Shown here: positions 1 to 32,754 of the stretch, piece after piece
Layout: each line of letters starts with the position of its first letter
Numbering within the stretch: the stretch's first letter is position 1
DNA from: a virus
Length of the DNA stretch: 32,754 nucleotides
Strand: one strand, 5' to 3'
Virus record (IMG/VR): IMGVR_UViG_3300006162_000034
Coordinates: 1 to 32,754 of that record
Notes under the pieces: model-generated
What the model saw: the letters and a program-made list of their open reading frames with translations, nothing else
Told to the model about the DNA's origin: nothing
Databases searched by the model: none
Translations under genes and position numbers: made by a program

Positions 1-82
1 GCCCCAAAAACCCCAAGTTTGGATGGCGTAGAGCGCTGGAGGCCCGATGATCCACCCCCAGGTCCAAGTCCGTTTTAGCCAT
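1..82 (-). CDS. Partial small ORF running off the left edge
   Basis: An ATG preceded by AAGGA at about 8 nt opens a frame that stays open for 27 codons to the window edge. It reads MAKTDLDLGVDHRASSALRH and continues. It starts 3 nt after the stop of the 27-residue ORF upstream and continues the tail-gene series on the same strand. I do not recognise the family and most of the gene is outside the window. The good ribosome binding site and tight spacing are the only support. Confidence 0.45.
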   Translation of the reverse strand, partial: MAKTDLDLGVDHRASSALRHPNLGFLG

Positions 83-158
83 CGGCACATTCCTTCGCGT
101 CGGTGCCAAGCCCATACGGCAAGATCGGCAACATACTTGTCTGTTTGCGCATCGTCAT
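75..158 (-). CDS. 27-residue hypothetical peptide after the last tail fibre gene
   Basis: A short frame starts at an ATG with a very good Shine-Dalgarno sequence (GGAGGAGC directly upstream) 58 nt after the stop of the large fibre gene. The product, beginning MTMRKQTSMLPILPYGLG, is mildly hydrophobic in the middle and has no recognised domain. The stop is followed within 3 nt by the next start. The frame can be extended upstream to 272 with a non-ATG start, but that overlaps the fibre gene and has no ribosome binding site. Could be a real small phage protein or a chance ORF. Confidence 0.4.
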   Translation of the reverse strand: MTMRKQTSMLPILPYGLGTDAKECADG

Positions 159-216
159 GCTCCTCCATACCTTCCCCTCCGGCACGTTCCGCACCCCGAG
201 TGCATTGTCGAACGCT

Positions 217-2406
217 TTAGTAAGCAAGGCACTTCGCCACGAGCACGTCCGAAGCTGACCATGCGACAGCAAGCCCCGTGGTCTGACTGTAGTTCGTGAA
301 AGTGACCGTGGTTGTCGTGGACGCGCTTACCCGTGTCGCGTTCGGGCCGGGATGGGTCACATCGTTGATATCGCATCCCCAGCCATGCGGCGCGGCAGTG
401 GTGCCGAAAGAGATAACGCCAGAGGATGCGGTTCCGCCGGTTCCGACGTTAACGGTGAATATTGCCGACGACGTTCCGTTCGGGATCGACGGGCTAGTCC
501 CGAACCCACTTGAAACAGTTGGAGCGGTGGTGGTTCCGATGAGCGCGTTGCCGATGTTGAACCAGTTCGTGCTGTTCGACGCTGGGCAATCAACACCGCT
601 AGAGTATCCGATCAGGATGATCCCGGAGGCTGTCTGACAGGTGGCACTTCCCACGCTCGATCCAACAGCCGTTATACTGCTTCCTGATGTAACCGCTAAA
701 AGGGTGTTGTATCCAAGTCCAGTATCTGCCGTGCCGTTGCACCCATACAGGGATGATGCGCCGACACCAACGGAATAGGTGCATCCGCTGCCACCTGTGC
801 GCCCGGCTTGCGAACCCACCATCGTCGCGTTCCCGGCAGTCATGCTTAGACCAGCGGTGAACCCAACGTAGGTTTGGTTTGTCCCAGAGCCTGCGTTTAG
901 CCCCGCCGCCCCGCCAAAATACGTGCCTTGAGTGCCTGTGGCGTTCTGTGCGGTGGTGTAGCCAAACGCGGTCATGTAAGTCTGGTTTGTCCAAGACGCC
1001 CCAGCTTGCCGCCCGTAGGCTGAGTTTCCGTTCCCGTCGGCGGTCGCGTTACCTCCGGACTCGTAACCGGTAAACACATCGGAAGTTCCAGGCTTTCCAC
1101 CGCCGATGCTAATACCGTATGACGTGCTGGCAGAGTACGTATCCGTGTTGTTGTCGTTACCGATAAGGATCATGTATTGACCGGTTGAGAACGTCGTCTG
1201 CGCCACCTGTGGGCCGATAATGACGCTTCGAGATGCGCTGGTAACGCTGTTTCCTGACAACTCCCCTATGGATACCATATTATTGCCGGTAAATATGATT
1301 GAAGACAGAGCACCTAAAGCTCCATATCCGACGCACGTATTATTCGCGGCAGCACCCGATACGTTGCGCATACAGTCGGTGCCGTCAGCGGTGTTCCCGC
1401 TGCCAGTGGCCAACGTATAGCCGACATTACCGCTGCCGCCTGTTCCAAAGGCGTTAAACCCCGTGGCTGTGTTCTGACTGCCCGTGGCGCCACTGCCAGC
1501 ACGGCCGCCAAGAAAAGTATTTTCCGCCCCGATGATATTGGCCAACCCGGCCGCCTCGGTTCCGGTGCCTCCGGCGTAGTAGTTCCCGCCGCCGTACCCC
1601 AGGTAGGCCGAAGTCTGCGTTGGCGTGTAAGGCCCCCACGACAGATTGAACGCGGCTCCAGACCCGCTCCCGGTGGTGCTGGCTTGCGAAAGCGTCCCGG
1701 ATGGAGGCACCGAACACACGCCGGCGGTCTGCACAAAGAAATTCGTGACCGCCCCGGATGTCACCGCAGATACCGCGACTTTCGGCGCCGTGCTGCAGGT
1801 GCCCCCTGTGGTCGATAATGTAATCACATCGCCAACGGCGTTCCCAGTGCCACCCGCAACCGGCGCACCGGCCGAAGTCAGCAACGCTCCGTACGATGGC
1901 ACCCATCCCGCGATGCTTACCGCGCCCCCAGAGGAGATCGTCATCGCATCCGTTGTCCCACCGTTCACGACAAAGTGGATGGCGTTCGCCGTTGATGTCC
2001 CGATGGCGAGGTCATCCCCAGCGGCATATAGATACACATTCCCCGCACCGCCCAGCGCCCCGGTCCCGACGAACCCTGTGCTGTTCATCCCGAAATCGCC
2101 GTAATACGTCGTCGCCGTCGTATTGCCATTTCCGACGATGTAGTCCGCCGAGGCGGTCGCACCCGCATTAGTATTCAGCAACGTCCACTGGCAGTAGCTG
2201 TTCTGATTGCACACCATAACGCCAAAATTGTTGGTGTCGGTGTAGGGCAGCGCGCCGTAGTTGAAAGCGCCCGTGGTGGACGGAGCGGTGATTGATCCGG
2301 TGGCGGTGACGTATGGGTATGTCCCCGGCGCACCGGGAGAAATCTGCGCCCAAGCGTTGCTGACAGAAAGCCACGCAAGCGCGGCCAGAATGGCAAGAAA
2401 CCTCAC
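217..2406 (-). CDS. Large tail fibre or adhesin-like protein with Sec signal peptide
   Basis: The start is a GTG that overlaps the upstream stop as GTGA, giving 729 residues. Residues 1-20 form a textbook signal peptide: short basic n-region, hydrophobic stretch LAILAALAWLSVS, and cleavage motif AWA before Q21. The body is Gly/Ser/Thr/Asn rich. Its middle (about residues 280-630) carries repeats such as GSGNTADG, NNTCVGYGAL and NQTYVGFTAG, resembling the left-handed beta-roll repeats of trimeric adhesins and phage fibres. Around residue 190-260 is a different Gly-rich beta module. The C-terminus (TTTTVTFTNYSQTTG, ending ASDVLVAKCLAY) looks like a receptor or capping domain. It is the last large gene of the late block, where fibre genes usually lie. 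A cleavable signal on a virion protein is odd. It could instead be a secreted adhesin or lysogenic-conversion factor. Confidence 0.75.
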   Translation of the reverse strand: MRFLAILAALAWLSVSNAWAQISPGAPGTYPYVTATGSITAPSTTGAFNYGALPYTDTNNFGVMVCNQNSYCQWTLLNTNAGATASADYIVGNGNTTATTYYGDFGMNSTGFVGTGALGGAGNVYLYAAGDDLAIGTSTANAIHFVVNGGTTDAMTISSGGAVSIAGWVPSYGALLTSAGAPVAGGTGNAVGDVITLSTTGGTCSTAPKVAVSAVTSGAVTNFFVQTAGVCSVPPSGTLSQASTTGSGSGAAFNLSWGPYTPTQTSAYLGYGGGNYYAGGTGTEAAGLANIIGAENTFLGGRAGSGATGSQNTATGFNAFGTGGSGNVGYTLATGSGNTADGTDCMRNVSGAAANNTCVGYGALGALSSIIFTGNNMVSIGELSGNSVTSASRSVIIGPQVAQTTFSTGQYMILIGNDNNTDTYSASTSYGISIGGGKPGTSDVFTGYESGGNATADGNGNSAYGRQAGASWTNQTYMTAFGYTTAQNATGTQGTYFGGAAGLNAGSGTNQTYVGFTAGLSMTAGNATMVGSQAGRTGGSGCTYSVGVGASSLYGCNGTADTGLGYNTLLAVTSGSSITAVGSSVGSATCQTASGIILIGYSSGVDCPASNSTNWFNIGNALIGTTTAPTVSSGFGTSPSIPNGTSSAIFTVNVGTGGTASSGVISFGTTAAPHGWGCDINDVTHPGPNATRVSASTTTTVTFTNYSQTTGLAVAWSASDVLVAKCLAY

Positions 2407-3083
2407 GGCGCATACTCCACCATGTAAGTGGCGGAACCGGCTGGGCAATACAGCGCGATGGCGTCGGTGTGACAAAAAGTGCCATTGAGGAAATACGTCC
2501 CGCCGCTGCCGAACAGGTATGCCCCGGAACCGCTGTTTTTAGACGGGTCCGCACAACCGAAAGGATCGTTCGGGTCATTCGTTAAAACGATTTCCGGCGG
2601 GTTGGTATATCCAGAGCCACCTGACAAGATGGTGATGCTGGTTACGACACCGCTTGTCAGAACTGCCACGCCTTGGGCGGCTTGGTTGTATGTGGGAGTG
2701 TTTGTCCCGGAAATGACCGTGCCGGATGGCTGAGGCCAACGGTCAATTTGGCCGCGCCCATCCCAGTTTGATGCAGTGAGAGGCGCCAATAAATTACCGC
2801 TGCCGCTGCCGCCGCCCTTGAATTGAACAATTGGCGGCCTTGTAAAGCCGAACCCGCCGTTTAGTACGGCAATAGATGTAACCGCGCCATTGGTAATGGT
2901 GGCTGTAGCCCGTGCACACCCATGTTCAAGGTATATCGGGTTGGTGCCGATGTTTTGCACGCTCAAAAAAGCGCGCGACGTTCCTTCGGGGAGGATCAAT
3001 TTCGGCGACGTGTTGCCGATAGTGCCGTCCGCCCGATACGAACGATGTTGACCGGATTGCCCGCCTGAATTTGGGAGATACAT
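2403..3083 (-). CDS. Small tail or fibre protein with GxGYT-type beta repeats
   Basis: Start chosen at the ATG with AGGA 6 nt upstream (TAGGAATCGTC), giving MYLPNSGGQSGQH; the frame extends further upstream but overlaps the previous gene. The 226-residue product contains two copies of a Gly-rich module (NGGFGFTRPPIVQF and SGGSGYTNPPEIVL), each preceded by an alternating TSITIL-type strand. Similar modules occur in three other structural proteins here. The C-terminal third is cysteine-containing (FGCADP, GTFCHTD, LYCPAG). It lies between two fibre-like genes and is translationally coupled to the adhesin through GTGA. Likely a fibre, baseplate or decoration component; no enzymatic motif seen. 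Confidence 0.65.
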   Translation of the reverse strand: MYLPNSGGQSGQHRSYRADGTIGNTSPKLILPEGTSRAFLSVQNIGTNPIYLEHGCARATATITNGAVTSIAVLNGGFGFTRPPIVQFKGGGSGSGNLLAPLTASNWDGRGQIDRWPQPSGTVISGTNTPTYNQAAQGVAVLTSGVVTSITILSGGSGYTNPPEIVLTNDPNDPFGCADPSKNSGSGAYLFGSGGTYFLNGTFCHTDAIALYCPAGSATYMVEYAP

Positions 3084-3091
3084 GACGATTC

Positions 3092-3802
3092 CTAGTTGCC
3101 TATCGCCCACCAGCTAAACGCTGTCGAGCCGACTGCTGCGCCCGTGATCGAACTGCTTGTGATAAACGTCCCGGTGGTTTGGGTTTTCGCGCCATTCGAC
3201 ACGATCAGACCGTTGGCCGCGTTGAAATCAATCGTTGGATATGCCTGCCAGCATGCCGTTGGGAACTGGGTTGGCCACACCAAGGTGATGCCGCCGCTAC
3301 CGGTTGTGACCGACGACCCCCATTGCAGGAGAATGCCGCTCGGGAAGAACATTGACCCGTTGGCCGACGCCACATCCGCGAACTGGCTGAAATTCACGAC
3401 TTGACTGCCGGAGGTTCCGTTGGCAGCCACAAGCGCCCCGCCGACAGATGCCGCGCCGGCAATCGTGGTCCCGCCCGTGACGGACAGCGTGCCCGTAATA
3501 GTCTGATTGGCCGCCCCCAGTATGGGGCCGCTGCGCAGCCATCGGCCAACCGTGGCCCCGCTTGGGGCAACCACCGTAACGCCGCCGTCGTCCGTAGCGG
3601 TGGACGTGGCGTTCCAGTAAAATGACCCTTGAAGCCCATCGCTTGGAGCCGCCCCCCCAAGAAGCACGACCATCTGATTGGACACGCCGGTAAACGCCCG
3701 GAGGTTCGCGACGAGCGCGCCACCTTGAATGAACGTGTTCAACTGATCGTCGGAGATAACCCCAACGCCATTGGACGCCACATTGAGAGACGGGACGCTC
3801 AT
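3092..3802 (-). CDS. Tail fibre protein with gp53-like C-terminal domain
   Basis: The 236-residue product has a fibre-like organisation. The N-terminal part is an attachment-type region with FYWNATSTATDDGG and GRWLR, a pattern common where fibres begin. The middle is a repetitive stretch (TITGTLSVTGGTTIAGAASV) typical of trimeric shafts. The C-terminal domain from about residue 155 has GILLQWGSS, ITLVWPTQFPTACW and a final FSWWAIGN, matching the C-terminal domain seen in gp53-like fibre tips that bind host receptors. The start overlaps the previous stop (ATGA). Receptor recognition is inferred from family knowledge; the ligand is unknown. Confidence 0.75.
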   Translation of the reverse strand: MSVPSLNVASNGVGVISDDQLNTFIQGGALVANLRAFTGVSNQMVVLLGGAAPSDGLQGSFYWNATSTATDDGGVTVVAPSGATVGRWLRSGPILGAANQTITGTLSVTGGTTIAGAASVGGALVAANGTSGSQVVNFSQFADVASANGSMFFPSGILLQWGSSVTTGSGGITLVWPTQFPTACWQAYPTIDFNAANGLIVSNGAKTQTTGTFITSSSITGAAVGSTAFSWWAIGN

Positions 3803-4143
3803 GTGCCACCCCGGCGATGCACGATCACGTCAAGTGTGACAAACGGAACCACAGTCAGCAGACAAAAGGCGATCATCACCCCGAGGCGGAGCGGACTGGG
3901 GTCGCTTTCCGCCATGACAGCCAAAACGAAAGCGCCAGCCAAGGCCAAAAGTAGCAACACCCGAGACGCAAGCAACGCAGCGACCGCCGTCATGATCCCG
4001 ACCAAGGCACTTTCCGCTTTGGGCGCGGGCGGATGCGGCGCGGGTTCGACAGGTGCCGCCGGTTTAGCTCGCGGCAGGACCGCGACCACTCCCTCGCGTT
4101 CCACCGAGGGCGCTCTTTCTAAGCTTGCTGAACTCATCGTCAT
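3799..4143 (-). CDS. Small two-helix membrane protein, holin candidate
   Basis: 114 residues (112 from the second ATG). The N-terminus is charged and Pro/Ala rich (KPAAPVEPAPHPPAP). Two hydrophobic stretches follow, about residues 46-78 and 86-108, separated by a short ESDPSPLRLG turn, and the protein ends with a basic tail HRRGGT. This size and topology, within a phage late operon, fits a holin or spanin-type lysis protein, but no endolysin is visible nearby and no holin family is recognised with certainty. GGAAGG precedes the second ATG at good spacing. The first 80 nt overlap the end of the upstream gene in another frame. Confidence 0.6.
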   Translation of the reverse strand: MTMSSASLERAPSVEREGVVAVLPRAKPAAPVEPAPHPPAPKAESALVGIMTAVAALLASRVLLLLALAGAFVLAVMAESDPSPLRLGVMIAFCLLTVVPFVTLDVIVHRRGGT

Positions 4144-4363
4144 CGCCTTCCGGGTCGATCTTGTATTTGACCGCCACCCAATGAACTCCGGCCTGGAACA
4201 CTTTCAGCCGGTCCAAAAAGCCGATGTCTTCGCTGGATTGCGCTCTTTCGCAAGATTTCGCTTCGTCGCCGCCCGTTTTAACGCCTTGGCTTTCCGAAAG
4301 CAACATCTCAAAATAATCGTCTAACTTGTTGATTAAGCTGGAACCTTTTTTAGTATTGGTCAT
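4064..4363 (-). CDS. Small charged hypothetical protein
   Basis: 99 residues starting MTNTKKGSSLINKLDDYFEM. The start overlaps the previous stop as ATGA. The composition is hydrophilic with an acidic patch (DPEGDDDEF) and basic ends, and no membrane segment or known motif. The C-terminal 27 codons overlap the start of the membrane-protein gene in another frame. That tail (GGTRGSGRGPAAS) looks low in information, as if constrained by the other gene. Function not recognised; the position between ejection-type proteins and the holin candidate suggests a virion or lysis accessory. Confidence 0.6.
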   Translation of the reverse strand: MTNTKKGSSLINKLDDYFEMLLSESQGVKTGGDEAKSCERAQSSEDIGFLDRLKVFQAGVHWVAVKYKIDPEGDDDEFSKLRKSALGGTRGSGRGPAAS

Positions 4364-6216
4364 GGTGTGGTTTTTCCGGTGGGTAAATTTGTCACGGCGC
4401 CAGCAACACCAGGAAGCTGGGGCGGTCCAATGACCGGCATATCGACTGGCGGCTGATACAGCCGATTTTGGAAACGCGGACCCATCAGGTATCCTCTAAC
4501 GATAGGACGTGACACAGGCCCCAACATAACTTCCGGGTGGCCAGATGCCATACCCATCGCGGCGCCAAAAAAATCGAGATTGCTGTGAGTTTCCACCCCA
4601 CCAAACGCACTTGGCACTTGCGCCGCGCGAGGAAACGCCATGCCAAAATCCGAAATCTCTTTCAGCCCCCCGGTCAAAGGTCTGCCGCGCCGCGCTCTGC
4701 CTGCCAAACCAACCGCGCTCACATCGCCTGTCACGGGATTTGTGACGGCTTCCACATCGTAAGTTTTTGCCATGAGTCGGCGATCCTTGCGGAACTGCGC
4801 CACCATCGCGGGAAAATCGGACGACTGTTCGCGGGCCTCCGTCAACCGCTGAAGCCACATTTTTTCAGCCGCTTCGGCTTGTTCCAAGCGTCTCAATGTC
4901 TGAGGGAAAGCCGCTTGATATGCGGCTGCCGCGTCAATCATTGTCGGGTCGGCGTTGTTTTGAGCGGCAATGTCGCGAATTTGCTGTTGCTGTAAGGCAA
5001 CTTGCTTTTGCGCGGCTATCCGGTCCAACCCTGCTTTTTTGAATTGAGATTCAAAATAAGCCGGTGCATTCGACACTCTGCGATCAATCAAATCCTCGAT
5101 CAGATCGGCCGCCTGCCTTTGCGCCACTCCCAACGCATGGGCCGCATTATCGCCCGGCACGCGAAAATTTTGCGTTGCTTCAAGGCGTAATTGTCCAATT
5201 CGATCCAATGCCGCTTTGGTGGAAAATTCCCGTGCGGACAAAAGGTTTTGTTGCAGTTCTTCGATTTTCCCAAGGTCTTTGGTTTCACCGAAATATTTGT
5301 AGACCTCACTATCACGACCGGTCAGTCTGTTGACGCCAGAAAGATACGTTTGATCCGCCTCGATCATCGGTATTGCCGCTTCGATGGCGCCGCGAGACTT
5401 GCCCGCTTGCTCGCGCACCATCTCAATCTTGTCGGGCGTCAATTTGGTATTGGGCGGCAAGCCAAGATCGCGGGCCGCGATGCTGTTGGTCACATCCTGA
5501 TTGTGATCGGAAAACTCTTGCTCAATTTTGTATTTTCCACCCAACCCCTCGGCTTTGGCGATCAAGCCCGTAGGCGGCTTTTCCAACCCCATTTTAGGCG
5601 GAATAGCGTAGCCGGATTGGCGAGATGCGATAGCCTCAGTTTTGGCGCCGGTTCGCGCGACTTTGGCGTTCAGCTTTTCGGCCTCAGCCAATTTCAATGC
5701 CATGCCATACTCCATCGGCCCCGCTGCCGGGCCGGCGACTGGCCGTCCAAGGCCAAGGCTGGCTTCGCTCAAAGCTTGCGCTGGTGTTGGCGGGGGCCGT
5801 TCGCCAAGAGCGGATTGACCGCCCATGACAGCAGCGGTCAATGGCCCAGTGACGATATGACTATAAAGCTGTTCGACGCCGGGCGCGGACGCTGGGATAC
5901 CCAACGGGGCAACAACTTGATCGAAAGCGCGAACCGCCCAATCTAAAGGCGTTGTCTTGGCCAGCGTGCGGCCAAATTTATCAATCGCGCCAATTGTTTC
6001 GTCGGCTTTCGCAACTTGCGCCTTGCCCGCCGCCAATTGTTCGGCGCTGGGGGCGATGAAATCGCCTTTGTCCAAACGAGGTTCGTTGGCCGCCGCAACT
6101 GGCGGTGGCGAGGCCGGCGGGGGTTTGGCAGGCGGTTGAGCGGCCGGTGCCGCAAACGGATCAACAATGTCCCGTTTGCCTTGTGGGGGCGTTGCAAAAG
6201 GGTCAACGATGTCCAT
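4360..6216 (-). CDS. Large putative internal virion (ejection) protein
   Basis: 618 residues from the ATG; a GTG two codons upstream would give a GTGA overlap with the preceding stop and is an alternative start. The N-terminus holds a tandem DIVDPFA motif (residues 2-8 and 16-22) followed by a Pro/Ala linker to about residue 50. The rest is rich in Ala, Gln, Glu and Arg with long helical stretches, for example QRQAADLIEDLIDRR and KQVALQQQQIRDIAAQNN. No lytic transglycosylase or protease motif is evident. Three consecutive large helical genes downstream of the tail-hub gene are the usual place for internal core or ejection proteins of short-tailed phages. The function is inferred from position and composition only. 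Confidence 0.65.
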   Translation of the reverse strand: MDIVDPFATPPQGKRDIVDPFAAPAAQPPAKPPPASPPPVAAANEPRLDKGDFIAPSAEQLAAGKAQVAKADETIGAIDKFGRTLAKTTPLDWAVRAFDQVVAPLGIPASAPGVEQLYSHIVTGPLTAAVMGGQSALGERPPPTPAQALSEASLGLGRPVAGPAAGPMEYGMALKLAEAEKLNAKVARTGAKTEAIASRQSGYAIPPKMGLEKPPTGLIAKAEGLGGKYKIEQEFSDHNQDVTNSIAARDLGLPPNTKLTPDKIEMVREQAGKSRGAIEAAIPMIEADQTYLSGVNRLTGRDSEVYKYFGETKDLGKIEELQQNLLSAREFSTKAALDRIGQLRLEATQNFRVPGDNAAHALGVAQRQAADLIEDLIDRRVSNAPAYFESQFKKAGLDRIAAQKQVALQQQQIRDIAAQNNADPTMIDAAAAYQAAFPQTLRRLEQAEAAEKMWLQRLTEAREQSSDFPAMVAQFRKDRRLMAKTYDVEAVTNPVTGDVSAVGLAGRARRGRPLTGGLKEISDFGMAFPRAAQVPSAFGGVETHSNLDFFGAAMGMASGHPEVMLGPVSRPIVRGYLMGPRFQNRLYQPPVDMPVIGPPQLPGVAGAVTNLPTGKTTP

Positions 6217-6218
6217 CG

Positions 6219-7964
6219 TCACCCGCCATATTTCTGTTTGTAGTAGGCAGTCAGGTCAGCATCCGACACGCCGGGGTTGACGGCGCGGGCTTTTTCAAGG
6301 AACTGTTGAAGCGTCGGATGATCGCTGGCGGCTGGCCCAGTAGGGCGCTTCATTCGTTCACGAATGACCGCAATCTGATCGTCAATGGCTTTTTCTCTCC
6401 GCCCGGCATCGGCTTTCAAAAGCGGGATCAATCGTTCTAACTGAGCGGCCGAAATGCTTTCCGGGACAAAAGACTGAATTTCCTGCCGGGCGGCATCGGT
6501 CAGAACACCCGCGAGGTTCGGGTTGGCGATGATCCGGGCCATTTCGTTTGACCACAAATGAAGCTGCGCGTTAAACGCAGTCACGTCCGGGTCGCCATCA
6601 ACCGCGCGCCGCCCAGCCCTTATCCAACGCTCAACCACTGGAACGCCTGTTGTGTCTACGGCTTTGGCCAAATCCAAAAGGACATCGCCGTTGGCCAGTG
6701 CGGTATCAGCGAAAGACGCAATCGCCGTGCGCTGTTTAATAGCCTGCGTCAACGCTTGTTTGTCGGCTGCCTGCCCCGCACGAACGCCAACCAAATCGCC
6801 GCCGGCCATATCGTCTTTCGCCAACCGACGATCCAGCGCTTCTTGAAACGCTTGGCGGTCCGCATTCCCCGCAACGCCATAAGCGAACCGGGGAGGCGGT
6901 CCACCTTTGGCAACTTCGTCCGCCATACGGTCCAAGGTCTCGGGGCGATACGTTGTCGCGGTCGGGACGCCTTTGCTGCGCTTGATCGCCTCTTGAGCGA
7001 CTTGCCCATCCGTCCAGTCGGGGTGCTCTTTGCGAATGTCGGCCTCTATCGCCACGGCATGAGCCGCTGTTGAACCTGCCGGTGGCGCTTTCGCCGCCGG
7101 GGCCGGTTTCAGCGTTCCCGCTCCCAAAATTTCGTTGGCCATTTTTTGCGCAGCAGCAATTTTGTCGGGGTCTCCGGAGCGCAGGTCGAGAACGATCTGC
7201 CCGACACGAATGGCCTGACCATCTGCTACGGCGCGTTGTTCAGGCGTGGCTTTCCGGGCCGCCAAAGTGCTGATATTCCGCGCCGCCCATGATTCCAACC
7301 CGTCAGCCTGCTTCGTCGGATCGTCCGAATGCAAATTGATCGCTATGCCTTCAAGCGTGGTGTTCAGCTTTCTGGTTTCGGTCGCGAGACGGGTGTTTTG
7401 TTGTCCGTTGGCGTTCACGAACCTATGCGCACCGCCCATACCTTCGGTGTCAAGAACAGATGTTAGGGCGGCATTTTTGTAAGCGCGTGCCAGCGTCCGC
7501 AGTTCTGCCTCCCCGGCCCGCGCGTCTGTCGCGTATTTTTGCAGCGCGTTGCGGTAAGCTGTCTGCTCAAACTGAGCCATTTTCAAGCCGTTCTCGCTTT
7601 CCACTTTCCATGTGTCGTAAGCTTTCTTGGCGGCGGCTTCGTCGAGTTGGTGTGTCGAATTCAAAACAGTCCCGGCGGCTTGGATGGCGGCCGTGAGCGG
7701 GCGCCGCGTCAGTAAGGAACCAAAGACCGCCAGCCACATCGCAGGTTGTCCAAACGCCTGAAACACGTCCGTTGTGGCTTCCTGACTGGGCGGGGGGCGC
7801 ATCGCGGGCGGTTGTGCCGCCAATTCGTGGCGGGTCATGTCTTGCCTATCGGCCGCAAGACGGTCGCGCAAACCCGTCACTGCGCCCGCGACAAGTGGGT
7901 TGGCTGGACGTGCCGCTGGCCTTGGGGAAGGGGGCGGGGTTAGATCAATTTGGTCGTCCGCCAT
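6219..7964 (-). CDS. Large putative internal virion protein
   Basis: 581 residues. A Pro-rich N-terminus (LTPPPSPRPAARPANPL) is followed by a hydrophobic Gly/Ala-containing segment near residues 70-100 (QPAMWLAVFGSLLTRRPLTAAIQAAGTV is split around charged residues). A long helical, Ala/Lys/Gln-rich body follows, ending with a sequence suggestive of a C-terminal peptide-binding or core-assembly helix (NPGVSDADLTAYYKQKYGG). No enzymatic motif is recognised. It lies 3 nt from the preceding stop and overlaps or abuts the next start. The position between the Gly-rich 517-residue protein and the 618-residue protein supports an ejection or core role. Confidence 0.6.
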   Translation of the reverse strand: MADDQIDLTPPPSPRPAARPANPLVAGAVTGLRDRLAADRQDMTRHELAAQPPAMRPPPSQEATTDVFQAFGQPAMWLAVFGSLLTRRPLTAAIQAAGTVLNSTHQLDEAAAKKAYDTWKVESENGLKMAQFEQTAYRNALQKYATDARAGEAELRTLARAYKNAALTSVLDTEGMGGAHRFVNANGQQNTRLATETRKLNTTLEGIAINLHSDDPTKQADGLESWAARNISTLAARKATPEQRAVADGQAIRVGQIVLDLRSGDPDKIAAAQKMANEILGAGTLKPAPAAKAPPAGSTAAHAVAIEADIRKEHPDWTDGQVAQEAIKRSKGVPTATTYRPETLDRMADEVAKGGPPPRFAYGVAGNADRQAFQEALDRRLAKDDMAGGDLVGVRAGQAADKQALTQAIKQRTAIASFADTALANGDVLLDLAKAVDTTGVPVVERWIRAGRRAVDGDPDVTAFNAQLHLWSNEMARIIANPNLAGVLTDAARQEIQSFVPESISAAQLERLIPLLKADAGRREKAIDDQIAVIRERMKRPTGPAASDHPTLQQFLEKARAVNPGVSDADLTAYYKQKYGG

Positions 7965-7967
7965 GCG

Positions 7968-9521
7968 TTACCCCGTTGGGTTGCCGGTGACGTTAACGGT
8001 CGGGCGAGCGGCAGCGCCAGCAAGCGTCGCCAAAGAAGCAGCCAATTGGTTGTCTTGGGCAAGCTGCGATTGCATGATTTGACTGTAAAGCTGCGAACCC
8101 AATTGAGCCTCGCTCACCCCTGTTTGCAGCAATTGCGTGGCAATTTGCGCACCCTGGCTGACAAGGGTGTTATCGACGTTGGCCAAATCTTGCGCTTCGG
8201 CGGACGATCCGGTCATGCCGCGAGAAGCGTATTGGCTTCGGATGGCAGCTTTCGCAGCGGCGCCAGCTTGATTGATGCCTTGCTGCACACCTGGGGGGAG
8301 GGTGCCAGACGTGAGGTAGCTCGTAAGCTGTTGCGATTGAGCCGTCAAGTTGTTCGCCGTGTTTGCCACTTGGTTATAACCTGGGATCGCCGAAAGCCCC
8401 TTGTTTGCATTGAGGGCTTGGTAGCCCATCAAAGCGGCGGGCAACAACAAATTGGCGTTGCTGGAGACTGCGTTCCCCAATGTATCCAGCGATGGGTTAT
8501 GAATGAAATTTCCGATGGAGTTTCCACCATTGGGCGTGCCCCCGGCGTTTGGAGCCGCACTTGGCGTGCCAGTCCCGGCTGAGTTGCCAACAACATTTGA
8601 ATCAGCCGGGGGAACATAATCGGGCGGCGTCGGCGGAACCGGAAACGTATTCGGGTCCGTGAAGTTTGCCACCGGGCTTGCAGTCGGAGACGCCGTTGGC
8701 GTGTTTTGGGGCGGTGTCTGGTCAAAACCAGACGTTGGCGTTTGATCAACTGGCGTTGTCGCATTTTGAACCAAAGCCAAGTTGGCCGGCCCGTTCCCCG
8801 CAATGCCCAACTGGTTTGTCAAAGCGGTAGAATCGGCCGAACTCAAAGTTGTTGTCGGGCTTGCCGTAGCAGAGGCGACATTCGTCAACCCACCGGAGAC
8901 ATCGCTTTGCGCAGTTGGGGACGCGGCATTGATCGGGTTGCCGGCCCCATCTACGGCCGAACTAAAATTGAGATTTGTCGTGTCGAGGCCAACGGTCGAA
9001 GGAGCCGCTGTCGCCACAGCAGACGCGCCCGGCCCTGAACTGGACAAGCCAGCACCAGAACCCGCCGATGCGCCGATTGATGTTTCTGGTGTCGTAGTGG
9101 CCCCGCTACCCGACAAAGAACCTGCAAGAGCGCCGCTAGCAGCCCCGGTCAAAGCGCCGGTCAATGGATTGGTGCCGCCCGCCACACCGGAAATGGCGCC
9201 GCCAGCCGCGCCGGCCAAAGCGTCTGCCGGAACAGCACCAATATCTAGAGTGGACCCAATTAACGGACCCGCAAAACCCGTAACCGCGCCGCCCAAAGCT
9301 CCAAGACCAGCATCCTTGAGAATGTTCCCCCCGGTAAGCGCCCCTTCCCCCGCGCCAAGAGCCGCGCCGCCTGCAATACCGCCAAGAGTATCCCCAATCA
9401 GCGTTCCCGTGCTTACCCCAAGAAGCGACGTGCCGGACAAACCAACAGCCTCCGCCGTTGCCGCGCCGGCAGTGGCGAAAAATGTGCCTATGGCATCGCC
9501 AATGGCTGCTACTGCGCCCAT
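7968..9521 (-). CDS. Gly/Ala-rich putative internal virion or membrane-active protein
   Basis: 517 residues starting after an AAGGAG site. Residues 1-160 are a hydrophobic Gly/Ala-rich tract with glycine-zipper spacing (GGIAGGAALGAGEGALTGG, GAASGALAGSLSGSG), as in proteins that insert into or cross membranes. A central Ser/Thr/Pro-rich linker (TPTASPTASPVANF, FPVPPTPPDYVPP) leads to a helical C-terminal region. That region contains SRGMTGSSAEAQDLANVD and a Gln-rich coiled stretch (LYSQIMQSQLAQDNQLAAS), a type common in phage ejection-protein neighbourhoods. No signal peptide is seen. A likely role is a DNA-ejection channel component; this is inference from composition and position. Confidence 0.65.
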   Translation of the reverse strand: MGAVAAIGDAIGTFFATAGAATAEAVGLSGTSLLGVSTGTLIGDTLGGIAGGAALGAGEGALTGGNILKDAGLGALGGAVTGFAGPLIGSTLDIGAVPADALAGAAGGAISGVAGGTNPLTGALTGAASGALAGSLSGSGATTTPETSIGASAGSGAGLSSSGPGASAVATAAPSTVGLDTTNLNFSSAVDGAGNPINAASPTAQSDVSGGLTNVASATASPTTTLSSADSTALTNQLGIAGNGPANLALVQNATTPVDQTPTSGFDQTPPQNTPTASPTASPVANFTDPNTFPVPPTPPDYVPPADSNVVGNSAGTGTPSAAPNAGGTPNGGNSIGNFIHNPSLDTLGNAVSSNANLLLPAALMGYQALNANKGLSAIPGYNQVANTANNLTAQSQQLTSYLTSGTLPPGVQQGINQAGAAAKAAIRSQYASRGMTGSSAEAQDLANVDNTLVSQGAQIATQLLQTGVSEAQLGSQLYSQIMQSQLAQDNQLAASLATLAGAAARPTVNVTGNPTG

Positions 9522-10588
9522 TTCGGCTCCTTTTCTAAGCCGAGGCGAAAAAGCTCGCCATAGGGTTCATAGCCAAGGCGACGATAGAGCGTCCCTAACC
9601 GAGGACCAGAACCACGAATGCCGGCGCGAGCAAAAACCTCCGACACCCCGCGCTCGCGCAAGCGGTCAACCGCGTTGCGTTCTAACTTCATGCCCAAGCC
9701 TGGAAAATCCGGGGAGGCATAAACAGGAAAATGCTGCGCCATCCAGTGATCGCCATCCAGAGACGGGGAAATGATGGACATCAAATACCCGAACATCCGG
9801 CCGTTCATCCGCGCGGTGACAATCTGCATCATGCCCATCTGGTCGATTTTGCGCGCAATGGGGATGTTCTTGGTGCGGAAATCGTCCACGTCCTGTCCGG
9901 TCACAACCATGTGCTGCCGAAACAAGTCCTGAGCATCGCGGAACCAATCGTCAAACCGTTCGACGTTGAATGTCATCCCGTCAATGTCTTTTGCTTTCGG
10001 GGCGAGCGCGGCCATCGACATTTGTCTTGCCGTCCGTGCCAGCTTTGTTAACTGTGGCGAATATGCCACGGCATACCGATGCTGCGCGAGCAGATCACCC
10101 GAAACTTTCGTCTGGTCCCACTCATGCCACCACGCCGTATCGTGCTGGTATGGGAGGCAATGCTCAAACACTTCAGCGCAGACATCCTCGCGCGGCAAAT
10201 CCTCGAACCGGACGGACAGAACGCCGGGAACCCGCCGCTCAATTTGCGCCAACTTCTGGTCCGTGCGACGGATGATCTTGGCCATCGCGTCACGATCAAA
10301 GACAATGCCCGTTGCGGTCAAACTTTGCATAACCGCGTCTGTGTCACGGCGCAGCACGACAACCCGAAGGTTTGGCCATTGGCGCATAGCAAACCGCCAG
10401 AATGGCGCCGCCGCCGTTTCAACAGACCCCGTGTTTGGTTGTTTGAACCAAGAGACAAGATCGTCCTTGGTCCGCATACGCAAAATCTCATCGTGCCCGC
10501 ATCGCCAATCGCGATAGGACAAAAACCGCGACATCCAATATGTCCGCGACCTCGGCGGTCCGAAAACGAGGAACGGCGGCGCTGTCAT
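9509..10588 (-). CDS. Sulfotransferase-like / GNAT acetyltransferase fusion
   Basis: 359 residues; the start overlaps the previous stop as ATGA. The N-terminal half resembles PAPS-dependent sulfotransferases: FLVFGPPRSRTYWMS at residues 6-20 fits the 5'-phosphosulfate loop (GxPRSxT), NLRVVVLRRDTDAVMQSL at 73-90 fits the 3'-phosphate-binding strand and helix, and VLSVRFEDLP at 123-132 fits the conserved strand. The C-terminal part from about 205 looks like a GNAT N-acetyltransferase: MMQIVTARMNGRMFGYLMS strands at 253-271, PVYASPDFPGLGMKLERNAVD at 288-308 as the acetyl-CoA loop and helix (split here around PG), and GTLYRRLGYEPYG at 332-344 as the final strand region. GNAT proteins occur beside tail genes in phages; the fused sulfotransferase-like half is unusual. 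Substrates are unknown. The first Arg loop has R15 where G is usual, so sulfotransferase activity is uncertain. Confidence 0.7.
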   Translation of the reverse strand: MTAPPFLVFGPPRSRTYWMSRFLSYRDWRCGHDEILRMRTKDDLVSWFKQPNTGSVETAAAPFWRFAMRQWPNLRVVVLRRDTDAVMQSLTATGIVFDRDAMAKIIRRTDQKLAQIERRVPGVLSVRFEDLPREDVCAEVFEHCLPYQHDTAWWHEWDQTKVSGDLLAQHRYAVAYSPQLTKLARTARQMSMAALAPKAKDIDGMTFNVERFDDWFRDAQDLFRQHMVVTGQDVDDFRTKNIPIARKIDQMGMMQIVTARMNGRMFGYLMSIISPSLDGDHWMAQHFPVYASPDFPGLGMKLERNAVDRLRERGVSEVFARAGIRGSGPRLGTLYRRLGYEPYGELFRLGLEKEPKWAQ

Positions 10589-10893
10589 GCGACCCCAGGT
10601 GGCGCGGCCGATGGGGTAGGCGATGGCGGCGCGGTCTTGCCACTGGCCGCCCGCAACAAAGCAATGAACCCTTCCTGAATTTGTTTTTCAGCAGCGGCCA
10701 AGCCGGCCTGATCCGTTGTCGGCAGAGATTTCAATTGCTGGATGAAGGCACCCGCCTCTTGTGCGATCTTTTGCGCAACCTTGCCCAGCGTCATGGCCGG
10801 GGTTCCTGGCGCCATACCTGGGGCCGGAGCCGGCATACCTTGCGTCGCGCCCGCCACAACCGGACTTGCCGGCGCCGTCATTGTCTCGCTCAT
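10585..10893 (-). CDS. Small Ala/Pro-rich hypothetical virion protein
   Basis: 102 residues. A Pro/Ala/Gly/Met N-terminal region (PAPAPGMAPGTPAM) leads into a helix of about residues 37-85 (GKVAQKIAQEAGAFIQQLK, GLAAAEKQIQEGFIALLRAA) and a Pro-rich tail. It overlaps its upstream neighbour and the fusion gene by ATGA junctions, so translation is coupled. The layout resembles the 137-residue protein encoded before the scaffold gene (Met/Gly/Pro-rich head plus one helical segment), though the sequences are not clearly homologous. Function not recognised. Confidence 0.65.
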   Translation of the reverse strand: MSETMTAPASPVVAGATQGMPAPAPGMAPGTPAMTLGKVAQKIAQEAGAFIQQLKSLPTTDQAGLAAAEKQIQEGFIALLRAASGKTAPPSPTPSAAPPGVA

Positions 10894-11225
10894 GAAACCC
10901 CCAATGAATCAGAAGCCGCTTCGTGTTCCAGGCGATGCAGATAAATCCAAGCCTCCAACTGAGACGGGTTCTTGAAATCAACCTGTTCCAAGTTGCTGCC
11001 TTGCGTCTTTAACACACCATTGAAATCGTTGTGTGCAAGCTGATTACGCGCAAGCCACCGTTCCTGCTGTTCGGGATCGATCGGATCAAGTGCGTATTCC
11101 GTCAAGGACACACCGTATTTGGCTTGGATCGCTTGCCGGATCAAAGCATGGGAGTCCCTATGAGCAAAGCTCCACACTGCCCAATCGGATGCCGTCCTCG
11201 GCGTATTCATCAAATCCGCGAGCAT
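10890..11225 (-). CDS. Hypothetical tail-region protein
   Basis: 111 residues, soluble and mostly helical, beginning MLADLMNTPRTASDWAVWSF and including LIRQAIQAKYGVSL, PEQQERWLARNQLAHNDFN and LEAWIYLHRLEHE. No domain is recognised. The WxxxNQxxHNxxN pattern followed by a lysine/leucine-rich helix is seen in small proteins beside tail genes of podovirus-like phages, so a tail-assembly role is plausible. It starts 2 nt after the previous stop and ends in an ATGA overlap with the next gene. Confidence 0.6.
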   Translation of the reverse strand: MLADLMNTPRTASDWAVWSFAHRDSHALIRQAIQAKYGVSLTEYALDPIDPEQQERWLARNQLAHNDFNGVLKTQGSNLEQVDFKNPSQLEAWIYLHRLEHEAASDSLGVS

Positions 11226-11226
11226 A

Positions 11227-11487
11227 TCACTCTCCCGACCGGTTCCGGTTCCCGGTCTTGTGAGCCACCCCGATCAAATGGGAACTCGCACCCGGACCAA
11301 ACGGCGTATCGGCATACCGATCCGGCATTGGCATTTCCCAACGCGAGCCATGGATGCCAGGGGCATAATTGCTTTGATGGTTTACCCCATCGCTTCGGTC
11401 CGTGGATATACCGTTCGGCGTGACGGCCACCATTCCATTCGGGTTCTCGCCGTTGGCGTAGAAACGCTTGAACCGATCCCTACTCAT
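11227..11487 (-). CDS. Small hydrophilic hypothetical protein
   Basis: 86 residues preceded by a strong AGGAGG site (AGGAGGTCGC then ATG). It is rich in Asn, Gly, Arg and Ser, with no predicted helix of note or hydrophobic segment (MSRDRFKRFYANGENPNG, ending HKTGNRNRSGE). Disordered or small beta structure is likely. It is encoded between the tail-hub gene and a helical small protein. Function not recognised. The clean ribosome binding site and tight packing show that it is a real gene. Confidence 0.6.
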   Translation of the reverse strand: MSRDRFKRFYANGENPNGMVAVTPNGISTDRSDGVNHQSNYAPGIHGSRWEMPMPDRYADTPFGPGASSHLIGVAHKTGNRNRSGE

Positions 11488-11495
11488 GCGACCTC

Positions 11496-12842
11496 CTAGC
11501 CGACCATGGCTTCTATGTCTCTATACGCCAAGCTCAAGCCAGATAGCAAGAAGTCCGCCGAAGTGCTTGTAATGACAGCACCAATAGCAGTGCCGGGGAC
11601 GTTTGCGGTTTGGCCGCCCCAGCTTGGGAGCGTGCCGTTCGGCGCGACAATGTTGGGGTTGGTCAAGTTCTGGGCGGACTGCGACGAAAGTCCAGATGGA
11701 TATGCCCCGGCTTGAGTGTTCCATCCCTCGCCTTGCATTGTCGCGGTCAAAGCCACGCCACTTTGCCCCGGCGATTTGTCGGTTATCCTGTAGAACATGA
11801 GCAAGGTTTGCTTCATGACCATTTCTCGTTCGCCACCATAAAGCTTGGTCGCAATGGTTTTCGCCAACGACGTGGAAGGCTGGGCAAACAGTGGATACAA
11901 GCTGATACCATCCGTGCCCCATGCCGTCATGGCGGAATTTTGTTCCTGCGTTCCAATAAATGTCAGGTTTACCGACTGGGTTGCAACGAAATAATTTTTC
12001 TGATCCCACGCGACCATGACATTCCGAGGCGCCATGGTGTTCGGGTCCACCACGGTCATGAGAAGCAAATAGACCGGGATTGTATGGATGTTCGCGACGG
12101 CCGAGGAGGGCAGCAGCGCGCTTCCGCTGGGAGGGAAAATGGCGTTGTCAAACAAGTCATTGATCTTGCTGGACACCCGCCGCACATCGCCGCCGTATAT
12201 GCCTTGGATGCCGTTCTCATTGGCAAACAAAACAGACTGCCCGAAATCCTGGATGCTGTCGCGCCACGCGGCGCCGATTTGGCTGTTCGTGTTCTGATAA
12301 TTGAACGTGGTAGAAGATGGATTGCCGCTGGTTTGCACGTTGGAAATCACGCTAACCGACGAATCACCCATGGGATACAAGTAGCCGTTGGATTGACGCA
12401 GGGCGGTATAGGTTGCCCTCAAAAACCGGTCGCTTGACGAATACAAAAGGCCGCCCGCCGACGTGGCAAAATTGGTGACAGACCCCGGAGCCGATACAAC
12501 AAACGTCCCGGCGGGGTTGGCCGACCCGTTTTGTGCGCCCGAAGAAATCCACACGCGATTAAGAAAAGTCTCAATTGAAGTCCCGGAAATGCCATACGGC
12601 ATGAGGGACAACGTAGCCGACGCCGCGTTGTTGAACCCCGGCGACACGATCACGGCCGGCACAGATGTATAGCCCGACCCCGGCGCCGTCACCGTAACAG
12701 ACGCAATGGCGCCACCAGACATATTAGCTACGGCTGTAGCCCCTGTTCCTCCGCCACCGGAAAACGAAATAGCTGGGGTTGCAATGAACCCACCGCCACC
12801 GTTAGACACCGCGACGGAAGATACCTGCCCGGCGCCGATCAA
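11496..12842 (-). CDS. Tail-hub/stabilisation protein, C-terminal part (after frameshift)
   Basis: This frame continues the gene that begins at 13816; the apparent TTG start at 12842 has no ribosome binding site and sits inside a repeat. The sequence opens with two more Gly-rich modules (SNGGGGFIATPAISF and APGSGYTSVPAVIV). A beta-rich domain follows with NRVWISSGAQNG, LLYSSSDRFLRATYTALRQ, AWRDSIQDFGQSVLFANE, IYGGDVRRVSSKINDLFD and VMVAWDQKNYF. This is the layout of propeller-like tail-hub proteins that cap or stabilise packaged DNA in short-tailed phages (P22 gp10 or T7 gp12 type). The similarity is recognised by pattern, not alignment. The role would be the part of the tail tube below the adaptor. 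Confidence 0.7.
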   Translation of the reverse strand: MIGAGQVSSVAVSNGGGGFIATPAISFSGGGGTGATAVANMSGGAIASVTVTAPGSGYTSVPAVIVSPGFNNAASATLSLMPYGISGTSIETFLNRVWISSGAQNGSANPAGTFVVSAPGSVTNFATSAGGLLYSSSDRFLRATYTALRQSNGYLYPMGDSSVSVISNVQTSGNPSSTTFNYQNTNSQIGAAWRDSIQDFGQSVLFANENGIQGIYGGDVRRVSSKINDLFDNAIFPPSGSALLPSSAVANIHTIPVYLLLMTVVDPNTMAPRNVMVAWDQKNYFVATQSVNLTFIGTQEQNSAMTAWGTDGISLYPLFAQPSTSLAKTIATKLYGGEREMVMKQTLLMFYRITDKSPGQSGVALTATMQGEGWNTQAGAYPSGLSSQSAQNLTNPNIVAPNGTLPSWGGQTANVPGTAIGAVITSTSADFLLSGLSLAYRDIEAMVG

Positions 12843-13816
12843 GGCAATCGCCGCCGCGCCCCCCCCCCACCGCTGGCGAAAGAGACCGTTGGAGTGCTGG
12901 TGTAGCCCGATCCGTTGGCCGTCAAACCTATCGAAACCACAATCCCGCCGGCAACCGTGAAAACGCCCGCCGCCCCCGAACCGCCACCACCACCGGAAAA
13001 CGCCAGAGCGTGAACGCCGTTCGTATATCCTGTTCCCCCGGCCAAAAGGGTAATGGCTTCGATTGTTGAAGCTGCCAAGGACGCTATCAGCACGGCAGCG
13101 GTATCCCCTCCGCCACCTGAAAAAGCTACCTGCACAACGTCATTTGGCAGATATCCCGTCCCCGCATTGGTAATCTGGTAAGAAACCACCGATCCGTTCG
13201 CTATCGCGGGCGTGAGAGTGACGCCCGAACCGGAACCCCCAAATACGGTGTAGCTTGGGGTGCTTGTGTAGCCCGCTCCCGCGCTGGTCAACTGACCAAT
13301 CTGATAAGGTCCAACGGCGCCAGCGCCATACAGCACGGCCCCATCCCAAATCCAATAATCGTTGGACGTATTGTTGTTCCCAATAAGCAAGTATTGCTCG
13401 CCGCTTTGAACGCCAAACGGCAACTGGCCACCACGATAAAATGTGCTGAATGTGCTGGTAATCGTAGTCACGGCCCCGTTGGATTGAGCCACTTGGACAG
13501 CCGTCCCGTCGCTCAGAAAAATTGCGACGTATTGCGCGGTTCCAATGTTAAACCACGAAAAATACACGATTTTTTTGCCGCCCGTCGCGGTATAGAGCGC
13601 CGTTCCTTTATCCCAAATCGTGCGCAATCCTGCACGCCCCACCAACAAAAAATTTTCAAGCCAAAAAAACTCTTGGTCCGCTATGGCCGTGCGGGCGTCC
13701 TCTTGGTTCATTCCCGAAAACGGAAACGCCGAGTAGAATTTCATATCATTGGGAATGTTCAGCGCTTTTTGTTCGCGCTGCGTCAAATCGGCAAGCCTCC
13801 GATTGCTTTCAGACAT
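12839..13816 (-). CDS. Tail-hub/stabilisation protein, N-terminal part (before frameshift)
   Basis: 325 residues as encoded. Residues 1-180 form a beta domain (FYSAFPFSGMNQEDAR, FFWLENFLLVGRAGLRTIWD, YFSWFNIGTAQYVAIFLSDG, YLLIGNNNTSNDYWIWDG) like the N-terminal region of tail-hub proteins. From about residue 185 four Gly-rich modules follow (SAGAGYTSTPSYTVF, NAGTGYLPNDVVQVAF, AGGTGYTNGVHALAF, ANGSGYTSTPTVSFA). The frame then enters a run of ten G and ends with the off-pattern tail ARRRLP. A -1 shift on the run joins it to the 11496 frame, giving a protein of about 770 residues in which the module series continues without a break. Its start overlaps the adaptor stop by 1 nt. Confidence 0.7.
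   Translation of the reverse strand: MSESNRRLADLTQREQKALNIPNDMKFYSAFPFSGMNQEDARTAIADQEFFWLENFLLVGRAGLRTIWDKGTALYTATGGKKIVYFSWFNIGTAQYVAIFLSDGTAVQVAQSNGAVTTITSTFSTFYRGGQLPFGVQSGEQYLLIGNNNTSNDYWIWDGAVLYGAGAVGPYQIGQLTSAGAGYTSTPSYTVFGGSGSGVTLTPAIANGSVVSYQITNAGTGYLPNDVVQVAFSGGGGDTAAVLIASLAASTIEAITLLAGGTGYTNGVHALAFSGGGGGSGAAGVFTVAGGIVVSIGLTANGSGYTSTPTVSFASGGGGARRRLP
12859..12868 (-). other. Run of ten G in the coding strand at the frame change
   Basis: Ten consecutive C on the plus strand lie exactly where the reading frame of the tail-hub gene must change. The zero frame reads GGT GGG GGG GGG GCG CGG and stops six codons after the run. Re-reading one G gives GGC GCG GCG GCG ATT GCC, which continues the repeat pattern into the downstream frame. 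Eight or eleven G in the DNA would do the same without slippage. Possible explanations are a sequencing miscount, strand-slippage phase variation, or programmed -1 ribosomal frameshifting on a G-run. Confidence 0.9.
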
Positions 13817-14574
13817 TACATCACCGCTGGATATCGTGTCGGCACCTTGCCACGGTCTACCGACCCGCGACGCTCCGTGTTGCTCGCCAGGAAACGGCTA
13901 TACATGATTTCTGCGGACCCGAATGCCCCGCGCGCTTCATACGCTCTGGCCGCAGCATAGTATTTGACGCCGGTTCGGAACGGGTCGGGGATCACGTCGT
14001 AATCGTCGTTGTTATAGATTGGGCCAGCCGTGCAAAATGTATCCCATTCCATCTCGTTTGCCGACTGCGGGACTGGGAACAACCAAACTTCCCCGGCTTC
14101 CCCGTCGTTGTAGACCGAAAACACCACCGGATAGTTGGTCACAAGGATGATGTTGGACCGGCAAAACGCCTGAAATTCCTCGAACGGCATCCAATCCAAA
14201 GAAGGACGCACAGCGCCGCCCCAAGACCCCGAAACCGAAATCACGTCGCAAACGCCGCGCAAACCCCTGAATTGTTGGTTCAGATAGTTGTTGGCATATC
14301 CGATAAAAGGATACCGCTCTTGACCCGGTATGGTGCTGAATGTGCTTCGGGGCGTTGACCCAGGCATAGCACCGCCTGCCACGGCAGAACCGGGCACGGC
14401 CGAAGCCCCAAAGGGAGAAATCCCCACGATCAAACGACGAACGCACCCCGTCAGTTCGGAAGTCGCGGCGCGGGCGTCGTTGATGTATCGGATAAGCTGG
14501 GGTTGCGTGACAAACAACCCCTGCTGATCCCGGATTAAGTCCCTGGTTTCGTCGATGTAGTCTTGCAGAGACAC
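13816..14574 (-). CDS. Head-tail adaptor / connector protein
   Basis: 252 residues. The N-terminus MSLQDYIDETRDLIRDQQ followed by QPQLIRYINDARAATSELTG is the helical opening typical of head-tail connector and tail tubular A-type proteins, which form a ring below the portal. A central beta-containing part (IGYANNYLNQQFRGLRGVCD, SLDWMPFEEFQAFCRSN, VWLFPVPQSANEMEWDTFC) and a final helical hairpin (YYAAARAYEARGAFGSAEIM) also fit. It is placed between the capsid-proximal beta-repeat protein and the tail-hub gene, as expected. Assignment rests on the pattern and gene order. Confidence 0.7.
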   Translation of the reverse strand: MSLQDYIDETRDLIRDQQGLFVTQPQLIRYINDARAATSELTGCVRRLIVGISPFGASAVPGSAVAGGAMPGSTPRSTFSTIPGQERYPFIGYANNYLNQQFRGLRGVCDVISVSGSWGGAVRPSLDWMPFEEFQAFCRSNIILVTNYPVVFSVYNDGEAGEVWLFPVPQSANEMEWDTFCTAGPIYNNDDYDVIPDPFRTGVKYYAAARAYEARGAFGSAEIMYSRFLASNTERRGSVDRGKVPTRYPAVM

Positions 14575-14580
14575 ACGGGG

Positions 14581-15651
14581 TTAGCCCTGTTGAATCCACA
14601 GGAAGTCATTCTGCCCACCGACACCCAAGGTCAGCGTCGCCACCGTCAGCGCCGTAGCACCGATGGCCAGCGCGGAGATGTTGGACGTGATGCCGCCGAT
14701 ATGACCGCCGTCAATGAGCGTCTGACCGGTCGCGGTGATGACCGTGCCGCTCAGTGCACCCGTGATGCTCGCGGGGCGGGTGCGGAGGAACGATGCTTGG
14801 CTGTTCGGGTTGGTGTAAGCCGTCGCCGTGGTCGGGATGCCCGTGCCTTGGGTGACGATTTCCACCGTGCCGGTGTAGCCGGTGCCGCCGTTGGTCACCG
14901 CGTAGGACGTGACCGTCCAATCCATGATGACCGTCGCCGCCGCCGAGGCGCCACCGCCACCCGCGAAAGACAGGGTGGGCACCGTGCCGGACGTGATCGG
15001 AAACCCGTGATCGGTGCAAATAACCCCGGTAACGGTCTGCAACGTAGAAAGGGTCGTGGTCGCGGTCGCGCCGCCGCCAACCGTGTCCCGAGGATCGTTG
15101 AGCAGCGTCACGGACGGGGCGGTAAGATAACCCGCACCTTGGTTCAGGATCGTGATCGAAGTCACGGCGCCGGCCGAAATGGTGGCATAACCCGTGGCTG
15201 GGATGCCGGGGGATGGCGGCGGAGCGATGAGAACTTGCGGCGCATAGACGTAGTTCGATCCCGCAGTCACAACCGAAACCGTGGTGCTGATCGCCGCGCC
15301 CATGATGGCAACCCATTTGGAGTTGCCCGCCGAAGGCGTGATCGTCGGGGCCGAGGTATAACCCGCGCCGGCCTGCGTCAAAAGCGCGCCAACCGGGCAC
15401 GATGTCTGGTTTGCCACGCGATAGTTGCTGCCGTCGCTGTCCACCTGCATCCACATGCCGGGGGCGGCGCCAACCGGGCGCCAAATGCCCATCACGGGGT
15501 CGAGGGTTTGCACCGACGAATACGGGCCGGGCGTGAGGTTGAAATACCCCGGCGGAACAATGAACACCTGACCGGCCTGCAACGAGATTTGGTTGCTGCC
15601 AATTTGGTTCAACGGCAGGGAGATACCAACGCCACCATAACGATTAGGCAT
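14581..15651 (-). CDS. Beta-repeat structural protein, possible head decoration or fibre
   Basis: 356 residues starting after AAGGA. The N-terminal region (ISLQAGQVFIVPPGYFNLTPG, split after VFIVPPG) looks like a small beta domain. It is followed by Gly-rich modules QAGAGYTSAPTITPS, NQGAGYLTAPSVTLL and NGGTGYTGTVEIVTQ, of the same kind as in the tail-hub and tail proteins. The C-terminal part has a hydrophobic beta end (LTLGVGGQNDFLWIQQG). It lies directly after the major capsid gene, where decoration or head fibre genes are often found. The long plus-strand frame opposite it is a shadow caused by codon bias. No enzymatic motif. Confidence 0.65.
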   Translation of the reverse strand: MPNRYGGVGISLPLNQIGSNQISLQAGQVFIVPPGYFNLTPGPYSSVQTLDPVMGIWRPVGAAPGMWMQVDSDGSNYRVANQTSCPVGALLTQAGAGYTSAPTITPSAGNSKWVAIMGAAISTTVSVVTAGSNYVYAPQVLIAPPPSPGIPATGYATISAGAVTSITILNQGAGYLTAPSVTLLNDPRDTVGGGATATTTLSTLQTVTGVICTDHGFPITSGTVPTLSFAGGGGASAAATVIMDWTVTSYAVTNGGTGYTGTVEIVTQGTGIPTTATAYTNPNSQASFLRTRPASITGALSGTVITATGQTLIDGGHIGGITSNISALAIGATALTVATLTLGVGGQNDFLWIQQG

Positions 15652-15663
15652 GGGAGAAGTTCC

Positions 15664-16755
15664 TTATACCAGGGGTTGGCCGTTAAAGCCAGTTTGAGAC
15701 GCGATAGCAGGCGGCGGAGACGGCGGGCCAGACCATGCGGGCGATTGAAGCCCGGTAAAGTGAGCGCCCGAGGAAGGTTTCATGCAGCACATATTCAACG
15801 CCGAAACCAAGACGCCGATGCTGGCCAACTGGCCTTGCGGGATCATGGACTCGAACCCGGTGAAGAACATTTGCACCGAGGGGTGCATGAACATCGCAAG
15901 GTAGCGCGAGTTGATCGCATACATTTCGCCCACCGGGCAGAACATATCCGGGAACACCGGCACATCGAGGATGCGAACCGCACGGAACCCGGCGTTGACC
16001 GGGTTATCGCGGCCATACCGCGAACGGGGATCGGTGTTGAACACCTCGGCGCCCATGAAGTCCGCCATCAACGATGCCCAGTTGATTGGGTTCATCACGA
16101 TGAAGTCTGGCGCCTCGCCGCCGGCACCGGTCTGCGTCTTGATGATCGCGTTGGCAACGCCGAGGCGGTTCACGATGGTCGCGCTGTTCGGGTAATACTG
16201 GCCCTGCCAGTAACCGTTGGTGCGCGGGATGCCGCCGTAGGTGGCGACGTTGGTGCCGTTATCGTATGCACCGACCAAAGAATCCAACGCCAGCGGGTTG
16301 GACGTGTAGGAGTAAAGCGAGGTCGCAAGCGCCTGCTTCATCACCACCGCCGCATCGGATGTCACCGCCCGAAGCTTGGGGATGACGACTTCCGAGGACT
16401 GAATGATGCTTTCAAACCCGAAGAAGCCGATGGGCACCATGCCGGCTTTGAGGTTGAACTGCGCGTTGTTCAACGCGACCTGATCCTGCGGGATTTGGAA
16501 GTCGCCGCCGAAACCGCCCCACTGGAACGACGTGAAGGACGAACCCTGCACCGGGAAGGTAATCTGACCGACACCGCCCATCGCGGCCTGCGTGTTGGCC
16601 AGCAAAAGCGAAAGCAGCGGGTGCGACTGGTAGACCTGCACATAGACGCTGGGGATGATGGCCCGGCGCGTGATGTAGCTCAATTGCTGCCCGGTAAGAC
16701 CACCGGGAACAATGCCGCCGCTAAGCGCGCTGGTAAATTGGGTAGAACCTGACAT
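15664..16755 (-). CDS. Major capsid protein
   Basis: 363 residues preceded by AAGGAG. It directly follows a coiled-coil scaffold gene and precedes the head-tail genes. Features that fit an HK97-fold capsid protein are the N-arm, the segment VPIGFFGFESIIQSSEVVIP, and a long helix with LATSLYSYTSNPLALDSLVG. The core includes PDFIVMNPINWASLMADFMG, AVRILDVPVFPDMFCPVGEMYA and YLAMFMHPSVQMFFTGFES, and the C-terminal tail is Pro/Ser-rich. Length and high Gly/Ala content fit. No sequence search was possible, so the exact family is not named. Confidence 0.75.
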   Translation of the reverse strand: MSGSTQFTSALSGGIVPGGLTGQQLSYITRRAIIPSVYVQVYQSHPLLSLLLANTQAAMGGVGQITFPVQGSSFTSFQWGGFGGDFQIPQDQVALNNAQFNLKAGMVPIGFFGFESIIQSSEVVIPKLRAVTSDAAVVMKQALATSLYSYTSNPLALDSLVGAYDNGTNVATYGGIPRTNGYWQGQYYPNSATIVNRLGVANAIIKTQTGAGGEAPDFIVMNPINWASLMADFMGAEVFNTDPRSRYGRDNPVNAGFRAVRILDVPVFPDMFCPVGEMYAINSRYLAMFMHPSVQMFFTGFESMIPQGQLASIGVLVSALNMCCMKPSSGAHFTGLQSPAWSGPPSPPPAIASQTGFNGQPLV

Positions 16756-16768
16756 TTACCGTGGCTCC

Positions 16769-17374
16769 TTATGCCGCATTGCCGAGGCGAAGAAAATCGG
16801 GATCGCGAATGATGCTGCGCAGTTCGTCGTCCTGCCAGCGCGTCGGGTTTTTGTGCAAATTGGCCCACGCCGCGTCGTCGGAAGCCGTGCCGAACGGGTC
16901 AACCGTGGACGGTAGATAGTCATGGCCAGCCATAGGACCGGGACGTGGCAAAGATTCCGACACCCACGCGGCAGCGGCTTCGATATCGGGGTTGTTTTCT
17001 TCCCGCATCCGGTTCATGACCTTTTGCATGGTCTCATCCGAGAACCCGCGCTTGGCTTGAATGGCGGAAAGGCGCCGCGCAAGGTCGGTTTCTTGCGCTT
17101 TTTCCTCGCGCTCGCGATCCTTGGCTTCCCGTTCGGCCCATTTTGCTTCAAGCGCCGCCACACGGGCGCGCTCTTTTTCAAGCTCAGCCATGACAGGCGT
17201 CAAAACCGCTTCGCGCTGCCGGCGAAGGGGGAATTCCGCCGATGGGTTCAACGTCTCAACCAGCTTTTCAGCTTGCTCCGCCGTCCGGGGATCGCCCAAC
17301 ATGCGTTCAAGCAGGTTGGCGCCGTTTTGAACCAGCGTCAGTTGGCCAGAATCAACTTGCACAACGCCCGGCAT
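16769..17374 (-). CDS. Capsid scaffolding protein
   Basis: 201 residues, highly charged. A coiled coil covers about residues 55-110 (AELEKERARVAALEAKWAER and the following KDREREEK region). A C-terminal helical part follows (ETMQKVMNRMREENN, WQDDELRSIIRDPDFLRLG). A coiled, charged protein of this length directly upstream of the capsid gene is the usual form of a phage scaffold, which shapes the procapsid and leaves before DNA packaging. No protease motif is visible, so removal may be by exit rather than cleavage. Confidence 0.75.
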   Translation of the reverse strand: MPGVVQVDSGQLTLVQNGANLLERMLGDPRTAEQAEKLVETLNPSAEFPLRRQREAVLTPVMAELEKERARVAALEAKWAEREAKDREREEKAQETDLARRLSAIQAKRGFSDETMQKVMNRMREENNPDIEAAAAWVSESLPRPGPMAGHDYLPSTVDPFGTASDDAAWANLHKNPTRWQDDELRSIIRDPDFLRLGNAA

Positions 17375-17376
17375 GG

Positions 17377-17577
17377 TCAGCGCGCCTTGCCAACGCCGGA
17401 ACCGACGTGCTCAATGTTATCCGGCCGCGACCGCAACCCGTCCGGCATACCGATGCTCGACGCGCCGATGTCCATCATCGGGAACGGAACCCGCTTCATC
17501 AATGGGTCGTCCATGTTGATCGTCTTCACATATGGAGAAAACGGGCCGGGCGGATTATTTTTGGTTTCCATAGCCAT
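17377..17577 (-). CDS. Small hypothetical head-region protein
   Basis: 66 residues starting MAMETKNNPPGPFSPYVKTI with AAGGATT upstream at suitable spacing. It is Pro, Met and Asn rich (KRVPFPMMDIGASSIGMPDG) and probably unstructured. The stop lies 2 nt before the scaffold start, so the two are coupled. Function not recognised. Small proline-rich genes between portal and scaffold are common in phages. Confidence 0.6.
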   Translation of the reverse strand: MAMETKNNPPGPFSPYVKTINMDDPLMKRVPFPMMDIGASSIGMPDGLRSRPDNIEHVGSGVGKAR

Positions 17578-17595
17578 GACGGGAATCCTTCTGGA

Positions 17596-18009
17596 TTACA
17601 TCGCGGGGGGTTGATTGGGCGGCGCCATGCGTTGCAAAGCAGCCATTTGCGGGTTTTGACGGGCGGCAGCGATGGATTGCATCAGCGTCTGAGCAGTCGC
17701 TTGGGCCTTCTCTTTAGCTTCGCCCATCTGCTTGGAAAGTTCCGTCGCGACCTTTAAGATCGCGGCATGAAGCGGGGTGCCAATCGGGATTTGCGGGATT
17801 GCTTCGTTGATTAGCTGCGCCGCGCCGGACAGCTTTTCCATCGCTTGGGCGATGTTCCCCGGATTTGTCTGGGGGATGGTGTGAGGGCCAAGATTGGCCG
17901 GCGGGGCGGTCATGCCTTGCGGACCCATACCCGGCGGCAAACCGCCACCAGGGACGCCTTGCGGCATCGGCCCCTGCATCCCGCCCATCATTTCAGGCCC
18001 TAAGCCCAT
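17596..18009 (-). CDS. Met/Gly/Pro-rich hypothetical head protein
   Basis: 137 residues from the ATG that follows AGGAG with a short 4-nt spacer; an upstream start at 18039 would run through a terminator-like hairpin and is rejected. The first 50 residues are Met, Gly and Pro rich (MGLGPEMMGGMQGPMPQG). A helical region with NIAQAMEKLSGAAQLINEA and ILKVATELSKQMGEAKEKA follows, then an Ala/Gln tail. It may be a minor head or scaffold-associated protein. Its ribosome binding site overlaps the T-rich tail of the terminator, so read-through sets its expression from upstream. Confidence 0.65.
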   Translation of the reverse strand: MGLGPEMMGGMQGPMPQGVPGGGLPPGMGPQGMTAPPANLGPHTIPQTNPGNIAQAMEKLSGAAQLINEAIPQIPIGTPLHAAILKVATELSKQMGEAKEKAQATAQTLMQSIAAARQNPQMAALQRMAPPNQPPAM

Positions 18010-18017
18010 GAAACTCC

Positions 18018-18051
18018 TAAAGGAAAACGCCCGGCGCAACGCAACCGGGCG
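18018..18051 (-). terminator. Terminator-like hairpin before the capsid gene cluster
   Basis: On the minus strand CGCCCGG and CCGGGCG form a perfect 7-bp stem around a 10-nt loop, followed by TTTTCCTTT. The stem is GC-rich and the tail has seven T in nine bases, so partial rho-independent termination is likely. It lies between the 13-residue ORF and the 137-residue gene. The element could attenuate transcription between the promoter at 18.2 kb and the scaffold and capsid genes, or mark an mRNA processing or stability site. Confidence 0.6.
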
Positions 18052-18059
18052 CTTGCCGG

Positions 18060-18101
18060 TTACTTGCGGCCGTGCTTACGGCCCTTACGGAAACGGATCA
18101 T
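18060..18101 (-). CDS. 13-residue very basic peptide ORF
   Basis: An ATG preceded by AAGGA at 8 nt opens the frame MIRFRKGRKHGRK and stop. Eight of 13 residues are Arg or Lys, with one His. It is the only frame between the promoter-like element at 18.2 kb and the terminator-like hairpin at 18.03 kb. It may encode a nucleic-acid-binding micropeptide, act as a leader peptide that couples translation to termination, or be a chance frame. No homologue is claimed. Confidence 0.45.
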   Translation of the reverse strand: MIRFRKGRKHGRK

Positions 18102-18171
18102 GACTGGTGTCCTTACAAAGGTTGCCCCGAGAAACCACCCACCGGGGACGCCGGAACCCCGGCGCGCTGGC

Positions 18172-18221
18172 ATCTTAACTTGTCGCTTTAGGGAAAGTCA
18201 ACAACCCATTGATATATAGTG
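18172..18221 (-). promoter_or_regulatory. Repeated late promoter-like element, copy A
   Basis: On the minus strand: ACTATATATCAATGGGTTG, then TTGACT (18196-18201), 17 nt, and TTAAGA (18173-18178). The spacer contains TAAAGCGAC. The block matches copy B before the portal gene at the same spacing (ATCAAT-N-GGTT-N-TTG-N-C and TAAAGCGAC-NN-GTTAAG). It lies in the only sizeable gap between the portal stop and the 13-residue ORF. The gap up to 18102 also holds a GC-rich leader (CGGGGTTCCGGCGTCCCCGG) able to fold. Likely the promoter for the head genes. Confidence 0.6.
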
Positions 18222-18237
18222 AATTGGTCATGCTAAA

Positions 18238-20013
18238 TTATTTTTTGTGCCCGCCTTTGTGCGGGAAGGCCAGTTCGGGGTGTTCCTGAACCAGCTTCGC
18301 TTGAGCGATTTCCTTGCGTTCCGCGTCTTCGATAAGCGCATCTTCGGCGGTCGGGTGCACCATCTCGACGACCCTTTGCGGCGATGCGGCGCCGATGGAA
18401 TGAAGCTGGAATGCCAACTGGCGGGCTTCTTCGCGGAACGCCGGAGACGCCGAATGACTGTCCACCGCCACCTTGGCGCGGTCGGAAATGTGGCGAAAAC
18501 TGAAGCTGACCGGTTGCATACCTTCGGCCGGAGGTTCAAGGCCGGGAGGCATCTCGGCATCAATCTCGGCCGATTTGATTCCTGGCATCACCCATGCGGT
18601 CATGACCTCGGTCGATTTGGCCTGTAACAGCGAAAAGCAAATCCCTCCAACTTTCTGAACCGATCGTTCAATTTTAAGGGACGCATCCTTATGCCGTGCC
18701 GCGCCAGTCCGCAGCAAAGTTTCGGCATGACCCTGCGACCGAACGCCTCCATCCCCTTCGCCCCGAGTGATCGCGGGAGTTCCCCCAATCACATCGAACA
18801 TGGCGTTGATCTGGGTAAAGTCGCGCCATATGTCGGCAGGCAGTTCTTTCGCAAGGTCTTGAATTTTTGCCGATGGGCTGCCGTCCGTAAAAAACCCACC
18901 GGGGCGATTGAGCTTGGCATAGGCGTTTTGGTTGACCGATGTGGACCCGGACATAAACCGAGGCGGGTCTTCCTGCTTCCGCAGCATCATATTGATGCCG
19001 TCAATTCGCTTGTTTATGCTGCGTTGCAACAGGGCGACAAGGTAGACGTATGATATCCCCCAGAAATACCCATCCAACGGCTGAGGACAAAACTCGACAA
19101 ACCCATGCTTGCCGGCCAAAGGATTGAACTGATCGTGTTGGCCGTGCTGGGAAGCAAAAGCGTTGAACAGTTCGTCGTTCCCGAAAACGATTTCCTCGCC
19201 GACAAGGGTAATCGTGGCCCAGTCGTCTTGAAGGTGGTTCCACACCCATAGCTCGTGCATGGGCACAAGATCGGCCACCACGCCGGCTTGCATGACCGGC
19301 TGAGGGGAGTAAAGGTGCGTCACCATGCCGCCGGATTGCTGAGCCGGGGAACCCGCCGAGGTATAAGGGTAAAGCCCGCCAACAATGACCTGTTTCAGCA
19401 CATCGTTGGATTCTCCGCCGTCGCGGGATTTGACCGATATGCCGTCCACCGCCTTCATCAATTCTTTTTGGCGTTCCCGAGGCAGGCCGGAAATAATCTG
19501 CGCAAAGCGGCTGCGGGTCGGATAGGTGGAATGAACGAAAGCTTCCTGCCGGTCTAAGGTCGTGATGCTCTCATTGTAAACTCCGAACGCCTCGGGCTGG
19601 ATCAAATAGGGTTCAAGCCCTCCCCTGGACCACACCATCTGCATGATGGATTTGCCCTTGATCATAGCCCACAGCGCGGCCGTGCCGCACGCCTCGTCCA
19701 CTTCGGCGTTCGTCATGTGCTGGTAAAGCGCCGCCGCCGCCGCCATACCCTTGGCGCGCTCCACGGGGGACACCTGACCGTAGTAATCAATCGTGAACCG
19801 AAGATCGCTTGGGGAATACAGGAACGCCAGCAAGTCCCGGATGAAGTCCTGCGTTCGCAGGAACGTCTGCGGAACCCCATCCTCGGAACCAGTCAGAAAC
19901 AGGTTCTTGAACGCCAATCCATTCTGGATGCGCTCAGATCGGGACTCCGTGCAAGCCCGGACAATTTGTGCCGCCCATGGGCCACGGTCGCGTGTTGGAA
20001 TTGTCAGCGCCAT
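18238..20013 (-). CDS. Portal protein
   Basis: 591 residues. It lies between terminase and scaffold, the usual portal position and length. The N-terminal half includes FIRDLLAFLYSPSDLRFTID, ALYQHMTNAEVDEACGTAAL, IKGKSIMQMVWSRGG and LEPYLIQPEAFGVYNES, typical of the ring-forming wing and clip regions. RSINKRIDGINMMLRKQEDP and the charged stretch LAKELPADIWRDFTQINAMF fit the stem and crown. The C-terminus is helical and charged (ALIEDAERKEIAQAKLVQEH), as in portal barrels. The ATG lies only 7 nt after a -10-like TTAAGC and has no good Shine-Dalgarno sequence, suggesting a leaderless start. It forms the DNA channel at one capsid vertex. Confidence 0.75.
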   Translation of the reverse strand: MALTIPTRDRGPWAAQIVRACTESRSERIQNGLAFKNLFLTGSEDGVPQTFLRTQDFIRDLLAFLYSPSDLRFTIDYYGQVSPVERAKGMAAAAALYQHMTNAEVDEACGTAALWAMIKGKSIMQMVWSRGGLEPYLIQPEAFGVYNESITTLDRQEAFVHSTYPTRSRFAQIISGLPRERQKELMKAVDGISVKSRDGGESNDVLKQVIVGGLYPYTSAGSPAQQSGGMVTHLYSPQPVMQAGVVADLVPMHELWVWNHLQDDWATITLVGEEIVFGNDELFNAFASQHGQHDQFNPLAGKHGFVEFCPQPLDGYFWGISYVYLVALLQRSINKRIDGINMMLRKQEDPPRFMSGSTSVNQNAYAKLNRPGGFFTDGSPSAKIQDLAKELPADIWRDFTQINAMFDVIGGTPAITRGEGDGGVRSQGHAETLLRTGAARHKDASLKIERSVQKVGGICFSLLQAKSTEVMTAWVMPGIKSAEIDAEMPPGLEPPAEGMQPVSFSFRHISDRAKVAVDSHSASPAFREEARQLAFQLHSIGAASPQRVVEMVHPTAEDALIEDAERKEIAQAKLVQEHPELAFPHKGGHKK

Positions 20014-20020
20014 GTCTCAT

Positions 20021-20066
20021 GCTTAACACGTCGCTTTAAGTCCCGGCAATAACCGATTGATCTATC
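20021..20066 (-). promoter_or_regulatory. Repeated late promoter-like element, copy B
   Basis: On the minus strand: AGATAGATCAATCGGTTA, then TTGCCG (20044-20049), 17 nt, and TTAAGC (20021-20026), with TAAAGCGAC inside the spacer. It is clearly related to copy A at identical internal spacing. It fills the short gap between the zinc-ribbon gene and the portal gene. The predicted transcription start falls at or next to the portal ATG. If this is a promoter, the portal mRNA would have almost no leader. Confidence 0.6.
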
Positions 20067-20643
20067 TCGCCCCGCTGGCGTAATCGGCAATGATGGTAGC
20101 GTGAGGAACGGCACTATCTCCAGGCCGTTTCCCTGGCGCCTGCAAAATAGGCTGTATGGCGGCGCCTTTGTCGGCCGTAAACCGAACCGCGCTGGGATCA
20201 ACCTGAGCGCGCTCCCCGAAAATCGAGGACAAGTCGGCTTTCATGTTCATCATTCTGCCAGGGGTCGGTTGCGCTTTCTTCCCGGCGCCCCAGAAGTTGT
20301 CCGCTTTCTGTTGCAGGTGATGCGGCAGTTTGGGAGCGGCGCTTTCGCCCTCCCGCGCCCGGTCATTGATATCGGTCGCGCCAGCGTCTTGCATTGCGAT
20401 TTCCATCGCCATGTCATGCGCGCGAACCGGGATCGCTCCGACTTGGGCCGGCGCCTTGCCGGCGGCCACATCCATACCAATGTCCGGCATGTTGCTCTGG
20501 CGGACTTTGCCCCCACATTTCTTTTTGGGGCACGGAGGGGTCTTCACCTTTGCCGGATCATCGGTCAGGCGCAACACCGAGAACCGGCCCCCACAAGTGC
20601 GGCACCTGAAAAAATGCTGGTAACGCGGACGGTCATCCATCAT
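20062..20643 (-). CDS. Zinc-ribbon protein of the packaging region
   Basis: 193 residues from the ATG that overlaps the previous stop (ATGA); the frame extends upstream but only as a shadow of that gene. Residues 14-43 carry a zinc-ribbon pattern (CRTCGG, then CPKKKCGG: C14, C17, C38, C43). The remaining part is hydrophilic, with Met/Ala-rich helix MAMEIAMQDAG and a Pro/Gly C-terminus. It lies between terminase and portal. A nucleic-acid-binding or portal-assembly role is plausible but not shown. Confidence 0.65.
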   Translation of the reverse strand: MMDDRPRYQHFFRCRTCGGRFSVLRLTDDPAKVKTPPCPKKKCGGKVRQSNMPDIGMDVAAGKAPAQVGAIPVRAHDMAMEIAMQDAGATDINDRAREGESAAPKLPHHLQQKADNFWGAGKKAQPTPGRMMNMKADLSSIFGERAQVDPSAVRFTADKGAAIQPILQAPGKRPGDSAVPHATIIADYASGAR

Positions 20644-20960
20644 GCCACCATCATCCCCGGATTTACGAACCCATCCGGCATGCGCCAACAAAACGGCTCC
20701 CGGACAATCGGGTCACGGTTATACGGCACAGACCAAAAGCCTGTAGGAACCCACCGCCGAAGCAAATGATCGCGGCGCGTAGTTTTCCGCCACACCAAGG
20801 CCATGGCCATGTTGTCAGGGTCGTCAGGGTCAAACTTCGCCTCAATGATTGTGCCGTCCCGAGGGGCGGTTTCAATCAAGTCCCATCCATCACTGGCCTT
20901 ATCGGTCACGTCAATTTTTTCCGGGGAAAGATTTTTCTTGTTTTCAGCCGGGGGCTTCAT
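20640..20960 (-). CDS. Small hypothetical protein with WDLIETAPRDG motif
   Basis: 106 residues. After a Lys/Glu-rich head, the segment WDLIETAPRDGTIIEAKFD followed by MAMALVWRKTT and VPTGFWSVPY matches a pattern common in small phage proteins (DUF551-like, where I/PxDGxxI/V, W and GxW spacing is conserved). GGAGAAGCC precedes the start. It overlaps the genes on both sides (17 nt and 4 nt), so translation is coupled. The biochemical role of this family is unknown to me. Confidence 0.65.
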   Translation of the reverse strand: MKPPAENKKNLSPEKIDVTDKASDGWDLIETAPRDGTIIEAKFDPDDPDNMAMALVWRKTTRRDHLLRRWVPTGFWSVPYNRDPIVREPFCWRMPDGFVNPGMMVA

Positions 20961-21165
20961 TTTGGCTTCTCCATGCCATGATCGCGGCCACTGCCGCGTT
21001 CAGTGTTTCGGGTAAGGGTTCGTCCGATATCACGAAAATCATCTCAGGGTCTTCCACGATTTGGACAAACGCCAATCGCAAAGTGGGATGCAGTTTCATG
21101 CGGCGGGCGGGCTTTGCGGCCCATGTAGGGTGGATTTCCAAGCACGCCAGACGATCTATCGTCAC
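20944..21165 (-). CDS. Small hypothetical protein after terminase
   Basis: 73 residues starting MTIDRLACLEIHPTWAAKPA, with the start overlapping the terminase stop as ATGA. It looks like a small alpha/beta protein (LRLAFVQIVEDPEMIFVISD, then ETLNAAVAAIMAWRS). No known motif. The coupled start, and the overlap with the next gene, argue that it is a real gene. Possible packaging accessory, but this is position only. Confidence 0.6.
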   Translation of the reverse strand: MTIDRLACLEIHPTWAAKPARRMKLHPTLRLAFVQIVEDPEMIFVISDEPLPETLNAAVAAIMAWRSQNEAPG

Positions 21166-23072
21166 ATCAACCCCCGCTGTTCAAAGAAGGTCCGCGCTGG
21201 CGGAAGGTCCGCATCGTCATCGGAGGACCGCATAATGCTAAAAATCCGCCGATTGAGCGTTGAAGCTATCGGAGAGATCGGCGCGGTGGTTGCTCCCTTA
21301 CCCCCGTCCCAGCTTAAACCGTGAGCAATCAGCCCGGCTCGCAAGTTCTCGATCCATGTGATATTGGCCAAGGCCGTGGCGAAGGTCCGGTCATCCCGGT
21401 TGTGGCCCTGTGCTGCGGCACCAATGTCTGAATTGTCCTGCCGAACGGTGGACATCTCGTCCAAAAGCGGAACCGACCGAAGTTCCAGAAGGTTCATCAC
21501 CCAAGAATCCCGCATCATGTTCATCATGCGGAATTTCAGGTCGCGGCCGATCTTGCTGTTATACATGTAGCCGGGACCGGGGCTGTCGATCCGACGATAC
21601 ATATACCAGTTGGCCGCGTTCAAGAAATCGTTGTCGTCGCCACCAATGGCAAGCGCTTTCACCCGGCCCTGATAAAGCTCCGACCGCATCATGAGGCGCA
21701 AATCTTCAAACGCCTGCATGACGGCCGATCCAATCCCACCGGTCATGTCAATGTTGATGCGGCAGTTCGCGTATTTCCCTGCCAGATACGCCGTCACCCA
21801 CGCACAATGCCGCGTTTCGGGGATGCTATCGGCCCATTCCGCGACTTGCACCAGCTTATCGGCATAACACCGGTAAACCTCCACCGCGTGATTGTTCGAT
21901 GTCTCGCTTCTTCCCCCGGCCGGGTCCACCCCTATAACATAATAGCCGTCTGGGTGCGGTTGCTCCCACACCCTGAGCTTAATCATGTCCGTGGGGATGT
22001 CTTCGGTAATCTCCTCCACCTTGGACATATGGTATTCTTCGCCGAGATAAAGACTGTATGCCTTGTAACCGTATCCACCTTCCTCCACCGACGCCGGTTC
22101 GGCCGAGGTAATCTGCTCTCGAACCTTGGCGACAAGCCGGGCTTGGAAAAACGACACGCCGGATTGAATGAACGCCTGAGCCGCGAACCACGGCTGGTTC
22201 TGATCCATCTCATCTCCGGATGCGTTAGGCTGCGTTAACTGCCAACGATACCAAGCCAGTTGGCTCGCATCTATCTCAAACCCGTATTCATCCCGCACCC
22301 GGCAAATCAGTTCGTTCTCTTGCGGGTTGGGCGGATGCAAACCGAACGCCTCAAAACGACGGTCTGTTATCTTGATCCGCTGTAGATCGTGCGACCACCA
22401 TCCGACAAAAATGCACTTGGACGTAAATTCGTCCGCGACCGCCGCTTCCCATATGTCTTTCCAATGGTTCGGACCGTGCGCCGTACTCTCGAAAATATAG
22501 AGCGCGCGAGGGTTATCCGGGGCCATGGTGTGACGGAAAGACGATATGCCTTCCTCCTTGCCGTAGTTGGCCACCTCGGTCAGGTGCCCCAACATATATC
22601 CCTCACCCTCGGCCCAAGCTACTTTGGACCGGCCGGCTGTCAGCAAATCAAGGCGCGAACCATTGGAAAATGTGAGCGAGAATTTATTGCGCTTTAAGGT
22701 CTTGAACCCCTTGCCCATGAATGCCTGCAACGAGGCAAGGTAGGATTCCAGCGTGCCTCGGTTTTTGGCCGTGTTTTTGTCGGTGTCGGAAACCACGCAC
22801 CCAATGGTGTTGGGATGCAACGCCAACCAAAACAGGACAATTGCCAGCGTGATGGTGGTCACGCCCAACTGCCGGGATTTCAAAATGTAGAAAGTGTGGA
22901 TATCGTGTTCTAGGCCATCGACAATGGCCTCCATAACTCGCTTCTGCGAGGTCCACAGTTTGAGTTCCATCCCTTTGCCATCGGGATCGGACGCGGCGTG
23001 CTTGCTCTGAATCCGCAGGTTGGCAATGTATTTGCGGAAAAGCGGAACCCAATGCTGCTTATTTGTTGTCAT
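21162..23072 (-). CDS. terL: Terminase large subunit (DNA packaging ATPase/nuclease)
   Basis: 636 residues. The ATPase half has the variant Walker A KSRQLGVTT at 65-73, Walker B and catalytic Glu in MLGHLTEVANY at 160-170, and coupling motif FESTAHG at 194-200. The nuclease half has YYVIGVDPAGG at 377-387 (D383), NIDMTGGIG at 440-448 (D442) and the acidic NRDDRTFATALA at 558-569, the expected three acidic sites of an RNase H-like fold. It cuts concatemeric DNA and drives it into the procapsid through the portal. No typical small subunit is seen next to it; the HTH protein at 25.3-25.5 kb is a possible substitute. It overlaps its upstream gene by 14 nt and the next one by 4 nt. Confidence 0.92.
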   Translation of the reverse strand: MTTNKQHWVPLFRKYIANLRIQSKHAASDPDGKGMELKLWTSQKRVMEAIVDGLEHDIHTFYILKSRQLGVTTITLAIVLFWLALHPNTIGCVVSDTDKNTAKNRGTLESYLASLQAFMGKGFKTLKRNKFSLTFSNGSRLDLLTAGRSKVAWAEGEGYMLGHLTEVANYGKEEGISSFRHTMAPDNPRALYIFESTAHGPNHWKDIWEAAVADEFTSKCIFVGWWSHDLQRIKITDRRFEAFGLHPPNPQENELICRVRDEYGFEIDASQLAWYRWQLTQPNASGDEMDQNQPWFAAQAFIQSGVSFFQARLVAKVREQITSAEPASVEEGGYGYKAYSLYLGEEYHMSKVEEITEDIPTDMIKLRVWEQPHPDGYYVIGVDPAGGRSETSNNHAVEVYRCYADKLVQVAEWADSIPETRHCAWVTAYLAGKYANCRINIDMTGGIGSAVMQAFEDLRLMMRSELYQGRVKALAIGGDDNDFLNAANWYMYRRIDSPGPGYMYNSKIGRDLKFRMMNMMRDSWVMNLLELRSVPLLDEMSTVRQDNSDIGAAAQGHNRDDRTFATALANITWIENLRAGLIAHGLSWDGGKGATTAPISPIASTLNRRIFSIMRSSDDDADLPPARTFFEQRGLM

Positions 23073-23619
23073 GGGCCGCCATCACCATTTCGGTCAAAAT
23101 TTCATTTATTGGCCCGGCAACTTGCGCGTCTCTGGCAATTCCCCATTGCGCCCATAAAGCGGGGTCTTTCGCGGCTGCACGCTGATTTCCTGCGGCATAC
23201 CTCGCCGCCGCCCACATGGCATGCCTTGCCGCCCAAACTACATTATCCTCGGCGGCAGTAGCCCCCAAATGCATCAAAGCATTTAAGGTGTGCTTGTTTG
23301 CGTCGCGTCGTAAATTTTCATCGCCATTTTTAATGTATTCTTCAACAACGTCGGGCACACACCATAAATGGATAACGTCCAAGGCGCACAATCTGGCAAA
23401 TTTTCTCAAAATTAAATTTGCCTCTAGACTCCATAAAAGTTCAGTTTCTGTGCTTACATACACATTGTTGCCGCCATCAAGAACTTCCCCTTTTATTTTG
23501 ACGCAAAGAAGCGTGTCGCCAGTTGCCCACTCAAGAGCTTCCGTTATGCGCTGTGATCCGGCTAAATTTTTTGAAACCGGGGGGAAATCATCGCGGTTTA
23601 TGAAATTCCAAGCGATCAC
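23059..23619 (-). CDS. Hypothetical helical protein with WAA repeats
   Basis: 186 residues from a GTG that overlaps the previous stop as GTGA; the longer frame to 23733 only shadows the glycosyltransferase gene. A helical C-terminal region has the spaced Ala/Trp pattern VVWAARHAMWAAARYAAGNQ and DPALWAQWGIARDAQ, seen in short repeats of uncharacterised phage and bacterial proteins. The N-terminal half (ITEALEWATGDTLLCVKIKG, ILRKFARLCALDVIHLW) looks helical as well. Its plus-strand DNA is more AT-rich (many AAATTT-type stretches) than the flanking genes, which suggests a separate origin. Function unknown. Confidence 0.6.
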   Translation of the reverse strand: MIAWNFINRDDFPPVSKNLAGSQRITEALEWATGDTLLCVKIKGEVLDGGNNVYVSTETELLWSLEANLILRKFARLCALDVIHLWCVPDVVEEYIKNGDENLRRDANKHTLNALMHLGATAAEDNVVWAARHAMWAAARYAAGNQRAAAKDPALWAQWGIARDAQVAGPINEILTEMVMAAHDNK

Positions 23620-25016
23620 GCGCCCAAGTCCTTCACGACGGCCGCGATGGCCGGCTCCCACCATCCCAACCGAGGCTGGCGGTAAATCTTCATGGACGGA
23701 TACCACACCGTATCCGACCCCTTCATGCCCCACCGCCAGCAGGCGTCATAGCGGGACAGCATGAGGGTCGGGACGCCAAGGGAGGCCGCGAGGTGGCAGA
23801 TGGCGGTGTCTACGGTGACCACGCGGTCAAGTTTGGATATGATGTCGGCGGTGTCCTGCCAGTCGTTGACCCCAACGAACCGCAATTCATCGCGCTGCAA
23901 TATGACGTGGTTCCCGCCCGCGCCCATGACCGACTGTATGATCGGGGCGAACCTTCGCTCGTCTAAAGATCGCCGTTGATCCGTTGCGTGCGCTGCTGGG
24001 TCTTCTGGCCTCGGGCCACCGGACCAACAAATTCCGGTTGTTCTAGGCGGGACAAATCGGTCCATGTTCACCGCATATTTCAGCGGCGGCGGCACCGTCT
24101 CCGGCGTCGTGCCGAATAGCAACGGCAGGCTCATGAGACTGGTCTGAACGTCAAACTCCGGCACAACGTCCCGGCGATGCACGATGATCTTGGCTGGCAG
24201 ACATTGGAACAGCCGCTCCAACTCCGCTTGCGTCTCGACCACCACCGAAGCAGCAATCTCCGCAACCAACGGGACATACCGGGCAAACTGAATGGAATCC
24301 CCGAACCCTTGCTCAGACCGCAGCAACACCCGCTTGCCACGCAACCCATCCAAGTCACCCGTGTAAAGCGGAGCGCCTTTGTATTGCCACGGCGATACCG
24401 GGGAGGGAATGTGCCACCGGGCCTCGAACTTGGGCCATCCCTCCGCCCACCGCCCCATCCGCAGCAATGTGAACGCCTCGCCGGCTTGGGCATGAGCATA
24501 GCCCGGCTGTAATTCCTGCGCCCGCCGATAATGATGAAGCGCCCCTTCTTCCTCGCCCAGATAAGAGCAAAGCGTCGCCATGCCGTGATGGCATTCCGGG
24601 TTGTTCGGATCAATCGTCACCGCCCGTTCAAGGCAGGCAAACCCTTCCGGGTGCTCTTGGCGCATCATGTAACACGCGCCCAGCTTGTGCCACGCCGAAC
24701 CGATGGAATAGTCCCGCCGGATCACATCGCGAAACGCCTCGGCCGACGCAAGGAAATCCCCTTTCTCAAACAAAGCCATGCCGTGGTTCATGTGCAGCAT
24801 GATGTTCTCGGGGTCCAAGGCAAGCGCCCGCTCAAACAACTCCGACGCTTCGGTCCAATCGTGCCGACGCATCGCAATCGCGCCCCGCGTCGCCAGACAC
24901 AACGAAGGCTCATCCCCGGCAACCTCGGCCTCAATCACATGGCCAAGCGCCGCTTCCAAATCACCAAGGTTAACTTGATGCAGCGCAGCATAAAGGGTGG
25001 GGGAAAGCGTGGTCAT
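23616..25016 (-). CDS. TPR protein fused to a GT-B glycosyltransferase-like domain
   Basis: 466 residues. Residues 5-200 hold about five tetratricopeptide repeats, with signatures such as ASELFERALALDPENIMLHM, AWHKLGACYMMRQ and GALHHYRRAQELQPGYAHAQ. Residues 205-466 resemble the GT9/heptosyltransferase-like domain often joined to TPRs in bacteria: GKRVLLRSEQGFGDSIQFAR with GFGD at 237-240, TGICWSGG at 327-334, RRSLDERRFAPII at 348-360, VVTVDTAICHLAASLGVPT at 399-417 (D403) and the end VWYPSMKIYRQ at 437-447. It lies in the packaging operon, coupled to the next gene. The sugar donor and acceptor are unknown. Possible roles are glycosylation of host surface glycans, virion protein or DNA. Confidence 0.8.
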   Translation of the reverse strand: MTTLSPTLYAALHQVNLGDLEAALGHVIEAEVAGDEPSLCLATRGAIAMRRHDWTEASELFERALALDPENIMLHMNHGMALFEKGDFLASAEAFRDVIRRDYSIGSAWHKLGACYMMRQEHPEGFACLERAVTIDPNNPECHHGMATLCSYLGEEEGALHHYRRAQELQPGYAHAQAGEAFTLLRMGRWAEGWPKFEARWHIPSPVSPWQYKGAPLYTGDLDGLRGKRVLLRSEQGFGDSIQFARYVPLVAEIAASVVVETQAELERLFQCLPAKIIVHRRDVVPEFDVQTSLMSLPLLFGTTPETVPPPLKYAVNMDRFVPPRTTGICWSGGPRPEDPAAHATDQRRSLDERRFAPIIQSVMGAGGNHVILQRDELRFVGVNDWQDTADIISKLDRVVTVDTAICHLAASLGVPTLMLSRYDACWRWGMKGSDTVWYPSMKIYRQPRLGWWEPAIAAVVKDLGA

Positions 25017-25028
25017 TTTCGCTCACCA

Positions 25029-25391
25029 TTACCCATTGCCGCGAACCAACCCACCCGGCATCCCGCCGTTTATGATCGCCTGCTGACGTGCCATCCCGGC
25101 AACCGTGGGGTCTTCCATCACCATCTTCTGCAAATGAGCCTGCGACCGCGCCTGACGCAACTCGGCCATCCGGTTGCCCTCCAAGGCACGATCCACATCC
25201 TGCATCAACACGATGTCCACCACGCGCGGGGATGTCACAATGGCACGCCCGAAATCGTCTTTCACCGACACCGCATCGTGTTGGGCATCGTCCGTCAATG
25301 TCTTCATCGCTGTCGTCGCGCGCTCAATCGCGAGATATTGCAGCATCATTCGCTCGACCTGACCGCGAACCAGAATTGTCAACGTCCACAT
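25029..25391 (-). CDS. Small helical hypothetical protein
   Basis: 120 residues starting with AAGGAG at 7 nt, a strong site that decides the start even though the gene then overlaps the HTH gene by 68 nt. It is largely helical (VERMMLQYLAIERATTAMKTL, split before TMK by a helix break; RMAELRQARSQAHLQKMVM) and ends with a Gly-rich tail (INGGMPGGLVRGNG). No recognised family. With the HTH protein directly upstream it could form a two-part small terminase or a DNA-binding assembly factor; this is speculative. Confidence 0.55.
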   Translation of the reverse strand: MWTLTILVRGQVERMMLQYLAIERATTAMKTLTDDAQHDAVSVKDDFGRAIVTSPRVVDIVLMQDVDRALEGNRMAELRQARSQAHLQKMVMEDPTVAGMARQQAIINGGMPGGLVRGNG

Positions 25392-25533
25392 GCTTCCGCT
25401 CCTTCATTGCCGCCTGAACGCGCCTGATCGCCGTTCGGCCGACTTTCAAATGAACCCGTATCCGTTCAACCGGCCAATGCAACGCCAGCAGACGCCTAAT
25501 CTCCGGCTCTTGCGATGTGCGCGGTCTACCCAC
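25324..25533 (-). CDS. Small helix-turn-helix protein, small-terminase candidate
   Basis: 69 residues from a GTG that overlaps the metallopeptidase stop by 8 nt. The segment PEIRRLLALHWPVERIRVHL with KVGRTAIRRVQAAMKER gives a clear helix-turn-helix of the resolvase/small-terminase kind. The C-terminal 22 codons overlap the start of the next gene in another frame and look unconstrained. DNA binding is likely; whether it recognises the packaging site or regulates transcription is open. Its position five genes before the portal in a gene set that lacks another small terminase favours packaging. Confidence 0.5.
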   Translation of the reverse strand: MGRPRTSQEPEIRRLLALHWPVERIRVHLKVGRTAIRRVQAAMKERKHVDVDNSGSRSGRANDAAISRD

Positions 25534-25930
25534 CGAAAACCCGTTCGAACCAAGCCGCCAGTCCGGGGTTGTTCACAAAGACCGACGACAATCCTAGCGT
25601 GATCGCCCGGACTGTGCGTTCTTCGTTGTCAGTTTCATCCACGCACCACGTATCGTAGATCGCGTGCAACAGTTCGTGCAACAGCGTTTCCGCTGTCTGA
25701 CGCGGGCCATAGCTGTTGTCCACGCGGATAGTCCGGGTCGATCGTTCGCACTCACCGAACCGGTTTGCAGAATTGGCGCTGTGCGTATGCCAAACCTCAA
25801 CCTTGTAGACCCATGGCCCAATTTTGACGGGCCCCGGCATGTCGGTGACGGAAATTGTCTCGGGCATTTTGGCGCCCTGTATCCGGGGGACAAACGCTTT
25901 GCGAGTGTTGGCGTCACGTTTCCCCGTCAT
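25526..25930 (-). CDS. HExxH metallopeptidase-like protein
   Basis: 134 residues, start preceded by GAGGAG. The zincin helix ETLLHELLHAIYD carries HELLH at residues 85-89 (two zinc-binding His and the catalytic Glu). The acidic helix DETDNEERTVRAI at 98-110 could give the third ligand. The N-terminal beta part (PVKIGPWVYKVEVWH, STRTIRVDNSYGPRQ) fits the SprT-like/phage metallopeptidase pattern, and VFVNNP at 118-123 is typical of its end. Substrate unknown; it might act on a virion protein or on a host protein. Confidence 0.75.
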   Translation of the reverse strand: MTGKRDANTRKAFVPRIQGAKMPETISVTDMPGPVKIGPWVYKVEVWHTHSANSANRFGECERSTRTIRVDNSYGPRQTAETLLHELLHAIYDTWCVDETDNEERTVRAITLGLSSVFVNNPGLAAWFERVFGG

Positions 25931-25933
25931 GGC

Positions 25934-26812
25934 CTACTCCTCACGGCCGGTCAGCACAGACACCGCACTCGCCGACCGGCCGACAATGTGTCCAAAACCC
26001 TTGACCTTGCCGCTTTCGGACCGCGCATTCGCACCATCCAGCGCATCGCCAAGACGATCGCGATCTGGACCAGACACCTGATCCTTTACCAACTGGTCCA
26101 CAACGGTATCCACCGGATATGACGGTGGGGTTGGCCGGGTGTCGCTATCGGGAACAGCGGCCAAATTCTCGTCCGGCACCCGCGTCCAATCATCGTGGTA
26201 CAGCATGAAAGCGCCCCCCTTACGAAGACACTGGCGCAATTGGCCCCCAACCCAAGCGCCTTCATTATAGGCCACTTCGCTGTCGGCTGACGGATCGAAA
26301 GCCACGATCACACGATCAAAATATCCGCGCTCCCAGTCCAATATTATCGTTTGTGGATGCACAATAATCGCGTGCGGCCATTCCGCGTGAGCGGCCTCAA
26401 AGTTCCATGTGGCCACAATGGTTCGTTCAACGCCAACAGGCACGTCGGGGCTAGCCGTCTTTTCCGGGGCAAACAAGGCCGTTGCCAGATTATGCCGCAT
26501 CTTTTCTTCAAGCTTATCCGAAGCGCGCCTCAAAGATCGCAAGAAGTCATCGGCATCCGTCTTTTGATAGACCGCGCCCGGCGCCGGCAGCACAGGATCA
26601 GACAACCCGCCTTCCGGAACCACACTGATAGTCCCGTCCGCGCGAAGAACCATCATCGGGTTCGCGGCTTTGTGGTGTGCCTCCCAAGCCTGAGCCAAAA
26701 ACGTTTTGCCGAGACGGCTGTTCGCGATGAACACTTGATCGCTATGGACATCGAGGGCTTTCAGAAGCGCCTCCGGGTAGGAAAGCAACTTCGGATTGTC
26801 GCTCTCAGACAT
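25934..26812 (-). CDS. Hypothetical protein, unknown family
   Basis: 292 residues after a GGGAGG site. The N-terminal region includes VFIANSRLGKTFLAQAWEAH, which recalls a P-loop but lacks the first Gly, so nucleotide binding is not claimed. A central alpha/beta part follows (ERTIVATWNFEAAHAEWPHA, IIVHPQTIILDWERGYFDRV, WVGGQLRQCLRKGGAFMLYH). The C-terminus is charged and probably helical or disordered (DRLGDALDGANARSESGK). The gene overlaps the previous one by 8 nt. No function can be assigned. Confidence 0.6.
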   Translation of the reverse strand: MSESDNPKLLSYPEALLKALDVHSDQVFIANSRLGKTFLAQAWEAHHKAANPMMVLRADGTISVVPEGGLSDPVLPAPGAVYQKTDADDFLRSLRRASDKLEEKMRHNLATALFAPEKTASPDVPVGVERTIVATWNFEAAHAEWPHAIIVHPQTIILDWERGYFDRVIVAFDPSADSEVAYNEGAWVGGQLRQCLRKGGAFMLYHDDWTRVPDENLAAVPDSDTRPTPPSYPVDTVVDQLVKDQVSGPDRDRLGDALDGANARSESGKVKGFGHIVGRSASAVSVLTGREE

Positions 26813-27032
26813 CGTTGCCTCCCATCAAAAACTTGTGAATCGCGACCGCCAGAAAACCAACATTGACATCGGCGTTGCGGACTTGAACCGCCAACCGGGC
26901 CGCCTCAAGCCGGACATCGTAGTCCGAAGGAAGGCCCGCAGCCTCGACCCCCGGACCCGGCAGCACAGCGCCAACATCCATCAGCCCGCGCTCCGACATC
27001 ACATCCCGGACAAAACCAATCCGATCCGACAT
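26805..27032 (-). CDS. Small hypothetical protein
   Basis: 75 residues beginning MSDRIGFVRDVMSERGLMD and ending in a helix (VGFLAVAIHKFLMGGNDV). Its start lies 1 nt before the stop of the 59-residue gene and its end overlaps the next start by 8 nt, so the three are coupled. There is no known motif. The mix of helices and an Ala/Val-rich C-terminal segment does not look like a transmembrane protein. Function unknown. Confidence 0.55.
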   Translation of the reverse strand: MSDRIGFVRDVMSERGLMDVGAVLPGPGVEAAGLPSDYDVRLEAARLAVQVRNADVNVGFLAVAIHKFLMGGNDV

Positions 27033-27033
27033 A

Positions 27034-27213
27034 TCAACCCCCCATCTGCCGCACCACCCAAGCCTTCATATGCGCCACCACATCCGCAAGCGTCGCATGG
27101 TCCACAGCGCCACCCTCGCGCGGCCACTCATAATCCGGATTGGTCCGATCAACCGGAACCGCCACCGAACCTTCAACCACACCGCCCGCCGGCACGTCAC
27201 CAACGTCACTCAT
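27034..27213 (-). CDS. 59-residue hypothetical protein
   Basis: This frame was read directly from the sequence: ATG with GGAGG at 6 nt, product MSDVGDVPAGGVVEGSVAVP continuing to a helix LADVVAHMKAWVVRQMGG. It is acidic at the start and amphipathic at the end. It lies 12 nt after the SGNH gene and runs into the 75-residue gene. It is too short for many gene finders, but the strong ribosome binding site and tight fit support it. Function unknown. Confidence 0.6.
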   Translation of the reverse strand: MSDVGDVPAGGVVEGSVAVPVDRTNPDYEWPREGGAVDHATLADVVAHMKAWVVRQMGG

Positions 27214-27225
27214 CGCAAACCTCCA

Positions 27226-27867
27226 TCAAGTAGGAAACAAAGCCCCGACCACGGGATCAAGCATCCCCTTGATCGTCCCATACGTCGCAGCCGTAAAGTG
27301 CACCCCATCCCAAGTCGTCCCCGGCAAAGCCGTCCCGTCCGACCCGCGAAACGCACCGTGCAAATCAACAACCGTCGCACCAAACGTGTCCGCAGCATCA
27401 GCCATCTGAAAACTGATCGTGTCCAGCCACGAACACCGCAACACACAATCCGCATCTGATTGCTTTGTCGGGAAACCCTTCTCCATCGGAACCGGCGTCG
27501 TCAAAACCAAATGAGGCGACCAATCCCGGCAAGCCGTCAGCAAAGCCGTCGTGTCCAACACAACCCTCTCCCATTGAGGATCATCCAACGGGATCCAAGT
27601 CAAGTTCACACCCAACTGTATCACCAATACCCTCGGACCCAAATTCTTCACCGCCGGAGGTATCCACGTCACGCCCTCGTTGATCGCAATCCCAGGCATC
27701 CCAATCGAATAACAAGGTGCACCACCCAAAACCTGGATCGGCGAAGCCTCCGCCCGGCTGTCCCCCGTCATCGCAACACACCATTCCAAACCAAGACCCT
27801 GCCTCAACCCATAAACCGCCGAAGCAATCCCAGCCCAATAGTCCGTCAGCGTCGTCGGAGAACCCAT
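27226..27867 (-). CDS. SGNH/GDSL-type hydrolase (esterase-like)
   Basis: 213 residues from the ATG with AGGGG at 9 nt (a GTG two codons upstream is possible). Counting from that GTG, block I is MTGDSRAE at 35-42 with the nucleophile S39. Block III is VIQLGVNLTW at 84-93 with N90. Block V is WDGVHFT at 188-194 with D189 and H192. These are the Ser-Gly-Asn-His features of this hydrolase superfamily. Block II Gly is probably G58 or G61. No signal peptide. In phages such enzymes remove acetyl or acyl groups from surface polysaccharides or act in tail tips. It is the first gene of the late block, just after the promoter-rich gap. Substrate unknown. Confidence 0.75.
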   Translation of the reverse strand: MGSPTTLTDYWAGIASAVYGLRQGLGLEWCVAMTGDSRAEASPIQVLGGAPCYSIGMPGIAINEGVTWIPPAVKNLGPRVLVIQLGVNLTWIPLDDPQWERVVLDTTALLTACRDWSPHLVLTTPVPMEKGFPTKQSDADCVLRCSWLDTISFQMADAADTFGATVVDLHGAFRGSDGTALPGTTWDGVHFTAATYGTIKGMLDPVVGALFPT

Positions 27868-28251
27868 GACCACAATCCCCTATCTGTCACCAAACATATG
27901 ACCAATACCCACCCACACACAACCCCCAATCGGTCATGACCCAAATTTTCTGGGGGAAAAAGAGGATGTGCGCTTCCGTCCCTGGGGCGCTCGCGTCCCA
28001 TCGCCGCCCGACGTTCGCGGTTTGGTTCGGCCGGGCGCCACCCTGGGGGCCTCCGGGGCACGGGACCGTTGCCGGATCACACACATGGCAAGAATGGCGG
28101 AAATCTGCGAGCGTCAACCGCAGATGGGATATTATGTAATCTTGTCGTTAGTTGTTAGCGATTAGTTGCTGATATATAGTCGAGCTTAACAACACCGCAT
28201 TGTTGCGCAACGATAGGCTGTAACCCATTGATCTATGGTGTCCTCGCACAG
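27868..28251 (-). other. 384-bp gap with promoter-like elements; no convincing gene
   Basis: The right half (28130-28245) is AT-rich with direct repeats TTAGTTG (28148-28154 and 28162-28168) and elements related to the late promoters. The left half is GC-rich (27990-28080) and can be read as short frames on both strands, none with a ribosome binding site. Besides the promoter-like elements I see no protein gene here. It may be a regulatory or packaging-related region at the head of the late block. Confidence 0.5.
28170..28236 (-). promoter_or_regulatory. Related late promoter-like element, copy C
   Basis: On the minus strand ATAGATCAATGGGTTA (28221-28236) repeats the upstream box of copies A and B, and TTAAGC (28184-28189) repeats their -10, but the two are 8 bp further apart. 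TTGCGC with 15-16 nt spacing could be the -35. Right behind it ACTATATATCA (28170-28180) is identical to the start of copy A and is followed 22 nt later by CGACAAG-A-TTA (28141-28147 and on), so a second overlapping copy is possible. Likely drives the late block from the SGNH gene onward. Confidence 0.45.
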
Positions 28252-28689
28252 TCATCGATCCGTGAACATTCCAGCCTTCCGCACCGCTTTCGGAGGCTTC
28301 GGGGCCAGCGTGGGGGGTGCGCCGTTTTTCTGGGGGAGCGAGCGTGAGACCCCTAGCGCGTTCGCGGCGCAGGCGTGTTGGGTGGGAATGGTAGGGAATG
28401 CGGGAAGTGTATCGTTTGATAGTGTTTCCCGTTTAGGCTTGATTGGCCTGCCTTTTGTGGTGCGGCAGGCTGGGCAGCGTCTTCTAGCCGAGTCTACGAC
28501 GGCTTCGCGTGGATAGAGTGGGTGGCGTTGAAGGAATGGCGCGGTGCAGTCTGGGCAGTTTGAGGCCCATATAGCGATTCGTTTGTTTGGCCTTCCTGTG
28601 CGGTCAGGGACGGTATCGTATCCGACTTTGACGAAGCGCTGCCCTGCGATGGTGAATTCGTCGAGTTCTCCGCCTCGGCCTTGTGCCAT
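28252..28689 (-). CDS. Zinc-ribbon hypothetical protein
   Basis: 145 residues from the ATG at 28689; a GTG at 28788 would add 33 residues of low-complexity Ser/Pro/Arg and has no better ribosome binding site. The core holds two CPxC knuckles (NCPDC at 44-48 and RCPAC at 71-75) separated by 23 residues, a zinc-ribbon pattern. The N-terminal part (FTIAGQRFVKVGYDTV, NKRIAIW) looks like beta strands, and the C-terminus is Lys/Pro-rich (APKPPKAVRKAGMF). It is probably a nucleic-acid-binding regulator. It sits between the early divergent region and the late promoter cluster, a fitting place for a switch protein, but this is inference. Confidence 0.6.
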   Translation of the reverse strand: MAQGRGGELDEFTIAGQRFVKVGYDTVPDRTGRPNKRIAIWASNCPDCTAPFLQRHPLYPREAVVDSARRRCPACRTTKGRPIKPKRETLSNDTLPAFPTIPTQHACAANALGVSRSLPQKNGAPPTLAPKPPKAVRKAGMFTDR

Positions 28690-28961
28690 GTGGTGCCTGC
28701 GTTTGGATGATGGTTCGGATCGCCCTGCGCGCCCGAGGGCGCTTGAAGCGGGCGGCGGTGTGCTGCGCACGGTTATGTTTTTGCCCACACTCCCCCAAAC
28801 CCCCTCTCTCCCTTCCGTTTTGTTAACGGGCGCTTTGGCGCTTGGGATCGAGTAGCGGGACGCCGCACCTACAGGTCTCCCCTAGGATTGTGGCCGTCGC
28901 GCGAGGCTTGAAGTGTCTCGTTCAGCACGCGGGCAAGTGAGGCGTCCGCGAGGGGCTTAGG

Positions 28962-29216
28962 TTAATTGGGTCGGTAGCTTGCCCACTGTTTTGGCATCAT
29001 CGGCACGCGGCCTTGGGCGCGGGCGTTTATGGCGTAACGCGCGTATTTGAGCGCGGTGCCTGACGCTGGCCCTGGCGGGTCGATGGTGACGGTCTTAGGA
29101 TCGACGCGGATGCACTTGCCAGCCCGGCCATGCTTGCCACCCCGGAAACCGCGCGGGCGGTCGGGGGAGAGTTTGTTGCCTCGGTCGGCGCCAGACCTGA
29201 AATCCCGGTTTGTCAC
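28962..29216 (-). CDS. Small basic protein, probable leaderless start
   Basis: 84 residues from the GTG at 29216. This GTG lies 6 nt after a -10-like CATCTT that is paired with a perfect TTGACA, so the mRNA should begin at the start codon. No Shine-Dalgarno sequence is present. The product is strongly basic (RGFRGGKHGRAGKCIRVDPK) with a helical end (TALKYARYAINARAQGR). The longer frame to 29369 would cover its own promoter and is rejected. The gene is divergent from the early operon. DNA or RNA binding is plausible; no family recognised. Confidence 0.55.
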   Translation of the reverse strand: MTNRDFRSGADRGNKLSPDRPRGFRGGKHGRAGKCIRVDPKTVTIDPPGPASGTALKYARYAINARAQGRVPMMPKQWASYRPN

Positions 29217-29222
29217 GCCCGC

Positions 29223-29251
29223 AAGATGCGTTCCGCCCGCCCGGTTGTCAA
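29223..29251 (-). promoter_or_regulatory. Minus-strand promoter of the basic protein gene
   Basis: TTGACA (29246-29251) and CATCTT (29223-29228) are separated by 17 nt. The -35 matches the sigma70 consensus exactly. The next six bases lead directly to the GTG start, so transcription and translation starts would coincide. It diverges from the plus-strand promoter at 29308 with about 55 bp between the -35 boxes. Confidence 0.65.
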
Positions 29252-29277
29252 GATTGAGCGCCGCTCTGTTACAATTA

Positions 29278-29298
29278 TCACGAAATCGTGAGCGCACA
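29278..29298. promoter_or_regulatory. Dyad and operator-like motif between divergent promoters
   Basis: TCACGA-AA-TCGTGA is a perfect 14-bp dyad (29278-29291). It overlaps GTGAGCGCACA (29288-29298), an 11-base match to the repeat in the promoter beside the RHH repressor gene at 31.3 kb. It lies 9-30 bp upstream of the plus-strand -35 at 29308 and behind the divergent minus promoter. Likely a binding site that ties the two early promoters to a shared regulator. Confidence 0.55.
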
Positions 29299-29307
29299 CA
29301 TTTCCTG

Positions 29308-29336
29308 TTGCCCGATAGGCCCGCTGGTCCTATACC
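29308..29336 (+). promoter_or_regulatory. Plus-strand early promoter P1
   Basis: TTGCCC (29308-29313) and TATACC (29331-29336) with a 17-nt spacer give a good sigma70-like promoter. The first gene starts 48 nt later at 29384. The leader contains CCACCGG and a GGGAG ribosome binding site. It should transcribe the small plus-strand genes up to about 30.6 kb. Confidence 0.6.
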
Positions 29337-29383
29337 TATTTCCACCGGACGGGATGATCCTCCGGGCAACGGGAGACACGGAA

Positions 29384-29683
29384 ATGACAGCTTATGAAAT
29401 TCTCGCTCTTCACAACGCCTGGTGCCGGGCCGATGGTGAACGGATGGCTCGCCGCCCGGCTGGCATGTGCCGCGCCGCGTGGCGCTACGAAAATCCGATC
29501 CCGCCAGTCGAATACCCGACGATGCGCGATACGGCGTTCAAAAGCCGTCCGGTGCGGTTCCCTTGGTTCATGGACCATTCGGGCTTCCTACACATTTCGT
29601 CTCGGCGGCGTCACATCGAGGTCATTGACCTGCGTGCGGCGGACGCGGACGAAAAGCTCGCTCGCTACGAATTCGCCGCCTGA
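29384..29683 (+). CDS. Early-region hypothetical protein
   Basis: 99 residues from the ATG with GGGAG at 9 nt; the frame upstream contains the promoter and is not coding. It is Arg, Trp and Tyr rich and hydrophilic (MTAYEILALHNAWCRADGER, MCRAAWRYENPIPPVEYP, FPWFMDHSGFLHISSRRRH). No domain recognised. It is the first gene after promoter P1, a position often used for host takeover proteins in phages; that role is a guess. Confidence 0.6.
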   Translation: MTAYEILALHNAWCRADGERMARRPAGMCRAAWRYENPIPPVEYPTMRDTAFKSRPVRFPWFMDHSGFLHISSRRRHIEVIDLRAADADEKLARYEFAA

Positions 29684-29694
29684 TCCGCACGCTT

Positions 29695-29712
29695 CCCATG
29701 CCTCGGCATGGG
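29695..29712 (+). terminator. Stem-loop, possible weak terminator
   Basis: CCCATGC-CTCG-GCATGGG is a 7-bp perfect stem with a 4-nt loop, followed by TTTC. The short T-tract makes it at best a partial terminator; it may instead protect or process the mRNA between the first and second early genes. The next start is 41 nt away. Confidence 0.35.
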
Positions 29713-29752
29713 TTTCGCGGCGACCAGCCTAACACCAACGGGAGATATAGAT

Positions 29753-30016
29753 ATGGCAAACGCTGAAAAAGGCAAGAAAATCACCTTCAAGCAACTTCTT
29801 CGGAAATCTGCTTTCGTAGCCGGGGTCAACGCCGCACGAGCCGGGAAACCTTTCGATTACGACGCTTACCGGGACGATATCCCGAGCCAGTGGTCTTATG
29901 AGCGCGGCCGGATTTTGGGTCTGACTTTCACGGGCGCAATCAAAAACGGGCGCAATGTCACGCTTGAAGCCATATGGGCGGCTCACACGGCATACTCCGA
30001 CAAGACCATGATTTGA
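29753..30016 (+). CDS. Small early-region protein, RMF-like pattern
   Basis: 87 residues with GGGAG at 9 nt. It is basic at the start (KGKKITFKQLLRK) and then has FVAGVNAARAGKPFDYDAY, SQWSYERGRILGL and EAIWAAHTAYS. The order F-x2-G-x3-AR-x-G, then QW-x-YERGR recalls the ribosome modulation factor-like pattern (AG-x2-GR, W-x2-GW-x2-GR) seen in some small phage proteins, but the match is loose. Function open. Confidence 0.6.
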   Translation: MANAEKGKKITFKQLLRKSAFVAGVNAARAGKPFDYDAYRDDIPSQWSYERGRILGLTFTGAIKNGRNVTLEAIWAAHTAYSDKTMI

Positions 30017-30054
30017 ACCGCAATCCGCGCCTAACCCATCCAGGAGACATGACA

Positions 30055-30288
30055 ATGACACAGTTTCAAGTCGGCAAAACCTACTGGACGCGCTCCCCGT
30101 GCGATCACAATTGCATCATCTCCGCCGAGATCGTGGCGCGCACCGCAAAGACGGTCACAGTCGCCAAGGCCGCGCCGAACGAACGCCAAACTTTTCGCGT
30201 GGCGGTTTGGGAAGGGGTGGAGACTTTCAAACCATGGGGCAGTTATTCAATGGCCCCCATGATCAGCGCCGACAGGATCGCCGCCTAA
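30055..30288 (+). CDS. Conserved small phage protein (GKTYxTRSxCD pattern)
   Basis: 77 residues. The second ATG is chosen because AGGAG is 8 nt upstream of it and only 2 nt from the first. The product carries the pattern FQVGKTYWTRSPCDHNCIIS, AEIVARTAKTVTVAK and GSYSMAPMISADRIAA, which I recognise as a recurrent small phage and plasmid protein (GKTYxTRSxCDxxCI, VxRTAKxVT, GSYSMAP). It looks like a beta-barrel with two conserved Cys. The molecular role is not known to me. Confidence 0.7.
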   Translation: MTQFQVGKTYWTRSPCDHNCIISAEIVARTAKTVTVAKAAPNERQTFRVAVWEGVETFKPWGSYSMAPMISADRIAA

Positions 30289-30295
30289 CCCCACC

Positions 30296-30315
30296 GGGGG
30301 CGGGCAACCGCCCCC
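30296..30315 (+). other. Strong intergenic hairpin with GCAA loop
   Basis: GGGGGCGG and CCGCCCCC pair perfectly over 8 bp around GCAA, a stable GNRA-type tetraloop. No T-tract follows, so it is not a classical terminator. It starts 8 nt after the stop of the 77-residue gene and ends 10 nt before the GAGG site of the next gene. It is probably an mRNA stabiliser, processing site or translation separator. Confidence 0.5.
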
Positions 30316-30335
30316 ACAACACACAGAGGCATTCC

Positions 30336-30452
30336 ATGAACATCCCCGACCTTCTCCGCTTTGCCCTTGATCTGGTGACATACGCCACCGTGACCGGGTT
30401 GCTCCCGATCTGCTTCCTGGCGTTCGTCGCGTGGCGGGGGTTGCGGAAATGA
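30336..30452 (+). CDS. 38-residue single-pass membrane peptide
   Basis: ATG with GAGG at 6 nt. The product MNIPDLLRFALDLVTYATVT continues with GLLPICFLAFVAWRGLRK: one hydrophobic helix of about 20 residues and a basic C-terminus, typical of a small inner-membrane protein. It ends in an ATGA overlap with the HTH gene. Possible exclusion or membrane-targeting factor; this is only suggested by topology. Confidence 0.55.
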   Translation: MNIPDLLRFALDLVTYATVTGLLPICFLAFVAWRGLRK

Positions 30453-30646
30453 CCGCCGCTGATTTCCACGCCGCGCTTGCCGCCCTTGGGATGACACAAC
30501 GCGCGTTTGCAGAACGGTGGAACACGCCGCTTAGGACGATCCGGCACTACCTTAACGGGACGCGGCCTATCCCGGGATGGGTGGCGGTGGCAGTCCGCTA
30601 CACCCAAAAACACGGGCCGATCGGACCTATTACGCCGGGGAGGTAG
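30449..30646 (+). CDS. Small XRE-like helix-turn-helix protein
   Basis: 65 residues, start coupled to the membrane peptide (ATGA). The sequence ALGMTQRAFAERWNTPLRTI and RHYLNGTRPIPGWVAVAV fits a Cro/XRE-type HTH (helix 2 TQRAFAERW, helix 3 PLRTIRHYLNG). Likely a DNA-binding regulator of phage transcription. The last 49 nt overlap the end of a minus-strand gene, so the C-terminal tail GPIGPITPGR is encoded opposite another protein. Confidence 0.7.
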   Translation: MTAADFHAALAALGMTQRAFAERWNTPLRTIRHYLNGTRPIPGWVAVAVRYTQKHGPIGPITPGR

Positions 30647-30870
30647 GCGCCAAGCGTCCCTAACTGGCCAGCGTTGGCTTGTGCTTGTGCCAACACCGCC
30701 TGCCGATAATATTCGGCCGCCATGTCTTGCGCCCCAAAATGCCATTCCCACGCCACCGCTTGGGCAGCCCAATCGAAATTGCGTGAATCGTCCAAAAGTT
30801 TCCCGCGCGCGATTGTCACCCGGTGCGTTTTCCCGCCCGTGCGCCGCCATAGGATCGTGGTGTCGGTCAT
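30598..30870 (-). CDS. Small hypothetical protein, third gene of RHH operon
   Basis: 90 residues from the ATG with GGGAGG at 9 nt, overlapping the stop of the membrane-protein gene (ATGA); the longer frame to 31065 only shadows that gene. It has a basic N-terminal part (WRRTGGKTHRVTIARGK) and a helical Ala/Gln-rich part (WAAQAVAWEWHFGAQ, YYRQAVLAQAQANAG). It ends with a hydrophobic Gly/Pro segment (GAYLPGVIGPIGPCFWV). Function unknown; it converges on the HTH gene with a 49-nt overlap. Confidence 0.6.
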   Translation of the reverse strand: MTDTTILWRRTGGKTHRVTIARGKLLDDSRNFDWAAQAVAWEWHFGAQDMAAEYYRQAVLAQAQANAGQLGTLGAYLPGVIGPIGPCFWV

Positions 30871-31031
30871 TGCAAAAAACCTCCCGTTGCTATCATTGAC
30901 CACCCGAGAGAAAGAAAAAAAGCACCCGCTAAAGCAAACCACATTCCGCGTCGCTGAGCGGTGAAAGCCATCATCCAGGCGCCGCCGACGACCAAAGCGG
31001 CAGCGGAAATTTGAACAAATACAAACATCAT
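30867..31031 (-). CDS. 54-residue two-helix membrane protein
   Basis: This frame was read directly: ATG (31031) overlapping the RHH stop as TAATG. The product starts MMFVFVQISAAALVVGGAWM, then has a basic loop TAQRRG and a second hydrophobic helix (WFALAGAFFLSLGWSMIATG). Two short helices with a positive loop indicate a small inner-membrane hairpin. It is co-translated with the RHH repressor and the 90-residue gene. Such proteins can act in superinfection exclusion or as membrane-active toxins, but no family is recognised. Confidence 0.6.
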   Translation of the reverse strand: MMFVFVQISAAALVVGGAWMMAFTAQRRGMWFALAGAFFLSLGWSMIATGGFLQ

Positions 31032-31234
31032 TATTCTTGCCCCCGCGCCGCAAGCTCTTGCTCAATCTGCCGGGCTTCCGCGTCCGCTTTGGCGTTGTTC
31101 AACGCTTTTAGCCAATCCCGCACGATCCATTCGATCATGCTGGTTTTGCTCCGCCGGCGTTCGGACGCGACAACACCCACCGCATCGCAAAGATCGGCGG
31201 GGAGACGGTATGCAAGGTCAGTGCGTTTTGCCAT
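31031..31234 (-). CDS. Ribbon-helix-helix (Arc/MetJ-type) repressor
   Basis: 67 residues. AKRTDLAYRLPADLCDAVGV gives the N-terminal beta strand (DLAYRLP) and first helix, and ASERRRSKTSMIEWIVRDWL gives the second helix with the S-x-T-xx-I-E-x-I pattern of RHH proteins. The C-terminus is a helical Glu/Ala tail. RHH dimers bind short repeated half-sites; matching repeats (GTGAGCGC) lie in its own promoter and in the divergent promoter. The ATG lies 6 nt after a TATAAG -10 box, with AAGG inside the -10, so the mRNA may be leaderless. Likely an autoregulated repressor of the early genes. Confidence 0.75.
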   Translation of the reverse strand: MAKRTDLAYRLPADLCDAVGVVASERRRSKTSMIEWIVRDWLKALNNAKADAEARQIEQELAARGQE

Positions 31235-31240
31235 GCTTGC

Positions 31241-31325
31241 CTTATACCCGCCGCGCGCTCACCGTGCACGCACTTTTTTCATTAACCCCGCATTTACCTA
31301 TTGACGTGAGCGCACAGTGAGCGCA
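31241..31325. promoter_or_regulatory. Divergent promoter region with GTGAGCGC repeats
   Basis: The minus promoter of the RHH gene has TATAAG (31241-31246) with a weak -35 near TGCACG 16 nt upstream. A GTGAGCGC copy on the minus strand (31255-31262) lies in this spacer. On the plus strand GTGAGCGCA occurs at 31306-31314 and 31317-31325, an 11-bp direct repeat. Thus each divergent promoter has its own operator-like site between -35 and -10. Confidence 0.6.
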
Positions 31326-31329
31326 TACC
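31301..31329 (+). promoter_or_regulatory. Plus-strand early promoter P2
   Basis: TTGACG (31301-31306) and CATACC (31324-31329) with a 17-nt spacer. The spacer is almost fully occupied by the two GTGAGCGCA repeats, so a bound repressor would block polymerase directly. The first gene starts at 31369, 40 nt downstream. It should drive the genes from 31.4 kb to the right edge. Confidence 0.65.
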
Positions 31330-31368
31330 CCTCTCACCGGCATGGAGCCGAAGAGAGAGGATCAGGAC

Positions 31369-31569
31369 ATGGCACACATCGAAATTCGCAAATACATCGT
31401 GGCGGACAACGCGACCCACGAGAAAGTGCTCATTACCTACGCTGCCAATGAACAGGCGGCTTTGGACGAATATGCAGCCATCCGCTCCGGCTACGACACC
31501 ATGACCGAGATGGCCCGCAGCGCGACCTTCCGCGAAGCTTCCAAGGTCTACGCCTACCGCGCCGTCTAA
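31369..31569 (+). CDS. Small early-region protein
   Basis: 66 residues preceded by GAGGATCAGGAC. It reads MAHIEIRKYIVADNATHEKV, then LITYAANEQAALDEYAAIRS, and ends FREASKVYAYRAV: beta strand, helix, strand order suggests a small alpha/beta fold. No family recognised. It is the first gene after P2 and so the direct target of the presumed RHH repressor. Confidence 0.6.
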   Translation: MAHIEIRKYIVADNATHEKVLITYAANEQAALDEYAAIRSGYDTMTEMARSATFREASKVYAYRAV

Positions 31570-31603
31570 CCCCACCGGCACACCACACAGGAGGATCAGG
31601 ACG

Positions 31604-31906
31604 ATGACCAGAGATACGATTATGGAAGAGGCCCTTATGGACATCGCGGGTGCCCACACGCCAGCCCAGCCGGCAGCCTCGGGCTGCGATGAGGCGACGT
31701 GGGTCATGCAGCATGTCGGAAATCTCCGCCGGCTGGCGCGGAACGCATTGGACAAGATCGCATCTGCGGAAAACGCACGGTCCGAGTGGCAGGATGTTTG
31801 CTCCGGCGTATCCCGTATGCCTGTTCCGGGCGGCTGGATATACAACATGGCCGACAATGTTGGCGGTTCCTCGTCCGTGTTCGTGCCAAAAGAGGACACG
31901 CGATGA
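31604..31906 (+). CDS. Small early-region hypothetical protein
   Basis: 100 residues with AGGAGG and the same GAGGATCAGGAC leader as the previous gene. It is helical in the centre (DEATWVMQHVGNLRRLARNA, LDKIASAENARSEWQD) and ends with GGWIYNMADNVGGSSSVFVP, a Gly/Ser-rich tail. No domain recognised. It overlaps the next start by ATGA, so it is translated together with the P-loop protein. Confidence 0.6.
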   Translation: MTRDTIMEEALMDIAGAHTPAQPAASGCDEATWVMQHVGNLRRLARNALDKIASAENARSEWQDVCSGVSRMPVPGGWIYNMADNVGGSSSVFVPKEDTR

Positions 31907-32178
31907 AAGGCGATCGACGCGGTACTGTGATCGTGGAAGTGAACGTCTGCGGCCCTGTCGGGTGCGGCAAAAGCGCAATATGCGGGGAGATCGAAATTGC
32001 CTTGCGAGCCATCGGCGTGAAGGTGTCATGGCCGGATGGTGACGACGAAAAGCGCCTCACACATGCCGACTGGCAGTCGGCGCTGGACCTGTATGACCCC
32101 ACCGTCGTCATCCGGGAGATCATCCAGAAGCCGAACCAGACACCCACAAACCCCATCCCCGGCACAGCCGGAAAATGA
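31903..32178 (+). CDS. Minimal P-loop protein
   Basis: 91 residues. VIVEVNVCGPVGCGKSAICG contains a complete Walker A (GPVGCGKS, residues 17-24) after a hydrophobic strand. A helix IEIALRAIGVKVSW and an acidic strand-turn WPDGDDEKRL follow. The end DLYDPTVVIREI may be a second strand. At 91 residues it lacks most of a standard NTPase core; no clear Walker B or sensor residue is seen. The pattern (GPVGCGKSAI, EIEIALRAIGV, then P-x-VVIxE) recurs in short uncharacterised phage proteins. Nucleotide binding is likely, catalysis uncertain. Confidence 0.65.
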   Translation: MKGDRRGTVIVEVNVCGPVGCGKSAICGEIEIALRAIGVKVSWPDGDDEKRLTHADWQSALDLYDPTVVIREIIQKPNQTPTNPIPGTAGK

Positions 32179-32193
32179 TGGAGACGACGAACC

Positions 32194-32610
32194 ATGACCG
32201 CGACGAACGCCGCCAGCAGTTGTCAAGCAATCCTTGACAACTCAGCCATGACCGACAAACCAACCGAGGCGATAGGCTATTGGGATTGCGACTGCGGGAG
32301 GGAGTGCCGGCACAAGAATGGACCGCAGCGACTGCCCGACTGTCGGGCGTGGTGGGTAAGTCTTGATGCATCCCCCGAGCAAAGGAGAACGATGATGTCC
32401 GACACCGCAGAATGGACGACCGGGCGCCTGCGGCAAGAAGCCGAGGCTTGCGAGAAGCGTGGGGAATGGGGCCGCGCGATTGATGTCTGGCAAGCCGCGA
32501 TGGACAACTACCCTGGCCGGGATCGGCCGTTGGGCGCGTTGGCGAAGCGCGAAATCGCCGAGATGGAACGCCGCCAACAGGCTTGCCTCGCAATGTATTT
32601 TCCCGCCTGA
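32194..32610 (+). CDS. Cys-rich N-terminus plus helical protein with internal start
   Basis: 138 residues from the ATG with GGAGACGACG upstream. Residues 31-50 hold CDCGRECRHKNGPQRLPDC, a small possible zinc site. From residue 67 the same frame has AAAGGAGAACG directly before ATGATG (32392-32397), which could start a separate 71-72-residue helical protein (TTGRLRQEAEACEKRGEWGR, RAIDVWQAAMDNYPG). Its TPR-like helices (EACEKRGEWGRAIDVWQAAM) suggest a single hairpin repeat. Whether one or two products are made cannot be read from the sequence. Function unknown. Confidence 0.6.
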   Translation: MTATNAASSCQAILDNSAMTDKPTEAIGYWDCDCGRECRHKNGPQRLPDCRAWWVSLDASPEQRRTMMSDTAEWTTGRLRQEAEACEKRGEWGRAIDVWQAAMDNYPGRDRPLGALAKREIAEMERRQQACLAMYFPA

Positions 32611-32670
32611 CTTCCGGCGCAACGCGCTTCACGCCGCCTAACCTCGCGGGCTTCGGCCCCGGCAATACCA

Positions 32671-32754
32671 ATGGAGACAAAGTTGCTGTTCGAGACTAGG
32701 TTTTATTCTACGGGATGGGCGTTTCGCTTTGGTCTGCTGCAATTCCGATGGAAC
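32671..32754 (+). CDS. Partial small ORF at the right edge
   Basis: A frame opening at ATG 32671 (METKLLFETRFYSTGWAFRF) stays open to the window edge. The TTG at 32683, with GGAG 6 nt upstream, is the more likely start, since the ATG itself overlaps the ribosome binding site. The sequence is rich in Phe, Trp and Arg. It continues the small-gene series downstream of P2. No family can be named from 24-28 residues. Confidence 0.4.
   Translation, partial: METKLLFETRFYSTGWAFRFGLLQFRWN

Follow-up and report, generated by a model that had tools for sequence, protein, structure and literature searches.

A phage gene family that fuses a sulfotransferase-like domain to a GNAT domain directly before DNA-ejection genes

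Analysis of a 32,754-base sequence comprising an entire virus record (hereafter the window) showed that a gene in its structural operon joins a sulfotransferase-like domain to a GNAT domain. The gene is not the one-off that an earlier reading implied, but belongs to a widespread unannotated family of 130 distinct fused proteins. Its slot lies directly upstream of a gene for a Gly/Ala-rich DNA-ejection protein, usually within a few bases, and many uncharacterised phages of short-tailed type keep this position, across unrelated backbones in which one-domain, split and fused versions are interchangeable. We propose, with about even confidence, that the product is a bifunctional sulfotransferase and GNAT enzyme that modifies the co-produced ejection protein or a nearby virion part during assembly.

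Two domains in one reading frame

The fusion gene (9509..10588, minus strand) encodes a 359-aa protein (P0001), defined by its ORF and translation, its homologues and an AF2 model of the full-length protein (pLDDT 90.4, pTM 0.80). The ORF boundaries given in the first-pass annotation were borne out exactly once the strand was corrected to minus, and its placement of the gene in a phage structural operon was also correct, as family matches identified terminase, capsid and adaptor genes on the same strand. Residues 1-200 (9989..10588, minus strand) form the sulfotransferase-like domain, assigned from a separate AF2 model with Foldseek and from a match to phrog_10855 (5.4e-8), and residues 203-359 (9512..9982, minus strand) form the GNAT domain, assigned from Foldseek, from hhalign to the PfAn1 acetyltransferase and from phrog_1249. 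Within these limits, the PHROGs matches cover residues 6-146 for phrog_10855 ('hydrolase', 5e-8) and residues 246-349 for phrog_1249 ('acetyltransferase', 4e-5).

The claim that a PAPS-type transferase is fused to the GNAT had been made to depend beforehand on whether residues 1-200 are a plain P-loop kinase or lack likeness to sulfotransferases. When these residues were modeled alone (AF2, 60 sequences; pLDDT 92.1, pTM 0.88), Foldseek PDB ranks 1-18 were all sulfotransferases, the best match being human TPST1 bound to PAP and peptide (5wrj, E 5.7e-6, TMq 0.61), and the first kinase was gluconate kinase at rank 19 (E 5e-4), so the fusion claim survives. A reading of the protein as a GNAT joined to an ordinary P-loop kinase or hydrolase would match the annotation of named relatives as 'putative nucleotide triphosphate hydrolase' and the gluconate and shikimate kinases found in the fold search from rank 19 on. 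However, the loop holds no Walker A motif (G-x4-G-K-[ST]), Lys occurring just once, at position 13 of a single sequence, and with sulfotransferases filling ranks 1-18 and R-x7-S retained, we rejected this reading as exceedingly improbable. The resemblance also exceeds chance because it recurs in 130 distinct fused homologues with near-invariant motifs and low dN/dS; the protein is neither a P-loop kinase nor a chance likeness. A match to a de novo helix bundle (9u78) was set aside as a repeat artefact.

All three sequence elements originally picked out in the N-terminal half are present: the GPPRSRT loop at residues 10-16, the RxD/SL element as R81-D-T-D-A-V-M-Q-S89-L and the FEDL strand at residues 128-131. 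The loop, which extends as GPPRSRTYW (residues 10-18; 10535..10561, minus strand), is of the 5'-phosphosulfate type, and the R-x7-S motif (residues 81-89; 10322..10348, minus strand) is of the 3'-phosphate type. In the sulfotransferase family, P-R-S-x-T serves as the 5'-phosphosulfate loop and R-x7-S as the 3'-phosphate element, and the spacing of the latter here matches that of known enzymes. Across ~160 distinct and highly diverged relatives, P12-R13-S14-R15, W18, H32, R81 and S89 are near-invariant (R81 in all 161 distinct sequences and S89 in 160 of them), while residue 16 is T in the window and S in 35 fused sequences. The best candidates for a catalytic base, judged from conservation, are H32 (10493..10495, minus strand), which is H in 159/160 distinct sequences, and E57 (10418..10420, minus strand), a second putative catalytic or binding residue that is E in 124/124 fused and 19/21 split sequences and is D or S in some stand-alone sulfotransferase-like sequences.

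The fourth loop position is Gly in most (classical) sulfotransferases. Against the 5'-phosphosulfate consensus P-[KR]-[ST]-G-[TS], the family has P-R-S-R-[TS], with a near-invariant Arg at the Gly position, and therefore represents a divergent sulfotransferase subfamily. Sequence similarity to characterised sulfotransferases is weak (SgdX2, 8e-4), and the window protein falls below the Pfam cut-offs for Sulfotransfer_4 (19.3 versus 22.8, E 0.0011) and Sulfotransfer_3 (17.5 versus 27, E 0.0054), cut-offs that are recognition thresholds and not a biochemical definition of a sulfotransferase. Among 56 family members, 31 matched Sulfotransfer_3 at E<=0.01 (best 2.8e-7) and all matched phrog_10855 (best 4.7e-17).

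The domain shares with PAPS-dependent sulfotransferases (nearest solved fold TPST1/2, 5wrj and 3ap3; Pfam Sulfotransfer_3/_4) its fold (TMq ~0.61), the P-R-S-x-T loop, R-x7-S and a late 'F/Y-x-D-L' strand, but it differs from known sulfotransferases in being shorter (~160-200 aa), in its loop Arg and sub-threshold Pfam scores, and in being GNAT-linked, phage-borne and of predicted activity. The TPST likeness is one of fold only, and tyrosine sulfation by the fusion is putative; we predict that the N-terminal half is a PAPS-dependent sulfotransferase. In Pseudomonas and Stenotrophomonas phages, among them phiH1 and PaMx28, the phrog_10855 proteins homologous to this half carry the annotation NTP hydrolase or sulfotransferase-like. 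Unlike the fusion, the phiH1 gene stands alone near replication genes and not beside ejection genes.

The C-terminal half, described earlier as GNAT-like from about residue 205, was confirmed by Foldseek and hhalign as a GNAT domain starting at ~residue 203. Foldseek with the full-length model returned many GNATs (2r7h at E 1.5e-7, AAC(3) enzymes and others), and hhalign of a 56-sequence profile against the stand-alone acetyltransferase of Pseudomonas phage PfAn1 gave a probability of 97.1 (E 5e-11). Stand-alone GNAT relatives that occupy this slot score above the Acetyltransf_1 cut-off of Pfam (1.4e-10 for L042). The CoA-pyrophosphate loop DFPGLGMKL (residues 294-302; 9683..9709, minus strand) keeps the G-x-G of motif A, [QR]-x-x-G-x-[GA], with G299 in 120/120 and G297 in 112 of the fused sequences tallied, but has E, D or A at the Q/R position; cofactor binding is therefore likely, not certain. 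The position of the GNAT Tyr acid is Y in 103 of ~118 fused sequences and mostly F or L in split and GNAT-only versions. This half is predicted to be an acetyl-CoA-dependent GNAT acyltransferase. It is homologous to the phrog_1249 phage GNATs (PfAn1, Zobellviridae, SIO1 pc40), which sit in the same slot before ejection genes but stand alone, without a sulfotransferase domain.

Spread and descent of the family

The family was reached by anchoring on the capsid protein, followed by profile building and profile scans; direct tblastn and peptide-pattern scans with the single window protein found no relatives, and a scan anchored on TerL found nothing. The 205 fused loci, mostly from IMG/VR, reduce to 130 distinct sequences and 85 clusters at 90% identity, and distinct sequences were counted because one contig can recur in several scans. 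Fused genes were also found in proteobacterial genomes (including Azospirillum rugosum, Sphingomonas, Beijerinckiaceae, Rhizobiales and Nevskia). Both halves are under purifying selection, with a median dN/dS of 0.15 for the N-terminal half (9 pairs) and 0.10 for the C-terminal half (21 pairs).

In the sulfotransferase tree, 78 fused sequences, including the window, form one group (SH-aLRT 96), and two smaller fused groups are placed among split genes. The starred branches of this tree force at least two changes, indicating that fusion or fission happened more than once. The window and the fused loci L004 and L016, which belong to one capsid clade, are not grouped together, which points to module exchange between phages.

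One slot with interchangeable content

In the window, the fusion gene overlaps by 13 nt the gene downstream (7968..9521, minus strand), which encodes a 517-aa Gly/Ala-rich protein that starts MGAVAAIG and is presumed from position and composition to be a DNA-ejection (internal virion) protein. This protein itself has no informative match in Pfam or PHROGs; its positional counterparts in related loci have matches to phrog_598 'DNA ejection' and weak ones to phrog_418 'internal virion protein'. The gene beyond it (6219..7964, minus strand) encodes 581 aa, presumed from gene order and cluster membership to be a further internal virion protein; it has no family match, and shares a cluster (cluster 32) with the second protein downstream of the fusion in L076 and in L129, on the contigs of L004 and L016 respectively. 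Directly upstream, a 102-aa Pro/Ala-rich protein from the ORF list (10585..10893, minus strand), also without an informative match in Pfam or PHROGs, overlaps the fusion start by 4 nt.

Further upstream on the minus strand lie genes for a tail protein (11496..13816, from matches to L016), an SU10-type adaptor (13816..14574; PF24175, 1.2e-9), the major capsid protein (15664..16755; phrog_9953, 1.7e-19) and the terminase large subunit (21162..23072; phrog_2, 5.5e-15, and tblastn to annotated terminases). The tail protein is present as two ORFs (12839-13816, 325 aa, and 11496-12842, 448 aa) corresponding to successive parts of a single 768-aa ORF in L016, the split near 12840 being a frameshift or a sequencing or assembly indel. 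Adjoining the terminase gene, 23616-25016 (minus strand) encodes a 466-aa TPR-repeat protein with a C-terminal glycosyltransferase-9-like stretch.

The arrangement around the fusion gene recurs across the family, with the next ORF no more than 60 nt away in 79/84 fused cluster representatives, mostly at 0-4 nt. Every locus of the capsid (MCP) clade in which the slot was recognised holds a GNAT there, either alone (L027, L030, L031, L042, L043, L046), as a gene adjacent to and following a sulfotransferase gene (L006, L040, L041, L044) or fused (the window, L004, L016); six other loci of the clade (L005, L009, L010, L012, L014, L021) are uninformative, with tail-fibre genes pushing the slot past the fetched flank. 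The wider set contains 32 split loci, all with sulfotransferase then GNAT on the same strand and a gap of -10 to +45 nt. A sulfotransferase-only gene lies directly before an ejection-type gene in L162, L208, L213, L221, L224 and L135; most other sulfotransferase-only loci are cut by contig ends or come from the distant group of L136-L138, L143 and L144.

The same slot is found on backbones of different types. On a P22-like backbone the order is phrog_578, fusion and phrog_598 'DNA ejection', on a T7-like backbone (Azospirillum) it is phrog_394, phrog_376, fusion, a weak phrog_418 match and a transglycosylase protein, and the window backbone is of the SU10-adaptor type. Among named phages, a stand-alone GNAT fills the slot in PfAn1, Vibrio 1.235.O, 1.209.O and GP100. 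In L006, a 153-aa protein that is cupin-like by eye (16835-17296) is encoded between the GNAT gene and the ejection gene, and a different small gene occupies that place in VvAW1 (PHA00672 'tail fiber' type), BA3, DSL-LC05 and 1.211.A.

The genes for T7 gp13 (PF11090) and P22 gp14 (DUF2824, phrog_651) also occupy the slot, immediately preceding the first ejection gene, and their products lack a sulfotransferase domain. A GNAT in this slot has been equated with T7 gp13 (PMC6775973). Comparison by hhalign of the GNAT half with single T7 gp13 and P22 gp14 sequences, which is an insensitive search, found no similarity, and we therefore do not claim homology. A gp14-like gene is present alongside the fusion in L101 (phrog_651 match) and, by eye, in L109, so the fusion is not a simple replacement for it. 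Small genes upstream of ejection genes in L309 (2448-2819; Xanthomonas phage PBR31 orf030), L308 (2178-2543) and L140 (8911-9366; P22 gp14) look by eye like degenerate GNATs, suggesting that GNAT-like genes may very commonly occupy this slot in podoviruses.

The shared slot and the published link to T7 gp13, whose family is named 'probable scaffold protein' in Pfam, are what would be expected if the fusion were an assembly chaperone built from two enzyme folds, binding the ejection protein without catalysis, as has been proposed for T7 gp13, and keeping its cofactor pockets only for stability. The incomplete retention of the GNAT catalytic Tyr and Q/R fits this reading as well. However, R81, S89, H32 and the GNAT G-x-G hardly vary even between highly diverged sequences, a degree of conservation for which a pure chaperone would have no need. 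With the hhalign result also counting against it, we consider a chaperone unlikely.

Possible clients and activities

Our preferred reading is that a two-domain cytoplasmic enzyme is expressed from the late (morphogenesis) operon and would be co-produced with the Gly/Ala-rich DNA-ejection protein of the next gene downstream. Its most likely target would be that ejection protein, or another internal-virion or tail-tip protein, which would be sulfated and acylated before packaging, and the modification may tune the target's folding, membrane insertion or incorporation. The conserved cofactor residues argue for catalysis, and co-translation with the ejection protein across otherwise different genomes points to this protein, or an assembly neighbour, as the client. 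We counted against this explanation the weak sequence similarity, the loop Arg, the GNAT Q/R and Tyr changes, the co-occurrence of gp14-like genes and the downstream protein of the window, with its lack of an informative family match.

The first-pass annotation had suggested that the protein places two different groups on a virion or host glycan, for which we found no direct support. The position always before an ejection gene favours a virion protein over a glycan, and the closest folds are protein-tyrosine sulfotransferases, neither of which proves the substrate. An enzyme directed at the host, sulfating and/or acetylating a surface glycan, lipid or small molecule for receptor masking, superinfection exclusion or as a metabolic AMG, would agree with the many acceptors used by sulfotransferases, with the small-molecule acetyltransferases among the best GNAT PDB matches and with the alphaproteobacterial hosts among the bacterial-genome matches. 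Phage sulfotransferases have also been listed as metabolic genes of unclear role (PMC10580990). The gene, however, is not among host-conversion or early genes but lies within the late structural operon, tightly coupled to the ejection gene across unrelated backbones, making a host-directed role rather improbable.

A special case of ejection-protein modification is that the GNAT half acylates the Gly exposed at the N-terminus once Met is removed, with the sulfotransferase half acting on the same protein. The GNAT fold includes N-terminal acetyl- and myristoyl-transferases, and weak matches to NAA20/NAA30 were seen. A Met-Gly start occurs in 70/79 ejection proteins beside a fused gene versus 12/288 other genes in these loci, and within one ejection family in 48/56 fused versus 1/31 non-fused cases. 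Correction for relatedness, however, leaves 4 independent pairs (about 3 agree, 0 disagree, p 0.25), so the association, no longer significant, gives no more than a hint of an N-terminal target. The Gly is absent in eight fused phages of that ejection family, and Met-Gly also accompanies split or GNAT-only genes in another ejection family; we regard this version as very unlikely.

The transient channel through which phage DNA crosses the envelope is formed by ejection (internal virion) proteins, and the function of the small gene before them (T7 gp13, P22 gp14, phage GNATs) is unsettled. That unrelated backbones fill this slot with transferase modules able to replace one another, as single genes, as neighbours or as a fusion, ties two activities to one process and yields a concrete prediction of modified ejection or tail proteins, by which modification of the DNA-injection machinery becomes testable. 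Both GNATs encoded next to ejection genes and phage proteins resembling sulfotransferases are already known, and a search of mainly open-access literature found no description of a fused phage sulfotransferase/GNAT family or of the interchangeable slot. It is conceivable, if speculative, that in many Proteobacteria phages a dedicated two-activity enzyme sulfates and acylates the phage's own DNA-ejection proteins as virions assemble, which would be an undescribed step of ejectosome maturation and make the sulfotransferase the first phage enzyme known to sulfate a virion protein. A few genes ahead of the ejection module in phage CBW1004C-Prop1 is another type of sulfotransferase gene, annotated 'sulfotransferase family 2' (L311:47-577). 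A prophage-type fusion locus in cultured Azospirillum rugosum (NZ_JAGINP010000001.1, ~474,995-476,059) provides an experimental entry point.

Follow-up and report, generated by a model that had tools for sequence, protein, structure and literature searches.

In the parts of PMC9509320 available to us, the nozzle protein of phage SU10 has a platform and a seven-bladed propeller, and its nozzle domains are insertions between blades 2 and 3. Another tail-module system, the lambda gpG/gpGT pair, is a tail assembly chaperone that is absent from mature virions and present in many phages, according to an excerpt of PMC5009743. Poly-G runs are described in partial sources as hypermutable and as drivers of phase variation in bacteria. 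In addition, a survey of 1,106 prokaryote genomes for frame transitions (PMC3711429, in excerpt) anticipates that a singleton whose fused homologues are intact is a sequencing error and not a genuine indel.

We analyzed a putative tail nozzle gene that is interrupted at a run of ten G in an IMG/VR virus record of 32,754 bases, the whole of which is referred to here as the window. The features that concern us are the following.

12859..12868, minus strand: run of ten G (ten C on the plus strand) at the frame break, read directly from the sequence
12839..13816, minus strand: N part of the putative nozzle gene, 325 aa, with its TGA stop at 12839-12841
11496..12842, minus strand: C part of the putative nozzle gene, listed as 448 aa from TTG
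12830..12856, minus strand: predicted GC-rich hairpin (surrounding stretches fold with z of -1.8 and -1.9 against shuffles)
13816..14574, minus strand: SU10-type adaptor protein, upstream neighbor of the nozzle gene (Pfam PF24175, SU10_adaptor, 39.3 bits against a cut-off of 27)
14581..15651, minus strand: protein with Gly-rich beta modules (phrog_701, phrog_460, phrog_708, and others common to both nozzle parts)
15664..16755, minus strand: major head protein (phrog_9953)

On the minus strand, GGT is followed by exactly ten G (12868 down to 12859) and then by CGCGGCGGCG, which begins CGCGG, and the zero-frame codons across the run read GGT GGG GGG GGG GCG CGG CGG CGA TTG CCT TGA. The zero frame from 13816 traverses the run and reaches the TGA (12841-12839) six codons after the last GGG; the frame of the C part, which ends at 11496, is offset by -1 relative to that of the N part. 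Coordinates, lengths, and frame arithmetic thereby confirm the initial annotation, made from the sequence alone, which had described a ten-G run, a stop six codons later, and a -1 offset downstream. The final six codons of the N part, past the run, lie outside the homologous frame, and the homologous frame of the C part extends back to the run, beyond the listed TTG. Since the frames around the break, from 10585 to 16755, are open and tightly packed, general frame damage is not indicated.

The ten-G run is the longest homopolymer of the window, in which G/C runs of length 6 occur nine times, a run of length 7 once, and no other run exceeds 7. Its mere presence is not improbable, given that a first-order Markov model of the window produced a G/C run of at least 10 in 21% of 300 simulations. 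Chance does not account for its placement exactly where the frame breaks between the halves of one gene. The other Gly runs of this gene are written in mixed codons.

The same Gly-rich beta modules recur in the second head-tail module protein (14581-15651, minus strand), and module proteins also lie upstream of the nozzle genes of relatives. The head protein (15664-16755) is 38% identical to the capsid protein of MW202825 and 37% identical to that of MW202753. A 729-residue open frame (14563-16752, plus strand) lies opposite the head protein and module genes; sequence composition probably accounts for it.

The most likely product of the gene is the tail nozzle of an uncultured phage with a short tail, an identity that we derive from Foldseek and VIA matches to the tail proteins of such phages. 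An alignment was made of twelve intact relatives, of which the closest, L002, was modeled with AF2 at moderate confidence (pLDDT 65.6, pTM 0.56); the structural evidence comes from this model, to which the two window parts are tied by 56% and 58% identity. By its structural matches, the model agrees with the nozzle fold (platform and beta-propeller). Foldseek ranks 1-22 are all tail proteins of short-tailed phages, including those of T7 (gp12), SU10, GP4, and Sf6, and VIA rows 1-30 are exclusively tail-complex chains of short-tailed phages, named nozzle proteins included, with Z of 13.2-19.5 over 289-364 aligned residues, after which Z falls to about 10. The genomic setting is that of a head-tail module, with the gene beside the adaptor (PF24175, 13816-14574) and the head protein at 15664-16755. 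Where the initial annotation had proposed a tail hub, in the long-tailed-phage sense, the L002 model (Z up to 19.5) points instead to the tail nozzle of a short-tailed phage; its assumption of an essential structural protein is supported. The Gly-rich module array, in which the G run lies, is probably a nozzle-type insertion.

Sequence searches were less telling about identity. Pfam gave no match for either nozzle part, and the PDB sequence search returned no solved nozzle and a single weak match, to Dpo31/Dpo36 tailspike/fibre entries (E 0.04). Naming the gene by PHROGs was set aside, as both parts find their matches mostly in the Gly-rich modules rather than in the nozzle core.

Relatives were sought in IMG/VR separately with the N part and the C part. 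All 15 relatives that reach the equivalent point cross the junction in a single uninterrupted frame; 13 of them carry the complete gene, and in the other two, L014 and L017, the contig ends past the junction but within the gene. A sixteenth (L005) stops before the junction, and L018-L022 have only modules in common with the window gene. Several loci look like near-duplicates with identical scores and positions (L002/L006, L012-L014, and L016/L017), so the number of independent relatives is about eleven. In the 13 complete loci, both parts lie inside one frame of 765-946 residues. More specifically, the alignment with L002 takes in N-part residues 1-318 and C-part residues 1-448, separated by seven residues, and comparison of the translated parts with this relative indicates that the module series carries on over the junction. 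The proposal that the 325- and 448-residue frames form one protein thus stands, and the comparison with homologous phages that the initial annotation had suggested as a check has come out in its favor.

The run itself is not shared. No long poly-G tract is kept in the 13 relative nozzle genes, the longest G run being 6, in a single gene; their Gly runs also use mixed codons, with internal G runs of 2-5. A second copy with the same flanks and 4-20 bases between them was absent from the viral contigs, a set from which near-identical records were possibly excluded. The module array differs in length among the nozzle genes of L002-L016 (whole ORFs of 765-946 residues), as if modules were gained and lost among relatives.

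A scan of GTDB genomes yielded one relative (L246), on a 3.3-kb contig of a Bryobacterales bog MAG, whose frame is open past the junction but has a run of N within the module array; it gives a weak hint at the setting of the host, given that the contig is small and its binning may be wrong. A DNA search of a phage collection with 7.8 kb around the nozzle gene found no match. The protein search (P0001) led to two uncultured circular phages, MW202753 and MW202825, each with one 1989-nt CDS there, labeled 'baseplate wedge initiator' in one and hypothetical in the other. Because the matches are confined to C-part residues 41-441 and 41-347, these phages give no certain information on the junction and were not counted.

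Since the relatives carry the gene unbroken, a miscounted or drifted G run is likelier than a new gene-control trick. We consider it probable that the window holds one continuous nozzle gene and that the length of the run is wrong in this metagenome-assembled contig. The break occurs once, at a homopolymer, while the homologues are intact, which is the pattern of a homopolymer error. The inserted domain would be a tandem array of Gly-rich beta modules, and for that reason the DNA of the nozzle gene would carry G-rich stretches. The run of one module would have been recorded as ten in the contig, through a miscount at the homopolymer in sequencing, error correction, or assembly, and this would put the second half of the gene out of frame. 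Ordinary translation would then give a single unbroken nozzle protein about 770-780 residues long. When the -1 frame is read after the slip, the module spacing, judged by eye, equals that of L002, which a real slip would give as well. Further points count against a wrong run length: ten G is shorter than the tracts of >14 in which, as noted in the available part of PMC8808543, spurious Illumina indels especially occur, and 14 of the 24 coding G10 tracts among the matches listed in our census are in frame.

A first alternative is a programmed -1 shift at the G run, either ribosomal or by transcriptional slippage, yielding a 325-residue and a full-length nozzle from one gene. We assign this a small probability. 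Slippery heptamers follow the pattern X XXY YYZ, and G GGG GGG (zero-frame GGG GGG with a G before) formally fits it, contrary to the initial remark that a pure G run would make an unusual slippery site. The offset is exactly -1, the predicted hairpin begins 2 nt past the run, and there is precedent in the form of low-level frameshifting on record for a seven-G run in another virus (PMC5009743, in excerpt). The hairpin nonetheless appears unremarkable, the z values of the stretches around it being only -1.8 and -1.9, and the 60 nt preceding the run lack a Shine-Dalgarno-like motif that could act as a booster. Moreover, the spacer between heptamer and hairpin is 3 nt here against the usual 5-9 nt. 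It is lack of conservation, not the motif, that makes the case against a slippery site: neither the site nor the break is shared by the relatives, 15 of 15 being continuous and none of the 13 complete genes having a G run >6. The short form would lack the conserved C-terminal half, ending partway through the module array, and most nozzle subunits would be truncated, unlike in the gpG/gpGT chaperone pair. A literature search on G-run slippery sites in phage tail genes gave no match to the full query. A marginally smaller probability still goes to the variant in which ten G is real and a slip on the pure G run in a glycine-repeat domain gives two nozzle forms and tails of mixed short and full-length subunits, making this a recent, lineage-specific recoding site.

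A true split into two coupled genes, with the C part restarting at a TTG that overlaps the stop (TTGA), appears very improbable to us. The TTG (12842-12840) does overlap the TGA (12841-12839); against this, we see no ribosome-binding motif at a workable distance from it, the homologous frame reads through the TTG as an ordinary codon, a beta module would be cut by the split, and no relative is split.

How often G10 tracts coincide with frame breaks was examined in a census of the same IMG/VR collection, which holds at least 221 loci with exact G10 tracts (101 for one flank and at least 120 for the other); an earlier, looser run had covered one flank only. A codon-usage score trained per contig served to ask whether the coding frames on either side agree. 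Excluded were 66 loci with the tract <240 nt from the locus end, 114 without a confident gene on both sides, and 3 too short for the codon model. Among the matches listed, 38 loci were scored in addition to the window; 22 were in frame and 16 out of frame (10 with a -1 and 6 with a +1 offset). At a score of at least 20, 28 of the listed tracts remained (16 in frame and 12 out), and merging repeats left 24 (14 in frame and 10 out, five -1 and five +1). G10 tracts are therefore not broken by rule among the matches listed. The score is crude, in that it rated one and the same gene as broken in L149 but as in frame in L203. In addition, L070, L100, and L105 are one repeated sequence, whose coding status is doubtful.

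Ten of the 16 broken candidates were checked for families, five pairs with Pfam and PHROGs and five with Pfam only, leaving out L070, L100, L105, L149, L177, and L196. Five of the ten pairs match consecutive stretches of one family among the matches listed: L074 and L226 (phrog_498), L168 (phrog_67), L216 (phrog_424), and L147 (Pfam GcrA). In L226, phrog_498 positions 29-220 lie before the tract and 221-441 after it, and in L216, phrog_424 positions 159-266 precede and 268-412 follow it. The other five (L036, L039, L128, L182, and L237) gave no family match on either side in Pfam or in Pfam and PHROGs. Given that the breaks fall in unrelated genes and in both directions, their cause appears tied to the tract and not to the nozzle gene. 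Among the matches listed, 26 of 80 whole IMG/VR contigs also have their G10 tract no more than 200 nt from an end, against 4.1 expected, and this excess near contig ends suggests that assemblies stumble at them.

The census is, however, not a pure sample of errors, because three of the five confirmed broken genes encode DNA methyltransferases, a class known, in the partial sources consulted, for poly-G phase variation. Accordingly, real length variation may contribute to the G10 base rate. These methyltransferase genes are split exactly at G10 (L074:279-1887, L168:145-1081, and L226:771-2083), and two are joined to a ParB-like part.

The nozzle run might likewise be real, with the ten-G allele one of several lengths that replication slippage keeps as a mixed population; phages with G10 would then be non-functional or switched off, as dead variants or, if the change is reversible and selected, by phase variation. 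We regard this as unlikely, though less so than frameshifting. It draws on the hypermutability of poly-G known from bacterial phase variation (partial sources) and on the run being the longest homopolymer in the window. Yet the nozzle, given its role as a core virion part in the excerpted PMC9509320, offers no obvious gain from being switched off; long G runs are absent from the nozzle genes of the relatives, where a conserved switch would have them; and the literature sought on homopolymeric phase variation and phage tail proteins, in the portions available, deals mostly with bacterial loci and receptors.

Collectively, a wrong run length is most likely, followed by a real slippage variant, with a small probability left for a recoding site. 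Among frameshift, phase variation, and error, the options offered by the initial annotation, error is thus the best supported, and a programmed frameshift is left without conservation or clear stimulators. If the length is indeed wrong, G10 runs in metagenome virus contigs are unreliable for reading frames (10 of the 24 coding tracts among the matches listed are split), and a structural gene broken at one of them is no ground for assuming recoding. If the run is real, it would mark recoding or switching in a virion protein that is essential, which would be surprising.

Compared with known systems, the locus resembles homopolymer-length errors and poly-G variation in assemblies, in that a singleton break falls at the longest homopolymer, relatives are intact, and other G10 tracts behave alike; unlike in read-verified cases, the error at this locus is a probable one. 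With lambda gpG/gpGT it shares a tail-module gene of a phage and a -1 offset at a slippery-looking run, but the window gene encodes a structural virion protein, in one phage, with no conservation. At the sequence level, the protein differs from known nozzles in matching no solved one in the PDB. The fold of the L002 model is that of podovirus nozzles (SU10 gp17, T7 gp12, P22 gp10, Sf6 gp8, GP4, VP1, Pa223, and the phicrAss001 muzzle). The position agrees too, with an SU10-type adaptor immediately upstream of the gene, and SU10 gp17 likewise has domains inserted in its beta-propeller (PMC9509320, in part); unlike in the solved podovirus nozzles, the insertion in the window gene would be a Gly-rich beta-module array, variable in length among relatives.
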